From positions 80,404-144,403 of the forward strand of contig NZ_KI519518.1 of assembly GCF_000482865.1 (NCBI RefSeq): a stretch of 64,000 bases of DNA. The letters are read 5' to 3'. The notes beneath the pieces are model-generated. The model had not been told where the DNA came from, made no database searches, and saw only the letters and a program-made list of their open reading frames with translations. The position numbers and the translations under genes were made by a program. Positions 1 to 64,000 of the stretch are shown piece after piece; the stretch's first letter is position 1, and the number at the start of each line of letters is the position of its first letter. The DNA is from Actinokineospora inagensis DSM 44258. Lineage in GTDB: Bacteria > Actinomycetota > Actinomycetes > Mycobacteriales > Pseudonocardiaceae.

Positions 1-462
1 GGCTAAAAGGCGGGGCCACTGGAAAGCGTGGCCTTACCCGCCGGCCGGCTTAGGCCACCGCTCCCCCCAAACAAAACAACTTCACCACAACGGGCGGTTG
101 GGATCGGCGGGTTTCGAGGCGCGTGGGGTGGGCTGGCGGCCTTCGTCGATAAGGCGTTGGGTTTGAGGGGTGCGGTGCAGGAGTGGCGCTTCGTCGATGA
201 GGGGTGAGTTCTGTTTTTTTTGGGGGGGCGCTGTGTGAGTTGGTCGTGGTGGGTGTTCTCGTGTGGGTGGGGGTGATGTGAGGGGAGGTGACCCCGGGGT
301 GGAGGAGGTCGTCGCGGGCGAGGGGGCTGACAGGGGTGGCGTTGGGGGTGGGGATCGGGGGAGAAGTCAACCGGGGTCCGGATCTTGCCCTTGCCACGGG
401 GCGGGCGGCGCGCTACGTTGGCGTTACTGCGTAGGGGATAAACAGAGCAGGGGGAGTATCTG
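1..462. other. Non-coding G-rich leader region upstream of the FAD monooxygenase
   Basis: No convincing gene is seen here. Open frames on both strands are low-complexity (Pro/Arg/Thr-rich) and lack a recognisable domain. The plus strand is strongly G-rich, with an unusual T8-G7 run near 216-231. A short inverted repeat, GGCCAC/GTGGCC around an 8-nt loop, lies near 14-35. Two similar short strings beginning CTTCGTCGAT occur near 141 and 188. The last 15 bases hold a purine-rich ribosome-binding site for the gene starting at 463. The stretch could be an intergenic repeat or a decayed gene end. Confidence 0.5.
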
Positions 463-1578
463 ATGCGGTCCGTTTTGATCTCGGGGGCCAGTGTCGCGGG
501 GCCTGCGTTGGCGTACTGGTTGGGGAGGCACGGGTTTGCGGTGACCGTCGTCGAGCGGGCGGAGGGGCCTCGGCGGGGTGGGCAGGCGATTGATGTGCGG
601 GGGGCGGCGCTGAGTGTCGTCGAGTGGATGGGGGTGCGGGACGCGGTCGCGGCGCGGAGTACCGACATGCGGGGGATGTCCTTTGTCGACAGTGAGGGCA
701 CCGAGCTGCACCGCTCGACCGAGGAGACGTTGACCGGGGGGCGGATCGACAGCCCGGACATCGAGATCCTGCGCGACGACCTGGCCGAGATCCTGCTGGG
801 CATCGCGCCCGCCGAGTACGTCTACGGCGACACGATCACCGCCATCGAAGACCGCGGGGACGACGTGCTGGTCACCTTCGAAAACGCGGAGCCGCGCGGG
901 TTCGACCTGGTGGTGGGGGCCGATGGGCTGCACTCCCGGGTGCGGGCGCTGGCCTTCGGCGACGAGGGCGACTACATCCACCACCTCGGGGTCTACCTGG
1001 CCGTGTTCACCATGGACAACATCCTCGGTCTGGACCACTGGCAGACCTACTACCGGACCGAGACCGTGATGGCGGGCATCTACAGCGCCCGCGCCAACAC
1101 CGAGGCGCGCGGTCTGCTCGGGTTCGAGGGGACCGACCTCGGCATCGACCACCGCGACCTGCGGGCCCAGCGGGACGAGCTGACCAAGCGGTTCGACGGG
1201 GCGGGGTGGAAGGTCCAGGAGATGCTCGACGCGATGCTGGTCGCGCCGGACTTCTACTTCGACTCGATGGCGCAGATCAAGATGGACCGGTGGTCGTCCG
1301 GTCGGGTCGCGCTGGTCGGGGACGCGGGCTACTGCGGGTCGCCGATGTCCGGGCAGGGCACGAGCATGGCACTGGTCGGGGCGTACGTGCTGGCGGGTGA
1401 GCTGTCCCGCACCGACGACCACGCGGCCGCGTTCGCCGCGTACGAGGCCAAGATGCGCCCGTTCGTGGAGTTGAATCAGACCCTCGTCGAGCGGATGTCG
1501 GAGCAGGAGCCCAACCACGAGGCGCTCCAGGAGGCGGCGAACGGAATCTCGCTGGAGCGCTACCCGACGACCCGCTAA
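463..1578 (+). CDS. FAD-dependent monooxygenase (PHBH/TetX-like fold)
   Basis: A 371-residue flavoprotein of the aromatic hydroxylase family, expected to use NAD(P)H, O2 and FAD to hydroxylate a small aromatic or polyketide-like substrate in the cytoplasm. The N-terminus has the dinucleotide-binding loop GASVAGPALAYWL (about residues 8-20) ending in an acidic residue after VTVVE. The DG motif GADGLHSRVR lies near 152-161, and the FAD-binding GD motif VGDAGYCGSPMSGQGTS near 285-301. The ATG at 463 has an AGGGGGAG site about 8 nt upstream. The first 250 bp are much richer in GGG and G-ending codons than the rest. The substrate cannot be inferred; the next gene, 12 bp downstream, is probably co-transcribed. 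Confidence 0.85.
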   Translation: MRSVLISGASVAGPALAYWLGRHGFAVTVVERAEGPRRGGQAIDVRGAALSVVEWMGVRDAVAARSTDMRGMSFVDSEGTELHRSTEETLTGGRIDSPDIEILRDDLAEILLGIAPAEYVYGDTITAIEDRGDDVLVTFENAEPRGFDLVVGADGLHSRVRALAFGDEGDYIHHLGVYLAVFTMDNILGLDHWQTYYRTETVMAGIYSARANTEARGLLGFEGTDLGIDHRDLRAQRDELTKRFDGAGWKVQEMLDAMLVAPDFYFDSMAQIKMDRWSSGRVALVGDAGYCGSPMSGQGTSMALVGAYVLAGELSRTDDHAAAFAAYEAKMRPFVELNQTLVERMSEQEPNHEALQEAANGISLERYPTTR

Positions 1579-1590
1579 CGTCCGACAACC

Positions 1591-2331
1591 ATGGACCTCG
1601 CCATCACGACGCTCGCGCGGCGGCCGGACCTGGAGTCCAAGCTCGACGACTTCGACGGTGGCTGGCCGGAGTTCATGAAGCACGACCCGGTGGCCGGGGT
1701 GTACTTCTGGCTCGCCCCGCTGCACTACCCGGAGTACGTCCTGCTCGCCTACGACCGCGACCACCCGGACGAGTTGGTCGCGAAGGGGTTCAGCGTGCCG
1801 TTCCACTGGACCGGGGACGCGCTGCCGGTCGACGGGTGGGACTGGGTGCTGCGGCGGTCGGCCATCGGGCGCGCGTTGGGCGAGGAACCGAACCTGGTGT
1901 CCGCCGTGGAGATCAACGTGCGGACGGACCTGCGTGGGGCGGGTTTGTCGTCGGTCATGCTGGCCGCGCTGCGGGACAACACCCGCGCGCTCGGGTTCGA
2001 CGCGCTGGTCGCCCCGGTCCGGCCGAACGGCAAACCCGACCACCCCGGGGTCCCGATGGCCGACTACGTGACGTGGACCCGCGACGACGGGTTGCCGGTC
2101 GACCCGTGGCTGCGGGTCCACGTGCGCGCGGGCGGGGTGGTCGAGTCGGTCGCCACCCGGTCGATGGCGATCGCGGGGACGCTCGCCGAGTGGCGGGAGT
2201 GGACCGGGCTGCCGTTCGACCGGACCGGATCCGTGCTGGTCCCCGGGGCCTTGGTGCCGGTGCACTGCGACGTCGAGCACGACCACGCCGTCTACGTGGA
2301 GCCGAACGTGTGGATTCGCCACAAGACGTGA
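1591..2331 (+). CDS. GNAT-like N-acetyltransferase family protein
   Basis: A 246-residue soluble protein following the monooxygenase by 12 bp. The middle section reads VEINVRTDLRGAGLSSVML (about residues 110-128), resembling the beta4/alpha3 acetyl-CoA pyrophosphate-binding motif of GNAT enzymes (R-x-x-G-x-S/A). The C-terminal third is less typical and the rest has no motif I recognise. A GNAT-type acyltransferase is therefore likely but the substrate is unknown. No strong ribosome-binding site precedes the ATG, which fits translation coupled to the upstream gene. Confidence 0.6.
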   Translation: MDLAITTLARRPDLESKLDDFDGGWPEFMKHDPVAGVYFWLAPLHYPEYVLLAYDRDHPDELVAKGFSVPFHWTGDALPVDGWDWVLRRSAIGRALGEEPNLVSAVEINVRTDLRGAGLSSVMLAALRDNTRALGFDALVAPVRPNGKPDHPGVPMADYVTWTRDDGLPVDPWLRVHVRAGGVVESVATRSMAIAGTLAEWREWTGLPFDRTGSVLVPGALVPVHCDVEHDHAVYVEPNVWIRHKT

Positions 2332-2377
2332 CGATCCCCTCACCGCCCGCCCGGTCCGGATCGGTGAAGATGGACCG

Positions 2378-3250
2378 ATGGCGACAGTCGCGGAGTGGAT
2401 CGAGGGCGCCCGGGTGCGCACCCTGCCGAACTCGGTGGCCCCGGTGTTGGTCGGCGCGGGCACGGCCGCCGCGGTCGGCGCGTTCTCCTGGGTCCGCTCG
2501 CTGCTCGCCCTGGTGGTGTCGCTGGCCCTGCAGGTCGGGGTGAACTACGCCAACGACTACTCCGACGGGGTGCGCGGCACCGACGCCGTCCGGGTCGGAC
2601 CGTTGCGGCTGGTCGGTTCCGGCGCCGCCGCTCCGGGCACGGTGAAGGCGGCCGCGTTCGCCTGCTTCGGTCTCGGCGCGGTGGCCGGGCTGCTGCTGGT
2701 GTCGCTGTCCGGGCACTGGTGGCTGGTGGCGATCGGCGCGGCCTGCATCGCGGGCGCCTGGTTCTACACCGGCGGCGAACGCCCCTACGGCTACTCGGGG
2801 TGGGGCGAGGCGGCCGTGTTCCTGTTCTTCGGCCTCGTCGCCGTGCTCGGCACCGAGTACGTGCAGGCCGACAAGGTCACCTGGCTGGGTGTCGCGGGCG
2901 CTGTCGCGATGGGGTCGTTCTCGGCGGCCGTGCTCGTGGCGAACAACCTGCGCGACGTGCCGACCGACCGGGTCGCGGGCAAGAACACGATGGCGGTGCG
3001 GCTCGGCGAGGCCCGAACCCGTGTCCTGTACCAGGTTCTGGTGTCCGTCCCCTTCGTCGTGACGGTGGTCGCCGCCGTGCACACGCCGGTCGCGCTGGTC
3101 GGTCTGCTCGCCGCCGTCTTCATCGGCCCGTCGTCGCGGCGGGTGGCGCGCGGTGACGTGGGCCTGGCGTTGATCCCCGTGCTGAAGGAAACCGGCCTGG
3201 CGATGCTGACCTGGGCCGTGGCCACCGCCGTCGCGGTCGGGCTCGGCTAG
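2378..3250 (+). CDS. menA: 1,4-dihydroxy-2-naphthoate polyprenyltransferase (MenA)
   Basis: Joins the polyprenyl chain to 1,4-dihydroxy-2-naphthoate, the membrane step of menaquinone synthesis. The 290-residue protein is hydrophobic, with about eight membrane segments. It carries both UbiA-family Asp-rich motifs: [14 protein letters not shown] near residues 55-68 (prenyl diphosphate and Mg binding) and [16 protein letters not shown] near 189-204. The N-terminal stretch [21 protein letters not shown] is characteristic of actinobacterial MenA. Length is normal. Its stop overlaps by 3 bp the stop of the convergent gene at 3247. Confidence 0.95.
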
Positions 3251-4338
3251 CCGTTCCAAGTACCGGTGGCCAGGAACTCGTCCAGCACCGCGTGGTATGG
3301 GGTCGTATCGATCCCTTGCGCGGCAAGCCATTCGTCGTCGTAGTAGGTGTGCGAGTACCGCTCGCCACCGTCGCACAGCAGCGTGACGACGCTACCGGTG
3401 GTCCCGGCCGCCTTCAGCTCCGCGACGATCTCGAAGGCGCCCCACAGGTTCGTCCCGGTCGACCCGCCGACCCGGCGGCCGAGCACCCGCTCCACCCGGC
3501 GGATCACCGCGATCGACGCCGCGTCCGGCACCTTGATCATCCGATCGATGACCTGGCCGAGGAACGACGGCTCCACCCGCGGCCGCCCGATGCCCTCGAT
3601 CCGCGACCCGCGGCACCCGGTCAACCCGGGTTCGGTGTCCCGCCAGGCGTCGAAGAACACCGAGTTCTCCGGGTCGACCACGGCCAGCCGGGTGGTCAGC
3701 CTGCGGTACCGGGTGTAGCGGCCGATGGTCGCGCTCGTCCCGCCGGTGCCCGCGCCGACCACCACCCACGCCGGTTCCGGGTCCGGTTCGAGCGCCATCT
3801 GGTCGAAGATCGACTGGGCGATGTTGTTGTTGCCCCGCCAGTCGGTGGCCCGCTCGGCGTGGGTGAACTGGTCGATGAAGTGCCCGCCCAACTCGGCCGC
3901 CAGGTCCCGGGACGCCGCGTAGATCCGGGTGGGCTCGTCCACGAAGTGACATCGGCCACCCTGCCGCTCGATCAGGGCGATCTTCTCCGGGCTGGTGGTG
4001 CGCGGCATGACGGCGATAAAAGGCAGACCCAACATCCGGGCGAAGTACGCCTCGGACACGGCCGTCGACCCGGACGACGCCTCGATCACCGGGGTGCCTT
4101 CCACGATCCAGCCGTTGCACAACGCGTACAGGAACAGCGACCTGGCCAACCGGTGCTTGAGCGAGCCAGTGGGGTGGGTTGACTCGTCCTTGAGGTAGAG
4201 CCGCACGCCCCACTCGGCGGGAAGCGGGAACGGGAGCAGGTGGGTGTCGGCGCTGCGGTTCGCGTCGGCCTCGATCACGCGCACGGCCTCGCACACCCAC
4301 GCCCGGGTCTTGTCGCTGCACCGATCCACGGCAGTCAT
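3247..4338 (-). CDS. PLP-dependent cysteine synthase-family enzyme (Cds1-like)
   Basis: A 363-residue fold-type II PLP enzyme. The PLP lysine lies in [14 protein letters not shown] (about residues 56-69); the substrate loop is [13 protein letters not shown] (about 84-96), and the phosphate-binding glycine loop is [14 protein letters not shown] (about 187-200). It is longer at the C-terminus than CysK/CysM and resembles mycobacterial Cds1, an L-cysteine desulfhydrase releasing H2S, pyruvate and ammonia. Cysteine synthase activity cannot be excluded from sequence. It is monocistronic and convergent with menA. Confidence 0.75.
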
Positions 4339-4387
4339 GTACCAACATTAACGCCGAGCTGCGACTACGCCACCCGTCGATCGGGTG

Positions 4388-4690
4388 CTACAGCTCACCG
4401 CGCAACTGCGCGCGCAACCGGTCGCGCTCGGCATTGCGGGTCGCGTGCCGGGCGGCCAATCCGGCGGTGATCCGGCTGTTCAGGCCGCGGAACAGCAACA
4501 CCCCCAGCGGGAACCCGGCCACCAGGCCGACGGCCACCGCGACCAGCAGCGGGATGTCGAACAGCACCAGCACCCAGGCCACCGCCGCCACCAGAACCAC
4601 CCGCAGCGCGGTGTAGAGCGCCAGGTCACGGCCGAGGTGACCGTCCGGGCGCCGCTCGGTCTCCGCCTCGGGAAGGGCTGCCTCGTCCAC
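4388..4690 (-). CDS. DUF4229 small membrane protein
   Basis: A 100-residue protein with two adjacent membrane segments (about residues 27-45 and 47-65) and a charged Arg-rich C-terminal tail. The sequence LGRDLALYTALRVVLV and the spacing match the actinobacterial DUF4229 family, of unknown function. It lies 9 bp downstream of the Lrp-type regulator gene on the same strand and is probably co-transcribed with it. Confidence 0.75.
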   Translation of the reverse strand: MDEAALPEAETERRPDGHLGRDLALYTALRVVLVAAVAWVLVLFDIPLLVAVAVGLVAGFPLGVLLFRGLNSRITAGLAARHATRNAERDRLRAQLRGEL

Positions 4691-4699
4691 GCCCCGAGG

Positions 4700-5161
4700 T
4701 TACCCCTCGTCCTCCTCGGTCACCGGGTTCGGCCTGCCCTCGAACCGGGTGGACAACACGACCGTCGACCGGGTCCGCGCCACCCCCTTGATCCGGCGCA
4801 ACCGGCCGAGCGCGCGCTCCAGGTCGTCCACTGTGGCCACCCGCACCTTGACCACGAACGCCTCGTCACCGGCCACCCGGTAGCACGACTCGACCTCGGC
4901 CAACTCCCCCAGCGCGTCGGCCACCTCCTCGTCGTCCGCGGTGTCCGTGGGGTGGATGCTGACCAGGGCGGTGACCCCGAGACCAACCGCCCTCGGGTCG
5001 ACCTGGGCGTGGTAGCCGGTGATCACCCCGGAGGACTCCAACTTGCCGACGCGCTCGTGCACGGCCGAGGCGGAGAGACCGACCTGGCGACCGAGATCGG
5101 CGTAGGTGACCCGGCCGTTGGTGCGCAGCGCGGCGATGATGCGGCGATCGACAGTGTCCAC
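4700..5161 (-). CDS. Lrp/AsnC family transcriptional regulator
   Basis: About 153 residues from the GTG at 5161; a TTG at 5170 is an alternative start. The N-terminal HTH reads RIIAALRTNGRVTYADLGRQ followed by VGLSASAVHERVGKLE, and the C-terminal RAM ligand-binding/oligomerisation domain contains GVTALVSIHP and FVVKVRVATVDDLERAL. Such proteins form octamers that sense amino acids or related metabolites. It faces away from bldC across a 157-bp gap. The regulated pathway is not evident. Confidence 0.85.
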   Translation of the reverse strand: MDTVDRRIIAALRTNGRVTYADLGRQVGLSASAVHERVGKLESSGVITGYHAQVDPRAVGLGVTALVSIHPTDTADDEEVADALGELAEVESCYRVAGDEAFVVKVRVATVDDLERALGRLRRIKGVARTRSTVVLSTRFEGRPNPVTEEDEG

Positions 5162-5318
5162 GGGGGGCAAGCGTACGGCGTGCGCAAACCCTGTCCGAAC
5201 CGGCCGTTTTGTCCCTTACTACCTCTTTACCATCAGCCAACCGTTCGAGTACCCGATGGTCGAAGTGCCACGATGCTCCTGTTTCACCCCTGATCGACCG
5301 GACCCCAAGGAGGCCGCG

Positions 5319-5525
5319 ATGACCGTCGCGCACGTCGGAGAACGGCTGTTGACCCCGGGCGAGGTCGCCGCCCTGTTCCGGGTCGACCCCAAGACGGTGA
5401 CCCGCTGGGCCACCGCCGGTCGGATCGGCTCCATCCGCACCCCGGGCGGACACCGCCGCTTCCGCGAGTCCGAGGTGAAGACCCTGCTCGCCGAGTTGAC
5501 CACCGAGGCGACCGAGTCCAACTGA
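5319..5525 (+). CDS. bldC: BldC, MerR-like developmental DNA-binding protein
   Basis: A 68-residue protein consisting almost entirely of a MerR-type winged helix-turn-helix: LTPGEVAALFRVDPKTVTRW, then ATAGRIGSIRTPGGHRRFRE. The sequence and size match BldC of Streptomyces and its orthologues, which bind direct repeats cooperatively and control the timing of development. The ATG at 5319 follows an AAGGAGG site at 5308-5314, so longer in-frame starts were discarded. It is monocistronic. Confidence 0.93.
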   Translation: MTVAHVGERLLTPGEVAALFRVDPKTVTRWATAGRIGSIRTPGGHRRFRESEVKTLLAELTTEATESN

Positions 5526-5714
5526 GTCGACTTCTCCCGCCACCCGCCCCCACTTCCCCACCCGGCATCGTTCCCGGCTTGGCAGGGCACGTTCCGGCGC
5601 CGTCCCCGGCCTGGCGGGTCCGGGGCTTCGGTTGTCGGGTACGCCTCCCGGGTCCCCGGAAGGCGGCTAACCTCGATGGCTCGGACACGGGTCCGGGTTC
5701 GGAGGGTGGCACCC

Positions 5715-5906
5715 ATGCTCTACCTGCTCGCCGCGGTCGGTGCGATCACCGTGGCCGTCCTGCTCTGGCGGGCGTTCGGCCCGCGCACCGCCGGTGTGGC
5801 GCAGCGCCGCGGGCCGGTGGTGGCCCCGGACGACGACCCGGAGTTCCTCCGCGGTCTGGAGAAGTTCCGCCGCCGGGACGACGGTGACGACCCGCCGCCG
5901 AAGTAG
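5715..5906 (+). CDS. Small single-pass membrane protein
   Basis: About 63 residues: an N-terminal hydrophobic segment (MLYLLAAVGAITVAVLLW) followed by a charged cytoplasmic tail containing APDDDPEFLRGLEKFRRR. The ATG at 5715 has a GGAGG site 9 nt upstream (5701-5705), favouring it over the longer frame from 5676. Similar short proteins with a PDDDPxFL tail occur widely in actinobacteria; the function is unknown to me. It converges with the gene ending at 5957. Confidence 0.7.
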   Translation: MLYLLAAVGAITVAVLLWRAFGPRTAGVAQRRGPVVAPDDDPEFLRGLEKFRRRDDGDDPPPK

Positions 5907-5919
5907 CACCGGGCGCACG

Positions 5920-5950
5920 CCCAGCTCAGCCGGGAGTCGGCCGAGCTGGG
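5920..5950. terminator. Bidirectional hairpin between convergent genes
   Basis: Arms CCCAGCTC (5920-5927) and GAGCTGGG (5943-5950), extended inward by GCCG/CGGC with small bulges. It sits in the 50-bp gap between two convergent stop codons, with no T-tract, as is common in high-GC actinobacteria. Confidence 0.6.
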
Positions 5951-5956
5951 CCGGGC

Positions 5957-7561
5957 TCAGCGGGGGCGCGGGCCGCCCGCGAAGTCGTCGGCCACGGTGG
6001 CGGCCATCTCCAGCAGCGCCAACCTGGTCTCCGCGGCCAACCGCTCCAGTTCGATCTCCGCGCCCTCTTCCAGGTGCGGGTCGAACGGGATGCGGCACAC
6101 CGCGCGGCAGCGGGCGCCGAAGTGCTGGGCCAGCTTGTCCAGGTCGACCGAGCCCGACTTCGGCCGCACCGAGTTGATCACCGCGACCGAACGGGACACC
6201 AGCGCGCGGTAGCCGTGCGCGTCCAACCAGTCCAGCGTCGCCGACGCGCTGCGGGCGCCGTCGACCGAACCGGACGACACGATCACCAGCGAGTCGGCCA
6301 AGTCGAGCACGCCCTTCATCGCCGAGTGCATCAAACCGGTGCCGCAGTCGGTGAGCACGATGTTGTAGAAGTGCTCCAGCAGCGACACCGTGCGCCGGTA
6401 GTCGTCCTCGCTGAACGCCTCCGACACGGCCGGGTCCTGCTCGCTGGCCAACACCTCCAGCCTGCTCGGGCCCTGCGAGGTGTACGCCCGGATGTCGCTG
6501 TACCGGCGGATCCGGCCCGCGTCGCGCAGCAGGTGCCGGACGGTGGCGGTGGTCTCCAACGGGATCTTCTGGCTCAGCGTGCCGCGGTCCGGGTTGGCGT
6601 CGACCGCGATGACCCGGTCGCCGCGCAGCGACGAGAAGGTCGAGCCGAGGGTGGTGGTCGTGGTGGTCTTGCCCACCCCGCCCTTCAGGCTCAACATGGC
6701 GATCTTGTAGCACCCGCGCAGCGGCTGGTTGACCCGGGCGATCAGCTCCCGCCTGCGGATCTCCGCCGGGCTCTCGCCGACGTTGATCAGCCGACCGCTG
6801 GCCACGTACACCGCCTTGCGCCAGCCCGACTGCGGCGTCCGCCTGGTCTGCTTGAGCAACCGCGCCGACGACAGCTCCTCGCCGTGCTGGCTGCCCGGGT
6901 CGGCGTAGTAGCCGACCTGGTGCGGGCCGGTGCTGGCGGGGTTGGGCGCGTACGGGTTCTGCGGCGGCACCGGCCCCGGCGGCGGGAACTGCTGCATCGG
7001 CGGCGGGTACTGGTGCCCCGGCGGACCACCCACCGGCCTGCCCGCGTGCGCCTGAGCGGGATGCGGCTGACCCGCGTACTGCTGACCGGGGTGTTGCTGG
7101 GCCGGGTGCTGTTGGGGCGAGTGCTGTTGGGCCGGGTGCTGCTGGACAGCCTGGTGGACGGGGTGCGGCTGGTTCGCCTGCGGCTGGTTGGGGATGAGCT
7201 GGTGCGGGCCGGACTGCGCCGGGTGCGGCGCCCGCGCGTGCGGCGGCGCTCCGGGTACTCCAGGCGCTCCCTGCGGCCCGCCCGCCTGCCCGTGCTGACC
7301 CGGGTGCCCGTGCTGACCCGGCTGGTGCACCGGCGGCCTGCCGTGCTGCGGCGGCTCGGGGGCGGGCGGCGCGTACAGGTCGGTCTGGTCCGGCGACTGC
7401 TCGGCGGGCGCGGACTCGGCGGAGTCGGTGCCCGCCTCCTCGGCCAGGTGCGACTCGGCCAGCTCCGGCGCCGGACCGAAGTCGGGGGTCGGTTGCCCGG
7501 TGGGCTCGGGCACCACCGGCGGCCGCCAGGCCGCCTCGGACTCGTCATGGCGTCCAGTCAC
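5957..7561 (-). CDS. MinD/ParA-type P-loop ATPase with long Pro/Gln-rich N-terminus
   Basis: A 534-residue protein. Residues 1 to about 230 are disordered and rich in Pro, Gln, His and Gly, including a run of HPAQQ/HPGQQ-like pentads encoded by 15-bp repeats. The C-terminal 250 residues are a MinD/ParA-like ATPase with deviant Walker A KGGVGKTTTTTT (about 292-303), a Walker A'-like AVDANPDRGTL and VLTDCGTGL as Walker B. The layout resembles EspI-type proteins linked to type VII secretion, but no ESX component is nearby. A role in protein or DNA localisation is inference. The next upstream gene unit (ccsB) ends in a terminator, so this gene probably has its own promoter in 7562-7613. Confidence 0.8.
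   Translation of the reverse strand: MTGRHDESEAAWRPPVVPEPTGQPTPDFGPAPELAESHLAEEAGTDSAESAPAEQSPDQTDLYAPPAPEPPQHGRPPVHQPGQHGHPGQHGQAGGPQGAPGVPGAPPHARAPHPAQSGPHQLIPNQPQANQPHPVHQAVQQHPAQQHSPQQHPAQQHPGQQYAGQPHPAQAHAGRPVGGPPGHQYPPPMQQFPPPGPVPPQNPYAPNPASTGPHQVGYYADPGSQHGEELSSARLLKQTRRTPQSGWRKAVYVASGRLINVGESPAEIRRRELIARVNQPLRGCYKIAMLSLKGGVGKTTTTTTLGSTFSSLRGDRVIAVDANPDRGTLSQKIPLETTATVRHLLRDAGRIRRYSDIRAYTSQGPSRLEVLASEQDPAVSEAFSEDDYRRTVSLLEHFYNIVLTDCGTGLMHSAMKGVLDLADSLVIVSSGSVDGARSASATLDWLDAHGYRALVSRSVAVINSVRPKSGSVDLDKLAQHFGARCRAVCRIPFDPHLEEGAEIELERLAAETRLALLEMAATVADDFAGGPRPR
7085..7150 (-). repeat. In-frame 15-bp repeats in the disordered region of the MinD-like ATPase gene
   Basis: About four imperfect copies of a 15-bp unit (plus-strand form close to TGCTGTTGGGCCGGG) encode the QQHPA/QQHPG/QQHSP pentads. 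The unit is a multiple of three, so copy-number change would keep the frame. Confidence 0.6.
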
Positions 7562-7613
7562 CCGTGCGACCCTCCCGCGAACTCGCGACCCTGTGATGGC
7601 GACGGTAGTCGCT

Positions 7614-7648
7614 CACCGCGTCCCCCACCGAAACGGGGTGACGCGGTG
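7614..7648 (-). terminator. Terminator after ccsB
   Basis: Perfect 9-bp arms CACCGCGTC (7614-7622) and GACGCGGTG (7640-7648) with a further inner CCCC/GGGG pairing. It lies 38 bp beyond the ccsB stop and before the MinD-like gene, so it probably ends the long haem/cytochrome transcript. Confidence 0.7.
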
Positions 7649-7685
7649 TGCACGGGCAAGAGCAGGTGAGAGGGCCTGCGGGTGA

Positions 7686-8648
7686 CTACTTGGCGTACGA
7701 GTGCAGGCCCGCGATCACCAGGTTGATGAAGAACAGGTTGAACACGATCAGCCCGAAGGCCACCGAGTTGATGACCGCGGCCCGACTGCCCCGCCACCCG
7801 GCGGTCGCCCGGGAGTGCAGGTACCCGGCGTAGACGACCCAGGCCACGAAGGCCACCGTCTCCTTCGGGTCCCAGCCCCAGAACCGGCCCCAGGCCGACT
7901 CGGCCCAGATCGCGCCGCAGATGATCCCGAACGTGTAGATCGGGAAGGCGAAGATCGTGGTGCGGTAGGCGAGCCGGTCCAGCGAGTCGGCCTCGGGCAG
8001 CCGCGGGCCGAGCTTGGCGAACCGGGCCGGGTCGCCGTCGTGCGCGACCCGCACCAGGTAGAGCAGGCTGACCACGCCGGGCACCAGCAGCAGGCCGCTG
8101 GACAGGATCGCCGCCGACACGTGGATGACCAGCCAGTACGACTGCAGCGCGGGCTGGACCGGGGCGGCGGCGGTGTAGAGCGCGGTGCCGCCGAGGAACA
8201 TCAGGATCACGACCGGGGTCAGCACGAACGCGCCGAGTCTGCGCACGTCGAACTTGCGCAGCAGCACCAGCCAGGTCACGACGGCCACAAGCATCGCCGA
8301 GGCGCCGTACTCGTACATGTTGCCCCAGGGCGCCCGGTGCGTCGCGACCCCGCGCAGCGCCACCGACGACAGGTGCAGCAGCGCGCCGAGGACGGTCAGC
8401 GCGACCGCCATCCGCCCGAACCGCTCGGGCCGGTCCGGTGCGCTGGGCTTGTCGATGCGGCCGATCTTGGGCGTCGGGTCGACCGGGGCGCCCGCCCCGA
8501 CCAGTTCCCGCGCGACCCCCTCGGACTTCTTCGCGCGGCGGGTGAACGCCTGCTCGAAGGTGTACAGGACCATGGCGAACACGTAGACGAGCGCGGCGGC
8601 GCCGTAGAGCCAGTCGCTGTAGTTGGCCAGCGTCTCGTTGACCGGCAT
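7686..8648 (-). CDS. ccsB: Cytochrome c biogenesis protein CcsB/CcsA (haem handling)
   Basis: With ResB forms the System II cytochrome c synthase, which carries haem across the membrane and attaches it to apocytochrome CXXCH motifs. The 320-residue protein has about eight membrane segments and the haem-binding WWD-type motif WGRFWGWDPKETVAFVAW (about residues 250-267), with conserved histidines on either side. An N-terminal segment (YSDWLYGAAALVYVFAMVLY) precedes a soluble linker. Its start abuts the resB stop, indicating coupled translation. Confidence 0.93.
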   Translation of the reverse strand: MPVNETLANYSDWLYGAAALVYVFAMVLYTFEQAFTRRAKKSEGVARELVGAGAPVDPTPKIGRIDKPSAPDRPERFGRMAVALTVLGALLHLSSVALRGVATHRAPWGNMYEYGASAMLVAVVTWLVLLRKFDVRRLGAFVLTPVVILMFLGGTALYTAAAPVQPALQSYWLVIHVSAAILSSGLLLVPGVVSLLYLVRVAHDGDPARFAKLGPRLPEADSLDRLAYRTTIFAFPIYTFGIICGAIWAESAWGRFWGWDPKETVAFVAWVVYAGYLHSRATAGWRGSRAAVINSVAFGLIVFNLFFINLVIAGLHSYAK

Positions 8649-10193
8649 CTAGCCATCCCTCCTGGGACCGAGCAGCTTGGCTGCAAGCCTGTGGAACTCC
8701 TCGCCGTAACCCGCCTGGTCGGTGCGGGCGAGACCACCGACGGCCACCACGGTACGACCCTCACCGTCCGGGGTCGCGCGGACCCACAGCCTGCGCCTGC
8801 GGATCCGCAGCGACACGCCGAGGCCGAGCACCATGCCGACCGCGAAGCAGAGCACCCACACCTGGGTCGGGTCGTGCGAGACCTGCAGCGACACCCAGGG
8901 CACCACCCCGTCGAAACTGATCTTGGTGCCGTCGTCCAGGGTGATCACGCCGCCCGGTTTCAGGTTCTCCCTGGCCACCCTGGTCAGTCGGCCGCTGTCC
9001 ACCAGGGACTGGTCGATCTGGAAGATGGACTGGCCGCGGCCGGAGTCGATGCCCAGGTCGCCGCGCATCACGTCGACCGCGACCGCCGGGTCCGAGAGCG
9101 ACGGGTGGCTGGAGGTGAGGATCTTGTCCTGGATCAGCGCGGTCGGCGCGAACAGGCCGGTGATCGCGATCTGCTTCTTCCGCCGCTCCTCGGCGTCGGT
9201 CACCCCGGGCGGGTCGAACTTGGTGGCGCCCTCGGAGAGCAGCGTCAGGTTGTCCACCGGGCGCCACTGGATGGTCTGGGTGCGCTTCTGGCCGTCCGGG
9301 AAGGTGACCGTGAACGTCGGCGCGTAGCCGTGGCCCAGCAGGTAGACCCGGTCGCCGACGGTGCGCAGCGGGTCGTTGACGCGCAGGTCGTAGGGGCGCC
9401 AGGTGTTGGTGTCGAGGTCGCCGCCCGCCTGGTAGTCGACCTTGGCGGCGAACTGCTCGGCCTGGCCGTTGGGCAGGTACGTCGCGTCGAAGCTGTTCAC
9501 CCGCACGCAGAACGGGTCCAGGTTCGTGCCGTCCACCCGCAGGCCGGGCCGGAACGAGTCGTAGCCCAGGGTCCCGGAGTTGCAGAACTGGTCACCGTCG
9601 GCGATCACGATGACCTGGCCCTCGTAGTTGAACATCTTCCCGAGGGCCAGGGCGACGATCAGGCCCAGCATGGCGAAGTGGAAGACCAGGTTGCCCGCTT
9701 CGCGCAGGTAGCCCTTCTCGGCGCTGACGCTGCGGGCGCCGTCGTCCTCCTCGCGCTCGACCAGCCGCCACCCCTTGAGGGCCTTGCCCGCGTCGGCCAT
9801 GACCTGCTGGGGCGTGGCGTCCAGGTCGGCGGTCTCGTGGTGCGGCAGGCGCTTCAGGTTCCTCGGCGTCAGGACCGGCTTGGCGCGCAACGCCTTGGCG
9901 TAGTCGACCGTGCGCGGCAGCAGGCAGCCGACGAGCGAGATGAACAGCAGCAGGTAGACCGCGGAGAACCAGACGCTGGCGTAGACGTCGAAGAACTGCA
10001 GTTTGTCGAGCAGCCGCCCCCACCAACCGTGCGCGTCGATGTAGTCCAACGCCCTCGGCAGGTTCAACGACCGCTGCGGCAGCAACGCGCCCGGCATCGC
10101 CGCCAGCGCCAGCAGGAAAAGCAGGATCAACGCGGTCCGCATCGAGGTGAGGCCGCGCCACGTGTTGCGCAGGAACGCGCCGAGCCGCCTCAC
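8649..10193 (-). CDS. resB: Cytochrome c biogenesis protein ResB
   Basis: The partner of CcsB in System II cytochrome c maturation. It has 514 residues, with membrane segments near the N-terminus (MRTALILLFLLALAAMPGALL), around residues 70-90 and 170-190, and near the C-terminus (VWVLCFAVGMVLGLGVSLRI), around a large extracytoplasmic domain. The sequence SLNLPRALDYIDAHGWWGRL is typical. The start overlaps the ccdA stop by 4 bp. Confidence 0.93.
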   Translation of the reverse strand: MRRLGAFLRNTWRGLTSMRTALILLFLLALAAMPGALLPQRSLNLPRALDYIDAHGWWGRLLDKLQFFDVYASVWFSAVYLLLFISLVGCLLPRTVDYAKALRAKPVLTPRNLKRLPHHETADLDATPQQVMADAGKALKGWRLVEREEDDGARSVSAEKGYLREAGNLVFHFAMLGLIVALALGKMFNYEGQVIVIADGDQFCNSGTLGYDSFRPGLRVDGTNLDPFCVRVNSFDATYLPNGQAEQFAAKVDYQAGGDLDTNTWRPYDLRVNDPLRTVGDRVYLLGHGYAPTFTVTFPDGQKRTQTIQWRPVDNLTLLSEGATKFDPPGVTDAEERRKKQIAITGLFAPTALIQDKILTSSHPSLSDPAVAVDVMRGDLGIDSGRGQSIFQIDQSLVDSGRLTRVARENLKPGGVITLDDGTKISFDGVVPWVSLQVSHDPTQVWVLCFAVGMVLGLGVSLRIRRRRLWVRATPDGEGRTVVAVGGLARTDQAGYGEEFHRLAAKLLGPRRDG

Positions 10194-10960
10194 AGGGGCA
10201 GCTTGAAATCGGAGACGAGAGCGTTCTGCACCCAGGACACGATGTCACCCCACAAACCGGTCACCAGCAGAACCCCGACCACGAACAGCAACCCGCCGCC
10301 GAACAACTGGATCCCCCGCGCGTGCGTCCGCAGCCACGCCGTCGCCCGCACCGCCCACCGCGCCCCCAACGCGATCACCAGGAACGGGATCCCCAAGCCC
10401 AGGCAGTACACGAAAACCAGCAGGTACCCGCGCGCCGCCGCCGACCCGGTCGACGCCGCGATCGACATCACCCCGGACAGGGTCGGACCGAGGCACGGCG
10501 TCCACCCCAGGGCGAAGATGCCGCCCAGGACGGGCGCGCCCGCCAAACCGAACCGCGGTACCCGGTGAAACCGGATGTCCCGCTGCATACCGGGAATGAG
10601 CCCGATGAACACCAACGACATCGCGATGGTCAACACACCGCCGAGCCGCTGGAACAGGTCCTGGTTGACCAGGAGCGCGTCCGCCAGCCAGACCAGGCTG
10701 CCGATCGTCAGCGCGAACACGACGGTGAACCCGAGGACGAAGAGGCCGACCGCGCCGAGAACCCGGTAGCGACCCTTCTTCTTCCCCTCGTCGTCGTTCA
10801 CCGCGGGCGCGTCGGCGCCCACCAAAGCAGCCAGGTAGGCGAGATAACCGGGTACCAGGGGGACGACGCACGGCGACGCGAACGAGATGAACCCGGCCAC
10901 CAGCGAGACCCCGGCCGCCAGGATCAGCGGGCCGGAGGCGGCCAGTTGGGTGGGATCCAC
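10190..10960 (-). CDS. ccdA: Thiol-disulfide transmembrane transporter CcdA
   Basis: Moves reducing equivalents from cytoplasmic thioredoxin across the membrane to keep apocytochrome c and TlpA reduced. It has six membrane segments and the two redox cysteines in SFASPCVVPLVPGYLAY (about residues 25-41) and LGWTPCLGPTLSGV. I chose the GTG at 10960 (256 residues) because family members begin just before the first membrane segment; an upstream GTG at 11026 would add a polar 22-residue tail. Neither has a clear ribosome-binding site. Confidence 0.9.
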   Translation of the reverse strand: MDPTQLAASGPLILAAGVSLVAGFISFASPCVVPLVPGYLAYLAALVGADAPAVNDDEGKKKGRYRVLGAVGLFVLGFTVVFALTIGSLVWLADALLVNQDLFQRLGGVLTIAMSLVFIGLIPGMQRDIRFHRVPRFGLAGAPVLGGIFALGWTPCLGPTLSGVMSIAASTGSAAARGYLLVFVYCLGLGIPFLVIALGARWAVRATAWLRTHARGIQLFGGGLLFVVGVLLVTGLWGDIVSWVQNALVSDFKLPL

Positions 10961-11041
10961 CCGGTCAGCGTAGGGAAGCGAATCTGAGGGTCGGCCGGGG
11001 GTGCGGCCCGGGTGGTGCTGGGTCACACTCCGACGGGGCGG

Positions 11042-11608
11042 TCACTCGGCGGTGAGCCGGTCGATCAGCGGGATGAGGTCGGTGGCGAGCAGGTCGCGCA
11101 TGAAGGCGGCGGCCACCCGGCCCTGCTTGTCCAGGACGAAGGTCGCGGGGACGACCGCGCGCGGGTAACCCTTCAGCGCGAGCAGGGTTTTGCCGGGAGG
11201 GTCGTATATGGACGGATACGTGATGCTCCGGTCGCGGAGGAAGTCCTGGGGGGCCTGGCGCTCGTTGTCGCGGACATCGATGCCGATGATCTGCGTGGAC
11301 GCGGCGTACTTGTCCTGGACCTTCTGCAGTTCGGGGGTTTCCAGCCTGCACGGTCCACACCACTGGCCCCAGATGTTGAGGACGACGACCTTGCCCCGGT
11401 ACGCGGCCACCGAGATCTGCGCGTCGTCCGACAGGGACGGACCGGTGAGGTTGGGCATGGGTTTGCGGTCGGCGCCGTCGTAGGTGATGTCGGTCTTGCC
11501 GCCGGGCGAGACGAAGACGAAGTCGGTGCCCGCTTCGACGGCGTCCTTCGACGTGGAGCAGGCGGACACGAGCAGCAAGGCGCCCAGCACAGCGGCGGCG
11601 AGGCGCAT
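11042..11608 (-). CDS. TlpA/ResA-type thioredoxin-like lipoprotein
   Basis: An extracytoplasmic thiol-disulfide oxidoreductase of 188 residues that reduces apocytochrome c cysteines in the CcdA/ResB/CcsB pathway. The signal peptide [18 protein letters not shown] has a lipobox cysteine near residue 17. The thioredoxin fold carries the active site WCGPC in LNIWGQWCGPCRLETPE, followed by a cis-Pro region VVPATFVLDKQGRV. The ATG at 11608 shares one base with the preceding gene's stop (TGATG), so translation is coupled; the longer open frame upstream is spurious. Confidence 0.92.
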   Translation of the reverse strand: MRLAAAVLGALLLVSACSTSKDAVEAGTDFVFVSPGGKTDITYDGADRKPMPNLTGPSLSDDAQISVAAYRGKVVVLNIWGQWCGPCRLETPELQKVQDKYAASTQIIGIDVRDNERQAPQDFLRDRSITYPSIYDPPGKTLLALKGYPRAVVPATFVLDKQGRVAAAFMRDLLATDLIPLIDRLTAE

Positions 11609-12237
11609 CAGGCCCCCGTGTTCTTGGGGTCGCTGGTGCCCGCGGGCTCGGCGTAGCTGATCCGGACCAGGCGTTCGTCGTCGAAGTGCAGACTGGTCAG
11701 GGAGGCGAGGGAACACTGGCGGTTGCGGGGGTCGTGCCACAGGCGCTTCCCCTCCAGGTACCGCCGTAACGTCCACACGGGAAGCTGGTGCGACACGCAC
11801 ACGGCCTCGTGGCCGACGGCGGCGGCGCGGGCGCGGTGGGCGGCGGCGAGCATCCGGTGCGCGATCTGCAGGTACGGCTCGCCCCAGGACGGGGTGAACG
11901 GGTCGCGCAGGTACGGCCAGTTGCGCGGGTCGCGCAGCGCGCCGTCGCCGACCGAGACGCGCTTGCCCTCGAACACGTTCGCCGACTCGATGAGCCGGTC
12001 GTCGGTCGCCAACTCCAGGCGGTGCGACCCGGCGATGGGGCCCGCGGTCTCCTGGGCGCGCTGCAGCGGGGACGCGACGACGTGGGTGATGTCGTGGTCG
12101 GCGAGGTACTCGGCGACGGTCAGCGCCTGGCGCTTGCCGGTCTCGGACAGCCGGAACCCGGGCAGCCTGCCGTAGAGGACGCCGGTCGGGTTGTGCACCT
12201 CGCCGTGGCGGAGCAGGTGGACGATGGTCTTGGTCAC
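11608..12237 (-). CDS. Histidine phosphatase family protein (phosphoglycerate-mutase-like)
   Basis: A 209-residue branch-1 histidine phosphatase. The catalytic motif LLRHGEV (about residues 8-14) and the second histidine in [13 protein letters not shown] are present, along with the phosphate-binding arginine in SPLQRAQET. It is too short and divergent for dPGM glycolytic mutase; the true gpmA lies at 39061. Its constant position between hemL and tlpA in actinobacteria suggests a role tied to haem or cytochrome assembly, but the substrate is unknown. It overlaps the hemL stop by 4 bp. Confidence 0.85.
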
Positions 12238-13550
12238 GCGGGCTCCTCGGCGGCAGCGGCGGCGGACGCGGCGTGCGGCAACGCCGCGGCGATCTGCTCG
12301 AAAGCGGCGTCATCCAGGGCGGCGCTGACGAACCACGCCTCGAACGCGCTCGGCGGCGCGTACACGCCATGGTCGAGCATGGCGTGGAAGAACGCCGGGA
12401 ACCGCCAGGTGGCGGCCGCCTTCGCGGACGCGTAGTCGATCACCGGGTCCTCGGTGAAGAACACGCTGAGCAGGTTGCCCGCGTACTGGACCCGGTGCGG
12501 CACACCGGCCGCCGACAGCGCGCCGGTGATCAGCCCGCCGAGCCGCTCCGCGTTGTCGTCCAGCGCCTGGTAGACCGAGGCGTCCGCGGCGGTCAGCGTG
12601 GCCAGCCCCGCGGCGACCGCGACGGGGTTACCGGACAGCGTGCCCGCCTGGTAGACCGGACCGACCGGGGCGAGGTGGGCCATGATGTCGGCGCGACCGC
12701 CGAAGGCCGCCGCCGGGAGACCGCCGGACATGACCTTGCCGAAGGTGTAGAGGTCGCCGTCGACCCCGTCGATGCCGTGCCACCCGGCCGCCGAGACGCG
12801 GAAGCCGGTCATCACCTCGTCCATGATCAGCAGCGCGCCGTGCTCGCGGGTGACCTCGCGCAGGCAGGCGTTGAACCCGTCGACCGGGGCGACCGCGCCC
12901 ATGTTTCCCGCCGCGGCCTCGGTGATCACCGCGGCGATGGTCGGGCCGTGCTCGGCGAACGCGGCCCGCACGGCGGCCAAGTCGTTGTACGGCAACACGA
13001 GCGTGTCCTCGGCCTGCGCCCCGGTGACGCCCGGGGTCGTCGGCAGGCCGAGGGTCGCCACCCCGGAGCCCGCCTCGGCGAGCAGCGCGTCCACGTGGCC
13101 GTGGTAGCAGCCCGCGAACTTCACCACCCGCTTGCGGCCGGTGAACCCGCGGGCCAGCCGGATCGCGCTCATCGTGGCCTCGGTGCCGGAGTTGACCAGC
13201 CGCACCTGGGCGACCGGCGCCACCCGGCGGATGAGCTCCTCGGCGAGGTCGATCTCACCCGGGGTCGGGGTGCCGAAGGACAGCCCGGCGGCCGCGGCCG
13301 ACCGGACCGCGTCGACCACCGCGGGGTGCGCGTGGCCGAGGATCATCGGCCCCCAGGAGGCGACCAGGTCGACGTAGCGGTTGTCGTCGGCGTCCCACAG
13401 GTAGCAGCCCAGGCCGTTGACCATGAACCGCGGCGTCCCGCCGACGGCGTTGAAGGCGCGCACCGGCGAGTTGACCCCGCCCGGGATCACCGCCTTGGCC
13501 CGGTCGAACAGGGCGGCCGAGCCGCGCACGTGTGCCTGCACGTCTGTCAC
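12234..13550 (-). CDS. hemL: Glutamate-1-semialdehyde 2,1-aminomutase (HemL)
   Basis: Converts glutamate-1-semialdehyde to 5-aminolevulinate, the second step of the C5 haem pathway started by HemA. The 438-residue PLP enzyme has the usual start [20 protein letters not shown], the cofactor region [20 protein letters not shown], the PLP aspartate region [11 protein letters not shown], and the Schiff-base lysine in [18 protein letters not shown] (about residues 263-280). The start is GTG at 13550. hemL lies well away from hemB, separated by several membrane-protein genes on the same strand. Confidence 0.97.
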
Positions 13551-13587
13551 CGGTCCAGTCTCGCAAACCCGGGCCGGGTGGCCGCGC

Positions 13588-13965
13588 TCACGCCCTGGTG
13601 CGCACCGCGAGGGCCAGTTGGCGGCCCGCGTCGAGCAGCAGCAACCCGGCGACGGTGGCCGCGCCGACGGCGGCGCCCAGCCAGTTGCCCGCGAAGTGCT
13701 CGAAGTCCAGGTCGGGGCGCTCGGCGACCTTCGCCAGCGGCTGGGTGCCCTGGTCGAACAGCCGGAACGTGACCCACACCAGCACCGCGACCAGCACGAC
13801 CTCCAGCCCGGCGACGACGGCCCGGCGCGGTTGGTTGAGCCCGACCGCCCGGTCGGGTTCCGGCCAGTCCAGCCCAGCGGTCCCGGTGACTTCGGTCTCG
13901 GTGACTTCGGGCCTGCTGACTTCAGGCCCAGTGACGTCGGGCTCGGTGGGCGGCTGCGTGGTCAC
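13588..13965 (-). CDS. Small two-pass membrane protein, unknown function
   Basis: About 125 residues from a GTG start. The N-terminal 45 residues are acidic and repetitive ([18 protein letters not shown]); two membrane segments follow ([18 protein letters not shown] and [20 protein letters not shown]). I do not recognise the family. It lies 12 bp downstream of the next membrane-protein gene and 37 bp before hemL. It lacks the GRxWAR and YF-tail motifs of its upstream neighbours. Confidence 0.65.
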
Positions 13966-13977
13966 CCGGTCAGCTTC

Positions 13978-14373
13978 TCATGCCCCGCCGACGGGCAACT
14001 CGGCGAAGTAGGCGCGCGCGTCCACCCGCAACAGCAGCGTGACCACGGCGACCCAAACCGCCACCACGAACAGGAACAGGTAGAACGCCATCGGCGAGGT
14101 GTGCGCGTTGGCCGCGTCCGGGGTGCAGAGCGCGGCGACCAGGGCGACCAGCATCAGCACCAGCCGCGCCCACTGCCTGCCCGAGTGGACCGGCCAGGCG
14201 AGCACCAGGGCGGCGACGGCGGACGCGCCCGCCCCGTAACCGAGGTAGCCCAGCGGCCGGTCGGCGGTGGCCACCACCGCCCCGGTGAGCACCGCGCAGA
14301 GCACGGCCCCCCAGACGGCGATGGTCACCGCGAGGGGTCTACCGGGACTGTGGTCCGGGGTGGGCTCGGTCAC
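13978..14373 (-). CDS. Small four-pass membrane protein, paralogue of neighbours
   Basis: About 131 residues from a GTG at 14373; the longer open frame would add an unlikely Arg-rich tail. Four membrane segments are predicted, with HSGRQWARLVLM between segments and a C-terminal RVDARAYFAELP tail. These two signatures recur in the genes at 14459, 15122 and, more weakly, 16141, so the set probably arose by tandem duplication. The function is unknown. Confidence 0.65.
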   Translation of the reverse strand: MTEPTPDHSPGRPLAVTIAVWGAVLCAVLTGAVVATADRPLGYLGYGAGASAVAALVLAWPVHSGRQWARLVLMLVALVAALCTPDAANAHTSPMAFYLFLFVVAVWVAVVTLLLRVDARAYFAELPVGGA

Positions 14374-14458
14374 GCGAGTTATGTAGCCCCGGGACCGCCC
14401 CGTGTTACGAGGCGATCGCCACGTCGGTGGCGGCGTCCCGAATCGGTTCACCCGCCCT

Positions 14459-14992
14459 CTACGAGGGGTGTCCCGTCCGCCTGCCCGCCTCGAAGTAGTC
14501 CTTGGCATCCTTCGTGTACAGGAAGTACACGACCGTGCCGAGCAGCAGGAGCTGCAGCGCGTTGAACACCAGGGTGAGGCCCGAGCCGCCGGAGACCAGG
14601 TTCAACCCGAGCAGCACCACGTGCACGACGGCCACGATCGACACGACGTTGCGCGCCCAGTTGCGGCCCGACCGCAGCGGGAACCCGAACAGGCCGTAGA
14701 CGACGCACGGGACGAGGGCGAGCACGAGGGCGGTGGTGAAGCTGGAGGTCATCAGTGAGTCGACGTTGGCCGCGGTGACCGGTTTGCCGCTGTCCCGCAC
14801 GACCTGCTCGGAGACGGCGCGGAAGCCGTCGCGGCCGACGGAGACCACCAGGACCAGGATGACCAGGTTCAGCGTGGCCTCCAGCACCAGCAGCGCGAAC
14901 GCGGCGGTCACCGCCCTGGGCCGGGCGGCGCGCGGCGCGGACGCGGTCTGGACTGGCGGCGGGGCGTCGTACTCGGGTCCACCGGTGGTCAT
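14459..14992 (-). CDS. Four-pass membrane protein with GRNWAR and YF-tail motifs
   Basis: A 177-residue paralogue of the product at 15122: a short polar N-terminus, then four membrane segments, RSGRNWARNVVSIVAVVHVV between segments 2 and 3, and the C-terminal FLYTKDAKDYFEAGRR. A loop near residues 50-80 reads VSEQVVRDSGKPVTAANVDS. No catalytic motif is seen. It appears to be part of a local paralogue cluster. Confidence 0.7.
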   Translation of the reverse strand: MTTGGPEYDAPPPVQTASAPRAARPRAVTAAFALLVLEATLNLVILVLVVSVGRDGFRAVSEQVVRDSGKPVTAANVDSLMTSSFTTALVLALVPCVVYGLFGFPLRSGRNWARNVVSIVAVVHVVLLGLNLVSGGSGLTLVFNALQLLLLGTVVYFLYTKDAKDYFEAGRRTGHPS

Positions 14993-15057
14993 GGCGCGAC
15001 GCTATTGCCTCCGGACATCGACCGCATTCCGGTCAGGCCGTCCCATACGAACCGCGC

Positions 15058-15085
15058 AGGGCGGCGGCCACGCGGCCACCGCCCT
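15058..15085 (-). terminator. Hairpin between paralogous membrane-protein genes
   Basis: 12-bp arms (15058-15069 and 15074-15085) with one mismatch that is a G-U pair in RNA, and a 4-nt loop. It lies 37 bp downstream of the gene ending at 15122 and suggests at least partial termination there. Confidence 0.6.
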
Positions 15086-15121
15086 GTCGAGGTCGTGCGT
15101 CTGGGGACCCGGAGCCGAGAG

Positions 15122-15655
15122 CTACCGGCGGCGGTTGGTCTCGAAGTAGGCCTTGCTGTCCGCGGTGAACATGTAGTAGACCGCGCCACCGATGAGCAGG
15201 ATCTGCACGACGCTGACCACGATGGCCAGCGGCGCGGTGCCCTCGGTGGTGAGGCTGAGCACGCTGAGCAGGATCGCCAGGATGCCGAGGATGGCCAGGG
15301 TCATCCGCGCCCAGTTGCGGCCCGCGCGCATCTTGAACGCGAACAGGAAGTACAGCGCGAACAGGATGACCGCGACGACGGCCGCGAACACCAGGCTGGC
15401 GGTCAGTGCCTTGTCCAAGTCGGCGTCGCTGGCGAACTTCCCGGAGGCGCGCAGGCTGTCGCGCACCGTGTCCTTGCTGACGGTGAAGCTGATGATCGAG
15501 CCGACCAGGCCGATGACCGCGTTCACCACGAACAGCAGGAACGCCGTGTCGACCGACTTCGGCCGCACGGCGGTGACCGGCTGTTCGTTGAGCGGCGGCG
15601 CCGACGGCATCGGCTCGTACGGGTTGTTCTGGGGACCAGGGCCACTAGATGTCAT
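15122..15655 (-). CDS. Four-pass membrane protein with GRNWAR and YF-tail motifs
   Basis: 177 residues. A Pro/Asn-rich N-terminus (NNPYEPMPSAPPLNEQPV) precedes four membrane segments; RAGRNWARMTLAILGILAIL joins segments 2 and 3, and the protein ends in YYMFTADSKAYFETNRRR. It is the closest paralogue of the product at 14459, with equal length and the same loop pattern (TVRDSLRASGKFASDADLD). Function unknown; the conserved basic C-terminus is presumably cytoplasmic. Confidence 0.72.
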   Translation of the reverse strand: MTSSGPGPQNNPYEPMPSAPPLNEQPVTAVRPKSVDTAFLLFVVNAVIGLVGSIISFTVSKDTVRDSLRASGKFASDADLDKALTASLVFAAVVAVILFALYFLFAFKMRAGRNWARMTLAILGILAILLSVLSLTTEGTAPLAIVVSVVQILLIGGAVYYMFTADSKAYFETNRRR

Positions 15656-15664
15656 GGGGAGAAG

Positions 15665-16144
15665 TTATTGCTTCCTGAGAGTTTCCGCGCCCCCGTTCTC
15701 GGGGTGTTCACCGGTGACCAACGGCCGCAGGGCGGCGACCAGCGCCGCCGGGTCGCGCGCCCAGCCCAGGACCACGCTGCCGTCGTCGAGTTCGACCGGC
15801 ACCTCGGTGGTCTTCTTCGGCACGGTCCACCCGCCGCCCAGTGGCCTGGCCCCGACCGGGGCGCCGACGTCGGTGACCGCCCTGATGTCCTTGACCGGCA
15901 GCGATTCCCGGCCCTGGCGCAGCGTGGCGGGGGTCAACACGACCCGGCAGATCTTGCGCCGGGCGCTGACCCACGCCGCCGTCATGCCGAACAGGACCAG
16001 ACCAACGACCACCCACGCGAGCCCGTGCACCGGACCGGTGAGCGCCTCGACGACGGCGCCCGCCACGCAGAACACGGGTCCCCAGAGCACCGGCCACCAC
16101 GTCGACCCGGGCTCGGCGTAGAGCACGGGACCGTAGTCGGTCAC
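15665..16144 (-). CDS. DUF3093-like membrane protein
   Basis: About 159 residues from a GTG at 16144 that overlaps the upstream stop by 3 bp (GTGA). It has two adjacent membrane segments (WWPVLWGPVFCVAGAVVEAL and WVVVGLVLFGMTAAWVSA), then a soluble beta-rich domain with VVLTPATLRQGRESLPVKDI. Layout and motifs resemble actinobacterial DUF3093 proteins; the assignment is by eye and the function unknown. Confidence 0.6.
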   Translation of the reverse strand: MTDYGPVLYAEPGSTWWPVLWGPVFCVAGAVVEALTGPVHGLAWVVVGLVLFGMTAAWVSARRKICRVVLTPATLRQGRESLPVKDIRAVTDVGAPVGARPLGGGWTVPKKTTEVPVELDDGSVVLGWARDPAALVAALRPLVTGEHPENGGAETLRKQ

Positions 16145-16629
16145 CGGTCGACCGCGAAGTACCGGCGGGCCCCCCGCCCGTAGAGCAACCCGACGGCGAT
16201 CAGGATCAGCAGCGCGCTGAGCAACCCGTAGATCGTCACCCGGCCCACGGAGTACTGGAACAGCACCCCGAAGACGGCCAGCACGAGCAGCAACGCCCGC
16301 GCCTTCCGCACCCCCCGCCGCGCCTGGTAGGCCAGCAGCAGGAAGAACCCCAGGAAGACGATCGACCCGAGCAGCAACCACCAGGACAGGCCCTTGGCGG
16401 TCTGCAGGACGTCGAACGCGCTCATGTCCTGCCCGGCCTGCCGCGCCCGCTCCGCCTCCCGCCGCGCCCAGTCCTCCCGCAACGCGAAGAACAGCGCGGC
16501 GCCCAGGACGCCGACCGCGCCCGCGACCACCCAGAGCCAGAACGAGACCCGCACCGACCGCGGCGGGTCCGTCCGCCCCTCCGCCTCGTCGGCGGTGGGC
16601 ATGACCGGGGGTTCTTCTGGCACCGTCAC
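16141..16629 (-). CDS. Four-pass membrane protein, divergent member of the local family
   Basis: 162 residues: an acidic N-terminus, then four membrane segments with RRGVRKARALLLV between segments 2 and 3, and the C-terminus YGRGARRYFAVDR. The position of the basic loop and the RRYF tail align with the paralogues at 13978, 14459 and 15122, but similarity is weak. It lies 25 bp downstream of hemB and overlaps the DUF3093-like gene, so it is probably in the hemB transcript. Confidence 0.65.
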   Translation of the reverse strand: MTVPEEPPVMPTADEAEGRTDPPRSVRVSFWLWVVAGAVGVLGAALFFALREDWARREAERARQAGQDMSAFDVLQTAKGLSWWLLLGSIVFLGFFLLLAYQARRGVRKARALLLVLAVFGVLFQYSVGRVTIYGLLSALLILIAVGLLYGRGARRYFAVDR

Positions 16630-16654
16630 CCGCGCGAAGATACCCGCTCCGGGA

Positions 16655-17632
16655 TCAGTGCTCGGACAGCCAGCCCGCGACCTCGGTGGCCCAGTAGGTG
16701 AGGATGACGTCCGCGCCTGCCCGCCGGATCGAGGTGAGCGATTCCATGATCGTGCGGCGGCGGTCGAGCCAGCCGTTCGCGGCGGCGGCCTCGACCATCG
16801 AGTACTCGCCGGAGACCTGGTAGGCGGCGACCGGCACGTCGGCCAGCTCGCGGACCGCCCGGATCACGTCGAGGTAGGCCAGGGCGGGCTTCACCATGAC
16901 CAGGTCCGCGCCCTCGTTGAGATCCAGGGTGGTCTCGCGCAGGGCCTCCCTGGCGTTGCCCGGGTCCTGTTGGTAGCTCATCCGGTCACCGACCAGTTGC
17001 GACTCGACGGCGTCGCGGAAGGGGCCGAAGAACGCCGACGCGAACTTGGCGGAGTAGGCGAGGATGCCGGTGTCGATGTGGCCCGCGGTGTCCAGGGCCT
17101 CCCGGACGACGCCGACCTGGCCGTCCATCATGCCGCTGGGGCCGAGGTAGTGGGCGCCCGCGTCGGCCTGGGCGAGGGCCATGTCGGCGTAGACCGCGAG
17201 GGTGGCGTCGTTGTCGACGTCGCCCTTGTCGTCCAGGACGCCGCAGTGGCCGTGGTCGGTGAACTCGTCGAGGCACAGGTCGGACATGAGGACCGTGTCG
17301 TCGCCGAGCTCGGCGCGCAGATCACGCAGGGCGACGTTGAGCACGCCGTCCGGGTCGATCCCGCCGGAGCCGGTGGCGTCCCGGGTGAGCGGCACGCCGA
17401 ACAGCATGATCCCGCCGACTCCCGCCTGCACGGCCTCGACGGCGGCCTTGCGCAGCGAGTCGCGGGTGTGCTGGACGACGCCGGGCATGCTCGCGATCGG
17501 GACGGGCTCAGTGGCACCTTCCTTGACGAACATGGGGAGGACCAACTGCCGGGGCCGCACCTCGGTCTCGCTGACCAGGCGGCGCAGCGCGGGGGTCCGG
17601 CGGAGCCTGCGCGGGCGGTGGTTGGGGAACAT
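16655..17632 (-). CDS. hemB: Porphobilinogen synthase (HemB)
   Basis: Condenses two 5-aminolevulinate molecules to porphobilinogen. The ATG at 17632 gives 325 residues, the family length, and has GAGAGG upstream. Catalytic lysines are in [13 protein letters not shown] and in [14 protein letters not shown]. The metal-site segment reads [14 protein letters not shown]: two of the three cysteines of zinc-type enzymes are kept but the middle one is Asp, an intermediate between Zn-type and Mg-type sites. It is separated from hemD by a hairpin. Confidence 0.96.
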
Positions 17633-17651
17633 CGGGAGCCTCTCGAAGCGC

Positions 17652-17681
17652 ACGGGCGGCGTGCCGGGGCACACCGCCCGT
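17652..17681 (-). terminator. Hairpin between hemD and hemB
   Basis: Left arm 17652-17665 and right arm 17668-17681 pair as ACGGGCGG/CCGCCCGT and GTGCC/GGCAC with one C-A mismatch. It lies 9 bp downstream of the hemD stop and 20 bp upstream of the hemB start. It may attenuate transcription between upper and lower haem genes. Confidence 0.55.
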
Positions 17682-17689
17682 TGTCGGTC

Positions 17690-19222
17690 CTAGCGCCGCG
17701 CGCGCTTGGTCTTGCGCGGCGGGGGCAGCGCCCCCTCGGCCCGCAACCGGGCCGCGTGTTCGGCGAGCGCGTCCACCAGGGCGGGCACGGTCGCGTGCTC
17801 GGGTTGCACGTCCACCCGCAGGCCGAACTCGCGGGCGGTCTCGGCGGTCTTCGGGCCGATGCAGGCCACCAGGGTCCGCGCGTGCGGCTTGCCCGCGATG
17901 CCGACCAGGTTCCGCACGGTGGACGACGAGGTGAAGCACACCGCGTCGAACCCGCCGGTCTTGATCATCTCGCGGGTCTCGGCCGGTGGCGGCGCGGCGC
18001 GCACGGTGCGGTACGCGGTCACGTCGTCGATCTCCCAGCCGCGGTCGCGCAGACCGGCGGCCAGTGTCTCGGTGGCGATGTCCGCGCGCGGCAGCAGCAC
18101 CCGCTCGACCGGGTCGAGGATGTCGTCGTACGGCGGGAAGTCGGCGAGCAGGCCCTCGCTGGACTGCTCGCCGGAGGGCACCAGTTCGGGGTTGATGCCG
18201 AACGAGCGCACCTTGGCCGCGGTGGCCTCGCCGACGCAGGCGATCTTGACGCCGGAGAAGGCGCGGGCGTCCAGGCCGAACTCGGCGAACTTCTCCCACA
18301 CCGCGCGGACCGCGTTGGTCGAGGTGAAGATGACCCATTGGTAGCGGCCGTCGACCAAGCCCTTGACCGAGCGCTCCATCTGCGCGGGGCTGCGCGGCGG
18401 CTCGACCGAGATGGTCGGGACCTCGCTGGGGATGGCGCCGTGCAGGTGCAGCCGCTCGCTCATCTCGCCCGCCTGGTCCTTGGTGCGCGGCACCAGGACC
18501 CGCCAGCCGTAGAGCGCGCGCGACTCCCACCAGGACAGCTTCGACCGCTGCGCGACGACCTGCCCGACGGTGACCACCAGGTGCCCGGACATCTCGCCCG
18601 CGTCGGCGGCCAGCGAGGCGAGCGTGGTGTCGATGGTGCGCTGGCTCGTGTTGGTGCCCTCGGCGGTCACCGCGACCGGGGTCTGCGCGGCCAGGCCGTG
18701 CTCGACCAGCGACGACGCGGCCTCGGCCAGGTGGCTGGCGCCCGCGTGCAACACCAGCGGACCGGGCACACCGGCCAGCCCCGCCCAGTCGATGTCACCG
18801 CGGACGTCGACCTCGGTGTGCGTGGAGCCCAGCGCGATGCCCGCGTACGCCGGGACGGCGGTGGCGGCGGACACGCCGGGGATGACGTCGAACACCGCGC
18901 TGGTGCGGGCCACGGCCTGCGCCTCGGCCACCACCGCGGAGTGGGTCAGCGGGTCGCCCGCGACCAGGCGGACCACGACCCGGCCCGCCTTGGCCTCGGC
19001 GGCCAGGTCCTTGGCGACGTCGGCGGGTTGGCCGACGGCGGGCCGCACCTCCGCGCCGGGTCGGGCCAACGCCAACACGCCGGAGGGAACATCGGGGTCG
19101 GTCACCACTAGCTCCGCGCGCTCCAGCAGTTCTTTCGCGCGGACGGTGAGCAGTCCCGCGTCGCCGGGGCCGGAGCCGACGAAGGCGACGCGTCCGGGGG
19201 ACTTTCGTGCACGGGTGGTCAT
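17690..19222 (-). CDS. hemD: Bifunctional uroporphyrinogen-III methyltransferase / uroporphyrinogen-III synthase
   Basis: A fused 510-residue protein. Residues 1 to about 245 are a SUMT/CobA-type methylase with FVGSGPGDAGLLTVRAKELL and RLVAGDPLTHS, which converts uroporphyrinogen III to precorrin-2. From about 255 onward (YGWRVLVPRTKDQAGEMSERL) it is HemD, which cyclises hydroxymethylbilane to uroporphyrinogen III. The usual start of CobA VGxGPGD is VGSGPGD. This fusion is common in actinobacteria and places a branch to sirohaem and cobalamin in the haem operon. Confidence 0.93.
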   Translation of the reverse strand: MTTRARKSPGRVAFVGSGPGDAGLLTVRAKELLERAELVVTDPDVPSGVLALARPGAEVRPAVGQPADVAKDLAAEAKAGRVVVRLVAGDPLTHSAVVAEAQAVARTSAVFDVIPGVSAATAVPAYAGIALGSTHTEVDVRGDIDWAGLAGVPGPLVLHAGASHLAEAASSLVEHGLAAQTPVAVTAEGTNTSQRTIDTTLASLAADAGEMSGHLVVTVGQVVAQRSKLSWWESRALYGWRVLVPRTKDQAGEMSERLHLHGAIPSEVPTISVEPPRSPAQMERSVKGLVDGRYQWVIFTSTNAVRAVWEKFAEFGLDARAFSGVKIACVGEATAAKVRSFGINPELVPSGEQSSEGLLADFPPYDDILDPVERVLLPRADIATETLAAGLRDRGWEIDDVTAYRTVRAAPPPAETREMIKTGGFDAVCFTSSSTVRNLVGIAGKPHARTLVACIGPKTAETAREFGLRVDVQPEHATVPALVDALAEHAARLRAEGALPPPRKTKRARR

Positions 19223-19242
19223 GTCAGGCCACTTCCCATCAA

Positions 19243-20199
19243 CTACGCCTCGGGACCGGAGAGCACCCCGGCCCCGAGTTCCAGCAGCTCGGCGGCCAGC
19301 GCCCGGCCGAGCTGCGCTCCTGCGGTCAGGTCACCGGTGGCCGAGGCGCGCATGACGTCGACCGCCCCGGCCGGGTCGGTCGGGTCGTACGCGGCGGCGA
19401 CCCCGCGCAGCGACAGGCGGTACACCACCTTGTCGTCGGCGTCGAGGTCTTCCACCACCTCGGCCAGTGCGCCAACCGGCGCGCTGCAGCCTGCCTCGAG
19501 CGCGGCGAGCATCGCGCGTTCGGCGGCCACCGCGGCGCGGGTGGCTTCATCGTCCACTGTGGACTGGAGCAGGTGCTCGACGTCGACGTCGTCGACGCGG
19601 CACTCGACAGCCAACGCCCCTTGTGCGGGCGCGGGCAGCATCTGGATCGGGTCGAGGGTCTCGGTGATCTCGGCGAGCCTGCCGAGCCGGGCCAGGCCGG
19701 CTCGGGCGAGGACGACGCCGTCCAGCTCACCGTTGGCGACCATCGCGATCCGGGTGTCCACGTTGCCGCGGATCGGCACGATCTCGTGCCCGAGGCCCAG
19801 CGCGCGCAACTGCGCGGCGCGGCGGGGCGAGCCGGTGCCGATCCGCGCGCCGGGGGGCAGCTCACCCAGGGTGAGGCCGTCCCGGGCGACCAGCGCGTCC
19901 CGCGGGTCCTCGCGGAGCGGGACCGCGGCGAGCGAGAGCCGGGGGTCCGGCGCGGTGGGCAGGTCCTTGTACGAGTGCACGGCCACGTCGACGGTGCCGT
20001 CGGCGAGGGCGTCGCGCAGCGCGGAGGTGAACACGCCGACGCCGATCTCGGCGATCGGCGCGCTGGAGCGGTCACCCGGGGTGGACACCGTGATGATCTC
20101 CACCCGGGCGCCCGCGCGGGTCAGCGCGTCGGCGACGGTGCCGGTCTGGGTCAGGGCGAGCGCGCTGCCGCGCGTGCCGATCCGGATCACTCGGTCCAC
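19243..20199 (-). CDS. hemC: Hydroxymethylbilane synthase (HemC)
   Basis: Polymerises four porphobilinogens to hydroxymethylbilane. The GTG at 20199 gives 318 residues and overlaps the hemA stop by 13 bp. Motifs present: [49 protein letters not shown], and the dipyrromethane cofactor cysteine in [11 protein letters not shown] (about residue 242). The much longer open frame upstream is antisense to hemA and not a gene. Confidence 0.96.
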
Positions 20200-21533
20200 G
20201 GGGCACCACCGTCCACAAGAGACTGAACTGGCAAGGCGGCCGCGTCGTCCGGCGCGGCGACGGACGCGGGCTTCTGCGGGTCCAACTGGAACAGTTCGCG
20301 CAGCGCCTCGGCGTACCCGGTCCCACGCGGTCCGGAGGCGAGTTCCTTCACCCGGACCGTGGGGGTGTGCAGCAGCTTGTCGACCACCCGGCGGACCGTG
20401 CGGGCCAACTCGTCGCGGACCGGGGCGTCCAGGTCGGGCAGCCGCGCGTCCAAGCGCAGCAACTCGGCGTCGACGACCTCGGCGGCGCGGCGGCGCAACG
20501 CGGTGACGGTCGGGGTGACCTCGGCCGAGCGCTGCGCGGCGAGGTAGCCGCGCACCTCCTCGGCGACGATCTCGGTGGCCCGCCTCGTGTCGGCGCCGCT
20601 GGGGGCGTCGGCCAGCCTGCGCTGCAGGCTCGCCAGGTCGACGACGTGGACGCCGTTGAGGTCGGCCACGCCGTCCGCGACGTCGCGGGGCAGGCCCAGG
20701 TCGCAGATGACCAGCGGCTTGACCCTCGGGTCGAGGTGGTCCTCGGTGATGACCGCGCCGACCGCGCCGGTGCAGGACACCACCAGGTCGGCCGCGGCGA
20801 TGGCGGCGGTGAGCCCGGTGAGCCCGGTCGCGCGGGCCGGAACGCCCTGCTCGCGCAGGGACGCGGCCAGCCGGGTGCCGTTGGCGTCGGAGCGGTTGGC
20901 GATGACGACCTCGCCGATGCCCGCGCGGCGCAGCGCGGCGGCGGCCAGGCCGCCCATCGAGCCCGCGCCGACGATCAACGCGCGCCGACCGGCGAGCCCG
21001 CCGAGCGCGGTGTCGGCGTCGGCCAGCGCCTCGGACACCACCGAGCCGCCGACCTGGTCCAGGCCGGTGTCGGTGTGCACCCGCTTGCCGATCCGCAGCG
21101 CCTGCTGGACCAGTTCGTGCAGGGTGCGCCCGACCGTGCCCGCCGACTTGGCGGCGCCGTAGGCCGTGCGGACCTGGCCGAGGATCTGCGACTCGCCGAC
21201 GACCATCGAGTCCAGGCCCGCGGCGACGGTGAACAGGTGCTGCACCGCGGCGGCGGCGTAGTGCACGTACAGGTGTTCGTAGAGGTCTGCGGCGTCGGTG
21301 CCCGCGTGGCGGGACAGCACGCCCGCGATGTCGGCGAGCCCGGCGTGGAAGGCGTCGACGACGGCGTAGACCTCGACCCGGTTGCAGGTGGAGACCAGGA
21401 CCGCCTCGGACACGTTCGGGCAGGCCAGCAGCTCGCCGAGGACCTTGGGCACGTCGGTGGCGGCGACGGTGACCCGCTCCAGCAGCCGCACCTCGGCGGA
21501 GCGGTGCGACATGCCGACGGCGATGACGCTCAC
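20187..21533 (-). CDS. hemA: Glutamyl-tRNA reductase (HemA)
   Basis: Reduces glutamyl-tRNA to glutamate-1-semialdehyde, the committed and usually regulated haem step. The GTG at 21533 gives 448 residues and overlaps the rex stop by 3 bp. Motifs: [15 protein letters not shown] at the N-terminus, the catalytic cysteine in [12 protein letters not shown] (about residue 50), [13 protein letters not shown], and the NADPH-binding [17 protein letters not shown]. The C-terminal helix dimerisation region is complete. Confidence 0.96.
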
Positions 21534-22339
21534 GAGACCACCACCCCCGGCACGTGCCCGTTGGCCCCACCGTTCGCCTCGGCGAACGCGATCGCGTTGT
21601 CCGCGCGGCGGGCGACGTGGAAGGACAGCACCTGCAGCTCGACCGCGAGGTCGACCTTGCGGACCTCGACGTGGTCGGGCACCTGCAGCACGACCGGGGC
21701 GAAGTTCAGGATGCACTGGACCCCGGCCGAGACCAGCCGGTCGCAGACGGTCTGCGCGGCGGGCGGCGGGGTGGCGATGACGCCGATGGAGACCTCGCGC
21801 TCGGCGCACACCCGCGGGATGTCGTCGATGTGGTCGACCGGCAGCCCGCCGACGGGCACACCGACCAGGTCCGGGTCGACGTCGAACAGTGCGGTCACGG
21901 GAAAACCTCGTCCTGGGAATCCCCCATAGTTTGCCAGGGCGTGTCCCAGGTTACCGATTCCGACGACCGCGACGCTGTGTTTCCTGGTGAGTCCCAGGAT
22001 TCGCTCGATCTCCTCGATCAGCACGGCCACCTCGTAGCCGACGCCGCGGGTGCCGTAGGAGCCGATGTAGGAGAGGTCCTTGCGCAGCTTCGCCGAGTTG
22101 ACCCCGGCGGCGGCGGCGAGCTCCTCGCTGGACACGGTGCCCGCGCCCTGCTCCTGCATGCCGGAGAGCACCCGCAGGTAGACGGCGAGCCTGGCGACGG
22201 CGGCCTCGGGGATGGCACGGGCCCGGTCGCGGGCGGCGGGGACCTCGGTGACCCTCGGGATGGGGGTGGTGATCTCCGCGGCGGTGGGGGCGGGCGGGGT
22301 GACGCCGACCCCGTTCCGCTGGCCTCGCTGTGCCGCCAC
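21530..22339 (-). CDS. rex: Redox-sensing transcriptional repressor Rex
   Basis: A 269-residue NADH/NAD+ sensor that leaves DNA when NADH rises, derepressing respiratory and haem genes. The first about 35 residues are a Pro/Thr-rich extension; then a winged helix ([28 protein letters not shown]) and a Rossmann domain with [14 protein letters not shown], ending in a swapped C-terminal helix. The GTG at 22339 follows a GAGGAG site by 7 nt. First gene of the haem block, preceded by a Rex operator, so autoregulation is likely. Confidence 0.96.
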
Positions 22340-22390
22340 GTGAGAGCTCCTCGAGGGGTTTCCGACTCCGGGTCGCCATTACGGTACCGC

Positions 22391-22408
22391 TTGTGAACGT
22401 GTGCACAA
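22391..22408. promoter_or_regulatory. Rex operator (ROP) upstream of rex-hemACD
   Basis: The 18-bp sequence TTGTGAACGTGTGCACAA differs from the consensus TTGTGAA-N4-TTCACAA at one position. It lies 52 bp upstream of the rex GTG, the expected place for autoregulation of the rex-hem operon as described in Streptomyces. Confidence 0.88.
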
Positions 22409-22477
22409 AGTCGGTGGCCAGGGCCTTGGAGCTACGTCATAGGTGACCCTCGCCTCCCCCTTCCGGTGGGTGCGCGA

Positions 22478-22508
22478 ACGGGTGGACGGCCGCGACCCGT
22501 CCACCCGT
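22478..22508 (-). terminator. Terminator after the fasciclin lipoprotein gene
   Basis: Perfect 12-bp arms ACGGGTGGACGG (22478-22489) and CCGTCCACCCGT (22497-22508) with a 7-nt loop, 24 bp beyond the stop at 22532. It separates this gene from the rex promoter region. Confidence 0.75.
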
Positions 22509-22531
22509 GTTGATCAACCGGCCGCGCCGGA

Positions 22532-23200
22532 TCAGGCCTTCGGGGTCAGCACCTTGTCGATCACGAAGACGGTGGCGTTGCGGGTGGGGATGTTCCCGCA
22601 CAGCACCTTGGCGCCGTCGACGGTGATGTCGTCGCCGGTGCCCGCGATGGTGATGTCGCCGCCCGCGGTGTCCAGCGACTGGACCTTCCCGGCCTTGACC
22701 AGGCCGTCGCGGTCGTAGCGCTTGGGCAGCACGTGGTACTGCAGGACCGGCGCCAACTCCTTCGGGTTGGCGGCCAACTCCTTGAACTTCGCGTCGCCGA
22801 GGGCGGTGAAGGCCGCGTCGGCGGGCGCGAACACGGTGAGGTTGTCGGTGGTGTTCAGCGTGTCGGCCAGGCCGGGGATCGCCGTGATCGCGGCAACGAG
22901 CTTGGTCAGCAGCGGGTTGGTGCTCGCGGCGGTGGCCACCGGCTGGGTGCCCATCGCGGTCAGGCCACCCGCCGTGTCGCCCTGCGGCAGGTCCTTGCAG
23001 TTGGGCCCGAACACCTCCGACGCGGTGGTCACCCCCATGCCCGACGCGTTCATCCCCGCCATGGTCGCCGGAGCTGTCGATGCCGCCGGGGCTGTCGTGG
23101 TCGTGGGGGCGCCGGAATCCTTGCTGCCACACGCGGTCACGGCCACCGCGACGACAGCGACGGCGGCGGCGACACCGAGGACCGGCTTGAACTTGCTCAC
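22532..23200 (-). CDS. Fasciclin-domain lipoprotein (MPT70/MPT83-like)
   Basis: A 222-residue secreted lipoprotein: signal segment ending AVAVTACGS (lipobox Cys near residue 25), a Thr/Ala/Met-rich linker, then one FAS1 domain with LLTKLVAAITAIPGLADTL, LTVFAPADAAFTAL (H1) and VLQYHVLPKRY (H2 region), ending FVIDKVLTP. A GTG start is preceded by AAGGAG at 6 nt. Such proteins are often encoded beside membrane molybdopterin oxidoreductases, as here; the exact role is unknown. Confidence 0.9.
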   Translation of the reverse strand: MSKFKPVLGVAAAVAVVAVAVTACGSKDSGAPTTTTAPAASTAPATMAGMNASGMGVTTASEVFGPNCKDLPQGDTAGGLTAMGTQPVATAASTNPLLTKLVAAITAIPGLADTLNTTDNLTVFAPADAAFTALGDAKFKELAANPKELAPVLQYHVLPKRYDRDGLVKAGKVQSLDTAGGDITIAGTGDDITVDGAKVLCGNIPTRNATVFVIDKVLTPKA

Positions 23201-23268
23201 CAGGATCTCCTTACAACGGGGACTGTCGCCGGGGATTCGACCGCACCCGACCCCTGGTTTGGCTTGGT

Positions 23269-23308
23269 TGAGCCGATTTTCCGCTCGATAGGGTGAAAGA
23301 TCGGCTCA
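23269..23308 (-). terminator. Hairpin at the end of the molybdopterin oxidoreductase gene
   Basis: 9-bp arms TGAGCCGAT (23269-23277) and ATCGGCTCA (23300-23308); the distal arm includes the stop codon at 23306. A possible terminator before the fasciclin gene; pairing is good but the 22-nt loop is large. Confidence 0.45.
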
Positions 23309-24859
23309 GGACACCGAGAAGAGCACCGAGTGCCAACCGGTCGCGCCGTCCGGGATGGGCGGCACCCTGGTCTCGGTCTGCGCCACGCCCGTGCGGTCGG
23401 TGGCGCGCACCTCGGCCCGGTGGTCGCCCGGCCCGAGGGTGAACGCGGTCCGCCACAGCCGCCAGGTCTGGTCGTTCACCTCGGTGGCCAGGTCGGCCTC
23501 CTGCCAGTCGCCGCCGTCCACCCGCACCTCGACCTTGGCGACGCCCACCGTCTGCGCCCAGGCGATCCCGGCGACGGTCACCCGCCCGGCGGGCTGCGAG
23601 CTGAACCCGCGCGGCACGTCGATGCGCGACTCGGTCTTGATCGGCGCCCGCTCGGCCCAGCCGCGGTCCTCCCAGTAGAAGGTCTTCTGGCCGAACTTGG
23701 TGACCTCCATGTCCACCACCCACTTCGTGGCGGACACGTACCCGTACAGGCCGGGCACCACCATCCGGGCGGGGAAGCCGTGCGCGACGGGCAGCGGCTC
23801 GCCGTTCATCCCGATCGCCAGCAGCGCGCCCCGCTTCGGGTCGAGCACGGCGTCCAACGGGGTGCCGCAGGTCCAACCGTCCACACTGGACGAATACAGC
23901 TCGTCGGCGCCGTCGAGCACACCGGCCTCGGCGAGCAGGTCGCGCAGCGGCACGCCGATGAACTTGGCGGTCGAGATGTACGGCCCGCCGACCTCGTTGG
24001 ACACGCAGGTCAAGGTGATCGCGCGCTCGACCAGCGGGCGGTTGCGGATGTCGGCGTAGCTCAGGTTGAGCTCCTTGTCGACCATGCCGTGCACCCGCAG
24101 GTGCCACTCCTCGGCGCGGATCCGCGGCACGGTCAACGCGGTGTCCACCCGGTAGAAGTCGGTGTTGCCGGTGATGAAGCCCGGCGTGCCGATGTTGCTG
24201 AAGTCGGCACCCGCCGGGATGGGGGGCGCCGGGGTGGTCGGCTTGAGCGGACCGACCGCGGCGCGCGAACCCTCCACATCGACCCGACCGGCCAGGAACT
24301 GCCCAACAGCGCCGAAAACGCCCGCGCCGACCACCGCGCCCGCCGACAGGCGCAGGAAACGCCGCCGCGACTCGTCGTCCACCCCGGCCACCGCCGCGCC
24401 GTGCAGGAACCGGAACACCGCCACACCGACCACCAGCGACACGATCGGCGCGAGCACCGCGATCGACCCGAGGTCCGGCCGGTGCAGCACGGCGAAAACC
24501 CCCAGCAAACCGACCAGCGCGGCCAGGACAGTCCCGGGTACCGCCGACCGGCGCGACAGGACGCCTGCCAGGACCGCCAGCACCAGGACGGTGACCGCCA
24601 TCCCGGACAGCAGCACCTGCTTGTCGTGGCTGCCGAAGTTCTCGACCGCGAAGTCCTTCAGCCACGACGGGGTCAGGTCGATCGCCGTGTTGCCGACGGC
24701 GAGGAAGGGTGAGGCGTTCGGGCCGACGAACCCGGCCACCAGGTGCCCGGCGGCCAGCGCCGCGGCCACCGACAGGACGCCGATCAGCGCGGCGACCCAG
24801 AATCCCAGGCGCCCGGCCGGGGCCGTCGTCTCTTCTGTTGTTCCCGTGGCAGTGTCCAC
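23306..24859 (-). CDS. Membrane-anchored molybdopterin-dependent oxidoreductase (sulfite-oxidase family)
   Basis: 517 residues. The first about 165 residues hold four or five membrane segments; then comes a linker with RRRFLRLSAGAVVGAGVFGAVG, which looks like a Tat-type or anchoring segment. The C-terminal half is a sulfite-oxidase Moco domain with the molybdenum-ligand cysteine in ITLTCVSNEVGGPYIS and downstream GFPARMVVPGLYGYVSATKWV, plus the Mo-co dimerisation domain. It probably acts on an S- or N-oxide substrate outside the membrane. Neighbours: the fasciclin lipoprotein and a glutaredoxin. Confidence 0.88.
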   Translation of the reverse strand: MDTATGTTEETTAPAGRLGFWVAALIGVLSVAAALAAGHLVAGFVGPNASPFLAVGNTAIDLTPSWLKDFAVENFGSHDKQVLLSGMAVTVLVLAVLAGVLSRRSAVPGTVLAALVGLLGVFAVLHRPDLGSIAVLAPIVSLVVGVAVFRFLHGAAVAGVDDESRRRFLRLSAGAVVGAGVFGAVGQFLAGRVDVEGSRAAVGPLKPTTPAPPIPAGADFSNIGTPGFITGNTDFYRVDTALTVPRIRAEEWHLRVHGMVDKELNLSYADIRNRPLVERAITLTCVSNEVGGPYISTAKFIGVPLRDLLAEAGVLDGADELYSSSVDGWTCGTPLDAVLDPKRGALLAIGMNGEPLPVAHGFPARMVVPGLYGYVSATKWVVDMEVTKFGQKTFYWEDRGWAERAPIKTESRIDVPRGFSSQPAGRVTVAGIAWAQTVGVAKVEVRVDGGDWQEADLATEVNDQTWRLWRTAFTLGPGDHRAEVRATDRTGVAQTETRVPPIPDGATGWHSVLFSVS

Positions 24860-24902
24860 GTCTGTCCTTCGGAACAGCGGCCGTCCCGGATCGGATCCCC
24901 GA

Positions 24903-25151
24903 TCAGGCGAGGGCGACGCGCAACCGGTCTTCCTCCACCCGCCAGTACCCGTGTTCGGCGCCGTCCACCAGGATCACCGGCACCCGGTCGCCGTACTCGG
25001 CCCGCAGTTCCCCGTCGGAGTCGACGTCCACGGTGGACCACCGCGCCCCGACCTCGGCGCAGATCCTGGCCACCTCGACCTCGGCCACCTCACAGGCGTG
25101 GCAGCCCACCCGGGTCACCACCGTCACCTCACGGCCAACCGCTTCACTCAC
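24903..25151 (-). CDS. Glutaredoxin-like small redox protein
   Basis: An 82-residue thioredoxin-fold protein with the redox pair in VTRVGCHACEVAEVEVARIC (CxxC at about residues 16-19), followed by VDVDSDGELRAEYGDRVPVI and a cis-Pro VPVI. It belongs to the short glutaredoxin/DUF836-type group found in actinobacteria. The GTG at 25151 overlaps the preceding stop. It may handle thiols or mycothiol disulfides; the partner is unknown. Confidence 0.85.
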   Translation of the reverse strand: MSEAVGREVTVVTRVGCHACEVAEVEVARICAEVGARWSTVDVDSDGELRAEYGDRVPVILVDGAEHGYWRVEEDRLRVALA

Positions 25152-26688
25152 ACGTCGACGCTACTCCGCAGACCGGCCCGGCGAATCTTCCCGGTTGCCG
25201 AGTGGGGGACCGATTCGACGAAAACCACCGAAGCGGGCACCTTGAACCGGGCCAGGTTCGCCCGGCAGTGCGCCAGCACCCCGTCCTCGGTCAGGTCGGC
25301 GCCCGCGACCGCCACCACGACCGCCCTCACCCGCTCGCCCGCGCGGTCGTCGGGCACGCCGATCGCCGCGACCTCGGCAACGCCGGGCAGTTCCGCGATG
25401 ACCTGCTCGACCTCGTGCGGGTAGACGTTGAAACCGTTGACGATGATCAGGTCGCCTGCCCGGTCGACCAGGCGGAGGTCGCCGTCGGCGTCGAGGTGGC
25501 CGACGTCGGTGGTGCGGAACCAGCCGTCCGCGTCGGGGCCGCCGTCACCGTCCGGCCAGTAGCCGCTGAACAGGTTCGGGCCACGGGCGGAGACGATGCC
25601 GGTATCGGATTCCTCGCCGAACGAGGCAACCACGTCATCTCCGGCATCCCCGTCGTCCCCGCTCGCGACCGGCAGTCCGTCGGCGTCGACCAGGCGCAGG
25701 TCGACCCCGGGGATCGCGCGGCCGACCGAACCGGGTTGGCGCCGCCGACCAGGGTCGAGGTGAGCACCGGGCCGGTCTCGGTGAGGCCGTAGCCCTCGAA
25801 GATCGGCAGCCCGGTCGCGGCCTGGAACGCGGCGTGCGTGCGCGGGTCGAGCGGGGCGGCGCCGGAGGTGAGCATTCGGACCCGGGACAGCGCGTCGCCG
25901 AGCCGGTCGCGGCCCGCCGTGGCCATGGCCCGGTACATCGCCGGTACGCCGACGACCGTCGACACCCGGTGTTCGCGGCAGGCGTCGAGGGCAGCGTCCA
26001 CGGTGAACCTGCCGATCAGCACACCTGTTGCCCCGGTTAGCGCTACCTGCCACAAGCCGGACAGTCCGTAAGCGTGCGCGAGTGGCACTCCCAACAAGAC
26101 CCGGTCGTTAGCGACAACGGGCGCGGGACGCAAGGCAGCACATTGACCGACATTCGCCAGCAGCGCTCGGTGCGACAGCATCACGCCGCGTGGACTGCCC
26201 GCCGTGCCGGAGGTGTAGCAGAGCAGGGCGAGGTCCTCGCCGCCGCCAATGGCGGAAAACCGCTCACTCGGCGCATCCTCAATCACCGGATCGGGGAGGG
26301 CGGTGCCGACTCTTCCAGCGCGATCGGTAACCCTGGGTATGCCAAATGCGAAACACACACCGCTGTGGTCCAGAACCCGGTCGATCTCCCTGGGCACGGC
26401 GTCCACCCCCAGCGGCACTCCGACCGCCCCGACCCGGAGTACCGCGAACAGCACCACACAGGCCTGGAGACCGTTGGACACCACGACCGCGACCCGGTCC
26501 CCCCGAGCGACCCCGCGCTCGGCGAGGACGTGCGCATACCGGTCGACGGCGGCGTCGACCCGCTGCCAGGTGAGTGAACGGCCACCGGGGACGTCGACCA
26601 GGCCGGGACGGCCGGGTACCTTCTCGCTCGCCCCGGTCACCAGGTCGGCGACGTTGCCGGTGGGCACGTCCACGGGTGGGTCGACCAT
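25148..26688 (-). pseudogene. Acyl-CoA synthetase (AMP-binding) gene interrupted by a -1 frameshift
   Basis: Two overlapping frames together make one complete AMP-dependent acyl-CoA ligase of about 513 residues. The 5' part (from 26688) has the P-loop YTSGTAGSPRGVMLSH and YGLTETGP; the 3' part continues GRAIPGVDLRLVDADGLPV, GWFRTTDVGHLD, NGFNVYPHEVEQVI and the catalytic-lysine segment SATGKIRRAG. The frames meet at about 25731-25733, where the coding strand reads AACCCGGTTCGG; one extra G would restore the usual text. All catalytic motifs are intact, so this is a recent mutation, an assembly error or, less likely, programmed frameshifting. Confidence 0.85.
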
Positions 26689-26898
26689 CGGTGGCGCCTC
26701 TCCGTCGTCCGGTCACCATCAGGGAGCAGCGAGCAGCGCAGTGTGGCACGGATCACCCACGTCACGGTTAACTACTCACTTCATCCCCATCCTGGCCCAC
26801 CCACCGTTACCTACTGAAAAGTAACAATCCGTAAGCTGCTCGAGCGATCCCCCGGCGGTGGCGCGACCGCCGGGACCGAGGGAGTGTGCGGCCGTCCG

Positions 26899-27543
26899 AT
26901 GACCCGCCAGACGCGATCCGACCCCACCGACCGGGGCGTGCCGTCGGCACGGTCGGGCACCGACGGCCAGACCGGGTCCGCGGTGCCGGACGTGGCGCAC
27001 AGCGAGTCTTGGGCGCTGGTGCACGCCGCCCAGCAGGGCGACACGGTGGCCTTCGGTCAGCTCTACGACCGCTACGTCGACGTCGTCTACCGGTACGTCC
27101 TCTTCCGGGTCGGGGACCGCGAGCTCGCCGAGGACGTCACCAGCGAGACGTTCTTACGGGCCTTACGCCGGATCACCTCCGTCACCTACCAGGGCCGCGA
27201 CGTCGGCGCCTGGTTCGTCACGATCGCCAGGAACCTGGTGCTCGACCACGTGAAGTCCAGCCGCTTCCGGCTCGAGGTCACCACCGGCGAGATCCGCGAC
27301 TCCGAGCGGCTCGAGGCCGGTCCGGAGCAGCAGGTCATGTCCAAGGTCACCCGTGAGGCGCTGCTCGGCTGCGTCGACCAGCTCGGCGACGACCAGCGGG
27401 AGTGCATCGTGCTGCGGTTCCTGCAGGGCTTGTCCGTCGCCGAGACGGCGGAGATCATGAACCGGAACGAGGGCGCGGTCAAGGCGCTGCAGCACCGCGC
27501 GGTGCGCAGGCTGGCGCAACTGCTGCCGACCGAGCTGCGTTGA
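26899..27543 (+). CDS. ECF RNA polymerase sigma factor, BldN-type
   Basis: About 214 residues from ATG 26899 (a GTG at 26884 is an alternative). Region 2 reads FGQLYDRYVDVVYRYVLFRV and DRELAEDVTSETFLRALRRI; region 4 reads DQRECIVLRFLQGLSVAETA then EIMNRNEGAVKALQHRAVRR. The next gene is an RsbN-like membrane protein, and the neighbourhood (rex, HAD phosphatase, bS22, HTH) matches the Streptomyces bldN locus, so orthology to BldN is likely. The roughly 40-residue N-terminal extension is shorter than the BldN pro-sequence. Confidence 0.85.
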   Translation: MTRQTRSDPTDRGVPSARSGTDGQTGSAVPDVAHSESWALVHAAQQGDTVAFGQLYDRYVDVVYRYVLFRVGDRELAEDVTSETFLRALRRITSVTYQGRDVGAWFVTIARNLVLDHVKSSRFRLEVTTGEIRDSERLEAGPEQQVMSKVTREALLGCVDQLGDDQRECIVLRFLQGLSVAETAEIMNRNEGAVKALQHRAVRRLAQLLPTELR

Positions 27544-27588
27544 TGGAGGTGGCGGGCTCCGGACTCGTGGCCCGCATACGAGTTTGAG

Positions 27589-27606
27589 TTGACCCGATGG
27601 GGTCAA
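27589..27606 (+). promoter_or_regulatory. Dyad TTGACCC-N4-GGGTCAA overlapping a possible promoter for the RsbN-like gene
   Basis: A perfect 7-bp dyad with a 4-bp spacer lies 86 bp upstream of the RsbN-like start, in the gap after the sigma gene. TTGACC at 27589-27594 and TATGTG at 27611-27616 are spaced 16 bp, like -35/-10 elements. The dyad could be an operator over that promoter. Confidence 0.4.
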
Positions 27607-27691
27607 TCGATATGTGCCACGTGGCCGGGCCGTAACCCGGAGACAGAGGAATCGTTTCATCCACAGCGAGACCCACAGGAGTCGGAGCGGG

Positions 27692-29071
27692 ATGGTGGAA
27701 AGCGGAGCCGGGACGCACGGGGAGCGCGCGGACAGACCGCGCGCGGGCCGCGCGCATCCCGGCGTGGTCGACGAACTGGGTCCCGAGTTCACCGAGACCG
27801 ACCACACCGTCGTCGAACTGCTCACCGGGCTCGGTCCGCTCACCACGCCGGACGGCTCGGCCAGGGACCGGATGCGGGCCAGGATCACCGCCAGCCTGAT
27901 GGCCGACCCGCTCCGCCAGGACTCCGGCGACCACGCCGGCGACCAGACCGGCAACCACACCGCGGGCCAGACCGGCACCAGCCAGGACCGGCACGACCCG
28001 GCGGGCTCGACCACCGTCGCGCCGGAGCGGCGGCCCGAACCCAGACCCGGCCGACCGCCGCGGGCGGGCCGCGCCCCGCGTGGGCGGCGCGACCCGGACT
28101 CCGCGCCACCTGGCCGCCTGCCGTCACCGGGTCCGCGCGGGTCGACCCGCGCCCGGTTCGCCGTGGCCGCCGTCGCCGCGCTGGCGCTGGTGTTCTCGCT
28201 GACCGGGATGAGCCTGCTGCTGGCCAGGGACGCGCTGCCCGGCGACGCGCTGTACGGGGTGAAGCGCACCGGGGAGGCCGCCGCGCTCGGGTTGACCTTC
28301 GGCACCGAGGAGAAGGCGTTCAAGCACCTGGAGTTCGCCACCTCGCGGGTCACCGAGATCGAGACGCTGGCCGCCCGGTTCGCCGACCCCGCCGACGCGC
28401 CGACCGACGGCTACCTCGCCGCGCTCGGCGACTTCGACAACGACACGACCGCGGGCGCGCGCGGCCTCACCGCCGTGGCCACCTCCGGTGACGGCAGCCA
28501 GTTGACCGCGCTGCGGGACTGGGCCGACCAGCAGGGCGCCCGGCTGGCCGCGCTGCGCGCGAAGTTGCCGTCGGCGACCGACAGCCGCGTCTCGGCGTCG
28601 CTGGGCCTGCTGGACCGGATCTCCAGCCGCGCGGCGGGTCTGCTCGCCAGGGTGCCCTGCTACCAGGTGACCTCCGGCGACCTCGACGACATCGGCGCGC
28701 TGCCCGCGACCGGCACCTGCCAGGTCCGCCCGGACGCGCCCAGGGTGCTGGTGACCCCACCCAGCTCGCAGGCCGACACCGCGCCGGGGATCGGGGTGCC
28801 CCAGGTGACCACCACCCCGGCGGCGCCGACCGTGCCGACCGGTCAGCCACCGGCGAGCGAGCCGACCAGGACGAGCGCGCCGCCGCCACCGCGGACCACG
28901 ACTGCACCGCCGTTGGTGAACCTGCCGCCGATCATCGGCGCCCCGACCCAGACGGCCCCCGGCACCAGCACCCCGGCAGCGCCCGGCGTGACGGTGCCGC
29001 TTCCGTTGCCGCTGCCCACGATCGCGCTGCCGCCGCTGCTGCCCGGTCTCGGTGCGATCCAGATCGGTTGA
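27692..29071 (+). CDS. RsbN-like anti-sigma / DUF5667 membrane protein
   Basis: About 459 residues from ATG 27692, with AGGAG and GGAG sites upstream. The cytoplasmic N-terminus (about 1-145) holds FTETDHTVVELLTGLGPLTT, as expected for a sigma-binding region; one membrane segment (FAVAAVAALALVFSLTGMSL) follows, then an extracellular DUF5667 domain beginning LPGDALYGVKRTGEAAALGL and including a helical bundle, and a Pro/Thr-rich C-terminal tail. By analogy with RsbN it should hold the upstream sigma factor inactive at the membrane. Confidence 0.8.
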   Translation: MVESGAGTHGERADRPRAGRAHPGVVDELGPEFTETDHTVVELLTGLGPLTTPDGSARDRMRARITASLMADPLRQDSGDHAGDQTGNHTAGQTGTSQDRHDPAGSTTVAPERRPEPRPGRPPRAGRAPRGRRDPDSAPPGRLPSPGPRGSTRARFAVAAVAALALVFSLTGMSLLLARDALPGDALYGVKRTGEAAALGLTFGTEEKAFKHLEFATSRVTEIETLAARFADPADAPTDGYLAALGDFDNDTTAGARGLTAVATSGDGSQLTALRDWADQQGARLAALRAKLPSATDSRVSASLGLLDRISSRAAGLLARVPCYQVTSGDLDDIGALPATGTCQVRPDAPRVLVTPPSSQADTAPGIGVPQVTTTPAAPTVPTGQPPASEPTRTSAPPPPRTTTAPPLVNLPPIIGAPTQTAPGTSTPAAPGVTVPLPLPLPTIALPPLLPGLGAIQIG

Positions 29072-29143
29072 GGTCGGCACCGAACCGGGCGGTGGATCGC
29101 TACGCTGGTGGCGACCGGTGATGACCAGCGGGGAGGACGTGCG

Positions 29144-30037
29144 GTGTCCGTGCGGCGTGGGGCGGAGAACCCCGAACTCGAACGCCTGGCCGCGCTCGCG
29201 GGCGAGGCGAGCGCCGAGGCGGCCTCCGCCGCGATGGAACGCGGCGCGGGCGCGCCCACCGAGATCGACCTGACCGCCGCCGCCTTCTTCGACGTGGACA
29301 ACACGATCATGATGGGCGCGTCGATCTTCCACTTCGCCCGCGGCCTGGCCGCGCGCAAGTTCTTCTCCAACTCGGACCTGGCCAAGTTCGCCCTGCAGCA
29401 GGTGATGTTCCGGGTCGGCGGCCGGGAGACGGCGGACGGCATCCGGAGCAGCCGGGAGCAGGCACTGTCCTTTGTGGCCGGTCACACGGTGGCCGAGCTG
29501 ACCACGCTCGGCGAGGAGATCTACGACGAGCTGATGGCGGACAAGATCTGGCCGGGCACCCGGGCGCTGGCCCAGATGCACCTGGACGCCGGCCAGCGGG
29601 TCTGGCTGGTCACCGCGACCCCGGTGGAGCTGGCCACCATCATCGCCCGCCGCCTCGGGCTGACCGGGGCGCTGGGCACGGTCGCCGAGAGCGTCGACGG
29701 GGTGTTCACCGGCAAGCTGGTCGGCGAGATGCTGCACGGCCCGGCGAAGGCGCACGCGGTGCGCTCGCTGGCCGCCAAGGAGGGGCTGGACCTGCGCCGG
29801 TGCACGGCGTACTCGGACTCGTCCAACGACGTCCCGATGCTGTCGGTGGTGGGCACCGCGGTGGCGGTGAACCCGGACAGCGGTTTGCGCGAGCTGGCTC
29901 GCAAGCGGGGCTGGGAGATCCGCGACTTCCGCACCGGGCGCAAGGCCGCCAAGATCGGCGTGCCCTCGGTGCTCGGCGCGGGCGCGGTGGCCGGGGCCGT
30001 GGCGGCGGGGCTGGCCTACCGCAAGCGCGCGGTCTGA
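29144..30037 (+). CDS. HAD-IB family hydrolase (SerB-like) with C-terminal membrane segment
   Basis: About 297 residues. The GTG at 29144 has GGGAGG 7 nt upstream, better than the earlier GTG at 29108. HAD motif I is [13 protein letters not shown] (Asp nucleophile and the second Asp), motif [13 protein letters not shown] and motifs III/IV in [18 protein letters not shown]. The C-terminus ends in a glycine/alanine-rich hydrophobic stretch ([20 protein letters not shown]). Related proteins are annotated as SerB1 or lysophosphatidic acid/glycerol phosphatases; the substrate is not determined here. Confidence 0.88.
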
Positions 30038-30102
30038 GACCGGCAGCCAATCGGCCAAGGCGGCAGGCCACTCAAGCGCACTGAACCACTCGAATGGGTG
30101 AC

Positions 30103-30135
30103 GACCTCCCGCGTGACAGAGCCACGCAGGAGGTC
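30103..30135. terminator. Bidirectional hairpin between convergent HAD and bS22 genes
   Basis: 13-bp arms (30103-30115 and 30123-30135) with one mismatch and a 7-nt loop, lying 66 bp after one stop codon and 50 bp after the other. Confidence 0.7.
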
Positions 30136-30185
30136 ACACGGGGTGCACCAGCGGCGCCCGCCATCGCGGACGCCGCGGTCGGCCA

Positions 30186-30287
30186 CTACTTCTTGAGCTT
30201 GCGGCGCTGCACGCGGGTCTTGCGAAGCAGCTTGCGGTGCTTCTTCTTCGACATGCGCTTGCGACGCTTCTTGATGACCGAGCCCAT
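30186..30287 (-). CDS. Small ribosomal protein bS22 (AURKAIP1/COX24-type)
   Basis: A 33-residue, extremely basic protein beginning [20 protein letters not shown] and ending QRRKLKK. It matches the actinobacterial bS22 first recognised on mycobacterial 30S subunits. AAGGA lies 5 nt upstream of the ATG at 30287. It is too short for most automatic calls; the longer open frame to 30416 is not expected to be used. Confidence 0.93.
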
Positions 30288-30424
30288 GTGTGTCCTTACG
30301 TGTTCGTTCCAGGTGTCCGGCGCTCCGGTGCGGCGACGTCGAGGACGCGCCAAGACACCAGGCACAACGGCTGACCAGAGTACCCGCCCGCCGCCGCGCC
30401 CCCGCCGCCGGCCCACCGCCCGCG

Positions 30425-30643
30425 TCAGCCCGCGTCGAAGTAGGCGTTCTGCAGGTAGTCGTGCACGGCCTTCTCCGGCACCCGGAACGACTTGCCCACC
30501 CGCACCGCGGGCAGCTCACCGCCGTGCACCAGCCGGTACACCGTCATCTTCGAGACCCGCATGAGGGCCGCCACCTCGGCCACCGTCAGGAATTGCACCT
30601 GCGGGAGGCCGGGCGGATCCAAGTCGCGCTTGCTCGCAGGCAT
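30425..30643 (-). CDS. Helix-turn-helix (excisionase-type) regulatory protein
   Basis: 72 residues with one MerR/excisionase-type winged helix: [20 protein letters not shown] then [20 protein letters not shown]. It is the conserved neighbour of bS22 and proC in mycobacteria and Streptomyces. It is similar in build to BldC but a separate family. Its targets are unknown; the pairing with a ribosomal protein suggests a housekeeping role. Confidence 0.85.
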
Positions 30644-30763
30644 GATCCACCGCGTCCTTAACCACGCGTCGCGCCATCGGCTTCCCCACCGACGGATTCG
30701 ACACGCACGTGTACCGATCGAGAGTAGCGGGACACGTGTGACAAGTGCGACGTCACTTCGGGT

Positions 30764-31594
30764 TCAATCTGCCTCGTGCGCGCTGCCCAGCTCCCGTGAC
30801 CGGTCCCTGGCCGCCTCGATGGCGGCCAACAACGCGGCGCGCACCCCGTGCCGCTCCAACTCCCGGATGGCCATGATCGTGGTCCCGGCGGGCGAGGTGA
30901 CCGCCTCGCGCAGGTTCACCGGGTGCTCCCCGGTCTCCTGCAGCATGGCCGCCGCGCCCACCGCCGACTGGATGATCAGCTTCTCGGCCACCGCGCGCGG
31001 CAGGCCGAGCAGGATGCCCGCGTCGATCATGGCCTCGACCAGGAAGAAGAAGTACGCCGGACCCGAGCCGGAGAGCGCGGTCACCGCGTCCTGCTGCGAC
31101 TCCGGCACCCGGACGACCTTGCCGACCACGGACAGGATCTCCTCGACCACGGCCAGGTGCGCCGAGGTGGCGTGCTTGCCCGGCGAGATCGCGCTCATCG
31201 CCTTGCCGACCAGCATCGGCGTGTTCGGCATGACCCGGACGACGGGCACCCCGGCGGGCAGCCTGCGCTCGAACAGCGACGTTGGCAGGCCCGCGCACAG
31301 CGACACGATCAGGGTCTGCGCGGGCACCGCGGCGGCGAGGTCGTCGAGCAGCGGGTCGATGTCCTGCGGCTTGACCGCGACCACCAGCACGTCGGCCGTC
31401 TTGGCCGCCGTCGGCACGTCGACCGCGTCGATGCCGTAGGTGTCGGTGAGCTGCGCCGCCCGACCGGCCGAGCGCTCGGTGAACAGCAGTTCGTCGGCCT
31501 GCCTGCCGCCGTGCAGCAACCCGGACAGCAGCGCCTCGCCGATCTTGCCCGCGCCGAGCACGGCGATCACCGGACGCGCGTTCGCCTCAGTCAT
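30764..31594 (-). CDS. proC: Pyrroline-5-carboxylate reductase (ProC)
   Basis: Catalyses the last step of proline synthesis, NAD(P)H reduction of pyrroline-5-carboxylate. 276 residues with the Rossmann motif AVLGAGKIGEALLSGLLHGG (about 10-29), VVAVKPQDIDPLL, MPNTPMLVGKAMSAIS, and the dimer helix containing ALSGSGPAYFFFLVEAMID. Length and motifs are normal. Proline dehydrogenase, the opposing catabolic enzyme, is two genes upstream on the same strand. Confidence 0.96.
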   Translation of the reverse strand: MTEANARPVIAVLGAGKIGEALLSGLLHGGRQADELLFTERSAGRAAQLTDTYGIDAVDVPTAAKTADVLVVAVKPQDIDPLLDDLAAAVPAQTLIVSLCAGLPTSLFERRLPAGVPVVRVMPNTPMLVGKAMSAISPGKHATSAHLAVVEEILSVVGKVVRVPESQQDAVTALSGSGPAYFFFLVEAMIDAGILLGLPRAVAEKLIIQSAVGAAAMLQETGEHPVNLREAVTSPAGTTIMAIRELERHGVRAALLAAIEAARDRSRELGSAHEAD

Positions 31595-31657
31595 GGCGAT
31601 CAGGCTAACCGGCTGTTACCGATCTTCCCGGACTACCCCGCGGCCCCGGGCACGGGA

Positions 31658-32503
31658 TCAGCCGATGGCCGAGAGCGCCAGTTGCCGCGCCTGGCACACC
31701 AGGCGACCGGTGGAGTCCACCACGGTCGCGTCCGAGTCGAACCAGACGCCGTGCACCGCCTTGGACTCCACCTGGATGCGCAGCCACCCCGGCGCGGGCC
31801 GGGACCGCAGGTGCGCGGTCAACTGGACCGTCGGCGACCAGCCCAGCCTGCCCAGGTTGAACGTCACCGGCATCGAGATGTCCCCGGCCACCAAGGCGAA
31901 CAGCGGGTCGGCGTGCTCACCGCGCGGGCGCGCCCACAGCCGCAGCCGCAGCGGGTCGCCGATGTGGCCGTGCAGGAACCCCGCGCCGTTGGGGTCCAGC
32001 CGCACGTCGCACACCTCGCTCAGCTTGAACACCGAGGCCGACGACACCGTGGACAGGTCGATCGCGTTGCCCGGCGGCTCAGCCGACTGGTTCGGCAGGT
32101 CCGTCCAGGCCGCGCGCTCCCTCGGTAACCGCCCGGTGGTGACCACGCCCTCGACGCAACTGCGCCCGCTCTGCTCGAGGTGCACCGCCACGACCGTGGT
32201 ACGCCTGCCCGACTTGCGGATGTCGGTGCGCAGCAGGACCGGCCCGACCCCCGGTGGCCGCAGGAACTGCGCGCTCACCGCGAGCGGGTCGACCAGCGGC
32301 GCACCGGCTCCGCTGTGCGTGGCCACCGCCGCCTTGGCCAGCAACGCCATCAGGAACCCCCCGTGCGGGCGCCCGCCGACCGTCCAGGCGCCCGGGAGGT
32401 CGGCGGTGAACGTGCCGTCCCCCAGTGGGCGCACCCGGACGGCGGCGGCGAACGCCCCGCCCGCGCCCGCCCGGACGTCGCCGTGCCCTGCAGCACTACT
32501 CAT
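31658..32503 (-). CDS. Acyl-CoA thioesterase-like (hotdog-fold) protein
   Basis: 281 residues with two tandem hotdog-like halves. The N-terminal half has WTVGGRPHGGFLMALLAKAA (about 40-59), the helix typical of acyl-CoA thioesterases; the C-terminal half has RIQVESKAVHGVWFDSDATV and VDSTGRLVCQARQLALS, as in TesB-type enzymes. It probably hydrolyses an acyl-CoA in the cytoplasm. Conserved next to proC in mycobacteria (Rv0499 position), but no substrate is known to me. Confidence 0.78.
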   Translation of the reverse strand: MSSAAGHGDVRAGAGGAFAAAVRVRPLGDGTFTADLPGAWTVGGRPHGGFLMALLAKAAVATHSGAGAPLVDPLAVSAQFLRPPGVGPVLLRTDIRKSGRRTTVVAVHLEQSGRSCVEGVVTTGRLPRERAAWTDLPNQSAEPPGNAIDLSTVSSASVFKLSEVCDVRLDPNGAGFLHGHIGDPLRLRLWARPRGEHADPLFALVAGDISMPVTFNLGRLGWSPTVQLTAHLRSRPAPGWLRIQVESKAVHGVWFDSDATVVDSTGRLVCQARQLALSAIG

Positions 32504-32564
32504 GGGCGATAGCCTGCCACGCCCGGCCGCGCGATTTTGCGCTGTGCCACGGATCGCCAGACAA

Positions 32565-33491
32565 TCAGCTCCGGGTGGCCAGCGCGCGGAGGAAGAAGGC
32601 CACGTTCGCGGGTCGCTCGGCCATCCTGCGCATCAGGTAGCCGTACCACTCCCCGCCGTAAGGCACGTACACCCGCACGGTGTGGCCTAGCTGCGCCAAG
32701 CGGAGCTGTTCGTCCGGTCGGATCCCGTAGAGCATCTGGTACTCGAAGCTGCCGGGTTTGCGGCCGTGCGCCTCGGCGCGTTCGCCGATGATGGGCACCA
32801 GCCGGGGGTCGTGGGTGGCGAACATCGGGAAGCCGTCCCCCGCGAGCAGCGCGTTCACGCAGCGGATGTAGCTCTTGTCGACGTCGATCTTGTCCTGGTA
32901 CGCGACGCCGTCGGGCTCCTTGTAGGCGCCCTTGCAGAGCCGGACCCTGGAGTCCGCGGCGGCCAGCGCGACCGAGTCGTCGTAAGTGCGGCGCAGGTAG
33001 GACTGGATGACCGCGCCGACCCACGGCCACGTCTGCCGCAGCTCGGCGAGCAGGCGCAGCGTGGAGTCCGTGGTGGTGTGGTCCTCCATGTCCAGTGTGA
33101 CCGTCGTGCCTGCGGCCTCGGCGGCGGCGCAGATCCGCCGGGCGTTGGCCAGGGCGAGGTCCTCGTCGAACATCTGCCCCACCGCGGACAGCTTGACGCT
33201 GACCTCGGCCCGGTCGGCCAGGCCCTGGGCGTGCAACTGGTCGAGCAGGTCAAGGTAGGCCTGGACGGTCTGCTCGGCCTGGGCCTTGTCGGTCGTGTCC
33301 TCACCGAGGTGGTCGAGGGTGACGGTGAGACCGGAGTCGACCAGTCGCCGGGTCACGGCGACCGCCTCCGCGGTGGTCTCGCCCGCCACGAAGCGGCGCA
33401 CCACGTCCCGGCTCACGGGAGCGGTCGCCACCAGACGGCGGATGGTGCCGTTTCGCGCGGCAGCCAGAATCAACGAACGCAACGGGTTCAC
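32565..33491 (-). CDS. Proline dehydrogenase
   Basis: A monofunctional FAD-dependent PRODH of 308 residues (GTG start at 33491) that oxidises proline to pyrroline-5-carboxylate. A TIM-barrel with TVTLDMEDHTTTDSTL, VIQSYLRRTYDDS, VRLCKGAYKEP, and the C-terminal signatures FEYQMLYGIRPDEQLRL and RVYVPYGGEWYGYLMRRM. The separate P5C dehydrogenase is not in the window. Confidence 0.94.
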   Translation of the reverse strand: MNPLRSLILAAARNGTIRRLVATAPVSRDVVRRFVAGETTAEAVAVTRRLVDSGLTVTLDHLGEDTTDKAQAEQTVQAYLDLLDQLHAQGLADRAEVSVKLSAVGQMFDEDLALANARRICAAAEAAGTTVTLDMEDHTTTDSTLRLLAELRQTWPWVGAVIQSYLRRTYDDSVALAAADSRVRLCKGAYKEPDGVAYQDKIDVDKSYIRCVNALLAGDGFPMFATHDPRLVPIIGERAEAHGRKPGSFEYQMLYGIRPDEQLRLAQLGHTVRVYVPYGGEWYGYLMRRMAERPANVAFFLRALATRS

Positions 33492-33564
33492 CCCGCGAAC
33501 TGTACGGCCAGCGTCCTCTCAAGCCATACAGCCATCCGGTCGTCCTACCTTTGCTCCGAACTGT

Positions 33565-34344
33565 CTACTGTTGACCCAGGTGGATCCGGGCGAACCGCAG
33601 CGCCTCGGCCAGATCGTCCACACGCTCCGCGGACGCGCGCGCCCGCCGGGTGCTCACCTCGACCACCACTTGGCCCGCGAAACCGTTGCGCGCCAACGAT
33701 TGGCACACCTCCGCGCACGGCTGATCACCCCGGCCGGGCACCAGGTGCTCGTCCTTGGGGAGGCCGGTTCCGTCTGCCAAGTGGACGTGCCGCAGCCGAT
33801 CGCCCATCCGCGCCGCCAACCCGCGAGCGTCCACCTTGGCCGCCGCCGTGTGCGAAAGGTCCAGGGTGTAGCTGCCGTGGCCGACGTCGGTCGGGTCGAT
33901 CGACGGCCGGAAACCGCTCACGACCACCCCACCCCGGCGCATCGGGAACATGTTCTCCACCGCGACCGCGACCCCGCCGTCCCGCTCCAACCCGGCCACC
34001 AGGTCGGCGAACCCGTCGGCGTAGCGGCGCTGCCAGCGAAACGGCGGGTGCACCACCACCGTCGTCGCCCCCAGGTCCTGCGCCGCCTCGACCGCCCGCC
34101 GCAACCGGACCTCGGGGTCGGCCGACCACACCCGCTGCGTGACCAGCAGGCACGGCGCGTGCACGGCCAGCACCGGCACCCCGCTGCGGCGCGACTGCCG
34201 GGCCAGCGCGGGCACGTCCTGGCTGAGCGGGTCCGCCCACACCATGACCTCGACCCCGTCGTACCCCAGCTCAGCGGCCAGGGTGAACGCGGTCGACGCC
34301 GTCCTCGGCCACACCGAGGCGGTGGACAGACCTACCGGGATCAA
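33565..34344 (-). CDS. TIM-barrel sugar phosphate isomerase/epimerase-like protein
   Basis: About 259 residues from a TTG at 34344 that overlaps the previous stop (TTGA). AP-endonuclease-2-type barrel with LGYDGVEVMVWADP, VVVHPPFRWQRRYADG, AVENMFPMRRGG, LDLSHTAAAKVDARGL, RHVHLADG and VVVEVSTRRARA, carrying the Glu/Asp/His metal ligands expected for Xyl-isomerase-like members. It corresponds to the conserved Rv0498 position. The substrate is unknown. Confidence 0.8.
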   Translation of the reverse strand: MIPVGLSTASVWPRTASTAFTLAAELGYDGVEVMVWADPLSQDVPALARQSRRSGVPVLAVHAPCLLVTQRVWSADPEVRLRRAVEAAQDLGATTVVVHPPFRWQRRYADGFADLVAGLERDGGVAVAVENMFPMRRGGVVVSGFRPSIDPTDVGHGSYTLDLSHTAAAKVDARGLAARMGDRLRHVHLADGTGLPKDEHLVPGRGDQPCAEVCQSLARNGFAGQVVVEVSTRRARASAERVDDLAEALRFARIHLGQQ

Positions 34345-35741
34345 CGATCCAGCAGGAGCAACGCCGCCGGGGACACCGTGGCCAACAGGCCGACCAGGAC
34401 GGCGAGCACGGTGGTCTGCAGGTCCTCCGCGCGCCGCACCTTCCGCACGATCAGCACCAACCCGACGATCACCGCCAGCGCGCCGATCAGCGCCGCCGCG
34501 GGCAGCACCCGCCACAGCCAGTTGAACAGCAGCCACACCACGGCACCGCCGACCACGGCCAGCCCGAGCTGGCCGATCATGATCAGCCACTCGCGGCCCG
34601 CCGAGCGCGGCTCGCGCTCGGCCGCGTCCTCGTCGTACTCGTCCTCGTCGGCCAACCCGGCGACCCGGTCCTCGACCGGGCCGTCGTAGTCGTCGTCGGC
34701 GTCCAGGTGCTCGTCGTCGACGGTGTCGGCGAAGTTGTCGTGCGCCTCGTACTCGGTGAACCGGGTCGCGGCCTTGTCGTCGAAGCCCTCGTACTCGTCG
34801 TGGAACTCCGGCGGCGGGCCGTTCGGGTCGACCGCGGTCTCCGACGAGTCGCCGGGGAACTCGCCACCGGGGAACCCGGGGCGACGCGGCGGCACCGGCA
34901 GCGGCTGCGAGGGCTGCGGCGGTCCGGGGGGGACCGGCAGCGGCTGGGAGGGCTGCGGCCCCTGCTGGCCCGGCTGGGGGCCCGGCCGACGCCCGGGGAC
35001 CGGCGCCCGACGGGGCAGCAACGGTGCCCGGTTCGGGCTCATGGCCTGCGCCGCGGGCGGCTCGGCCTGCTCCGGGGCGTCCTCGGCGGGGACCCGGGGC
35101 AACTGCTCGGTGTGCGGCTCCACGGCCTCCGGGCGCGGCCGGGCGACCGGCGGGCGCTGCTCGGTGGCCGGACCCTGCGGCGGCCGTGCGGCGACCGGCG
35201 CCTGCTCCGGGGGGAACGGCTGCGGGGCCGGGTCGACCGGCCGGTTCGGGAACGGCTCGACGGGCCTGCCCTGCCGGGGCGGCTCGGGCTGCCTCGGCGG
35301 CTCGGCGCGGCGTGGGGGCTCGGGCCGGGTCATCGGCGGCGCGACCGGCGGGTGCTGCTCTGTCAGCGGCTGCTGGTCGACCGGGGGGCGCCTGCGCGGC
35401 TCGACGGGCTCCGGCCGGGCCCGTCTACCCGGCAGCGGCACCTGCTGGGACGGCTGCGGCGCCTGCGGGGGCTGGTGCGGCTGCGGGGCGGCGGGCCGGT
35501 CGGCCTGCCTGCCCTGCCGGTGCGAGGTGCGCTCGGGCTGGTCCTGGTCGTCGCGGATCGGCAGCATCGTGCCGCTGTCGGACATGACCCGGTCGATGAT
35601 CGCCTGCGGCGCGGTGTCCGAGGCGTCGTCCGGCTTGCGCCTGCGCCGCCGCGGCGCGCCCTCACCGGCCGCGCCGCCGTACTTGGCCAGCAACTCGGCC
35701 ACGGTGCGCTGGGTGCGCTCCGAACCACCTTCTTGACTCAT
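34341..35741 (-). CDS. Proline-rich membrane protein (Rv0497-like)
   Basis: About 466 residues from ATG 35741 (GTG 35750 possible). The N-terminus has RTQRTVAELLAKYG and a basic patch PRRRRRKPDD; then about 230 residues rich in Pro, Gln, Arg; then an acidic Asp/Tyr/Glu region (about 330-390). The C-terminal 85 residues hold three membrane segments (LIMIGQLGLAVVGGAVVWLL, LIGALAVIVGLVLIV, VLVGLLATVSPAALLLL). The opening motif and the tail match a conserved actinobacterial membrane family next to ppx. Function unknown. Confidence 0.72.
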   Translation of the reverse strand: MSQEGGSERTQRTVAELLAKYGGAAGEGAPRRRRRKPDDASDTAPQAIIDRVMSDSGTMLPIRDDQDQPERTSHRQGRQADRPAAPQPHQPPQAPQPSQQVPLPGRRARPEPVEPRRRPPVDQQPLTEQHPPVAPPMTRPEPPRRAEPPRQPEPPRQGRPVEPFPNRPVDPAPQPFPPEQAPVAARPPQGPATEQRPPVARPRPEAVEPHTEQLPRVPAEDAPEQAEPPAAQAMSPNRAPLLPRRAPVPGRRPGPQPGQQGPQPSQPLPVPPGPPQPSQPLPVPPRRPGFPGGEFPGDSSETAVDPNGPPPEFHDEYEGFDDKAATRFTEYEAHDNFADTVDDEHLDADDDYDGPVEDRVAGLADEDEYDEDAAEREPRSAGREWLIMIGQLGLAVVGGAVVWLLFNWLWRVLPAAALIGALAVIVGLVLIVRKVRRAEDLQTTVLAVLVGLLATVSPAALLLLDR

Positions 35742-35837
35742 CCACTCCACCGTGCCCCGTGCGGGCGAATCCGTCCAGTGCCCACCCGCTCAGCGGGCGG
35801 CACCGGCCCCGCGGGGTCGGCGGCCACCCGGATCATG

Positions 35838-36791
35838 TCAATCCGAGAGAACAGTGTGGTCCTCGCCATTCGTCTGGTCCAGCCGCCGGAGGATGACCCC
35901 CTCGCGCAGCGCCCACGGCCCGATTTCCAACTCGGGCAGTGACAACGCTCGCATAGTGGCCTGCGCCACCAGCGCACCGGCCACCAGTTGGTGGGCCCGG
36001 CTCGCGCTGACCCCCTCCAACTCGGCGAGGTCGGCGGCGGACATCCGGGAGATGAACGCGATGAGCTGGCTCAGCCCGGTCGCGGTGAGCACCCGGCGCA
36101 CCCGGGGGCCCGCCGAGCTCGGTGCCGCCCCGGTGAGCCGGGCCAGCGTGCGGAACGTCTTGGAGGTGGCGACCGCCCGGTCCGGGCTGCCGTACTTGGC
36201 CAGCCGCCGGGCGACCGGGGCCAACTGGTCGTCCAGCCAGGCCGCGGTGCGCTGCACCTGGTCGCGGGCGGGCGGGTCGGTGCTGAACCGGGTCCGGGTC
36301 AGCCTGCCCGCGCCCAGCGGCAGCGACCAGGCGAAGTCCGGGTCCTCGTCGATGCCGACGGCGAGCTCCAGCGAGCCGCCGCCGATGTCGAGGACCAGCA
36401 GGTTGCCCGCCGACCAGCCGTACCAGCGGCGGGCGGCGAGGAAGGTGAGCCTGGCCTCGTCCTCGCCGGAGAGCACCTTCAGCTCGACGCCGGTCTCCTT
36501 GTGCACCCGGCGCAGGACCGCCGCCGAGTTGCCCGCCTCGCGCACCGCGGAGGTGGCGAAGGCCATCAGGTCGGCGCAGCCCAACCGGACCGACGACTCA
36601 CGGGCGGCGGCGACGGTGCGGACCAGTTCGTCCGCGCCCACCTTGGACAACTGGCCGGACGGGGTGATCCGCTCGGCCAGCCGCAGCACGGTCTTCTCCG
36701 ACCGGGCCGGGGTCGGGTGGGCACCACGACGAGCGTCCACCACGAGCAGGTGGACGGTGTTGGACCCGACGTCGAGCACACCTAGGCGCAC
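35838..36791 (-). CDS. Exopolyphosphatase / guanosine pentaphosphatase (Ppx/GppA)
   Basis: 317 residues of the actin-like sugar kinase/Hsp70 fold: the phosphate loop LDVGSNTVHLLVVDAR (about 5-20), the second loop LLVLDIGGGSLELAVG and FATSAVREAGNSA. It removes terminal phosphate from polyphosphate and/or pppGpp. It sits next to regX3-senX3, the phosphate-responsive two-component system, as in mycobacteria, which links polyphosphate turnover to phosphate sensing. Confidence 0.92.
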   Translation of the reverse strand: MRLGVLDVGSNTVHLLVVDARRGAHPTPARSEKTVLRLAERITPSGQLSKVGADELVRTVAAARESSVRLGCADLMAFATSAVREAGNSAAVLRRVHKETGVELKVLSGEDEARLTFLAARRWYGWSAGNLLVLDIGGGSLELAVGIDEDPDFAWSLPLGAGRLTRTRFSTDPPARDQVQRTAAWLDDQLAPVARRLAKYGSPDRAVATSKTFRTLARLTGAAPSSAGPRVRRVLTATGLSQLIAFISRMSAADLAELEGVSASRAHQLVAGALVAQATMRALSLPELEIGPWALREGVILRRLDQTNGEDHTVLSD

Positions 36792-36815
36792 GGGGGCACC
36801 GTACCGGGGAGACGA

Positions 36816-37505
36816 TCAGGACTCGAACTTGTAACCAAGACCGCGCACCGTCACCAGGTGGCGCGGCGACGCCGGGTCCGGTTCGATCTTCGAGCGCAGC
36901 CGCTTGACGTGCACGTCCAGCGTCTTCGTGTCGCCGACGTAGTCGGCGCCCCAGACCCGGTCGATCAACTGGCCGCGGGTGAGCACCCGGCCGACGTTGC
37001 GCAGCAGGTACTCCAGCAGGTCGAACTCCTTGAGCGGCAACGGGACGTCGGTGCCGTCCACTGTGACCACGTGCCGCTCGACGTCCATCCGGACCGGTCC
37101 GGCCGCGAGCACCTGGGGCAGCAGCTCGCCGTCGCCGCCCGCCTCGCCGCCGCGGCGCAGGACCGCGCGCACCCTGGCGATCAGCTCGCGCGCCGAGTAG
37201 GGCTTGGTCACGTAGTCGTCGGCGCCGAGCTCAAGGCCGACCACCTTGTCGATCTCGCTGTCCCGGGCGGTGACCATGATCACGGGGACCGCGGAGCGCT
37301 GCCGCAGCGCCTTGCACACGTCGGTGCCGCTCATCCCGGGCAGCATCAGGTCGAGCAGGACGATGTCGGCGCCGTTGCGGTCGAACTCCTCCAGCGCCTG
37401 CTGGCCGGTCACGGCCACCGCGGCGGTGAAGCCCTCCTTGCGCAGCAGGAAGGCAAGCGGGTCCGCGAAGGATTCCTCGTCCTCCACGATCAGCACTCTC
37501 GTCAT
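36816..37505 (-). CDS. regX3: Response regulator RegX3 (OmpR/PhoB family)
   Basis: 229 residues from ATG 37505 with GGAGG 6 nt upstream; the longer frame was rejected. Receiver domain: acidic pocket VEDEE, phosphoacceptor Asp in IVLLDLMLPGMSG, and the lysine in DDYVTKPYSARELI. A C-terminal winged helix has LKEFDLLEYLLRNVGRVLTR and DTKTLDVHVKRLRSKIE. Controls phosphate-scarcity genes with SenX3. It overlaps senX3 by 4 bp. Confidence 0.95.
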   Translation of the reverse strand: MTRVLIVEDEESFADPLAFLLRKEGFTAAVAVTGQQALEEFDRNGADIVLLDLMLPGMSGTDVCKALRQRSAVPVIMVTARDSEIDKVVGLELGADDYVTKPYSARELIARVRAVLRRGGEAGGDGELLPQVLAAGPVRMDVERHVVTVDGTDVPLPLKEFDLLEYLLRNVGRVLTRGQLIDRVWGADYVGDTKTLDVHVKRLRSKIEPDPASPRHLVTVRGLGYKFES

Positions 37506-38827
37506 GCCATTCCTCCGTGATCGGTAGCGGCGCCGTCGGATTTCGACGGAGCGGTCGTCGCGCGGCCGCCCACCAGGGTGGGTTCCGCACCGTTCGTGGC
37601 GACCTCCGCGGCCGCGAGGTGGGCCGGGATGCGCAGGGTGAACGTCGAACCGAGGCCGGGCTTGCTCCACAGCCGGACCTCGCCGCCGTGGTTGGCCGCC
37701 ACGTGCTTGACGATGGCCAGCCCCAGCCCGGTGCCGCCGGTGGCCCGGGAGCGGGCGCGGTCGACCCGGTAGAACCGTTCGAAGACGCGCTGCTGCTCCT
37801 CCTCGGCGATGCCGATGCCGCGGTCGGTGACGGCGATCTCCACGAAGCCCTTGTCGACCGAGCGGCTGACCGACACCGGACTGCCCGCCGAGGAGTAGGC
37901 GAGGGCGTTCTCCAGCAGGTTGGACAGCGCGGTGACCAGCAGCGTGCGGTCGCCCTCGACCAGCAGGCCGCTGTCGTCGTCGGTGGCGACCTCGATGCCG
38001 GTGGACTCCATGACCAGCCGGGCGCGACCCATCGCCTCGCGGACCACGGCGTCGACCTCGACGGTGTTCATCTCCGGCAGCCGCTCGGCGCCCTGCAGCC
38101 GGGACAGCGCGATCAGCTCGGTGACCAGGGTGCCCAGCCGGTTGCCCTCGTGCAGGATCTTGGTGGTGAACCGGCGCACCTCGACCGGGTCGTCGGCGGC
38201 GTCGAGCACGGCCTCGGCGAGCAGCGCCATGGCGCCGACCGGGGTCTTGAGCTCGTGGCTGACGTTGGCGACGAAGTCGCGCCGGGTGGCCTCCAGCCGG
38301 ACCGCGTCGGACTGGTCGTCGGCGTCGACCGCGGTGAACCCGTCACCGAGCGGGCGGACCTCGCCGAGCACGGCCTCGGGGGTGCGGCCGCCGCGGGACT
38401 CCAGCGGCGACAGGTCGATCTCCACCGGGTCACCGGTCTCGACGACCAGTTCGGCGGCCTTGCGGGCGCGGTCGTCGACCCGGTTGTTGCGGACCAGGCC
38501 GAGCTCCTCCGCGCGCGGGTTGTGGATCACCACATCGCCGAACCGGTTGAGCACGACCACCCCCGTGTGGGTGGACTGGATGATCCGTTGGACCAGGTCG
38601 GCGACGGTGGGGCCGGTCGGTGCCCGTCCGGTGCCGCTCGACCGCGAACGGCCGAACAGGAAGCCGACGAACAGGCCGATCAGCAGTGTGCCGAACGACA
38701 GCGCGAGATAGACCGGGGCGGCCACACCGAGGATCGTAAGCAGGGGGCGGGGCGGTTTGACCAGCCCGGACAGCGCATTGGTGACCGTGCCGACACCGTT
38801 GTGCCTGCTTGTTCCCCACCGCGTCAA
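37502..38827 (-). CDS. senX3: Sensor histidine kinase SenX3
   Basis: 441 residues from a TTG at 38827, the only start in frame that keeps the first membrane segment. It has two membrane segments (about 25-65), a PAS-like domain containing VVVLNRFGDVVIHNPRAEEL, the HisKA box FVANVSHELKTPVGAMALLA with the phosphorylated His, and HATPase motifs LLENALAYS, VTDRGIGIAEEEQQRVFERF and GGTGLGLAIVKHV. It phosphorylates RegX3 under phosphate limitation. Confidence 0.93.
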   Translation of the reverse strand: MTRWGTSRHNGVGTVTNALSGLVKPPRPLLTILGVAAPVYLALSFGTLLIGLFVGFLFGRSRSSGTGRAPTGPTVADLVQRIIQSTHTGVVVLNRFGDVVIHNPRAEELGLVRNNRVDDRARKAAELVVETGDPVEIDLSPLESRGGRTPEAVLGEVRPLGDGFTAVDADDQSDAVRLEATRRDFVANVSHELKTPVGAMALLAEAVLDAADDPVEVRRFTTKILHEGNRLGTLVTELIALSRLQGAERLPEMNTVEVDAVVREAMGRARLVMESTGIEVATDDDSGLLVEGDRTLLVTALSNLLENALAYSSAGSPVSVSRSVDKGFVEIAVTDRGIGIAEEEQQRVFERFYRVDRARSRATGGTGLGLAIVKHVAANHGGEVRLWSKPGLGSTFTLRIPAHLAAAEVATNGAEPTLVGGRATTAPSKSDGAATDHGGMA

Positions 38828-38972
38828 ATCGCGTTCACTCGATCGTGTCCTACTAGCGAGTAACTGTCAGTTTTTGTCCACCGGGTTGCCCACCGCCCCC
38901 GGCCGTCATCCTTCGTTAGGGGGATCACACCCGCACCGATGGCTGCTCGTTGTGTCGCACCCCCGGACCGAC

Positions 38973-39012
38973 CGAAGTGGACACTCCAAGACTCACTTGG
39001 GTGTCCACTTCG
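38973..39012 (-). terminator. Long inverted repeat downstream of gpmA
   Basis: 12-bp perfect outer arms CGAAGTGGACAC (38973-38984) and GTGTCCACTTCG (39001-39012), an inner CCAAG/CTTGG pairing, one bulged T and a 5-nt loop. It lies 49 bp beyond the gpmA stop and upstream of senX3, so it would end gpmA transcription and insulate senX3. Confidence 0.75.
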
Positions 39013-39060
39013 CCCGATCCCTCAGTCCACTGAGGTCAGTGGATCAGCCTGACAGTCGGG

Positions 39061-39807
39061 CTATCGCCCTTGGTTCGCCACAGCGGTGATCGCGGCGGCG
39101 GCAGCGTCCGGATCGAGATAAGTGCCGCCCGCCTTGATCGGGTTGAGCGACTCGTCGAGGTCGTAGCGCAGTGGGATACCGGTCGGGATGTTGATCGCGG
39201 CGATATCGGCGTCGGAGATCCCGTCCAGGTGCTTGACCAACGCGCGCAGCGAGTTGCCGTGCGCGGCCACCAGAACCGTCTTGCCCGCGCGCAGGTCCGG
39301 CACGATCTCGGTGTCCCAGTAAGGCAGCAGTCGGGCCACCACGTCCTTGAGGCACTCGGTGCGCGGGGCGCTGTCGCCGAGGTCGGCGTAGCGCGGGTCG
39401 CCGTGCTGGCTGTACTCGCCGTCCGGCTCGATGGGCGGCGGCGGGGTGTCGTAAGAGCGGCGCCAGAGCATGAACTGCTCCTCGCCGAACTCCGCCAGGG
39501 TCTGCTTCTTGTCCTTGCCCTGCAGCGCGCCGTAGTGCCGCTCGTTGAGCCGCCAGTCGCGCTTGACCGGGATCCAGTGCCGGTCGGCGGCGTCCAAGGC
39601 GAGGTTGGCGGTGGTGATCGCCCGGCGGAGCAGCGAGGTGTGCACGACGTCCGGGTGGATCCCGGCCGCGGCGAGCAGTTCGCCGCCGCGGCTCGCCTCG
39701 GCGACGCCCTTGGCGGAGAGCGGGACGTCGACCCAGCCGGTGAACAGGTTCAGCGCGTTCCAGTCGCTCTCGCCGTGGCGGAGCAGCACCAGGGTTCCGA
39801 TGGCCAT
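39061..39807 (-). CDS. gpmA: 2,3-bisphosphoglycerate-dependent phosphoglycerate mutase (GpmA)
   Basis: Interconverts 3- and 2-phosphoglycerate in glycolysis. 248 residues from ATG 39807, the family length. Motifs: [19 protein letters not shown] with catalytic His near residue 10, [34 protein letters not shown] (substrate contacts), and the second His in [20 protein letters not shown]. The frame stays open upstream to 40077, but nothing there resembles the family. Confidence 0.96.
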
Positions 39808-40214
39808 GGCGAAAGACTGCCAGACCGGGGCGGCGGGTCGACCCGGCGGACGGGCCCCGCGCAGCGGCGTGGGCCGAACGGTCGCCATCACTGGACTACT
39901 CGACATTTCACGTGATCGCGTGACACCCGTTAGGGCCAGCTTGTACCCCCAAACGCCCCCAAAAGGCACAGCTAGTTGTCCAAGCACCCACTTCCGTGAC
40001 CAAATAGTTACTAACGGTCTGCGACATCCACGAATGGCGTAGTTGTCGGCCTTGTGTAGCTGTCCAGCATCTGCCAAGTTGACCTATAGGCGCCACGGGT
40101 CGGCTCCCACGCACTCCCCGACCCGGGCGGCGCCCCGCGCGGCTCGACTCCCCTGCCGAGCCGCCGCCCCGCGAGGCTCCCGGGTGCCCCCCGCCACGGG
40201 ACGCAGCGGGCTGG
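39808..40214. other. Intergenic region between gpmA and the DUF4349 gene, no gene seen
   Basis: The first 260 bp contain the gpmA promoter region and are less GC-rich than usual (for example 39900-40080). A weak dyad TCACG-N6-CGTGA lies at 39908-39923. The last 130 bp are Pro/Arg-codon-like but show no ribosome-binding site or domain. No conserved gene is evident on either strand. Confidence 0.5.
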
Positions 40215-40263
40215 CGCGGGGCGGTTCGGGAATGCGACTCCCCCTCGCTCGAACCGCCCCGCG
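40215..40263 (-). terminator. Terminator after the DUF4349 gene
   Basis: Perfect 14-bp arms (40215-40228 and 40250-40263) carrying the core CGGGGCGGTTCG, with a 21-nt loop; the stop at 40266 is 3 bp away. A strong Rho-independent style stem without a T-tract. Confidence 0.75.
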
Positions 40264-40265
40264 AC

Positions 40266-41204
40266 TCACACCCCCTCGGTAGCCGGTTCCGCCGCGAGTT
40301 CTTCCGGCTGCTCGGTGTCCGGTTCCTTCGACCGCGTGGGCCGCACGAGCCAGCGGTAGAGGTAGATGAGCAGGCCCAGGGCGACCGCGAACGGCAGCAC
40401 CATGCCGATCAGGCGCAGCACGAACCCGCCTGTGGCGATGAACGCGTGCCATCCGGTCGACAAGGCACCCAGCACGGACTCGCCGTCGTCACCGGCCGGT
40501 GGCGGCGCGGCACCGTCGAGGCTGATCCGCACGGTGATGGTCGAGAGCGCGACGCTGCCCGCGAGAGCCTGCTGCCGCTTCAGCAGCGACTCCAGGTCGG
40601 CCTCGCGGCGGGTGACCTCGCCCTCCAGTTCGACGATCTCGGAGATACCGGTCGCCCGGTCCAGCAACGCCCGCACCCGGGCGAGGCTGGCCCGCTGCGT
40701 CTGCACCCGGCTGTCGACGTCCACGACCTCCTCGGTGACGTCCTGCGCCGCCTGCGTCCGGTTCTTGACCTTGCCCGCAGCGGCGATGCGGTCGAGCGCG
40801 GCGTCGAGCTTGTCCGACGGCACGAACACGGTCAGCCCGGCGGACTCATCGGAAATCTGCTCTTGGCCCGAGTAACCACCCAGCCCCACGGCCGCCCGCC
40901 GGACCGTGTCGGCGGCATCGGAGATCTTGCCCGCGGTCAGGTCGACGCTCGCGGTGCGCACCAGCTTGCGGTCCACCCCCGGCTGGCTGATCTGCGGCTG
41001 CGGCTGCCCGGCGGGCTGGTTCGGCGCGGGCGGGGTGTACTGCGCCTTGGCGCCCGCGCTGTCGCCCATCCCGCCACCGGCGTTCGCGGGCGCGGGCGCG
41101 ACAGCGGCGGATTCGGCGGAATCAGACGCGGACGACGTGCAGCCGCCGACGAACGCCCCCGCCACCAGTAACAGCCCGGCCAGGCGGGCTCTCCGGAACA
41201 CCAT
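40266..41204 (-). CDS. DUF4349 lipoprotein with coiled coil and C-terminal membrane segment
   Basis: 312 residues: a lipoprotein signal (GLLLVAGAFVGGCTSSASDS, Cys near 22), a low-complexity linker, and the DUF4349 domain with RKLVRTASVDLTAGKISDAA, GLTVFVPSDKLDAALDRIAA and VDVDSRVQTQRASLARVRAL. It includes a coiled coil (about 170-220) and one C-terminal membrane segment with a basic tail (LIYLYRWLVRPTRSKEPD). Thus it is anchored at both ends. Function unknown. Confidence 0.85.
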   Translation of the reverse strand: MVFRRARLAGLLLVAGAFVGGCTSSASDSAESAAVAPAPANAGGGMGDSAGAKAQYTPPAPNQPAGQPQPQISQPGVDRKLVRTASVDLTAGKISDAADTVRRAAVGLGGYSGQEQISDESAGLTVFVPSDKLDAALDRIAAAGKVKNRTQAAQDVTEEVVDVDSRVQTQRASLARVRALLDRATGISEIVELEGEVTRREADLESLLKRQQALAGSVALSTITVRISLDGAAPPPAGDDGESVLGALSTGWHAFIATGGFVLRLIGMVLPFAVALGLLIYLYRWLVRPTRSKEPDTEQPEELAAEPATEGV

Positions 41205-41291
41205 CTCGGTCCCCTCTCCGACAAGACCCGAGGGTCTGCCTGTCTGGCGAAGGGACGAACCGGGGGGCTCAGCGCGTTGCGGCGCGGGTGA

Positions 41292-41822
41292 TCACGAGTC
41301 GGCGTCATCCGGGACACGGTGCCGTTGCCCGGACGGTTCGAGCAGGTGGGCGAACGCCTGGAGGTTGGCCAGCGACTCGCCGCGCGCGGTCCGCCAGTCC
41401 CACTCCCGTCGGATGGCGGTGCTGAAACCGATCTCCAGCAGGGTGTTGAAGTCGCCGTCGGCGGCCTCGAGCACCTGCCCGAGCAGCCGGTCCAGCTCGT
41501 CGGCCGTGACCGCGGCGTGACTGACCCGGCCCACCAGGTAGATGTCCCCCAACCGGTCGAGCGTGTAGTGCACACCGTAGAGCCGAGCGTTGCGCTGGAG
41601 CAGGAACCGGTAGACCGCCTCGTGCGCCTCGTCCGGCTGGCGGCAGACGAACGCCTCCACCGTCAACGCGTGTTTGCCCAGGACAAGGCGGCAATTGGTG
41701 CGCTGCTTGCGGATACCGGGGAGCGTGACGTCGAACTGGCCCTGCCCGCGCCGCTGGTAGCTCAGCTCCCGCTCGTCGAGGGCGTCGGCGATGACCTGGT
41801 CGAGTGAATGCGCGTCCGTCAC
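41292..41822 (-). CDS. YbjN-domain protein (Rv0487-like)
   Basis: 176 residues resembling a type III secretion chaperone-like YbjN fold: [20 protein letters not shown], then [40 protein letters not shown] and [20 protein letters not shown]. In mycobacteria the same protein sits between mshA and gpm1, as here. It overlaps the mshA stop by 4 bp, so translation is coupled to mycothiol synthesis. Confidence 0.83.
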
Positions 41823-43111
41823 ACCGCAACCTCAGCACGCCGCAGCCAGTACCGCAGCATGTGGTCGGCCTCGCCGTACGCCGCGATGAGGGCGTCGGTG
41901 GTGCGGTCCCAGGAGAACGCCCGCGCGTGCCGGTGAGCGCCCTCGCCCAGTTCCGCGCGCAGCCGGGGCGCGGTCATGAGGTGGCCGAGGGCGTTGGCCC
42001 AGTCGACCGTGGCGTGCCCGTTGACCAAGAGGCCGGAAACACCATCGGCAACAGCGACCGGCAGCCCTCCCACGGCAGCGGCGACGACGGGCGTACCGCA
42101 CGCCTGCGCCTCTAGGGCGACCAGTCCAAAACTCTCGTTGTGGCTTGGTACGGCAACAACATCGGCCGCGCGATAGACGGTGGCGAGAGCGTCACCTGCC
42201 TGCGGCGGCAAGAACCGAACGACATCGGTTATACCGAGCGCGACAGCCAAGTCCTGCAACGCGGCCGGTTGGTCCAGACCGCTGCCGGAAGGCCCACCCG
42301 CCACCAGGACAACGAGCTTCTCACGCGCGACGACACCCCGGTCGACCATCTCGGCGGCGGCCCGCAACAGCACGTCCGGCGCCTTCAACGGCTGGATGCG
42401 ACCGACGAACGCGACAACCAAGGCGTCCTGCGGAAGCCGCAACTCGGCGCGCGCGGCGGCCCGGTCACCCGGGCGGAACCGGTCGAGGTCCACCCCGGGC
42501 GCGATGGCCCGGACCTTCTCGGGCGGGGCGTCGTACAGGTCGATCAGTTGCGCGGCCTCGACATCGGTGTTGGCGATCAGTTGGTCGGCCTCGTCCACCA
42601 CCTGCTGCTCGCCGAGCACCCGCGCCAGCGGCTCCGGAGCGTCACCCTCCGCGAGCGCCGCGTTCTTCACCTTGGCCAGCGTGTGAGCGGTGTGCACAAG
42701 CGGCACCCCCCAGCGCATCCTGGCCAACCACCCCACCTGGCCGGACAGCCAGTAGTGCGAGTGCACCAGGTCGTAGTGGCCCGGCTCGTGCCGCGCCTCA
42801 GCCCGCAGCACCCCCGCGGTGAACGAGCACAGTTGGTCCGGCAGCTCCGCGCGCTGCAGTCCCTCGAACGGGCCCGCCGAGACGTGCCGCACGAGCACAC
42901 CCGGCGCGAGCTCGGCCACGGGCGGCAGATCGGACGCGGTCGCCCGCGTGAACACCTCGACGGCGATCCCCCGCTGCGCCATCCGGGTGGACGTCTCGGT
43001 GATGTAGACGTTCATGCCGCCCGCGTCACCCGTGCCGGGCTGCTCCAACGGCGACGTGTGCACCGACAGGACCGCGACCCGGCGCGGCCTGCGCAACTGC
43101 GTGGGACTCAC
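41819..43111 (-). CDS. mshA: D-inositol-3-phosphate glycosyltransferase (MshA)
   Basis: First committed enzyme of mycothiol synthesis: transfers GlcNAc from UDP-GlcNAc to 1L-myo-inositol-3-phosphate. A 430-residue GT-B, family 4 enzyme with the start [14 protein letters not shown] and [27 protein letters not shown], the linker [17 protein letters not shown] and the C-terminal donor-site motif [20 protein letters not shown]. Length is normal. It supports the actinobacterial origin. Confidence 0.95.
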
Positions 43112-43117
43112 CCCGGC

Positions 43118-43942
43118 TCACCCCTTCCCACCCTCCGCCGCCGCAGCGCGGAGTACGCCGTTGAACTCGTCGACCCGTTCGGCGAAGGGCGCGTGCCCAA
43201 CCCGTGGGAACCAACGCACGTTCGCACCGGGAATCTTCCCGGCGGCGTACTCGGCGGCGGCAGGATCGACGACGGCGTCCTCGGTGCCGTGGACGATGAG
43301 GGTGGGCACGGAGACCGCCGACAGCACGTCCGCGCTGCCGACATCGCGCCTGAACAGGGCCCTGCGCACGGCGGGCGACACCCGCAGCGTCTGACCCGCC
43401 CAGGCCTGCGCGAGCGGACCCGGAACGGGCTCCGCCGTGGTGCGGAGTGTGAGCGACACGACAGCGGGAACGGCGACGGCCGGGTCGTCGGACAGCGCGT
43501 CGGGCAGTGCCTCGACCATCGCCCGAGCGGTCTTCCCACCCGGGCGGCCCGGCCCGATCTCGGTGATCGCGCCGACCAGGACGATCGCGGTGAGGCTCGC
43601 GCAACCATGCGTACGCAGGTAATCGGTGATCACCAGACCGCCGTAGGACCAGCCGACCACGGTCGCCGGTCGGCCCGCGTACGCCAGCACGGCGGCCAGG
43701 TCGGCGGCCCAGGTCACGGAATCGCCATAGCCGTCGGCGGGGGCATCGGACTCGCCGTGGCCCCGCAGGTCGAAAGCGATCAGGTGGTGCTCTGTGGTCA
43801 GCACCGGGTCGGCGAACTGGGCGGCCCAACTGAGGCTCGACTGCGCCCAACCGTGCACGAACACGATCGGCGGCCGGGCCGGGTCACCGGCGGTGCGGAC
43901 GGCCAACCTGGCGCCGCCCGCACCCACCACGCTGTCGATCAC
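43118..43942 (-). CDS. Alpha/beta-fold hydrolase
   Basis: 274 residues with FVHGWAQSSLSWAAQ (oxyanion HG region), DLRGHGESDAPADGYGDS, the nucleophile elbow GWSYGGLVITDYL (Ser near 96), the acid in VPTLIVHGTEDAVVDP and a late His in WFPRVGHAPFAER. The triad is complete. Substrate unknown. It lies 6 bp upstream of mshA on the same strand and is likely in its operon. Confidence 0.9.
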   Translation of the reverse strand: MIDSVVGAGGARLAVRTAGDPARPPIVFVHGWAQSSLSWAAQFADPVLTTEHHLIAFDLRGHGESDAPADGYGDSVTWAADLAAVLAYAGRPATVVGWSYGGLVITDYLRTHGCASLTAIVLVGAITEIGPGRPGGKTARAMVEALPDALSDDPAVAVPAVVSLTLRTTAEPVPGPLAQAWAGQTLRVSPAVRRALFRRDVGSADVLSAVSVPTLIVHGTEDAVVDPAAAEYAAGKIPGANVRWFPRVGHAPFAERVDEFNGVLRAAAAEGGKG

Positions 43943-43978
43943 GAGGGACTGTCGATCACGAGGAGTTGTCGACCACGG

Positions 43979-45190
43979 TCAGTGCAGCGCGGACATCGAC
44001 TGCCACTGGCTCCACGGGATCAACCAGTCGAACACGTCCGAGGTGGTCGGCATGTTCGCCTTGGAGCCGGTGATCTCCACCGGGTCGCCGATCAGCGCGC
44101 TGTCGAAGTACGCCTTCGCGTCCGCCTCCAACAGGTTCACGCAGCCGTGCGAGGTGTTGTTCTTGCCGATGTTGGCCCGGTTGTCGTTGTTCTCGTGGAT
44201 GAACTCGCCGTGGTTGGAGATCCGCACGGCCCACTTCTTCATCACGTTGGTGTAGCCGTACTTCGGGTTGGAGAAGTCGCCGATCGGGTCCTTCTCCATC
44301 ACGATCACCGTGCCGTTGGGCGTGTTGCGGTCCGGGTTGGCGTCGTCGCCGTTGCTGGACGGGTAGCTGGCGAACAGGGCCCCGTCGCGGTACACGTTCA
44401 TCTTGTGGTCCGGGGTGTTGACCTTGACCACCTGGTTGCGGCCGACGGTGAACGTGGTGGTCAGGTCCGACTTGCCGTACGCGCCGCCGCCGTAGGCCAG
44501 GCCGTAGAGCTTCGCGGTCACGGTGACCTTGGTGTTCTCCGGCCAGTACGCCTTGGGCCGCCAGTCGACCTGCTGGTCGTTGAGCCACGCCCAGGAGCCG
44601 TCGACCGGCACCGACGCGTCGACCTTGAGCACCTTCTCCACGGCCGCCTTGTCGGTGACCTTGCCCTCGGGGAACTTCACGCTGATCGGCATGCCGACGC
44701 CCACGGTCGCGTTGTCCGCCGGGTTGATCGTGGCGCGCGGCGTCTTCGCGGGTTTGAGGGTGCTGAAGGTGCCCTTCAGCTCGGTCTTCTTGCCGTCGGC
44801 GCCGGTGGCCTGCGCGGTGTAGGAGTACGTCTTCGCGTAGCCGAACACCTCGGTCGACAACCAGGACAGCTTGTCGGTGGACACCGTGCCCTTGACCGCT
44901 TTGCCGTCGGGGTTCTGCACGTCGACCGTGTCGATGGCGCCGTCCGACACGCTGATCTTGAGCGGGTCGCCGGGTGCGACGTCGGTGGCGTTGGCGGCGA
45001 CGCTGGCGGTGAGCTTCGCCGACGACACGTCCGACTGCTGTTGCTGTTGACCGGATCCGCCGCCGCTGTTGTTCCCACCTCCGCTGTTGGCGGTGCCGGA
45101 CTGCTCCGAGGTGCAGCCCGCGAGCAACGCGAGGGCCAGGAACGAGGCGCCGACGAGTCCGGTGGTCCTCCGCGAAGCGGGTCGTCTCAC
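43979..45190 (-). CDS. L,D-transpeptidase lipoprotein
   Basis: 403 residues from a GTG at 45190 with GGAGG 7 nt upstream; the longer frame upstream is not used. The lipobox is in LALALLAGCTSEQSG. There are two Ig-like domains (about 60-250), then the YkuD catalytic domain with RISNHGEFIHENND and NTSHGCVNLLEADA (catalytic Cys), ending DVFDWLIPWSQWQSM. It makes 3-3 peptidoglycan cross-links outside the membrane. It corresponds to LprQ/Ldt in the mycobacterial neighbourhood. Confidence 0.94.
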   Translation of the reverse strand: MRRPASRRTTGLVGASFLALALLAGCTSEQSGTANSGGGNNSGGGSGQQQQQSDVSSAKLTASVAANATDVAPGDPLKISVSDGAIDTVDVQNPDGKAVKGTVSTDKLSWLSTEVFGYAKTYSYTAQATGADGKKTELKGTFSTLKPAKTPRATINPADNATVGVGMPISVKFPEGKVTDKAAVEKVLKVDASVPVDGSWAWLNDQQVDWRPKAYWPENTKVTVTAKLYGLAYGGGAYGKSDLTTTFTVGRNQVVKVNTPDHKMNVYRDGALFASYPSSNGDDANPDRNTPNGTVIVMEKDPIGDFSNPKYGYTNVMKKWAVRISNHGEFIHENNDNRANIGKNNTSHGCVNLLEADAKAYFDSALIGDPVEITGSKANMPTTSDVFDWLIPWSQWQSMSALH

Positions 45191-45328
45191 CGTGGAACCT
45201 CCAGTGTCGAATCTTTCCCCACCGATGAAGGACGCCTGGGCGGCGATGGGGTGCGCCGCCGCGGGTGTGACTGTGCTCATAATCCCGTGTCCGGCTCGGC
45301 GGGCCGCGACCGGGCAGGATCGGGACCC

Positions 45329-46063
45329 GTGAACAAGCCAATCGCAGTTGTCACCGGGGCGAGCGCGGGTATCGGCGCGGCCACCGCCGGTCACTTGGCC
45401 GCGGCCGGTTTCCACGTCGTGCTCGGCGCCCGACGGCTGGACCGGCTCGCTGAGGTCGCCACCGCGGTCGGCGGCGAGGCGGTCGAGCTGGACGTGACCG
45501 ACCCCGCCTCGGTCGACGCGTTCGCCGACCGGGTCCCAGAGTGCCACGTGCTGGTGAACAACGCCGGTGGCGCCCGCGGCCTGGACCGCGTCGACGCCGC
45601 CGATGAGTCCCAGTGGCGCTGGATGTACGAGACGAATGTGCTCGGCACGCTGCGGGTTACCAAGGCCCTGCTGCCGAAGCTGGTCGCCTCCGGCAACGGC
45701 CACGTGGTCACCGTCACCTCCGTCGCCGCCATCGAGGTCTACGACGGCGGCGCCGGTTACACGGCTGCGAAGCACGCCCAATCCGCCCTGCACCGCACCC
45801 TCCGCGGCGAATTCCTCGGCCAGCCGATCCGCTTCACCGAGATCCTCCCCGGCATGGTCGAGACCGAGTTCTCCCTCACCCGCTTCAACGGCGACGAGTC
45901 CCGCGCCACCGCTGTCTACGACGGCCTGACCCCGCTCACCGCCGACGACGTCGCCGACGTGATCACCTTCGCCGTGACGAGGCCGCCACACGTGAACCTG
46001 GACCAGATCGTCCTCAAACCGCGCGCCCAGGCCTCCGCCACCCGCGCCCACCGCACCACCTGA
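45329..46063 (+). CDS. Short-chain dehydrogenase/reductase
   Basis: 244 residues from a GTG at 45329 with AGGAT upstream. NAD(P) loop VVTGASAGIGAATAGHLAAA, VLVNNAGGARG, catalytic Ser/Tyr/Lys in VTSVAAIEVYDGGAGYTAAKHA, and EILPGMVETEFSLTRF. Classical SDR with NADP preference suggested by the GARRLDRL loop. It matches the Rv0484c position. The 1307-residue frame that runs through it from 42140 is antisense to mshA and the transpeptidase gene and is not real. Confidence 0.9.
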   Translation: MNKPIAVVTGASAGIGAATAGHLAAAGFHVVLGARRLDRLAEVATAVGGEAVELDVTDPASVDAFADRVPECHVLVNNAGGARGLDRVDAADESQWRWMYETNVLGTLRVTKALLPKLVASGNGHVVTVTSVAAIEVYDGGAGYTAAKHAQSALHRTLRGEFLGQPIRFTEILPGMVETEFSLTRFNGDESRATAVYDGLTPLTADDVADVITFAVTRPPHVNLDQIVLKPRAQASATRAHRTT

Positions 46064-46083
46064 CCGACGGGGCGGGTCGGGCG

Positions 46084-47178
46084 TCAGTTGAGGGCGCAGT
46101 TGATCAGGACGGGTTCGGGGTGCAGGTCGACGCCGAAGGAGGCGCGGACGCCGTCGCGGACGGTTTGGGCGAGGGCGAGGATGTCGGCGGTGGTGGCGGT
46201 GCCGCGGTTGGTGAGGGCCAGGGTGTGCTTGCCGGACAATGCGGCTCGACCGTGCTGGTAGCCCTTGCCGAACCCGGCGCGTTCGATGAGCCAGGCGGCG
46301 GAGAGCTTGGCCGTGCCGGGCCCCGCCGGGTAGCTGGGCACGGTGACATCAGCCCCCACCACGGCGGCGATCCGGCCGATCACGTCGTCGAGGGCGGTGA
46401 CCGGGATGATCGGGTTGGTGAAGAACGACCCGGCGCTCCACGTGTCGTGGTCGGCGGGGTCGAGCACCATTCCCTTGCCACGCCGCAGTTCCAGCACCGC
46501 CGCCCGCGCGTCGGCGACCGGCACGCGTTCTTCCTGCCGCACCCCGAGCGCGCGCGCCAGTTCCGTGTACCGGATGGGCGCGGACAGCCCGTCGTCGGTG
46601 AGCGCGAAGCGCGCCCGGAGGACAACGGCCCGATCGGTGCCTTTCAGGACGCTGGTGCGGTAGTCGAGCCCGAGTTCGTCGGCACGCAACGTCCGGATCT
46701 CGCCAGTCCCCCGGTCGAGCAGGTCGACGGAGACGAGCACCTGCGACACCTCGACCCCGTAGGCACCCACGTTCTGCACGGGCGTGGCGCCGACCAGACC
46801 GGGGATGCCGGACAGGCATTCCAGCCCCCCCAACCCGGCTTCGACGGTGCCCGCGACAACGGTGTCCCAGTCCTCGCCCGCCTCGACGGTGAGCTGCACC
46901 CGCCCCGGCTCAGTGCAGTCGATCTTGCTCCCGCGGTTGGCGACGAGGACCACGGTCCCGTCGAACCCGAGGTCGCCGATGACCAGGTTGGACCCGCCGC
47001 CGAGGACCAGCAGCGGCCCCGCGCTCCGGTCGACCGCTTTGACGGCGTCGACGACCTCCCCGGCGGTGGTGGCGGTCACGAATCTGGCCGCGGGCCCACC
47101 CAGCCGCAGGGTGGTGTAGCCGGAGAGCGGTACACCGGAGCGGACGTCGGCACCGAGGGGGAGGCTGGTCACGGGCAC
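46084..47178 (-). CDS. murB: UDP-N-acetylenolpyruvoylglucosamine reductase (MurB)
   Basis: FAD enzyme reducing UDP-GlcNAc-enolpyruvate to UDP-MurNAc. A GTG at 47178 gives 364 residues and has GGGAGG 9 nt upstream; an ATG at 47199 and a GTG at 47172 are alternatives. Motifs: PLSGYTTLRLGGPAARFVTA, LVLGGGSNLVIGD, GIPGLVGATPVQNVGAYGVE, SWSAGSFFTNP-type segment and HTLALTNRGTATTADILAL. Its start overlaps the promoter area of the divergent DUF2505 gene. Confidence 0.95.
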   Translation of the reverse strand: MPVTSLPLGADVRSGVPLSGYTTLRLGGPAARFVTATTAGEVVDAVKAVDRSAGPLLVLGGGSNLVIGDLGFDGTVVLVANRGSKIDCTEPGRVQLTVEAGEDWDTVVAGTVEAGLGGLECLSGIPGLVGATPVQNVGAYGVEVSQVLVSVDLLDRGTGEIRTLRADELGLDYRTSVLKGTDRAVVLRARFALTDDGLSAPIRYTELARALGVRQEERVPVADARAAVLELRRGKGMVLDPADHDTWSAGSFFTNPIIPVTALDDVIGRIAAVVGADVTVPSYPAGPGTAKLSAAWLIERAGFGKGYQHGRAALSGKHTLALTNRGTATTADILALAQTVRDGVRASFGVDLHPEPVLINCALN

Positions 47179-47197
47179 CAACGGTAACCTCCCGCTC

Positions 47198-47692
47198 ATG
47201 ACCAGCCGTATCGAGCACCGCGCGGAGTTCTCCGCCCCCGCCGCGACCGTGCACGCCCGCCTGGTCGACCGCGCCTTCCTCGAGTCCCGCCTGCACGCCG
47301 TCGGCGGCAAGGAGGCGACCCTGGTGGACCACCAGGTCACCCCGGACGGCACCGTGCGCTACCGCCTGCGCCAGACCATCTCCGCCACCGATCTCCCCTC
47401 CGCCGTCCGCAGCCTGATCAAGGGCGACCTGGTCGTCGACCGCACCGAGTCCTGGCAGCCGGACGGCCCGGCTTTCGCAGGCACCACCCGCGCCACCGTC
47501 TCCGGTATCCCCGGCGAGGTCACCGGCCGCTACGCCCTGACCGACAGCCCGTCCGGCAGCCACCTGCGCACGACCGCCGAGGTGAAGGTCCGCATCCCGC
47601 TCATCGGCGGCAAGATCGAGTCCGTGATCGCCGAGCGCGTCCACGCCCTCCTCACCACCGAGGCCACCTTCGCCGAGTCCCAGCCACGGTGA
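47198..47692 (+). CDS. DUF2505 protein
   Basis: 164 residues, soluble, beginning MTSRIEHRAEFSAPAATVHA with VDRAFLESRLHAVGG and VLTTEATFAE-like C-terminus (HALLTTEATFAESQPR). It matches the actinobacterial DUF2505 family next to murB, probably a SRPBCC-like ligand-binding fold. Starts 19 bp from the murB start on the other strand and overlaps the next gene by 1-4 bp. Function unknown. Confidence 0.82.
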   Translation: MTSRIEHRAEFSAPAATVHARLVDRAFLESRLHAVGGKEATLVDHQVTPDGTVRYRLRQTISATDLPSAVRSLIKGDLVVDRTESWQPDGPAFAGTTRATVSGIPGEVTGRYALTDSPSGSHLRTTAEVKVRIPLIGGKIESVIAERVHALLTTEATFAESQPR

Positions 47693-48510
47693 TGGCCAAG
47701 GTCCCGCGACTGGCGGCCGGTCGAGCTCGGGCATTGGGAGTCCCCACGCGGGGAACCACCAACCCGAACCGCCTGCGTCGAGTGGACCGCTGGCTGGTCG
47801 GCACCCCATCTGTTCAGTCTGTTTTGGACAGTCCTACCCCCTTGGTCGTCGATCTCGGTTATGGGGCCACCCCGGTGACGACCGTCGAGTTGGCCGCCAG
47901 ACTGCGCACCGTCCGCCCCGATGTGCACGTCCTCGGTGTGGAGATCGACCCGGAGCGGGTGGCCGCCGCCAAGCCGTTCGAGGACCCGCCGTTGCTGGAG
48001 TTCCGCCGCGGCGGTTTCGAGTTGGCCGGTGCCCGCCCTGTTCTCTTGCGCGCGTTCAACGTGCTCCGCCAGTACACCGAGCCCGAGGCGTGGCAGTCCT
48101 GGTCGACGATGATCTCCCGACTCGCCCCCGGTGGCCTCCTGGTCGAGGGCACCTGCGACGAGATCGGCCGCCGCTGCACCTGGGTATTGCTGGACGCCGA
48201 CGGCCCACGCACCTTCACCCTGGCCAGTCTCCCCGCAACCATCGAACGCCCCTCCGACCTCGCCGAACGCCTGCCGAAGACCCTCATCCACCGGAACATC
48301 CCCGGCGAACCCGTGTACGACCTGCTACGCGCCCTGGACGCCCGCTGGGCGACCGCCGCCCCATTCGTCCCGTTCGGCCCACGCGCCCGCTGGGTCGAGA
48401 CCGTGCGGCTACTGGCCGCCGACGGATGGCCGGTGCTGGACACCCGCCGTCGCTGGCGACTCGGCGAGATCACCCTCCCTTGGTCGTCAGTGGCGCCCGC
48501 AGGCACTTGA
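47689..48510 (+). CDS. SAM-dependent methyltransferase-like protein
   Basis: 273 residues. SAM-binding motif LVVDLGYGATPVTTVELAAR (about 44-63), then VHVLGVEIDPERVAAA (acidic end of beta 2) and a later LAPGGLLVEGTCDEIG. The start is either GTG 47689 or ATG 47692, both overlapping the DUF2505 stop. Small Rossmann methyltransferase; substrate unknown. It ends 53 bp before the 14-bp repeat array. Confidence 0.78.
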   Translation: MMAKVPRLAAGRARALGVPTRGTTNPNRLRRVDRWLVGTPSVQSVLDSPTPLVVDLGYGATPVTTVELAARLRTVRPDVHVLGVEIDPERVAAAKPFEDPPLLEFRRGGFELAGARPVLLRAFNVLRQYTEPEAWQSWSTMISRLAPGGLLVEGTCDEIGRRCTWVLLDADGPRTFTLASLPATIERPSDLAERLPKTLIHRNIPGEPVYDLLRALDARWATAAPFVPFGPRARWVETVRLLAADGWPVLDTRRRWRLGEITLPWSSVAPAGT

Positions 48511-48563
48511 CCTCAAGCCCCCAACCGCCCCCATCCCCGAACCTCCGTCGGACCCCACCCCTG

Positions 48564-49214
48564 GACCGTGCCACCAGACCCGCACCACCTGCCCCCCTGC
48601 CGCCACACCCGCACCGCTGAACCCACACTGCTGAACCCATGCCGCCAGACCCACATCACGGAACCCGTTCCGCCGACCCATGGCGCCAGCCCCGTACCAC
48701 CGGACCCACACCGCAGAACCCGTGCCACCCGACCTATGCCGCCACACCCGCACCACTTGAACCCGCGCCGCCAGACCCACACCGGGGAACCCGCGCCGCC
48801 AGCCCCATGCCACCAGACCCGCACCGCCAGACCCACACCAGGGAACCCGCGCCGCCGACCCGTGCCACCTGCCCCATGCACCTGGCCCATGCCGTCACAC
48901 CCGCACCACTGAACTCGTGCCGCCAGACCCACACTGCGGAGTGCCGCCAGCCTCATGGCGCTAGGCCCACACCGCAGAACCCCTGCCGCTGGACCCACAC
49001 CGCGGAACCCGCGCCGCCGACCCCATGCCGCCAGATCCATGCCGCCGGACCCGCGCCGCAGAACCCGTCCGCCGACCCCGTGCCGCCGGACCTGTGCCGC
49101 CAGACTCATGCCGCCGGACCACATGGCGGAACCCGTCCCGCTGGCCCATGCCGCAGATCCCGCGCCGCCAGCCCCATGCCGCGGGACCCGCGCCTCGGCA
49201 CCCGCACCGCCTAC
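48564..49214. repeat. Degenerate 14-bp tandem repeat array (about 46 copies)
   Basis: Almost continuous copies of a 14-bp unit, plus-strand consensus near CCC-R-Y-R-CCGCCAGA, with occasional 13- or 15-bp units. Because 14 is not a multiple of three, the reading frame shifts at each copy, so the long open frames in the array (minus 48513-49124, plus 48639-49313) are by-products and no gene is called. It separates the methyltransferase gene from purU and contains no CRISPR-like constant spacers. Confidence 0.88.
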
Positions 49215-49288
49215 CCAAGCAGCCGAGCACCGCTGGTCAGGGGGTGTGCGAACGCTGCCAAGTGGACATGGGCTGCGAGGATTGGCCG

Positions 49289-50161
49289 GTGCCGAATGAG
49301 CGTCGTTATGTGATCAGGTTGGGGTGTCCGGACCGCACGGGCATCGTCGCGCGGATCTCCGGGTTCCTGGCGGATGCCGGGGGGTGGATCGTGGAGGCGG
49401 CCTACCACACGGACCCGGAGACGAACTGGTTCTTCACCAGGCAGGTGGTGCGGGCGGACTCGCTGCCGTTCGAGGTGGACGAGCTGCGGGAGCGGTTCGG
49501 CCGGGTGGCGCGGGAGCTGAGCCCGGCGGCGGACTGGAGCGTGACCGACATGGGGGTGCGCCGCCGGGTGGTGATCCTCGTGTCGAAGGAGGGACACTGC
49601 CTGTACGACCTGCTGGGCCGGGTGCACAGCGGCGAGTTGGACGTGGACGTGCGGGCGGTGGTGGGCAACCACGCCGACCTGGCCTCGATCACCCGGGCGC
49701 ACGGCATCCCGTTCCACCACGTGGCGTTCCCGGCCGCCGATCCGGAGGGGAAGGCGGCGGCGTTCGCCCAGTTGCGGCAACTGGTGGACGCGAGCACCCC
49801 GGACGCGATCGTGTTGGCCCGGTTCATGCAGGTGCTGCCCGCCGAGCTCTGCGCGGACTGGACGGGGCGGGCGATCAACATCCACCACAGCTTCCTGCCG
49901 TCGTTCGTGGGGGCTCGCCCGTACCACCAGGCGCACAAGCGCGGGGTGAAGCTGATCGGGGCGACCTCGCACTACGTGACGGCGGAGCTGGACCAGGGTC
50001 CGATCATCGAGCAGGACGTGATCCGGGTCGGGCACGCGGACTCGGTGGCGGACATGGTGCGCAAGGGCCGGGACATCGAGAAGGTGGTGCTGGCGCGGGG
50101 GTTGCGGGCGCACTTGGAGGGCCGGATCTTGGTGCACGGCAACAAGACTGTTGTTCTGTGA
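49289..50161 (+). CDS. purU: Formyltetrahydrofolate deformylase (PurU)
   Basis: Hydrolyses 10-formyl-THF to formate and THF, balancing the one-carbon pool. 290 residues from GTG 49289 (GAGG 8 nt upstream; ATG 49268 possible). N-terminal ACT domain IRLGCPDRTGIVARISGFLA; C-terminal formyl-transferase-like domain with the catalytic region NIHHSFLPSFVGARPYHQAH and GVKLIGATSHYVTAELDQGP, containing the His and Asp. It lies just downstream of the repeat array. Confidence 0.95.
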   Translation: MPNERRYVIRLGCPDRTGIVARISGFLADAGGWIVEAAYHTDPETNWFFTRQVVRADSLPFEVDELRERFGRVARELSPAADWSVTDMGVRRRVVILVSKEGHCLYDLLGRVHSGELDVDVRAVVGNHADLASITRAHGIPFHHVAFPAADPEGKAAAFAQLRQLVDASTPDAIVLARFMQVLPAELCADWTGRAINIHHSFLPSFVGARPYHQAHKRGVKLIGATSHYVTAELDQGPIIEQDVIRVGHADSVADMVRKGRDIEKVVLARGLRAHLEGRILVHGNKTVVL

Positions 50162-50353
50162 GCGGCAAGTGTGTTGGTACACAACGGGTTCCTTCGGGGA
50201 CCGAATTGGCTTGACGACTCCAGATTAGGCCGGGTGGCGGTCGGCGTCATTCACTCGATGGCATGGGGATAGCCGTTTGACGAACATCCGGATCGGCGCT
50301 ATGAGCGACTAATTCGGTTGCCGCACAACGCAAACGCGCGGGACCATCTCCTT

Positions 50354-50630
50354 GTGACAACTGGGGATATTCGCAACCTGACCCTGAGACCGCTGTCCAC
50401 TACCGACCTGTCCGCTTGCCTCACCCTGGCCGCTGATCGCGAGTGGCCGCACGAGGACACCAAGTGGGCGTACCTGCTCGATGTCGAGCAGGTCTGTGGG
50501 ATCGTCAACCTAGCCCGGTAACCCGGTGGCCACCAGCATGGTGCTGGTGGCCACCGGGTACGCGCGGCGCGGGCCGGGTGCCCGCGTCGTGCGGCACGCC
50601 GCGGCCCAGACAGTGTTCGGTGTGGACTGA
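50354..50630 (+). pseudogene. Decayed GNAT acetyltransferase gene
   Basis: Two pieces in different frames. The first (from GTG 50354) encodes NLTLRPLSTTDLSACLTLAA then DREWPHEDTKWAYLLDVEQV and stops at 50521; the second (ATG 50538 to 50630) encodes MVLVATGYARRG and RVVRHAAAQTVFG, the acetyl-CoA-binding core of the same family. About 25 residues between them and the whole C-terminus are missing. A perfect inverted repeat lies across the junction. Confidence 0.72.
50521..50559. repeat. Perfect 18-bp inverted repeat with 3-nt loop
   Basis: Arms ACCCGGTGGCCACCAGCA (50521-50538) and TGCTGGTGGCCACCGGGT (50542-50559), loop TGG. The right arm lies in the remnant GNAT coding sequence; the left arm is its exact reverse complement and follows the premature stop. 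It could act as a terminator after purU, but probably arose by template switching during decay. Confidence 0.85.
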
Positions 50631-50679
50631 TTCAACGTCCTGTCCGGACTCTTTACGCGCCGTTCATCCAAGCGGCGGG

Positions 50680-51123
50680 TTAGACCTTGACCTCGCCCGC
50701 GAGATTGGCCAAGAGCTCGTCGTGGATGCGCTTGAGCCCCGCGGGGGCGAAGAGGCGCTCGAAGAACCCCCCGATGCCGTTCGCACCTTCCCAGGTGGTG
50801 GCAATGCGAACGGTGGAGGTGGTGCCGTTCCCGTCAACCGTCCAGGTGGTGACCAACGTGGAGTTGCGGTCCGCTTCGACCAGCGTGCCCGGCTTGGGCT
50901 CGGTGACGTCGAACAGGCAGTCCCGGACGCGCTTGCTGGTGGCCTGCAGCCGCCAGTGCACCACGGTCCCGCCACCGGTGCCGCCTTCACGGACTTCGTA
51001 GTCGCTGTAGTGCCCGGTGAGGATCCGGGCACGCGCCCCGCGGTAGTCGGCGACGGCTGCGCGGACGCGGTCGACGGGGGCGGCGATCGTGCGCTCGGCG
51101 AGCGCCTGCACCTGGTTCATCAT
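50680..51123 (-). CDS. SRPBCC family (polyketide cyclase/START-like) protein
   Basis: 147 residues: N-terminal helix ALAERTIAAPVDRVRAAVAD, beta strands VREGGTGGGTVVHWRLQATS and STLVTTWTVDGNGTTSTVRI, and a long C-terminal helix FAPAGLKRIHDELLANL. The fold binds a hydrophobic ligand in a cavity. Specific function unknown. Divergent from the LOG-family gene. Confidence 0.85.
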   Translation of the reverse strand: MMNQVQALAERTIAAPVDRVRAAVADYRGARARILTGHYSDYEVREGGTGGGTVVHWRLQATSKRVRDCLFDVTEPKPGTLVEADRNSTLVTTWTVDGNGTTSTVRIATTWEGANGIGGFFERLFAPAGLKRIHDELLANLAGEVKV

Positions 51124-51164
51124 TCTCCGTACGTAGGCAACCGGGCCTTCCGTAGGCTACCGGG

Positions 51165-52286
51165 GTGCGGATCGAGATCACCGATTTGCCAGGCCTGCGC
51201 GAGCATCGTGCGAACGGCTTGGACCTGCGTCGTGCTGTCCTGATCGGGTTGGACCTGATGGACTCGGACGTTGACGCGCTGTTGCGGACGTCGCTGGACG
51301 GCGCCTTGTTCCTGGGCTGCGCGGTCCGCCCGAAGACCCAGCGGCGCGCGAACGCCGCGGGCGCCCTGTTGTTCCCCGCGGTCCCGGGCGTGCCGTACGA
51401 GGTGTACCGGTCGCGCCTCTATACGCCCGCGGAGTTGTTCGCTGGATTTGATCCGGCGCACCCGGAGTCGTACGCGGATACGCCCGACGCGCGGATCTAT
51501 CGGCACACCCAAGAGTTGCAGTACCCGCCGGACCCCTTGCACGCGTTGGCAGCACGTCTGCACGACCACGGCATCAGCGAAGCGCTCAACGAGGCTCTTA
51601 CCGACATGCCGGTGGCCGTCATGGGCGGCCACGCTCTTACCCGCGACTCCGAGGGCTACCGAGACGCGGTAGAGCTAGGTGTTCGCTTGGGAAAAGCTGG
51701 TTTCACGGTTCTTACCGGCGGCGGCCCCGGTGCGATGGAGGCCATCCCGCTCGGCGCGCGCCTCGCCGATAAGTCTGGTGTGGACGATGCACTTGCCGCA
51801 CTGTCGACCGCGCCCAAGTTCGGCAGTGGTCGAGCCGTTGACCCCGCCGAGATCGGGCGCTGGTTGGCCGCTGGTTTGTCGGTAGACCTACCGGTGAACG
51901 AAAACCCTAAAACCATCGGAATCCCGACCTGGTTTTACGGGCATGAACCACCTAATCCGTTCTGCGAGTTGCACGCCAAGTACTTCGAGAACTCGGTGCG
52001 CGAAGAGGGCCTGCTCACGGTGGCCACGGGCGGCATCATCTATACGCCCGGTAGCGCGGGCACGGTCCAAGAGGTGTTCCAGGATTACACACAGAACCAC
52101 TACGGCTCCGTTGGCCCTGCCGCACCCATGATTTTCTTGGGTAAGAGGTTCTGGACCGAAGATGTCCCCGCCGCACCTCTAGTGAGCAATCTGGCCAAGG
52201 GTCGCCCGGCCGAGAAGTGGATCCTGGTCACCGACGACGCCGACGAAGCCGTGGCGTTCCTGCAGTCGTACACGGTGGCGCGGTAG
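51165..52286 (+). CDS. LOG family Rossmann-fold protein with N-terminal extension
   Basis: 373 residues from GTG 51165, twice the usual LOG length. The C-terminal half has VAVMGGHALTRDSEGYRDAV, LTGGGPGAMEAIPLGARLAD (nucleotide-binding, GGGPGAMEA) and IIYTPGSAGTVQEVFQDY (PGGxGTxxE-like with S for G). The first about 150 residues form an unassigned domain. LOG proteins release cytokinin base from riboside phosphate or bind nucleotides; activity here is open. Confidence 0.85.
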   Translation: MRIEITDLPGLREHRANGLDLRRAVLIGLDLMDSDVDALLRTSLDGALFLGCAVRPKTQRRANAAGALLFPAVPGVPYEVYRSRLYTPAELFAGFDPAHPESYADTPDARIYRHTQELQYPPDPLHALAARLHDHGISEALNEALTDMPVAVMGGHALTRDSEGYRDAVELGVRLGKAGFTVLTGGGPGAMEAIPLGARLADKSGVDDALAALSTAPKFGSGRAVDPAEIGRWLAAGLSVDLPVNENPKTIGIPTWFYGHEPPNPFCELHAKYFENSVREEGLLTVATGGIIYTPGSAGTVQEVFQDYTQNHYGSVGPAAPMIFLGKRFWTEDVPAAPLVSNLAKGRPAEKWILVTDDADEAVAFLQSYTVAR

Positions 52287-52299
52287 CCCAGCCGCGACC

Positions 52300-52335
52300 G
52301 ACCTGTCGCTCAACGCGGACGTAAGAGCGCAGGTC
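52300..52335. terminator. Hairpin between convergent LOG and response regulator genes
   Basis: Arms GACCTG-T-CGCTC (52300-52311) and GAGCGCAGGTC (52325-52335), 11 bp with one bulge and a 13-nt loop. Lies between the two stop codons. Confidence 0.55.
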
Positions 52336-52349
52336 AGTCGGACATGTGG

Positions 52350-53042
52350 TTAGTCGAGCAGTCCAGCGCGTTGGGCGAGGACGGCGGCGGTGACGCGGTT
52401 GGCGCAGCCGGTGGCGGCCAGGATCTCGGAGACGTAGCCGCGCACGGTGGAGTCGGACAGCCGCAGTTCCTCGGCGATCTCGCCGTTGCTGCGACCCATG
52501 CCGACCAGCCGGAGCACGTCGCGCAACCGTGCGGACAGCCGGGCGACCTCGGCGGCAGCGCCGATCCGGTCGAGGTGGTGGGTGGCCAGGTGGCCCATCA
52601 GGTCGTTGGTCAGCGTGGGGTCGAGCACGGCACCACCGTTGGCGGCGACCCGCACGGCGCGCACGAGTTCGGCGGGCTCGATGTGCTTGAGCAGAAACCC
52701 CTTCGCACCCAGGCGCAGCGCGGTGGCGACGGCCTGGTCGGCGTGGAACGTGGTGAGCACCACGACGGCGGGCACTCTCGGTTGTCTGCGCAGTTCGCGC
52801 AGGGTGTCCAGGCCGTCCATCCGCGGCATGCGCAGGTCGAGCAAGAGGACGTCCAGTTCGGTGGTGCGCACCAGTTCCAGTGCGTCGGCTCCGTCAGCAC
52901 CTTCGGCGACGACGGCGACGTCCGCCGCGGCACCCAGGATCTTGGTCACGAATGAGCGGGCCATCGGCTCGTCGTCGACGACCCCGACCCGGATGGTCGC
53001 TCGTTCGACAACAGTCCCGTCGACCTCGGTTTGCGTAGTCAC
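52350..53042 (-). CDS. Orphan NarL/LuxR-type response regulator
   Basis: 230 residues from GTG 53042 with an AGGAGAGGGG tract 7-8 nt upstream. Receiver domain RVGVVDDEPMARSFVTKILG, phosphoacceptor Asp in LDVLLLDLRMPRMDG, LTTF switch Thr and Lys in GAKGFLLKH; C-terminal LuxR helix-turn-helix MGRSNGEIAEELRLSDSTVR. No histidine kinase gene lies nearby. A 16-bp palindrome lies 77 bp upstream and may be its own operator. Confidence 0.9.
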   Translation of the reverse strand: MTTQTEVDGTVVERATIRVGVVDDEPMARSFVTKILGAAADVAVVAEGADGADALELVRTTELDVLLLDLRMPRMDGLDTLRELRRQPRVPAVVVLTTFHADQAVATALRLGAKGFLLKHIEPAELVRAVRVAANGGAVLDPTLTNDLMGHLATHHLDRIGAAAEVARLSARLRDVLRLVGMGRSNGEIAEELRLSDSTVRGYVSEILAATGCANRVTAAVLAQRAGLLD

Positions 53043-53118
53043 GTGATTGCCCCTCTCCTGCTCACGGGCCGTATGCAAGCACACCGAAAGCGTGGTGGAA
53101 CAGGGAATGTGGCCTCAT

Positions 53119-53134
53119 CCCGACGATCGTCGGG
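53119..53134. promoter_or_regulatory. Perfect 16-bp palindrome upstream of the response regulator gene
   Basis: CCCGACGATCGTCGGG with no loop, in the 112-bp gap between the YbaK gene and the LuxR-type regulator. It is a candidate operator for the regulator's own promoter, or a terminator after the YbaK gene. Confidence 0.45.
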
Positions 53135-53154
53135 GTTAACGCCGCTCGTTCGGT

Positions 53155-53694
53155 CTATCGCGCTAGCCCATCGACTACTTCAACGCCGGGTAGCCGGGCG
53201 ACCAAGTCACCCGTTACGAGCAGCTTGCTGCCGCGGATACCGCTGCCGATGACCAGCTCGGGCGCGGCGGCCACAGCGGCATCTATGAAGAGCGGCCAGT
53301 CGTGCGGCAATCCGATGGGGGTGATGCCGCCGTAGGCCATGCCGCTCTCCGCGACGGCCCGGTCCATCGGCGCGAAGGAGGCCTTACGCACGTCCAGACG
53401 CCTGCGGAGGACTCCGTTCACGTCCGCACGGGTGGTTGCCAACACCAGGCAGGCGGCCATGCGCTCCTCGCTGCCGCGCTTGCCGAGTACCACCACGCAG
53501 TTGGCCGAGGCGGCAAGCGGTGAGCCGTAGTGCTCGCAGAAGGCGGCCGTGTCGGCGAGGTCGGGGTCGATCTCGGCCACCCCGGCCTGGTCCGTGTCGA
53601 GACCGGCGAGTGCCTTGGCGACGGGTTCAGCGAGCAGTTCGGGGTGTTCGGCCACGGGGAGAACGGTGAGGCTTCCGGCGATTGTCCAGATCAC
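53155..53694 (-). CDS. YbaK/EbsC family aminoacyl-tRNA deacylase-like protein
   Basis: 179 residues with the ANCVVVLGKRGSEERMAACL and LDVRKASFAPMDRAVAESGM motifs and the GGITPIGLPHDWPLFID loop typical of YbaK/prolyl-tRNA-editing folds, with the Lys of the active site in DVRKAS. It may clear mis-charged tRNA. It overlaps the hydrolase gene upstream by 4 bp. Confidence 0.85.
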   Translation of the reverse strand: MIWTIAGSLTVLPVAEHPELLAEPVAKALAGLDTDQAGVAEIDPDLADTAAFCEHYGSPLAASANCVVVLGKRGSEERMAACLVLATTRADVNGVLRRRLDVRKASFAPMDRAVAESGMAYGGITPIGLPHDWPLFIDAAVAAAPELVIGSGIRGSKLLVTGDLVARLPGVEVVDGLAR

Positions 53695-54425
53695 CCGCGT
53701 GAGGTTACGCCGAGGAAGTCGGTGAGCAGCGCCCGCAGTTCGCGACGGTGGGTGACCATGGGCGCGGGTGAGTCGAACCTGACCAAGGTGGCCTTGGGGA
53801 ACGCGTTCGCCGCCTCTTCCGCTGTCTCCATCGGGTGAAGGAGGTCGCCAGTGGCGGCGACTACCAAGACTTCGGCGGTGACAGCGGTAAGAGCGCCGGA
53901 ATCCGGTACCGGGACCTGGTCGGCGACGGCGCTAAGAGCGGGACCAAGCCGCAGTAGGGCGTCGGTGCGTTCATCGACGTAGGTATCGAGACCGTTGGGT
54001 GCATCAGCGGCGACTAAAGCGCGAAGACGTGCCCTGTCACCACTTACCGCCGCGGTGGACATCTCCCGCACGTGTTGCGCGGATGCAGGGGGTCTCGGGT
54101 TCGTAAGAGCCGCAGGAAGCATCAGCACAAGCCGGTCCAGTGAGTCCGGCGAGGTGGAGACGAGGTTGCACAGCGCGGCAGCCCCGAGTGATACGCCTAT
54201 CGCCTGCCGAACTCCGGTAAGCGCACCGGCGACGTCAGCCGCGATCGTCGGGTACCGCCAGTAGTCCACGGGGGCGTCAGGCGCGTCAGCGTGCGAAGGC
54301 AACGTCAGCACCACGCGGGTACCTGGCAACCCAGACGCCGGAATGCGGGCCTCACCAGCCGTCGCACCCAAACCGGGGACCACTGCCGTACGCGGGTCAC
54401 CCGAGCCGTACGAGCGGGTGATCAC
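53691..54425 (-). CDS. Alpha/beta-fold hydrolase (lipase/esterase-like)
   Basis: About 244 residues from GTG 54425 (GTG 54428 possible). VVPGLGATAGEARIP (oxyanion), RQAIGVSLGAAALCNLVSTS (Ser nucleophile in GVSLG), AEVLVVAATGDLLHP (acid) and a C-terminal MVTHRRELRALL with His. Substrate unknown. Its start overlaps the DUF2516 gene stop by 3 bp. Confidence 0.8.
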   Translation of the reverse strand: MITRSYGSGDPRTAVVPGLGATAGEARIPASGLPGTRVVLTLPSHADAPDAPVDYWRYPTIAADVAGALTGVRQAIGVSLGAAALCNLVSTSPDSLDRLVLMLPAALTNPRPPASAQHVREMSTAAVSGDRARLRALVAADAPNGLDTYVDERTDALLRLGPALSAVADQVPVPDSGALTAVTAEVLVVAATGDLLHPMETAEEAANAFPKATLVRFDSPAPMVTHRRELRALLTDFLGVTSRG

Positions 54426-54718
54426 CACCGCTGGCCGCCGCGCTGCACCTCGATCAACTTCGGTCGCACGTCGACGATGTACACCAGCGCCGCGACGAGC
54501 CCGGCCATCCAGATGATGTAACCCGGACTGGCGAACTTGAACAGCAACAGGGCGAGCGTGGCGCCCGCGGTGATGCCGACCCAGGCGGGCTTGGTGAGCC
54601 GCTCGGCCGCCGTGTACGCGTCGGGGCGCTGCATCAGCGCGTGGATGAACGCGAAAGCCGCGACGGGGACGGCTGCCCAGTCGATGACCTCGAGGATCCA
54701 GTACGCGGCTATCGGCAC
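54422..54718 (-). CDS. DUF2516 membrane protein (Rv0476-like)
   Basis: 98 residues, three membrane segments (WILEVIDWAAVPVAAFAFIH, PAWVGITAGATLALLLF, IIWMAGLVAALVYIVDV), and VRPKLIEVQRG at the C-terminus, matching DUF2516. It is the standard neighbour of hbhA in mycobacteria. Function unknown. Confidence 0.85.
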   Translation of the reverse strand: MPIAAYWILEVIDWAAVPVAAFAFIHALMQRPDAYTAAERLTKPAWVGITAGATLALLLFKFASPGYIIWMAGLVAALVYIVDVRPKLIEVQRGGQRW

Positions 54719-54759
54719 CGCATCAGCCTACGTGCGTTCTGGCCCGGTCCACCACAAGA

Positions 54760-54796
54760 CCCCGGGCGCTCACCCGGCAGGGGGTCGCGCCCGGGG
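54760..54796 (-). terminator. Terminator after hbhA-like gene
   Basis: Perfect 10-bp arms CCCCGGGCGC (54760-54769) and GCGCCCGGGG (54787-54796), starting 11 bp downstream of the stop at 54807. Confidence 0.7.
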
Positions 54797-54806
54797 CCCG
54801 GTCGGC

Positions 54807-55385
54807 TCACTGCTCGGTGGGCTTGGCGGCGGGCTTGCGGGCGTTGGTGGCCCGGCGGGCCTCGCTCGCGACCTCGTCACCGGCGTCCAGCACGACCTCG
54901 GCGACGTCGGCGGCCACCGTCTCGGCGGTTTCCGCCGTCTTCTCGCCCGCGGCGCGCGCCTTGCCGGTCACCTTGGCCAGCACGTCCTCGGCCAGCGTGC
55001 GCGCGTCGCCGACGGCGACCCCGGCCCGGGTCTGCGCGGCCTCGATGGCCTCTTCCAGCTTCTTGACCTGCGGTTGCGCCCGCAGCTTGCCCAGCGCGTC
55101 CTCGCCGTGCTCGGCCAGGCCCTGGTATAGGCGGAACGCGGCGGAGGTGTACTCCTCGACGAGCTTGCGCAGCTCGGCGGGGTCGAACTTGCCGCGCAAC
55201 TCGTTGGGGGTGGCCTCGGCGCGGGCCTTGGCCTTGGTCACCGCTTCCAGCACGGCTTTGGCGGCGAGGTCACCCGCGCCGAGGGCGGCCATCAGCGGGG
55301 TGCGGGCCTGCTCCAGGGCGGTGTTGACGGCGGCGACCGCCTGGCCGCCTGCCTTGCGGGCGTCATCGGTCTTCGGCGAAGTCAT
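54807..55385 (-). CDS. Heparin-binding haemagglutinin-like protein (HbhA family)
   Basis: 192 residues, no signal peptide: alpha-helical/coiled-coil core with PLMAALGAGDLAAKAVLEAV and EEYTSAAFRLYQGLAEHGED, then a Lys/Ala/Pro tail (NARKPAAKPTEQ) that is shorter and less Lys-rich than the heparin-binding tail of mycobacterial HbhA. It starts at ATG 55385 with GGAG 5 nt upstream and overlaps the XRE gene by 23 bp. May organise intracytosolic lipid or adhere to surfaces. Confidence 0.85.
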   Translation of the reverse strand: MTSPKTDDARKAGGQAVAAVNTALEQARTPLMAALGAGDLAAKAVLEAVTKAKARAEATPNELRGKFDPAELRKLVEEYTSAAFRLYQGLAEHGEDALGKLRAQPQVKKLEEAIEAAQTRAGVAVGDARTLAEDVLAKVTGKARAAGEKTAETAETVAADVAEVVLDAGDEVASEARRATNARKPAAKPTEQ

Positions 55386-55812
55386 CGTCACTCCTCGGTT
55401 CGACTTCCGGTTGGGTTTCCCCAGGGTTCGCGCTGTCGGCGCGCGCGGCGTTCTCACGGCGGAAGGACTCGTAGACGTCCAACAGCACTTGCTTCTGCCG
55501 CTCGGTCAGGTCGCGGTCGGCGCGCACGGCGTCGGCCACCGGACCCCCGGCCGGGCGGTCGAGGATCCCGGCCTGCACGTACAGCGCCTCGGCGGAGATC
55601 CGCAGGCCCTTGGCGATCTGCTGCAGGATCTCGGCGCTCGGCTTGCGCAGGCCGCGTTCGATCTGGCTGAGGTAGGGGTTGGAGACCCCGGCGAGCCGGG
55701 CCAGTTGGCGCAGCGAGATCTCGGCGGTGTTGCGCTGCTGCTTGATGTACTCGCCGATCCCGCGGCCGAGGTCGGCGACCTTGTCGATCGCGCTGCCCTC
55801 GTTGTCGTCCAC
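55363..55812 (-). CDS. XRE-family transcriptional regulator (Rv0474-like)
   Basis: 149 residues: HTH LRQLARLAGVSNPYLSQIER and LRKPSAEILQQIAKGLRISA (about 34-74), then AEALYVQAGILDRPAG and an acidic C-terminal tail. It overlaps the hbhA-like gene by 23 bp, as the two are always adjacent in actinobacteria, so it probably regulates lipid-related or hbhA expression. Confidence 0.88.
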   Translation of the reverse strand: MDDNEGSAIDKVADLGRGIGEYIKQQRNTAEISLRQLARLAGVSNPYLSQIERGLRKPSAEILQQIAKGLRISAEALYVQAGILDRPAGGPVADAVRADRDLTERQKQVLLDVYESFRRENAARADSANPGETQPEVEPRSDDDFAEDR

Positions 55813-55960
55813 CGGTGCCTCCTCGGTCTCCTTCGACGGTACGCCGGGGTGCTAACTCCTGCAAGCAGAGTGCTTGCGCAGGTCGGTGTGGTCGATCACA
55901 GCTCCGACGGCGCGACAATTGCCGAGCGCCGCACCCGGTCCCTGGTGAATGCTGGGTGGC

Positions 55961-56464
55961 ATGACAGAACGGATCGGGCCGCCCACCGTCGGCGCGGAGC
56001 GGGAGGTGCTGCGCGGGCTGTTGGATTTCCAGCGCGCGACCTTGGAACTCAAGTGCGAGGGGGTGTCCGACGACGACCTGCGCCGCCGGTCGTGTCCACC
56101 TTCGACACTGACGCTGCTCGGCCTCGTCCGGCACATGGCCGAGGTCGAGCGCACCTGGTTTCAACGGGTCATCAACGGTGAGGACTTACCGCTCGTGTGG
56201 TCCGACCACGGTGACTTCCAAGAGGCGTTCACCGTCGAGGGCGCGTCCGTCGCCGAGGCGTTCACGGCGTGGCGACGGGAGGTGGCACGCGCACGCGAGA
56301 TCGAGCAGGCTGCGGTGTCGCTCGACGTGATCGGTTATTCCCCGCGCTGGGAGTCGGACGTGTCGCTGCGGGTCGTTCTCCAGCATGTCGTGTCCGAGTA
56401 CGCCAGGCACAACGGCCACGCGGACTTCCTACGCGAAGCCATCGACGGCACTACTGGTGCTTGA
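55961..56464 (+). CDS. DinB/DUF664 family protein
   Basis: About 167 residues from ATG 55961 (ATG 55949 possible, four residues longer). Helical-bundle motifs LTLLGLVRHMAEVERTWFQR (first metal-binding His) and QHVVSEYARHNGHADFLREA (C-terminal His pair). A DinB-like fold is common in small thiol-dependent transferases (mycothiol or bacillithiol S-transferases); activity is not determined. It runs convergent with the next gene, overlapping its stop. Confidence 0.83.
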   Translation: MTERIGPPTVGAEREVLRGLLDFQRATLELKCEGVSDDDLRRRSCPPSTLTLLGLVRHMAEVERTWFQRVINGEDLPLVWSDHGDFQEAFTVEGASVAEAFTAWRREVARAREIEQAAVSLDVIGYSPRWESDVSLRVVLQHVVSEYARHNGHADFLREAIDGTTGA

Positions 56465-57065
56465 GCAGGCTAAGAACCCAATTGGCGACAGCCTTCGTCG
56501 TTTCCTCTACCGGCGCCGTTGTGGTGTCCAGCAACTGCATGGGTGGATCGGTCGCGGCTGTTTTCACCCACCTGTTGAAGGTGACCATGTCGGCGATCCG
56601 TTGCTCGTCGTCCCAACCGCGCCAGGCAGGACGGTCACGGAGGCGTTGCGCGAGCACGTCATCGTCGGCGACCAGGGCCAGGTAGTGGATGTTGGAGAAG
56701 AGAACGCGTTCGGGCCGTAGTTCAAACTGCGGCGGCGCGACCGTTCCGCACAACACCACCGGGCGGCCGTTCTGGTTGACCATGGCCGCCATTCGCAACC
56801 AGGTCTGCCGGAACGCGCCGAAGTCGTCCTCAGGGTCGCGCAGCGCGCCGACCCACAGGACGTCCTGCTCGAGCACCACCGCGCGGTCGCCGAGCAGCGC
56901 GCCCAGCCGCCTGCCCACGGTCGACTTACCGGTGCCGCTCGGACCGGTAAGGGCGAACAGCGGGAGCCGCGCGAACGGCTCCCGCTGTCCACAGAACTCG
57001 CAGACCAGTAGATCACCGTCGGCGCGGGGTTCGTCGGCCCACTCGCCGCAGGCCGCGCAGATCAT
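56451..57065 (-). CDS. Zinc-ribbon plus P-loop nucleotide kinase-like protein
   Basis: About 204 residues from ATG 57065 (TTG 57074 possible). The N-terminus has a zinc ribbon CAACGEWADEP...CEFCG (four Cys), followed by LFALTGPSGTGKSTVGRRLG (Walker A, about 35-54) and a kinase/adenylate-kinase-like core. The C-terminus is helical and contains DDEQRIADMVTFNRWVKTAA. The zinc-ribbon fusion is unusual for small kinases; substrate unknown. It overlaps the DinB gene end. Confidence 0.72.
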   Translation of the reverse strand: MICAACGEWADEPRADGDLLVCEFCGQREPFARLPLFALTGPSGTGKSTVGRRLGALLGDRAVVLEQDVLWVGALRDPEDDFGAFRQTWLRMAAMVNQNGRPVVLCGTVAPPQFELRPERVLFSNIHYLALVADDDVLAQRLRDRPAWRGWDDEQRIADMVTFNRWVKTAATDPPMQLLDTTTAPVEETTKAVANWVLSLLKHQ

Positions 57066-57077
57066 CGGGTTCAACGG

Positions 57078-57461
57078 TCAGTCGAAGAGTTCTTCAAAGA
57101 AGCCCTTCCGCCGCTTCTTGGCCCCTTGATGGCCGTAGTGGCCTTGGTGGCCGTATCCGGGAGGTGAGTCCCGGTAGCCGGGGGGCGAATCGCGGTACCC
57201 GGGCGGCGAGTCGCGGTTGCCATACCCGTGCGCGGCGGGGGACGGGTACTGCGGCTGCGGCGGGTACCCGGGCGGCGGGGCCTGGTACGGCGAGGGCGCT
57301 TGGTACTGCGGTGGCGTCTGGTAGTGGCGCTGCTCGGCGGCAGCGATCTGCTCCAGCTCGCCGCGGTCGAGGAAGATGCCCCGGCAGCCCTCGCACTGGT
57401 CGATGTGCACGCCGAGCCGGTCGACGGTGCGCATCACATTCTGACACTTCGGACAAATCAC
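57078..57461 (-). CDS. TFIIB-type zinc-ribbon protein with Pro/Tyr-rich tail
   Basis: 127 residues: a zf-TFIIB domain (MICPKCQNVMRTVDRLGVHI and CEGCRGIFLDRGELEQIAAA, Cys pairs at about 3/6 and 24/27), then a low-complexity tail of YQAPPP, GYRDSPP repeats, and the basic/aromatic end KKRRKGFFEELFD. Known in bacteria as a small zinc-binding protein of unknown role. It lies 12 bp upstream of the P-loop gene on the same strand. Confidence 0.82.
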   Translation of the reverse strand: MICPKCQNVMRTVDRLGVHIDQCEGCRGIFLDRGELEQIAAAEQRHYQTPPQYQAPSPYQAPPPGYPPQPQYPSPAAHGYGNRDSPPGYRDSPPGYRDSPPGYGHQGHYGHQGAKKRRKGFFEELFD

Positions 57462-57585
57462 ACCAACCAGAGTACGCAGATCATCCAGCTCCTGTCGGCG
57501 TGTCGGTGATCAACACCTATCGAGGTCAGGTTGTAGGAGCTACGCACATGGTCGGTGGCCCTGCGTGTACCTAACGTCATCAGGC

Positions 57586-58353
57586 ATGACGAGTGGCACG
57601 GATCACAAAGGCGACCTGCGCGGGCGGACCGCGCTGGTGACCGGCGGGGCGAGCGGGATCGGACGCGCGTGCGTGCTGGCCTTGGCCGCGGCCGGGGCGG
57701 AGGTGCACGTGGCCGACCTGGCGGGCCCCGCCGCCGAGCAGGTCGCGGCCGAGGTCGGCGGGATCGCGCACGTGGTCGACCTCGCCGACCCGGCAGCGGT
57801 GAACACCCTCCCGGCCGAGGTCGACGTCCTGGTCAACAACGCGGGCCTGCAGCACGTCGCGCCGTTGCACGAGTTCCCCCCGGACCGGTTCGAACTCATC
57901 CAGCGGGTGATGGTGACCGCGCCGTTCCTGCTGGTCCGGCGCTGCCTGCCGCACATGTACGCGGGTGGCTGGGGTCGGATCGTGAACATCTCCAGCGTGC
58001 ACGGGCTGCGGGCGAGCGCGTTCAAGGCCGCCTACGTGACCGCCAAACACGCGCTTGAGGGTTTGTCGAAGGTCGCCGCCGTCGAAGGGGCGCCACACGG
58101 CGTGACCAGCAACTGCGTCAGCCCCGGTTATGTCCGCACGCCGCTGGTCCAGGCGCAGATCGAGGCCCAGTCGCTGGCGCACGGGGTGGCCGAGACCGAG
58201 GTGGTCGACCAGGTGCTGCTGGACCGGTCGCCGATCAAGCGACTGGTCGAGGCGGACGAGGTCGCCGCCATCGTGCGGTGGTTGTGCGGCCCCCACGCGG
58301 CCAACGTCACCGGGATCTCCATCCCGGTCGACGGCGGCTGGACAGCCAACTGA
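57586..58353 (+). CDS. 3-hydroxybutyrate dehydrogenase-like SDR
   Basis: 255 residues from ATG 57586. ALVTGGASGIGRACVLALAA, VLVNNAGLQHVAPLHEFPPD, Ser/Tyr/Lys in NISSVHGLRASAFKAAYVTA then KHA, and NCVSPGYVRTPLVQAQIEAQ. The LQHVAPLxEFP and SVHGLxAS signatures are characteristic of BdhA, which oxidises 3-hydroxybutyrate to acetoacetate. Followed 15 bp later by an MFS transporter. Confidence 0.88.
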   Translation: MTSGTDHKGDLRGRTALVTGGASGIGRACVLALAAAGAEVHVADLAGPAAEQVAAEVGGIAHVVDLADPAAVNTLPAEVDVLVNNAGLQHVAPLHEFPPDRFELIQRVMVTAPFLLVRRCLPHMYAGGWGRIVNISSVHGLRASAFKAAYVTAKHALEGLSKVAAVEGAPHGVTSNCVSPGYVRTPLVQAQIEAQSLAHGVAETEVVDQVLLDRSPIKRLVEADEVAAIVRWLCGPHAANVTGISIPVDGGWTAN

Positions 58354-58368
58354 TTGGAGCTGACAGCG

Positions 58369-59676
58369 ATGTCCAAGTTCGTGCGCGTCGTCGGTGCGAG
58401 CCTCATCGGCACCACGATCGAGTGGTATGACTTCTTCCTCTATACGTCCGCTGCGGCTCTTGTCTTCAACAAGTTGTTCTTCCCGACAGCCGACCCCCTC
58501 ACGGGGACGTTGCTGGCCTTCTTGACCTATGCAGTGGGGTTTGTCGCCCGGCCTATCGGCGGTCTGGTGTTCGGACATTTCGGCGACAGGGTGGGTCGTA
58601 AGCGCTTACTGGTCCTGAGCCTGTTACTCATGGGCGGGGCAACCTTCGCGATGGGGTTGTTACCGACCTATACCGCCATCGGCGTCGGTGCACCGTTGCT
58701 GCTAACCGCCCTCCGCCTGGTCCAGGGGTTCGCGTTGGGCGGCGAGTGGGGTGGGGCCGTGCTCATCGTGTCCGAGCACGGTTCCCCTGAGCGGCGCGGG
58801 TTCTGGGCGTCGTGGCCGCAGTGCGGTGCCCCCGGCGGCAACCTGTTGGCGACAGGGGTACTGACGCTTCTTGCCGCCACGCAGTCCGATGCGACGTTCC
58901 TGTCATGGGGCTGGCGTGTGCCGTTCCTGTTGTCCGGCGTGCTCGTGATGGTTGGCCTCTGGGTACGCCTGTCCGTGACCGAGTCCCCGGTGTTCCTAGA
59001 GGCACAGGCGAAGGCCGCTGAACCGCACGTGCCCGTGGTGGAGGTCTTCCGCAACGGTTGGCGCCAAGTGCTGTTGACGATCGGCGCCCGCATGGCTGAG
59101 AACGTGTCTTACTACGTCATCACCGCGTTCATCCTCGTCTACGTCACCACCGGGCTGGGGATGGCGCGAACAGTCGGTCTGAACGCGGTGCTGATCGGGT
59201 CGGCGGTGCACTTTGTCGCCATCCCGTTGTGGGGCGCGTTGTCGGACTTGATCGGTCGACGCCCGGTCTACCTGTTCGGCGCGGTGTCGATGGCGGCGTG
59301 GGCGTTCGTGTTCTTCACGATGCTGGACTCGCGCTCGCCCGCAGTAATCGTCATCGCGGCCACGGTGGGGCTGGTGCTGCACGGCGCCATGTACGGGCCG
59401 CAGGCGGCGTTCTTCTCCGAGCAGTTCCCCACGCGTGTCCGCTACACAGGTCTTTCGGTCGGCGGCCAGTTGTCGTCCATCGCGGCGGGCGCGGTGGCAC
59501 CGTTGATCGCGACAGCGCTGTTCCAGGCCTACCACAGCACGCTGCCGGTCTCGTTCTACCTGCTCGGGATGTGTGCGATCACCGTGGTCGCCGTCCTCCT
59601 TTCGCGGGAAACCCGCGGCCGGTCGTTGACCGAACCGGTGGCCACGGCCTCGGCGACGGCGGTTACAGCGGGCTGA
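58369..59676 (+). CDS. MFS metabolite:proton symporter
   Basis: 435 residues from ATG 58369 with GGAG about 9 nt upstream. 12 membrane segments; GASLIGTTIEWYDFFLYTSA and FVARPIGGLVFGHFGDRVGR (loop 2-3) are typical of the metabolite:H+ symporter family (shikimate, KgtP, ProP). With the BdhA-like enzyme it probably imports 3-hydroxybutyrate or a related acid. Likely co-transcribed with bdhA. Confidence 0.9.
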   Translation: MSKFVRVVGASLIGTTIEWYDFFLYTSAAALVFNKLFFPTADPLTGTLLAFLTYAVGFVARPIGGLVFGHFGDRVGRKRLLVLSLLLMGGATFAMGLLPTYTAIGVGAPLLLTALRLVQGFALGGEWGGAVLIVSEHGSPERRGFWASWPQCGAPGGNLLATGVLTLLAATQSDATFLSWGWRVPFLLSGVLVMVGLWVRLSVTESPVFLEAQAKAAEPHVPVVEVFRNGWRQVLLTIGARMAENVSYYVITAFILVYVTTGLGMARTVGLNAVLIGSAVHFVAIPLWGALSDLIGRRPVYLFGAVSMAAWAFVFFTMLDSRSPAVIVIAATVGLVLHGAMYGPQAAFFSEQFPTRVRYTGLSVGGQLSSIAAGAVAPLIATALFQAYHSTLPVSFYLLGMCAITVVAVLLSRETRGRSLTEPVATASATAVTAG

Positions 59677-59742
59677 CCGCGCCGGTGGGGCCGTCCGGCG
59701 ATTCGGGCGGCCCCCACGCGGTGCCCGGGGATTGGTGCGACC

Positions 59743-61611
59743 ATGACCCCCGTGAAAGCGCACGACGCTGTTCGTGAATTGCTTGGTCTCCTGGTCACGG
59801 GGTCGAGCGGTGAGCGGCTGACGCAGGTAGCGGTAACGGCGCGCGCCGCCGGTCTTCCCCCGGACGAGCTGGTGGTGGTGGATACAGCCACCGAGGACGC
59901 GGTACGGGTAAGGCAGACGCTGGTAGACCATCGCCGCCGCGAGGCGGAGCTAACCGCCTTGTTCGACACGGCAAGCGATCTGGCCCGGTTGCGCGATACC
60001 GACGAAGTACTGCGATCGATCGTGCGGCGTTCGCGGATGCTGCTGCGCGTGAACGTCTCGTACCTGACGCTCAACGACGAGCACGCGGGCAAGACCTACA
60101 TGCGCGTGACGGAAGGGTCCGCGTCGGCCTTGTTCCAGCAGGTCACCTTGGGGATGGGCGAGGGTCTGGGCGGGTTGGTAGCGCAGACCGCGCGCCCTTA
60201 CGCGACTCGGGACTACTTCGCCGATTCCCGTTTCCGGCACACCACACCGATCGACTCGTCGGTGAAAGAAGAGGGCATCACGGCGATCCTTGGCGTGCCT
60301 CTTACCGTGGGCGGCAAGGTGATCGGGGTCCTGTTCGCGGCGGACCGGTCGCCTCGGGACTTCTCGCCAAGCGAGGTGGCGTTGCTGTCTTCGCTGGCCG
60401 ACCACGCCGCCATCGCCATCGACAACGCGCGTCTGCTCGACGAGACCCGGCTGACGCTCGCCGACCTCAACGCCGCCAACGCCACCATCAAGGCGCACAA
60501 CGAGGCCATGCGCCGCGCCGAGGAGGCACACGACAAGCTGACCGACCTGGTCTTGCGCGGGGGCGACCTGCCGGAGGTCGCGGCCGCCGTCGCCGAGGTG
60601 CTGCACGGCGGGATCGTGGTGTTCGACGAGTCGGGCACGGAACTGGCCCGAGTCGGCAACCAGCAGGTCTACCTCGATGGCAAGTCCGTCGCGACGGCCA
60701 GGGTGACCGGCCGCGCCGTGTCCACTCCGGACGGGTGGGTATGCGCGGTGCAGGCGGGGCAGGAAGTTCTCGGTAGCCTCATGCTGACCGGTCAGCCCGA
60801 ACTCGCCGACGCCGACCGGAGGCTGTTCGAGCGCGCGGGCGTCGTCACCGCGCTCCTCTTGATGCTCCGACGGTCGGTGGTGCAGGCCGAGGATGAGGTC
60901 CGCGGCGAACTCCTGTCGGATCTGCTTACCGCGCCAGGTCGTAACCCCGCCGCGTTGCTGGCACGCGGACAGAGGCTGGGTGTAGACCTCGCCGCGCCCT
61001 ATGCGGTGCTCGTGATAGCTGCCAACCAGGTGTCTCGTAGGCGACTCCTCGCCGCCGCGAGCCAGTTCGCCGTACTAATCGGTGTACACGCAGAGCAAGT
61101 AGTGCTTCTTACGCGCACCAATGACCCGAGTGCATTGGCCGCGCGGATCGCGATGTCGCTGTCTTCCACTGTGGACTCACCAGTGACCGTAGGTGCCGCA
61201 GGTCCCGCCACGGGCATGGATGCTCTTGTCGCCGCACACGCTGAGGCAGTGCTGTGTGTCCGATCCCTCTTGGCGCTAGGTCGGTCCGGACACGGTGGTG
61301 CCATGTCCGATCTAGGCTTTGTCGGCCTGCTCCTCGGTAACGCCGACCTGGAAAGCTACGTGCACAACAACCTGGGTCCGGTACTGGACTACGACGACCG
61401 CCGCGGCACCGAACTGCTGCACACCCTGGACGCGTACTTCACCTCCGGCGCCAACCTCACCCGAGCCAAAGATCTCCTGCACGTGCACGTGAACACGGTC
61501 GTGCAGCGGCTGGAACGGATCGGCTCACTGCTCGGCGCCGACTGGCAGGCCCCCGAACGGGCGCTGGAGATCCAGCTCGCGCTCCGGCTGTTCCGGCTGA
61601 CCGAGGGGTAG
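59743..61611 (+). CDS. GAF-domain PucR-type transcriptional regulator
   Basis: 622 residues: N-terminal segment with a helical bundle, a GAF domain around 65-225 (EGLGGLVAQTARPYATRDYF, EEGITAILGVPLTVGGKVIG), a coiled coil, a central nucleotide-cyclase-like/CdaR region, and a C-terminal PucR helix-turn-helix ARAKDLLHVHVNTVVQRLER-type segment (about 575-600). It probably controls the bdhA-MFS pair 67 bp upstream in response to the substrate. Confidence 0.88.
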   Translation: MTPVKAHDAVRELLGLLVTGSSGERLTQVAVTARAAGLPPDELVVVDTATEDAVRVRQTLVDHRRREAELTALFDTASDLARLRDTDEVLRSIVRRSRMLLRVNVSYLTLNDEHAGKTYMRVTEGSASALFQQVTLGMGEGLGGLVAQTARPYATRDYFADSRFRHTTPIDSSVKEEGITAILGVPLTVGGKVIGVLFAADRSPRDFSPSEVALLSSLADHAAIAIDNARLLDETRLTLADLNAANATIKAHNEAMRRAEEAHDKLTDLVLRGGDLPEVAAAVAEVLHGGIVVFDESGTELARVGNQQVYLDGKSVATARVTGRAVSTPDGWVCAVQAGQEVLGSLMLTGQPELADADRRLFERAGVVTALLLMLRRSVVQAEDEVRGELLSDLLTAPGRNPAALLARGQRLGVDLAAPYAVLVIAANQVSRRRLLAAASQFAVLIGVHAEQVVLLTRTNDPSALAARIAMSLSSTVDSPVTVGAAGPATGMDALVAAHAEAVLCVRSLLALGRSGHGGAMSDLGFVGLLLGNADLESYVHNNLGPVLDYDDRRGTELLHTLDAYFTSGANLTRAKDLLHVHVNTVVQRLERIGSLLGADWQAPERALEIQLALRLFRLTEG

Positions 61612-61768
61612 TCGGCGAATCCGGTGCCTGCCACTGCCGGTTCGACGACCCTGTGGACAACTTTTCACCGGGTCTTGCGATTTCTGCCATCGTGTGCCGG
61701 TCAGCGAGGAACCCCGGAGGCACACCGTGTTCACCATCATCCACTGTGGACTGATCCTGCTCGGCTGG

Positions 61769-61799
61769 GCCAGGGGCCGACCCCCAGTCGGCCCCTGGC
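61769..61799 (-). terminator. Terminator after FtsX-like permease gene
   Basis: Perfect 13-bp arms GCCAGGGGCCGAC (61769-61781) and GTCGGCCCCTGGC (61787-61799), 5-nt loop, 5 bp downstream of the permease stop at 61805. It may also serve the PucR-type gene ending at 61611. Confidence 0.78.
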
Positions 61800-61804
61800 T
61801 CCGG

Positions 61805-64000
61805 CTATTCGGTGCGCAGCGATTCCAACCGGGTCGCGCTGCGCAGGAACGGCAGGGTCAGCAGGGAGACCAGCACCACCAACCCGCCCGCCGCGCCCGT
61901 CATCGCCGCCGCGCCGAGCCAGTCGACCACCAGGTCCACCCGCATCAGCCGCACCACCAGCACGGCCAAGATCCCCCCGAGTGCCACCGCGACGGCGACC
62001 CCCAGCACGATCGGCACGACGATCTGCCACAGCAGCGAGCGGGCGATCACCCCGGTCGGCACCCCGGAGGCGGCGAGCACGGCCAGCGGTCGCCTGCGCT
62101 CCCGAATGTGCTCCACGGCCAGCACCAGCAGGCTGATCCCGGCCAGCATCAACGTCAGCAGCGCGCCGACCAGCAGTCCGCGCCGGATGGTCAGGAACGT
62201 CCGCTGGTTCTCGTCCTCGGTGGTCACCGGCTTCCAGAGGCTGTAGGTGGGCACGAAAGCCCGCCAGGTCAGCGGGCCGAGCGCGACGCGCAACCGGTCG
62301 ATCGAGTCGGGGTCCGCCGGGTCCAGCAGCACCCCGTACTGGTTCAGCGACGCGGGTGGGAGGGCAGGCAGCGCCCCGGGAGTGATCAGGAGCACGGCGC
62401 CCGCGTTGAGTGGGTTCATGCCGCGCTCGATGGGGCGCGCGAGGGTCCAGGACCGCGACTCGGGAGTGCCGGAGCCAGGACCGTAGCCGCCGCGCACGTC
62501 GTAGAGGACGGCGGAGACCGACGCCCCGGGCGAGAAGCCGCTGAGGGGCACATCCGGGTTCGCGTACATCCGGCCGTCGACGCAGGAGTCCACCGCGCTC
62601 ATGCGTTCGGCCATGGCGCAGTCGGTCACCAAGGCGGTGAGGCCGTCGCCGGAGCTCGACCGCAAGTCGACATACCGGATGCGGCTCCAGAACTGGACCG
62701 CTGGGGCACCCGCGAGCAGCCGGTCGATCCCGGCCGCGCCCTGCTGGGCCACGTAGACCTCCGCGGTGTTGTGCCAACTGGCGGGCGGGGTCGAGTCGTA
62801 GCCGGTCCGGGGCAGCGAGTACGAACTCGCCTGGGACAGCAGGGCGGTCTGCAGGGCGATCGCGCCCGCGAGGACGACGGCGACCCCGCTCACGACCCTG
62901 GCCGAGGTCCCGCTGTCCAGTTGCAGCCTGCGGACCGCCAACTGCCAGGACGCGGACCCGCCGCGCAGGCGGCGCACCACGCGCTCGACCACCCAGGGGA
63001 GCAGGACGGGCACGCCGATCAAGACCAGGCACACCGCGATGGCGACCGCGACCGCCTGCCCCGCGGAGACCGTCGTGTACTGCTTGGACCGGCCGAGCCA
63101 GGCCAGCACACCGATGCCCGCGAGCACGGCGACCAGCCGCCAAGCCAGCCGCCTGCCGGTCGGCGTGCCGCGGCGGACCATGCCGAGCGGTTCGATGATG
63201 GTGCGGCGCAGCGCGAACTGGGCGGCGAACACGGCCAGCACCGGCGCGGACAGCACCACCAACCCGGCCAGCCACCACACCGGCACGATGTCGGCGGTGT
63301 AGACGCTCGCCCCGTAGAGGGTCACGCCGCCCGCCACCTGCCTGCCGACCAGGAACACCCCGATCCCGACCAGCACCCCGAACACCGCGCCCACCAGGGA
63401 CTCGGCCGCCGCGATCCGACGGACCTGCCTGCTGTCCGCGCCGACCAGCCGCAACGCCGAGAGCCGCCGGTCCCGTTCGGCACCCGCGATCCGGGTGGCC
63501 GACACGAGAAAGATGAAAACCGGGATGAGTACCGCGATGATGCCCAGCAGCAACAACAGCAACAGGTTGGGCCGCAGCCCGGAGTACGGCACCGGGTCGA
63601 GCCCGAACCGGTAGGCCAACCCCACCTCCGGCGTGGCGGCCCGGTCGAGGTCGCCCGACCCGAGGTAGGCGACCGCGTCGTGCGGGTCCCGCACGGTTTC
63701 GGGGGCGATCGTCCCGACGACCCGTTCCGGGAACCTCGCCCGCAGCAGCGGGTCGGTCAGCAGGTCCGCCATCTCGGCCGACACGTACATCTCACCGGGT
63801 CCGGGCACCCCCGGAATCCCCTTGGGCGCGGGCGAATCCGCCGCGGTGCCGCGCAGGTAGAGCAGGTCGAGCTGACGTTCGCGAAACTCCGACCGGTTGG
63901 TATAGAAGATCGTCGGAGCAACCCCGGCGATGGGTCGCGTATCGCCAACGCCGGTGAGATCCCGCCCCGATCGCGCCTCCACGATCGGACCGACCGATGC
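61805..64000 (-). CDS. FtsX-like ABC transporter permease (5' end outside window)
   Basis: The last about 730 residues of a MacB/FtsX-type permease whose start lies beyond position 64000; the frame stays open to the edge. It has an extracellular domain, then membrane segments (NLLLLLLLGIIAVLIPVFIF), the FtsX core SALRLVGADSRQVRRIAAAE, a second periplasmic domain and a second FtsX core with RRPLAVLAASGVPTGVIARS, and a final membrane group. It moves a lipid, peptide or lipoprotein across the membrane with a partner ATPase that is probably encoded just outside the window. Confidence 0.85.
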   Translation of the reverse strand, partial: ASVGPIVEARSGRDLTGVGDTRPIAGVAPTIFYTNRSEFRERQLDLLYLRGTAADSPAPKGIPGVPGPGEMYVSAEMADLLTDPLLRARFPERVVGTIAPETVRDPHDAVAYLGSGDLDRAATPEVGLAYRFGLDPVPYSGLRPNLLLLLLLGIIAVLIPVFIFLVSATRIAGAERDRRLSALRLVGADSRQVRRIAAAESLVGAVFGVLVGIGVFLVGRQVAGGVTLYGASVYTADIVPVWWLAGLVVLSAPVLAVFAAQFALRRTIIEPLGMVRRGTPTGRRLAWRLVAVLAGIGVLAWLGRSKQYTTVSAGQAVAVAIAVCLVLIGVPVLLPWVVERVVRRLRGGSASWQLAVRRLQLDSGTSARVVSGVAVVLAGAIALQTALLSQASSYSLPRTGYDSTPPASWHNTAEVYVAQQGAAGIDRLLAGAPAVQFWSRIRYVDLRSSSGDGLTALVTDCAMAERMSAVDSCVDGRMYANPDVPLSGFSPGASVSAVLYDVRGGYGPGSGTPESRSWTLARPIERGMNPLNAGAVLLITPGALPALPPASLNQYGVLLDPADPDSIDRLRVALGPLTWRAFVPTYSLWKPVTTEDENQRTFLTIRRGLLVGALLTLMLAGISLLVLAVEHIRERRRPLAVLAASGVPTGVIARSLLWQIVVPIVLGVAVAVALGGILAVLVVRLMRVDLVVDWLGAAAMTGAAGGLVVLVSLLTLPFLRSATRLESLRTE

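Follow-up and report, generated by a model that had tools for sequence, protein, structure and literature searches.

The purU locus

In Actinokineospora inagensis DSM 44258, the gap between two genes of the same direction holds a long and degenerate tandem array. The window, by which we mean the whole 64-kb stretch of DNA that was analysed, carries the following features at this place.

47689..48510, + strand: upstream co-directional gene of 273 aa (ORF), methyltransferase-like by eye, without a match in a Pfam search
48498..49252, no strand: no homology to congeners L059 or L060 detected in local alignments; for L064 there is a gapped alignment from 49182
48565..49212, + strand: 14-bp tandem array of 47 aligned units with consensus A C C C R Y R C C R C C R G (TRF, self-match, profile alignment, three-unit model)
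48761..48871, + strand: clearest local duplication, adjacent four-unit blocks 48761-48816 and 48817-48871 (TRF period 56, 90% matches over 48761-48869)
49000..49216, + strand: weaker 69-bp (five-unit) period, 3.1 copies, 72% matches (TRF)
49268..50161, + strand: purU (ORF, Pfam), with a formyltransferase domain and an N-terminal ACT match just below the cut-off

A DUF2505 gene and then murB, on the opposite strand, lie 5' of the 273-aa gene. The 80 listed relatives of this gene are mostly from Pseudonocardiaceae, the highest identities among them (78-82%) being to Actinokineospora and one Actinosynnema. For purU, the query gave some match at E up to 0.001 in 60 of 61 genomes, not all of them purU. 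Local alignments with three congeners all stop at 48497, in the last codons of the upstream gene, and resume at 49253 or 49254 in two of them (L059 and L060). A regulator gene, MerR-like by eye, lies within the gap in L059 and L064, and two other genera have a different gene there. No promoter-like or intrinsic-terminator-like site was found in 48400-49400.

A degenerate array of 14-bp units

Wrap-around profile alignment places 47 units at 48565..49212, two partial end units being excluded, with a score of 523 compared with a mean of 61 (sd 16, maximum 94) for 20 mononucleotide shuffles. The coordinates, copy count and consensus given by the first-pass annotation of this DNA were therefore right. 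That annotation had also proposed a repeat finder as a check, and TRF does give a 14-bp period (48635-49182, 39.8 copies, 60% matches), with overlapping rows at periods 28, 55, 56, 68 and 69. The self-match is highest at lag 14, 0.547 where base composition predicts 0.348, with lags 28 and 42 next best, and the profile alignment shows 13- and 15-bp units interspersed among those of 14 bp. Tandem units of about 10-100 bp recurring above chance are characteristic of minisatellites, and the array has them. The 661 bases of 48560-49220 comprise 333 C, 155 G, 121 A and 52 T; the C-rich strand of the array is the + strand, which is the coding strand of both neighbour genes. No publication on the 14-bp unit was seen among the literature results listed, which does not by itself prove that it is absent from print.

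A small family of linked unit variants

Unit counts are based on 46 of the 47 units, the unit at 49200 being left out. In the register ACCCGCGCCGCCAG, 255 of the 269 letters at positions 2, 3, 4, 8, 9 and 11 are C (95%). At positions 5, 6, 7 and 10 the commonest letter accounts for 112 of 183, and the departures are 66 transitions and 5 transversions; at positions 1, 12, 13 and 14 it accounts for 114 of 176, with 38 transitions and 24 transversions. Where the unit has a purine, G is at least as frequent as A. The variable positions that had been numbered 4-6 correspond to 5-7 when the A of ACCC is position 1.

At positions 5-7, 41 of the 46 units read R-Y-R (ATG 13, ACA 8, GTG 7, GCG 7, GCA 5, GTA 1), so that ATG, ACA, GTG, GCG and GCA together make up 40 of these 41. 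ACG is absent and TA occurs once, and either value was reached by none of 20,000 position-independent shuffles. The linkage extends to the end of the unit, where a GA tail is found in 7 of 14 units with A at position 7 and in 2 of 28 with G. We read the variable positions as a small family of linked unit variants that were copied and mixed.

Copying is clearest in the two adjacent four-unit blocks listed above, where two compared letters differ across the first three units. Three-unit pairs with at most 4 differences number 3, compared with 0.43 in column-permuted arrays (maximum 4), and those with at most 6 differences number 10, compared with 6.5 (maximum 13); beyond 48761-48871 there is hardly more than a small excess of close blocks. 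The array thus shows both the unit variants and the block duplication expected of a minisatellite, though only one duplication is clear. Among the 10 closest three-unit pairs, differences per site are 0.039 at the C positions and 0.21 at positions 5, 6, 7 and 10. That the six C positions are retained far better than the rest, even in the closest pairs, could reflect constraint.

Age and mutation pattern

The six conserved C positions have diverged from the consensus by 5% (14 of 269), and fourfold sites differ by 36% between this genome and that of the relative G006 (8,789 sites). These figures are consistent with array growth after the split from G006, as fits the absence of the array there.

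Transitions outnumber transversions in the array by 118 to 37, while in aligned DNA outside called genes the two stand at 1673 to 1698. Positions 5, 6, 7 and 10 are GCG-context cytosines on one strand or the other, and the CCG cytosines are kept; outside called genes the C/T differences are 0.101 for GCG and 0.100 for CCG. Since the background ratio is close to one and the two contexts behave alike, background mutation alone does not make the array pattern. The ratio of 118 to 37 calls for another source, either constraint or, as the linkage supports, a small number of founding transitions that were copied many times over.

Deamination of CpG, with GCG as a C-to-T hot spot, was considered as a general rule and rejected on the equality of GCG and CCG outside called genes. 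At fourfold sites, C-to-T differences do favour GCG over CCG (13/63 vs 3/98 in three relatives; 44/685 vs 19/1127 in two). This excess is concentrated in GGCG, with CGCGC at 1/88, and is probably a glycine-codon effect.

Coding potential and RNA structure

Several frames through the array remain open, which might suggest a coding repeat; stops, though, are rare in such DNA. A period of 14 is not a multiple of three, so the reading frame rotates, and it is shifted further by the 13- and 15-bp units. The two open frames through the array that were searched, one per strand, have no Pfam match. The array thus lacks the kept frame of a protein-coding repeat and, for these two open frames, a Pfam homologue, in agreement with the earlier view that translation is unlikely.

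A transcribed structured RNA had been one of four guesses for the array, and the folding results contradict it. The + strand folds less stably than all 20 of its shuffles (z +2.93) and the - strand similarly to its shuffles (z -0.73), so that neither strand folds better than shuffled sequence, and no Rfam family was matched in 47000-50600 at E up to 1. We consider it extremely unlikely that the array is a structured RNA or a coding repeat. Potential G-quadruplexes were counted on the - strand as well: two-tetrad motifs number 24, compared with 15 in shuffles (maximum 18), and three-tetrad motifs 0 compared with 2.65 for loops up to 7, or 8 compared with 4.25 for loops up to 12.

Distribution of the 14-bp unit

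A sequence model of three units gives 14 hits in the window, every one in the array. At E up to 0.1 it matches none of the 109 further orthologous loci (29 + 80, with several species represented twice). In the array's own genome, 13 of 13 hits of the sequence model lie in the array (best 32 of 11,086 candidates scored), a DNA search gives one further weak place (best 40 of 162 candidates scored), and a pattern search gives 141 matches compared with 154 for its backward control.

Comparison of the array with related genomes was another check proposed at the outset. The array as a DNA query has matches in 20 of 61 genomes, its own included, and the reversed array in 16 of 61 (9 candidates scored per genome), so most of the weak DNA matches reflect composition. 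Matches beyond the best of the control (3.3e-7) occur in G036 (1.5e-18 and 7.8e-10), G002 (2.5e-9) and G060 (3.6e-8), that in G002 being a 12-bp repeat that looks coding. Among 200 family genomes, the sequence model matched 49, its own included, and the reversed model 46 (32 candidates scored per genome), the two differing in their top scores only. Nine of the 199 other genomes exceed the best reversed-model score of 22.5 bits, with G168 at 33.2, G068 at 29.9 and G027 at 27.2. By eye, several of these nine have short arrays whose units, of 13-16 bp, contain a similar word, and three represent one coding-looking gene. In a separate observation from another genus, a 16-bp unit is repeated 16 times with 99% matches between two co-directional genes (L003, G036:C1 about 6885398-6885653); its word is close to the present unit, but it is C-rich on the antisense strand.

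These data bear on the proposal, also made at the outset, that the array binds a nucleoid protein. Given the conserved C skeleton (255 of 269 letters at six positions), an array of sites for a DNA-binding protein with a core of CCC-N3-CC-N-C is possible, and the related words in the nine above-control genomes would fit such sites. The conserved C positions are as far as the support for a nucleoid-protein array goes. Against it, no second array of the unit was found in the genome among the best 32 of 11,086 candidates, the orthologous loci searched lack it, and three of the nine above-control genomes share the one apparent coding gene. The variable positions are linked within units rather than free, and the arrays that congeners carry before purU have unrelated units. 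We regard a binding array as very unlikely.

A dispersed hairpin repeat

The window itself begins inside a high-copy palindromic repeat (window positions 1-240, G000:C6:80404-80643; also L290-L319). Its 33-bp core occurs 103 times in the genome with up to 3 mismatches, compared with 0 for a backward control, and adjoins a near-perfect hairpin of about 150 nt; of 8 copies folded, 6 have an MFE of -95 to -113 kcal/mol. Identity among the 13 listed full-length copies is 98-100%. With at most 13 candidates scored per genome, matches were obtained in 6 of 15 congeners, and the longer of these show 68-75% identity, as if each species had homogenised its own version. In the 12 loci read, copies run into degenerate G-rich tails; examples are at about 95-240 of the window and at G000:C1:67737-67940 and 118322-118560, and a 49-bp period is seen in two places. 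A head-plus-tail query has 66 matches in the same genome (best 40 of 180 candidates scored) and none in the 15 congeners. Several copies are close to contig ends. This repeat may deserve more attention than the array.

The array could in principle be the remains or the tandem tail of such a mobile element. The hairpin repeat is found at about 100 places in the genome, some of its degenerate G-rich tails are themselves periodic, and the purU gap is a place of gene turnover. A Blast search of the hairpin against the window, on the other hand, finds only the copy at 1-123 and none near the array, and the unit length and sequence of the two differ. An origin from this element has, in our estimation, only a slim chance of being right.

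The gap before purU in relatives

Most of the purU orthologues examined have no array in the gap, and the arrays that do occur there have other units. In Actinokineospora sp. NBRC 105648 (L065, which agrees in sequence with L111) the gap contains at least 1373 bp of C-rich degenerate repeats with periods of 5, 10 and 15 bp, ending in CCTCG and CCCCG runs. In A. iranica (L066, which agrees in sequence with L102) the gap measures 1184 bp; its sense strand is rich in G over the final 500 bp, where periods of 77, 17 and 18 bp occur. Both arrays are unrelated to the 14-bp unit. In A. pegani (L074, which agrees in sequence with L108) the gap is C-rich and 300 bp long, and a short repeat of 15 bp makes up a weak array. 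Outside the genus, Actinocrispum wychmicini (L113) has an 84-bp repeat of 5.1 copies in this gap. By eye, the gap of A. pegani also contains CTTAACTCTGGGGAGCCGGTGTCAAGGG and its complement as a long inverted repeat.

In the genus, 14 of 16 genomes have a gap of 150 bp or more, and 56 of 67 and 9 of 14 loci of other genera have one of at most 50 bp. As background, gaps of 150-1500 bp were sampled in this genome and three congeners; of these 198, 9 are covered by TRF arrays to 20% or more and 13 have at least 100 covered bases. Without the present genome there are 13 purU gaps, of which 3 reach the 20% coverage (p 0.02) and 2 the 100 covered bases (p 0.21), so that a hot spot is suggested by these counts and not shown. 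One may speculate that Actinokineospora has in its purU gap a hot spot where skewed, degenerate arrays of unrelated units grew independently in several species, the place being inherited and not the sequence. Its members would be the 14-bp array described here, the 5/10/15-bp repeats of sp. NBRC 105648, the 77/17-bp repeats of A. iranica and perhaps the 15-bp repeat of A. pegani, and its cause would be either local, such as replication/transcription conflict, or selection for a long, skewed and unstructured spacer before purU. We find this doubtful. If it is true, arrays that arose independently at one chromosomal place would form a natural series, open to direct tests of what gives birth to arrays in high-GC bacteria.

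The suggestion that the array is a regulatory region of purU has to be seen in the same light. The lack of an array at most purU orthologues examined and of a promoter-like site in 48400-49400 do not bear it out; since two congeners have other arrays in the gap, a role of the place is possible.

A wider class of degenerate noncoding arrays

Similar arrays are found elsewhere. We surveyed them by TRF (arrays of at least 90 bp and at least 2.8 copies) and classed them as noncoding by a simple gene caller. Since this caller overlooks genes, there may be coding sequence in gaps longer than about 1 kb and in some of the 'noncoding' arrays. There are 13 arrays, 8 of them noncoding, in 464 kb of the present genome, and 6, of which 4 noncoding, in 352 kb of three congeners. 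G036 has 22 arrays in 400 kb, 19 of them noncoding, a density that is biased upward because 17 of its 20 stretches were picked around known hits. The noncoding arrays have periods of 14 to 185, and 20 of 31 show a C/G skew of at least 0.2. Among skewed noncoding arrays with flanking genes in the same direction (n=11, the present one included), it is the sense strand that is C-rich in 6 and the antisense strand in 5.

Some of these places merit description. A second degenerate C-skewed array of the same genome, with 30/60-bp units, lies at about 7109-7692 of L196 (G000:C1:327109-327692), between divergent frames that by eye are gatC-like and ACT-domain-like; also by eye, this 30-bp array changes at CCG as well. 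G000:C1 273009-273442 is a low-complexity region of adjacent simple arrays, for example CCCGTCT-, CTTCCT- and CCCCAT-type runs. In G036, two adjacent arrays of 42-bp period with GGTTGAACGGACCGTTCAACC, which is palindromic except for its central base, lie between convergent genes (C1 about 6295381-6295713).

Rho loading as the main rival

The C-rich sense strand raises the possibility that the array acts in transcription termination. On read-through from the upstream gene, a C-rich, G-poor and unstructured RNA of 650 nt might load Rho in the manner of a rut site, stopping transcription before purU, so that the array would serve as a terminator or insulator. In every 78-nt window of the array C outnumbers G, and C/G is above 1.5 in 98% of these windows compared with 8% for the 64-kb window. 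This is the longest such run in the window, with 605 window starts (the next have 165 on the + strand and 282 on the - strand). The mean folding energy is -0.22 kcal/mol per nt, and 2 of 150 random 120-nt stretches are less structured. The array therefore has the excess of C over G for at least 70-80 nt and the lack of structure that characterise a rut site. The absence of an intrinsic-terminator-like site in 48400-49400 also fits, as does the C-rich sense strand in the purU gap of sp. NBRC 105648 and, weakly, of A. pegani.

The finer pattern and the comparison with other arrays do not point the same way. Single cytosines at 11-13-nt steps are present in every 78-nt window, but 98% of windows from the shuffled array pass as well, so this rule says little. 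Chains of YC dinucleotides at 11-13-nt steps reach a length of 5 at most, compared with a mean of 9.7 in shuffles; among five YC step ranges, only 14 is above all 100 shuffles. At the purine positions of the unit G is not rarer than A, and the array in the purU gap of A. iranica is G-rich on the sense strand. If Rho loading were what such arrays have in common, their C-rich strand would be sense across the class, which is the case in just 6 of 11 and not in A. iranica, a comparison that bears on the class and not on the present array. DNA after stop codons is not significantly C-rich in this genome (n=109, p=0.12). In PMC12288462, Rho termination is reported as the dominant mode in mycobacteria, and the Rho of M. 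tuberculosis as recognising purine-rich sequences; the former favours the proposal and the latter does not.

Rho loading on C-rich RNA is the main rival explanation: it fits the composition, but neither the orientation nor the conservation. We consider it unlikely for the present array. As a general function of such arrays it was rejected, given their inconsistent orientation and the DNA downstream of stop codons.

A probable lineage-specific minisatellite

The explanation that we favour, and hold to be reasonably probable, is a lineage-specific noncoding minisatellite with variant repeats, grown in an array-prone gap. Of the four original guesses the variable minisatellite is best supported, to which the linked types, one block duplication, the restriction to a lineage and the similar arrays nearby and in relatives can now be added. 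Observed directly are the array, its linked types and its block duplication, the absence of the unit from the relatives searched, the lack of RNA structure, and the other arrays in the gap of congeners and in the same genomes. Against it, related words form arrays in other genera that score above the reversed-model control.

From these observations we infer a mechanism of duplication, an order of events and an absence of function. According to this scenario, the gap before purU would have acquired noncoding sequence in the present Actinokineospora lineage, and a GC-rich word of about 14 bp would have been multiplied in tandem through replication slippage or unequal exchange. A few transitions early on may then have given rise to about five linked unit types (GCG, GTG, ATG, GCA and ACA at positions 5-7, with linked tails), which later block duplications and exchanges would have mixed, and scattered late mutations would now blur the array. 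Unrelated arrays would have grown in the corresponding gap of two congeners. Such an array would require no dedicated protein and would encode nothing.

The recurrence of arrays in the purU gap could mean that the place matters. The array is real and probably ordinary in kind; what is unusual is variation that preserves purine and pyrimidine, and the recurrence of unrelated arrays at one place. Gaps in this family carry degenerate, skewed minisatellites in which gene finders may call arginine- and proline-rich open frames, and the present locus could be usable for strain typing.

Comparison with known systems

In eukaryotic minisatellites, variant repeats (MVR) consist of a few linked unit types interspersed along one array. 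The present array resembles them in this respect, and differs in lying on a bacterial chromosome, with no meiotic mechanism, and in coming from a single genome. The MIRU elements of mycobacteria are intergenic tandem repeats with longer units, dispersed over many loci. They share with the array its intergenic position, its tandem repetition and an actinobacterial host; here the unit is shorter and there is one locus among the best-scored candidates of the genome.

Compared with rut sites as described in PMC6407284, the array likewise would give a C-rich, G-poor and unstructured sense RNA 3' of a stop codon. It is about 650 nt long rather than about 80, has a 14-nt period, is not conserved, and is known here from sequence alone. 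In PMC2884548, repeats had to have units of 20 bp or more with 90% identity. Compared with the usual VNTR typing loci, the copies of the present array are far more diverged (60% matches by TRF) and strongly strand-skewed, and the array is known here from one genome. It is like the bacterial intergenic minisatellites and VNTRs of that study in having short tandem units in a noncoding gap, restriction to a lineage, variant units and block duplication.
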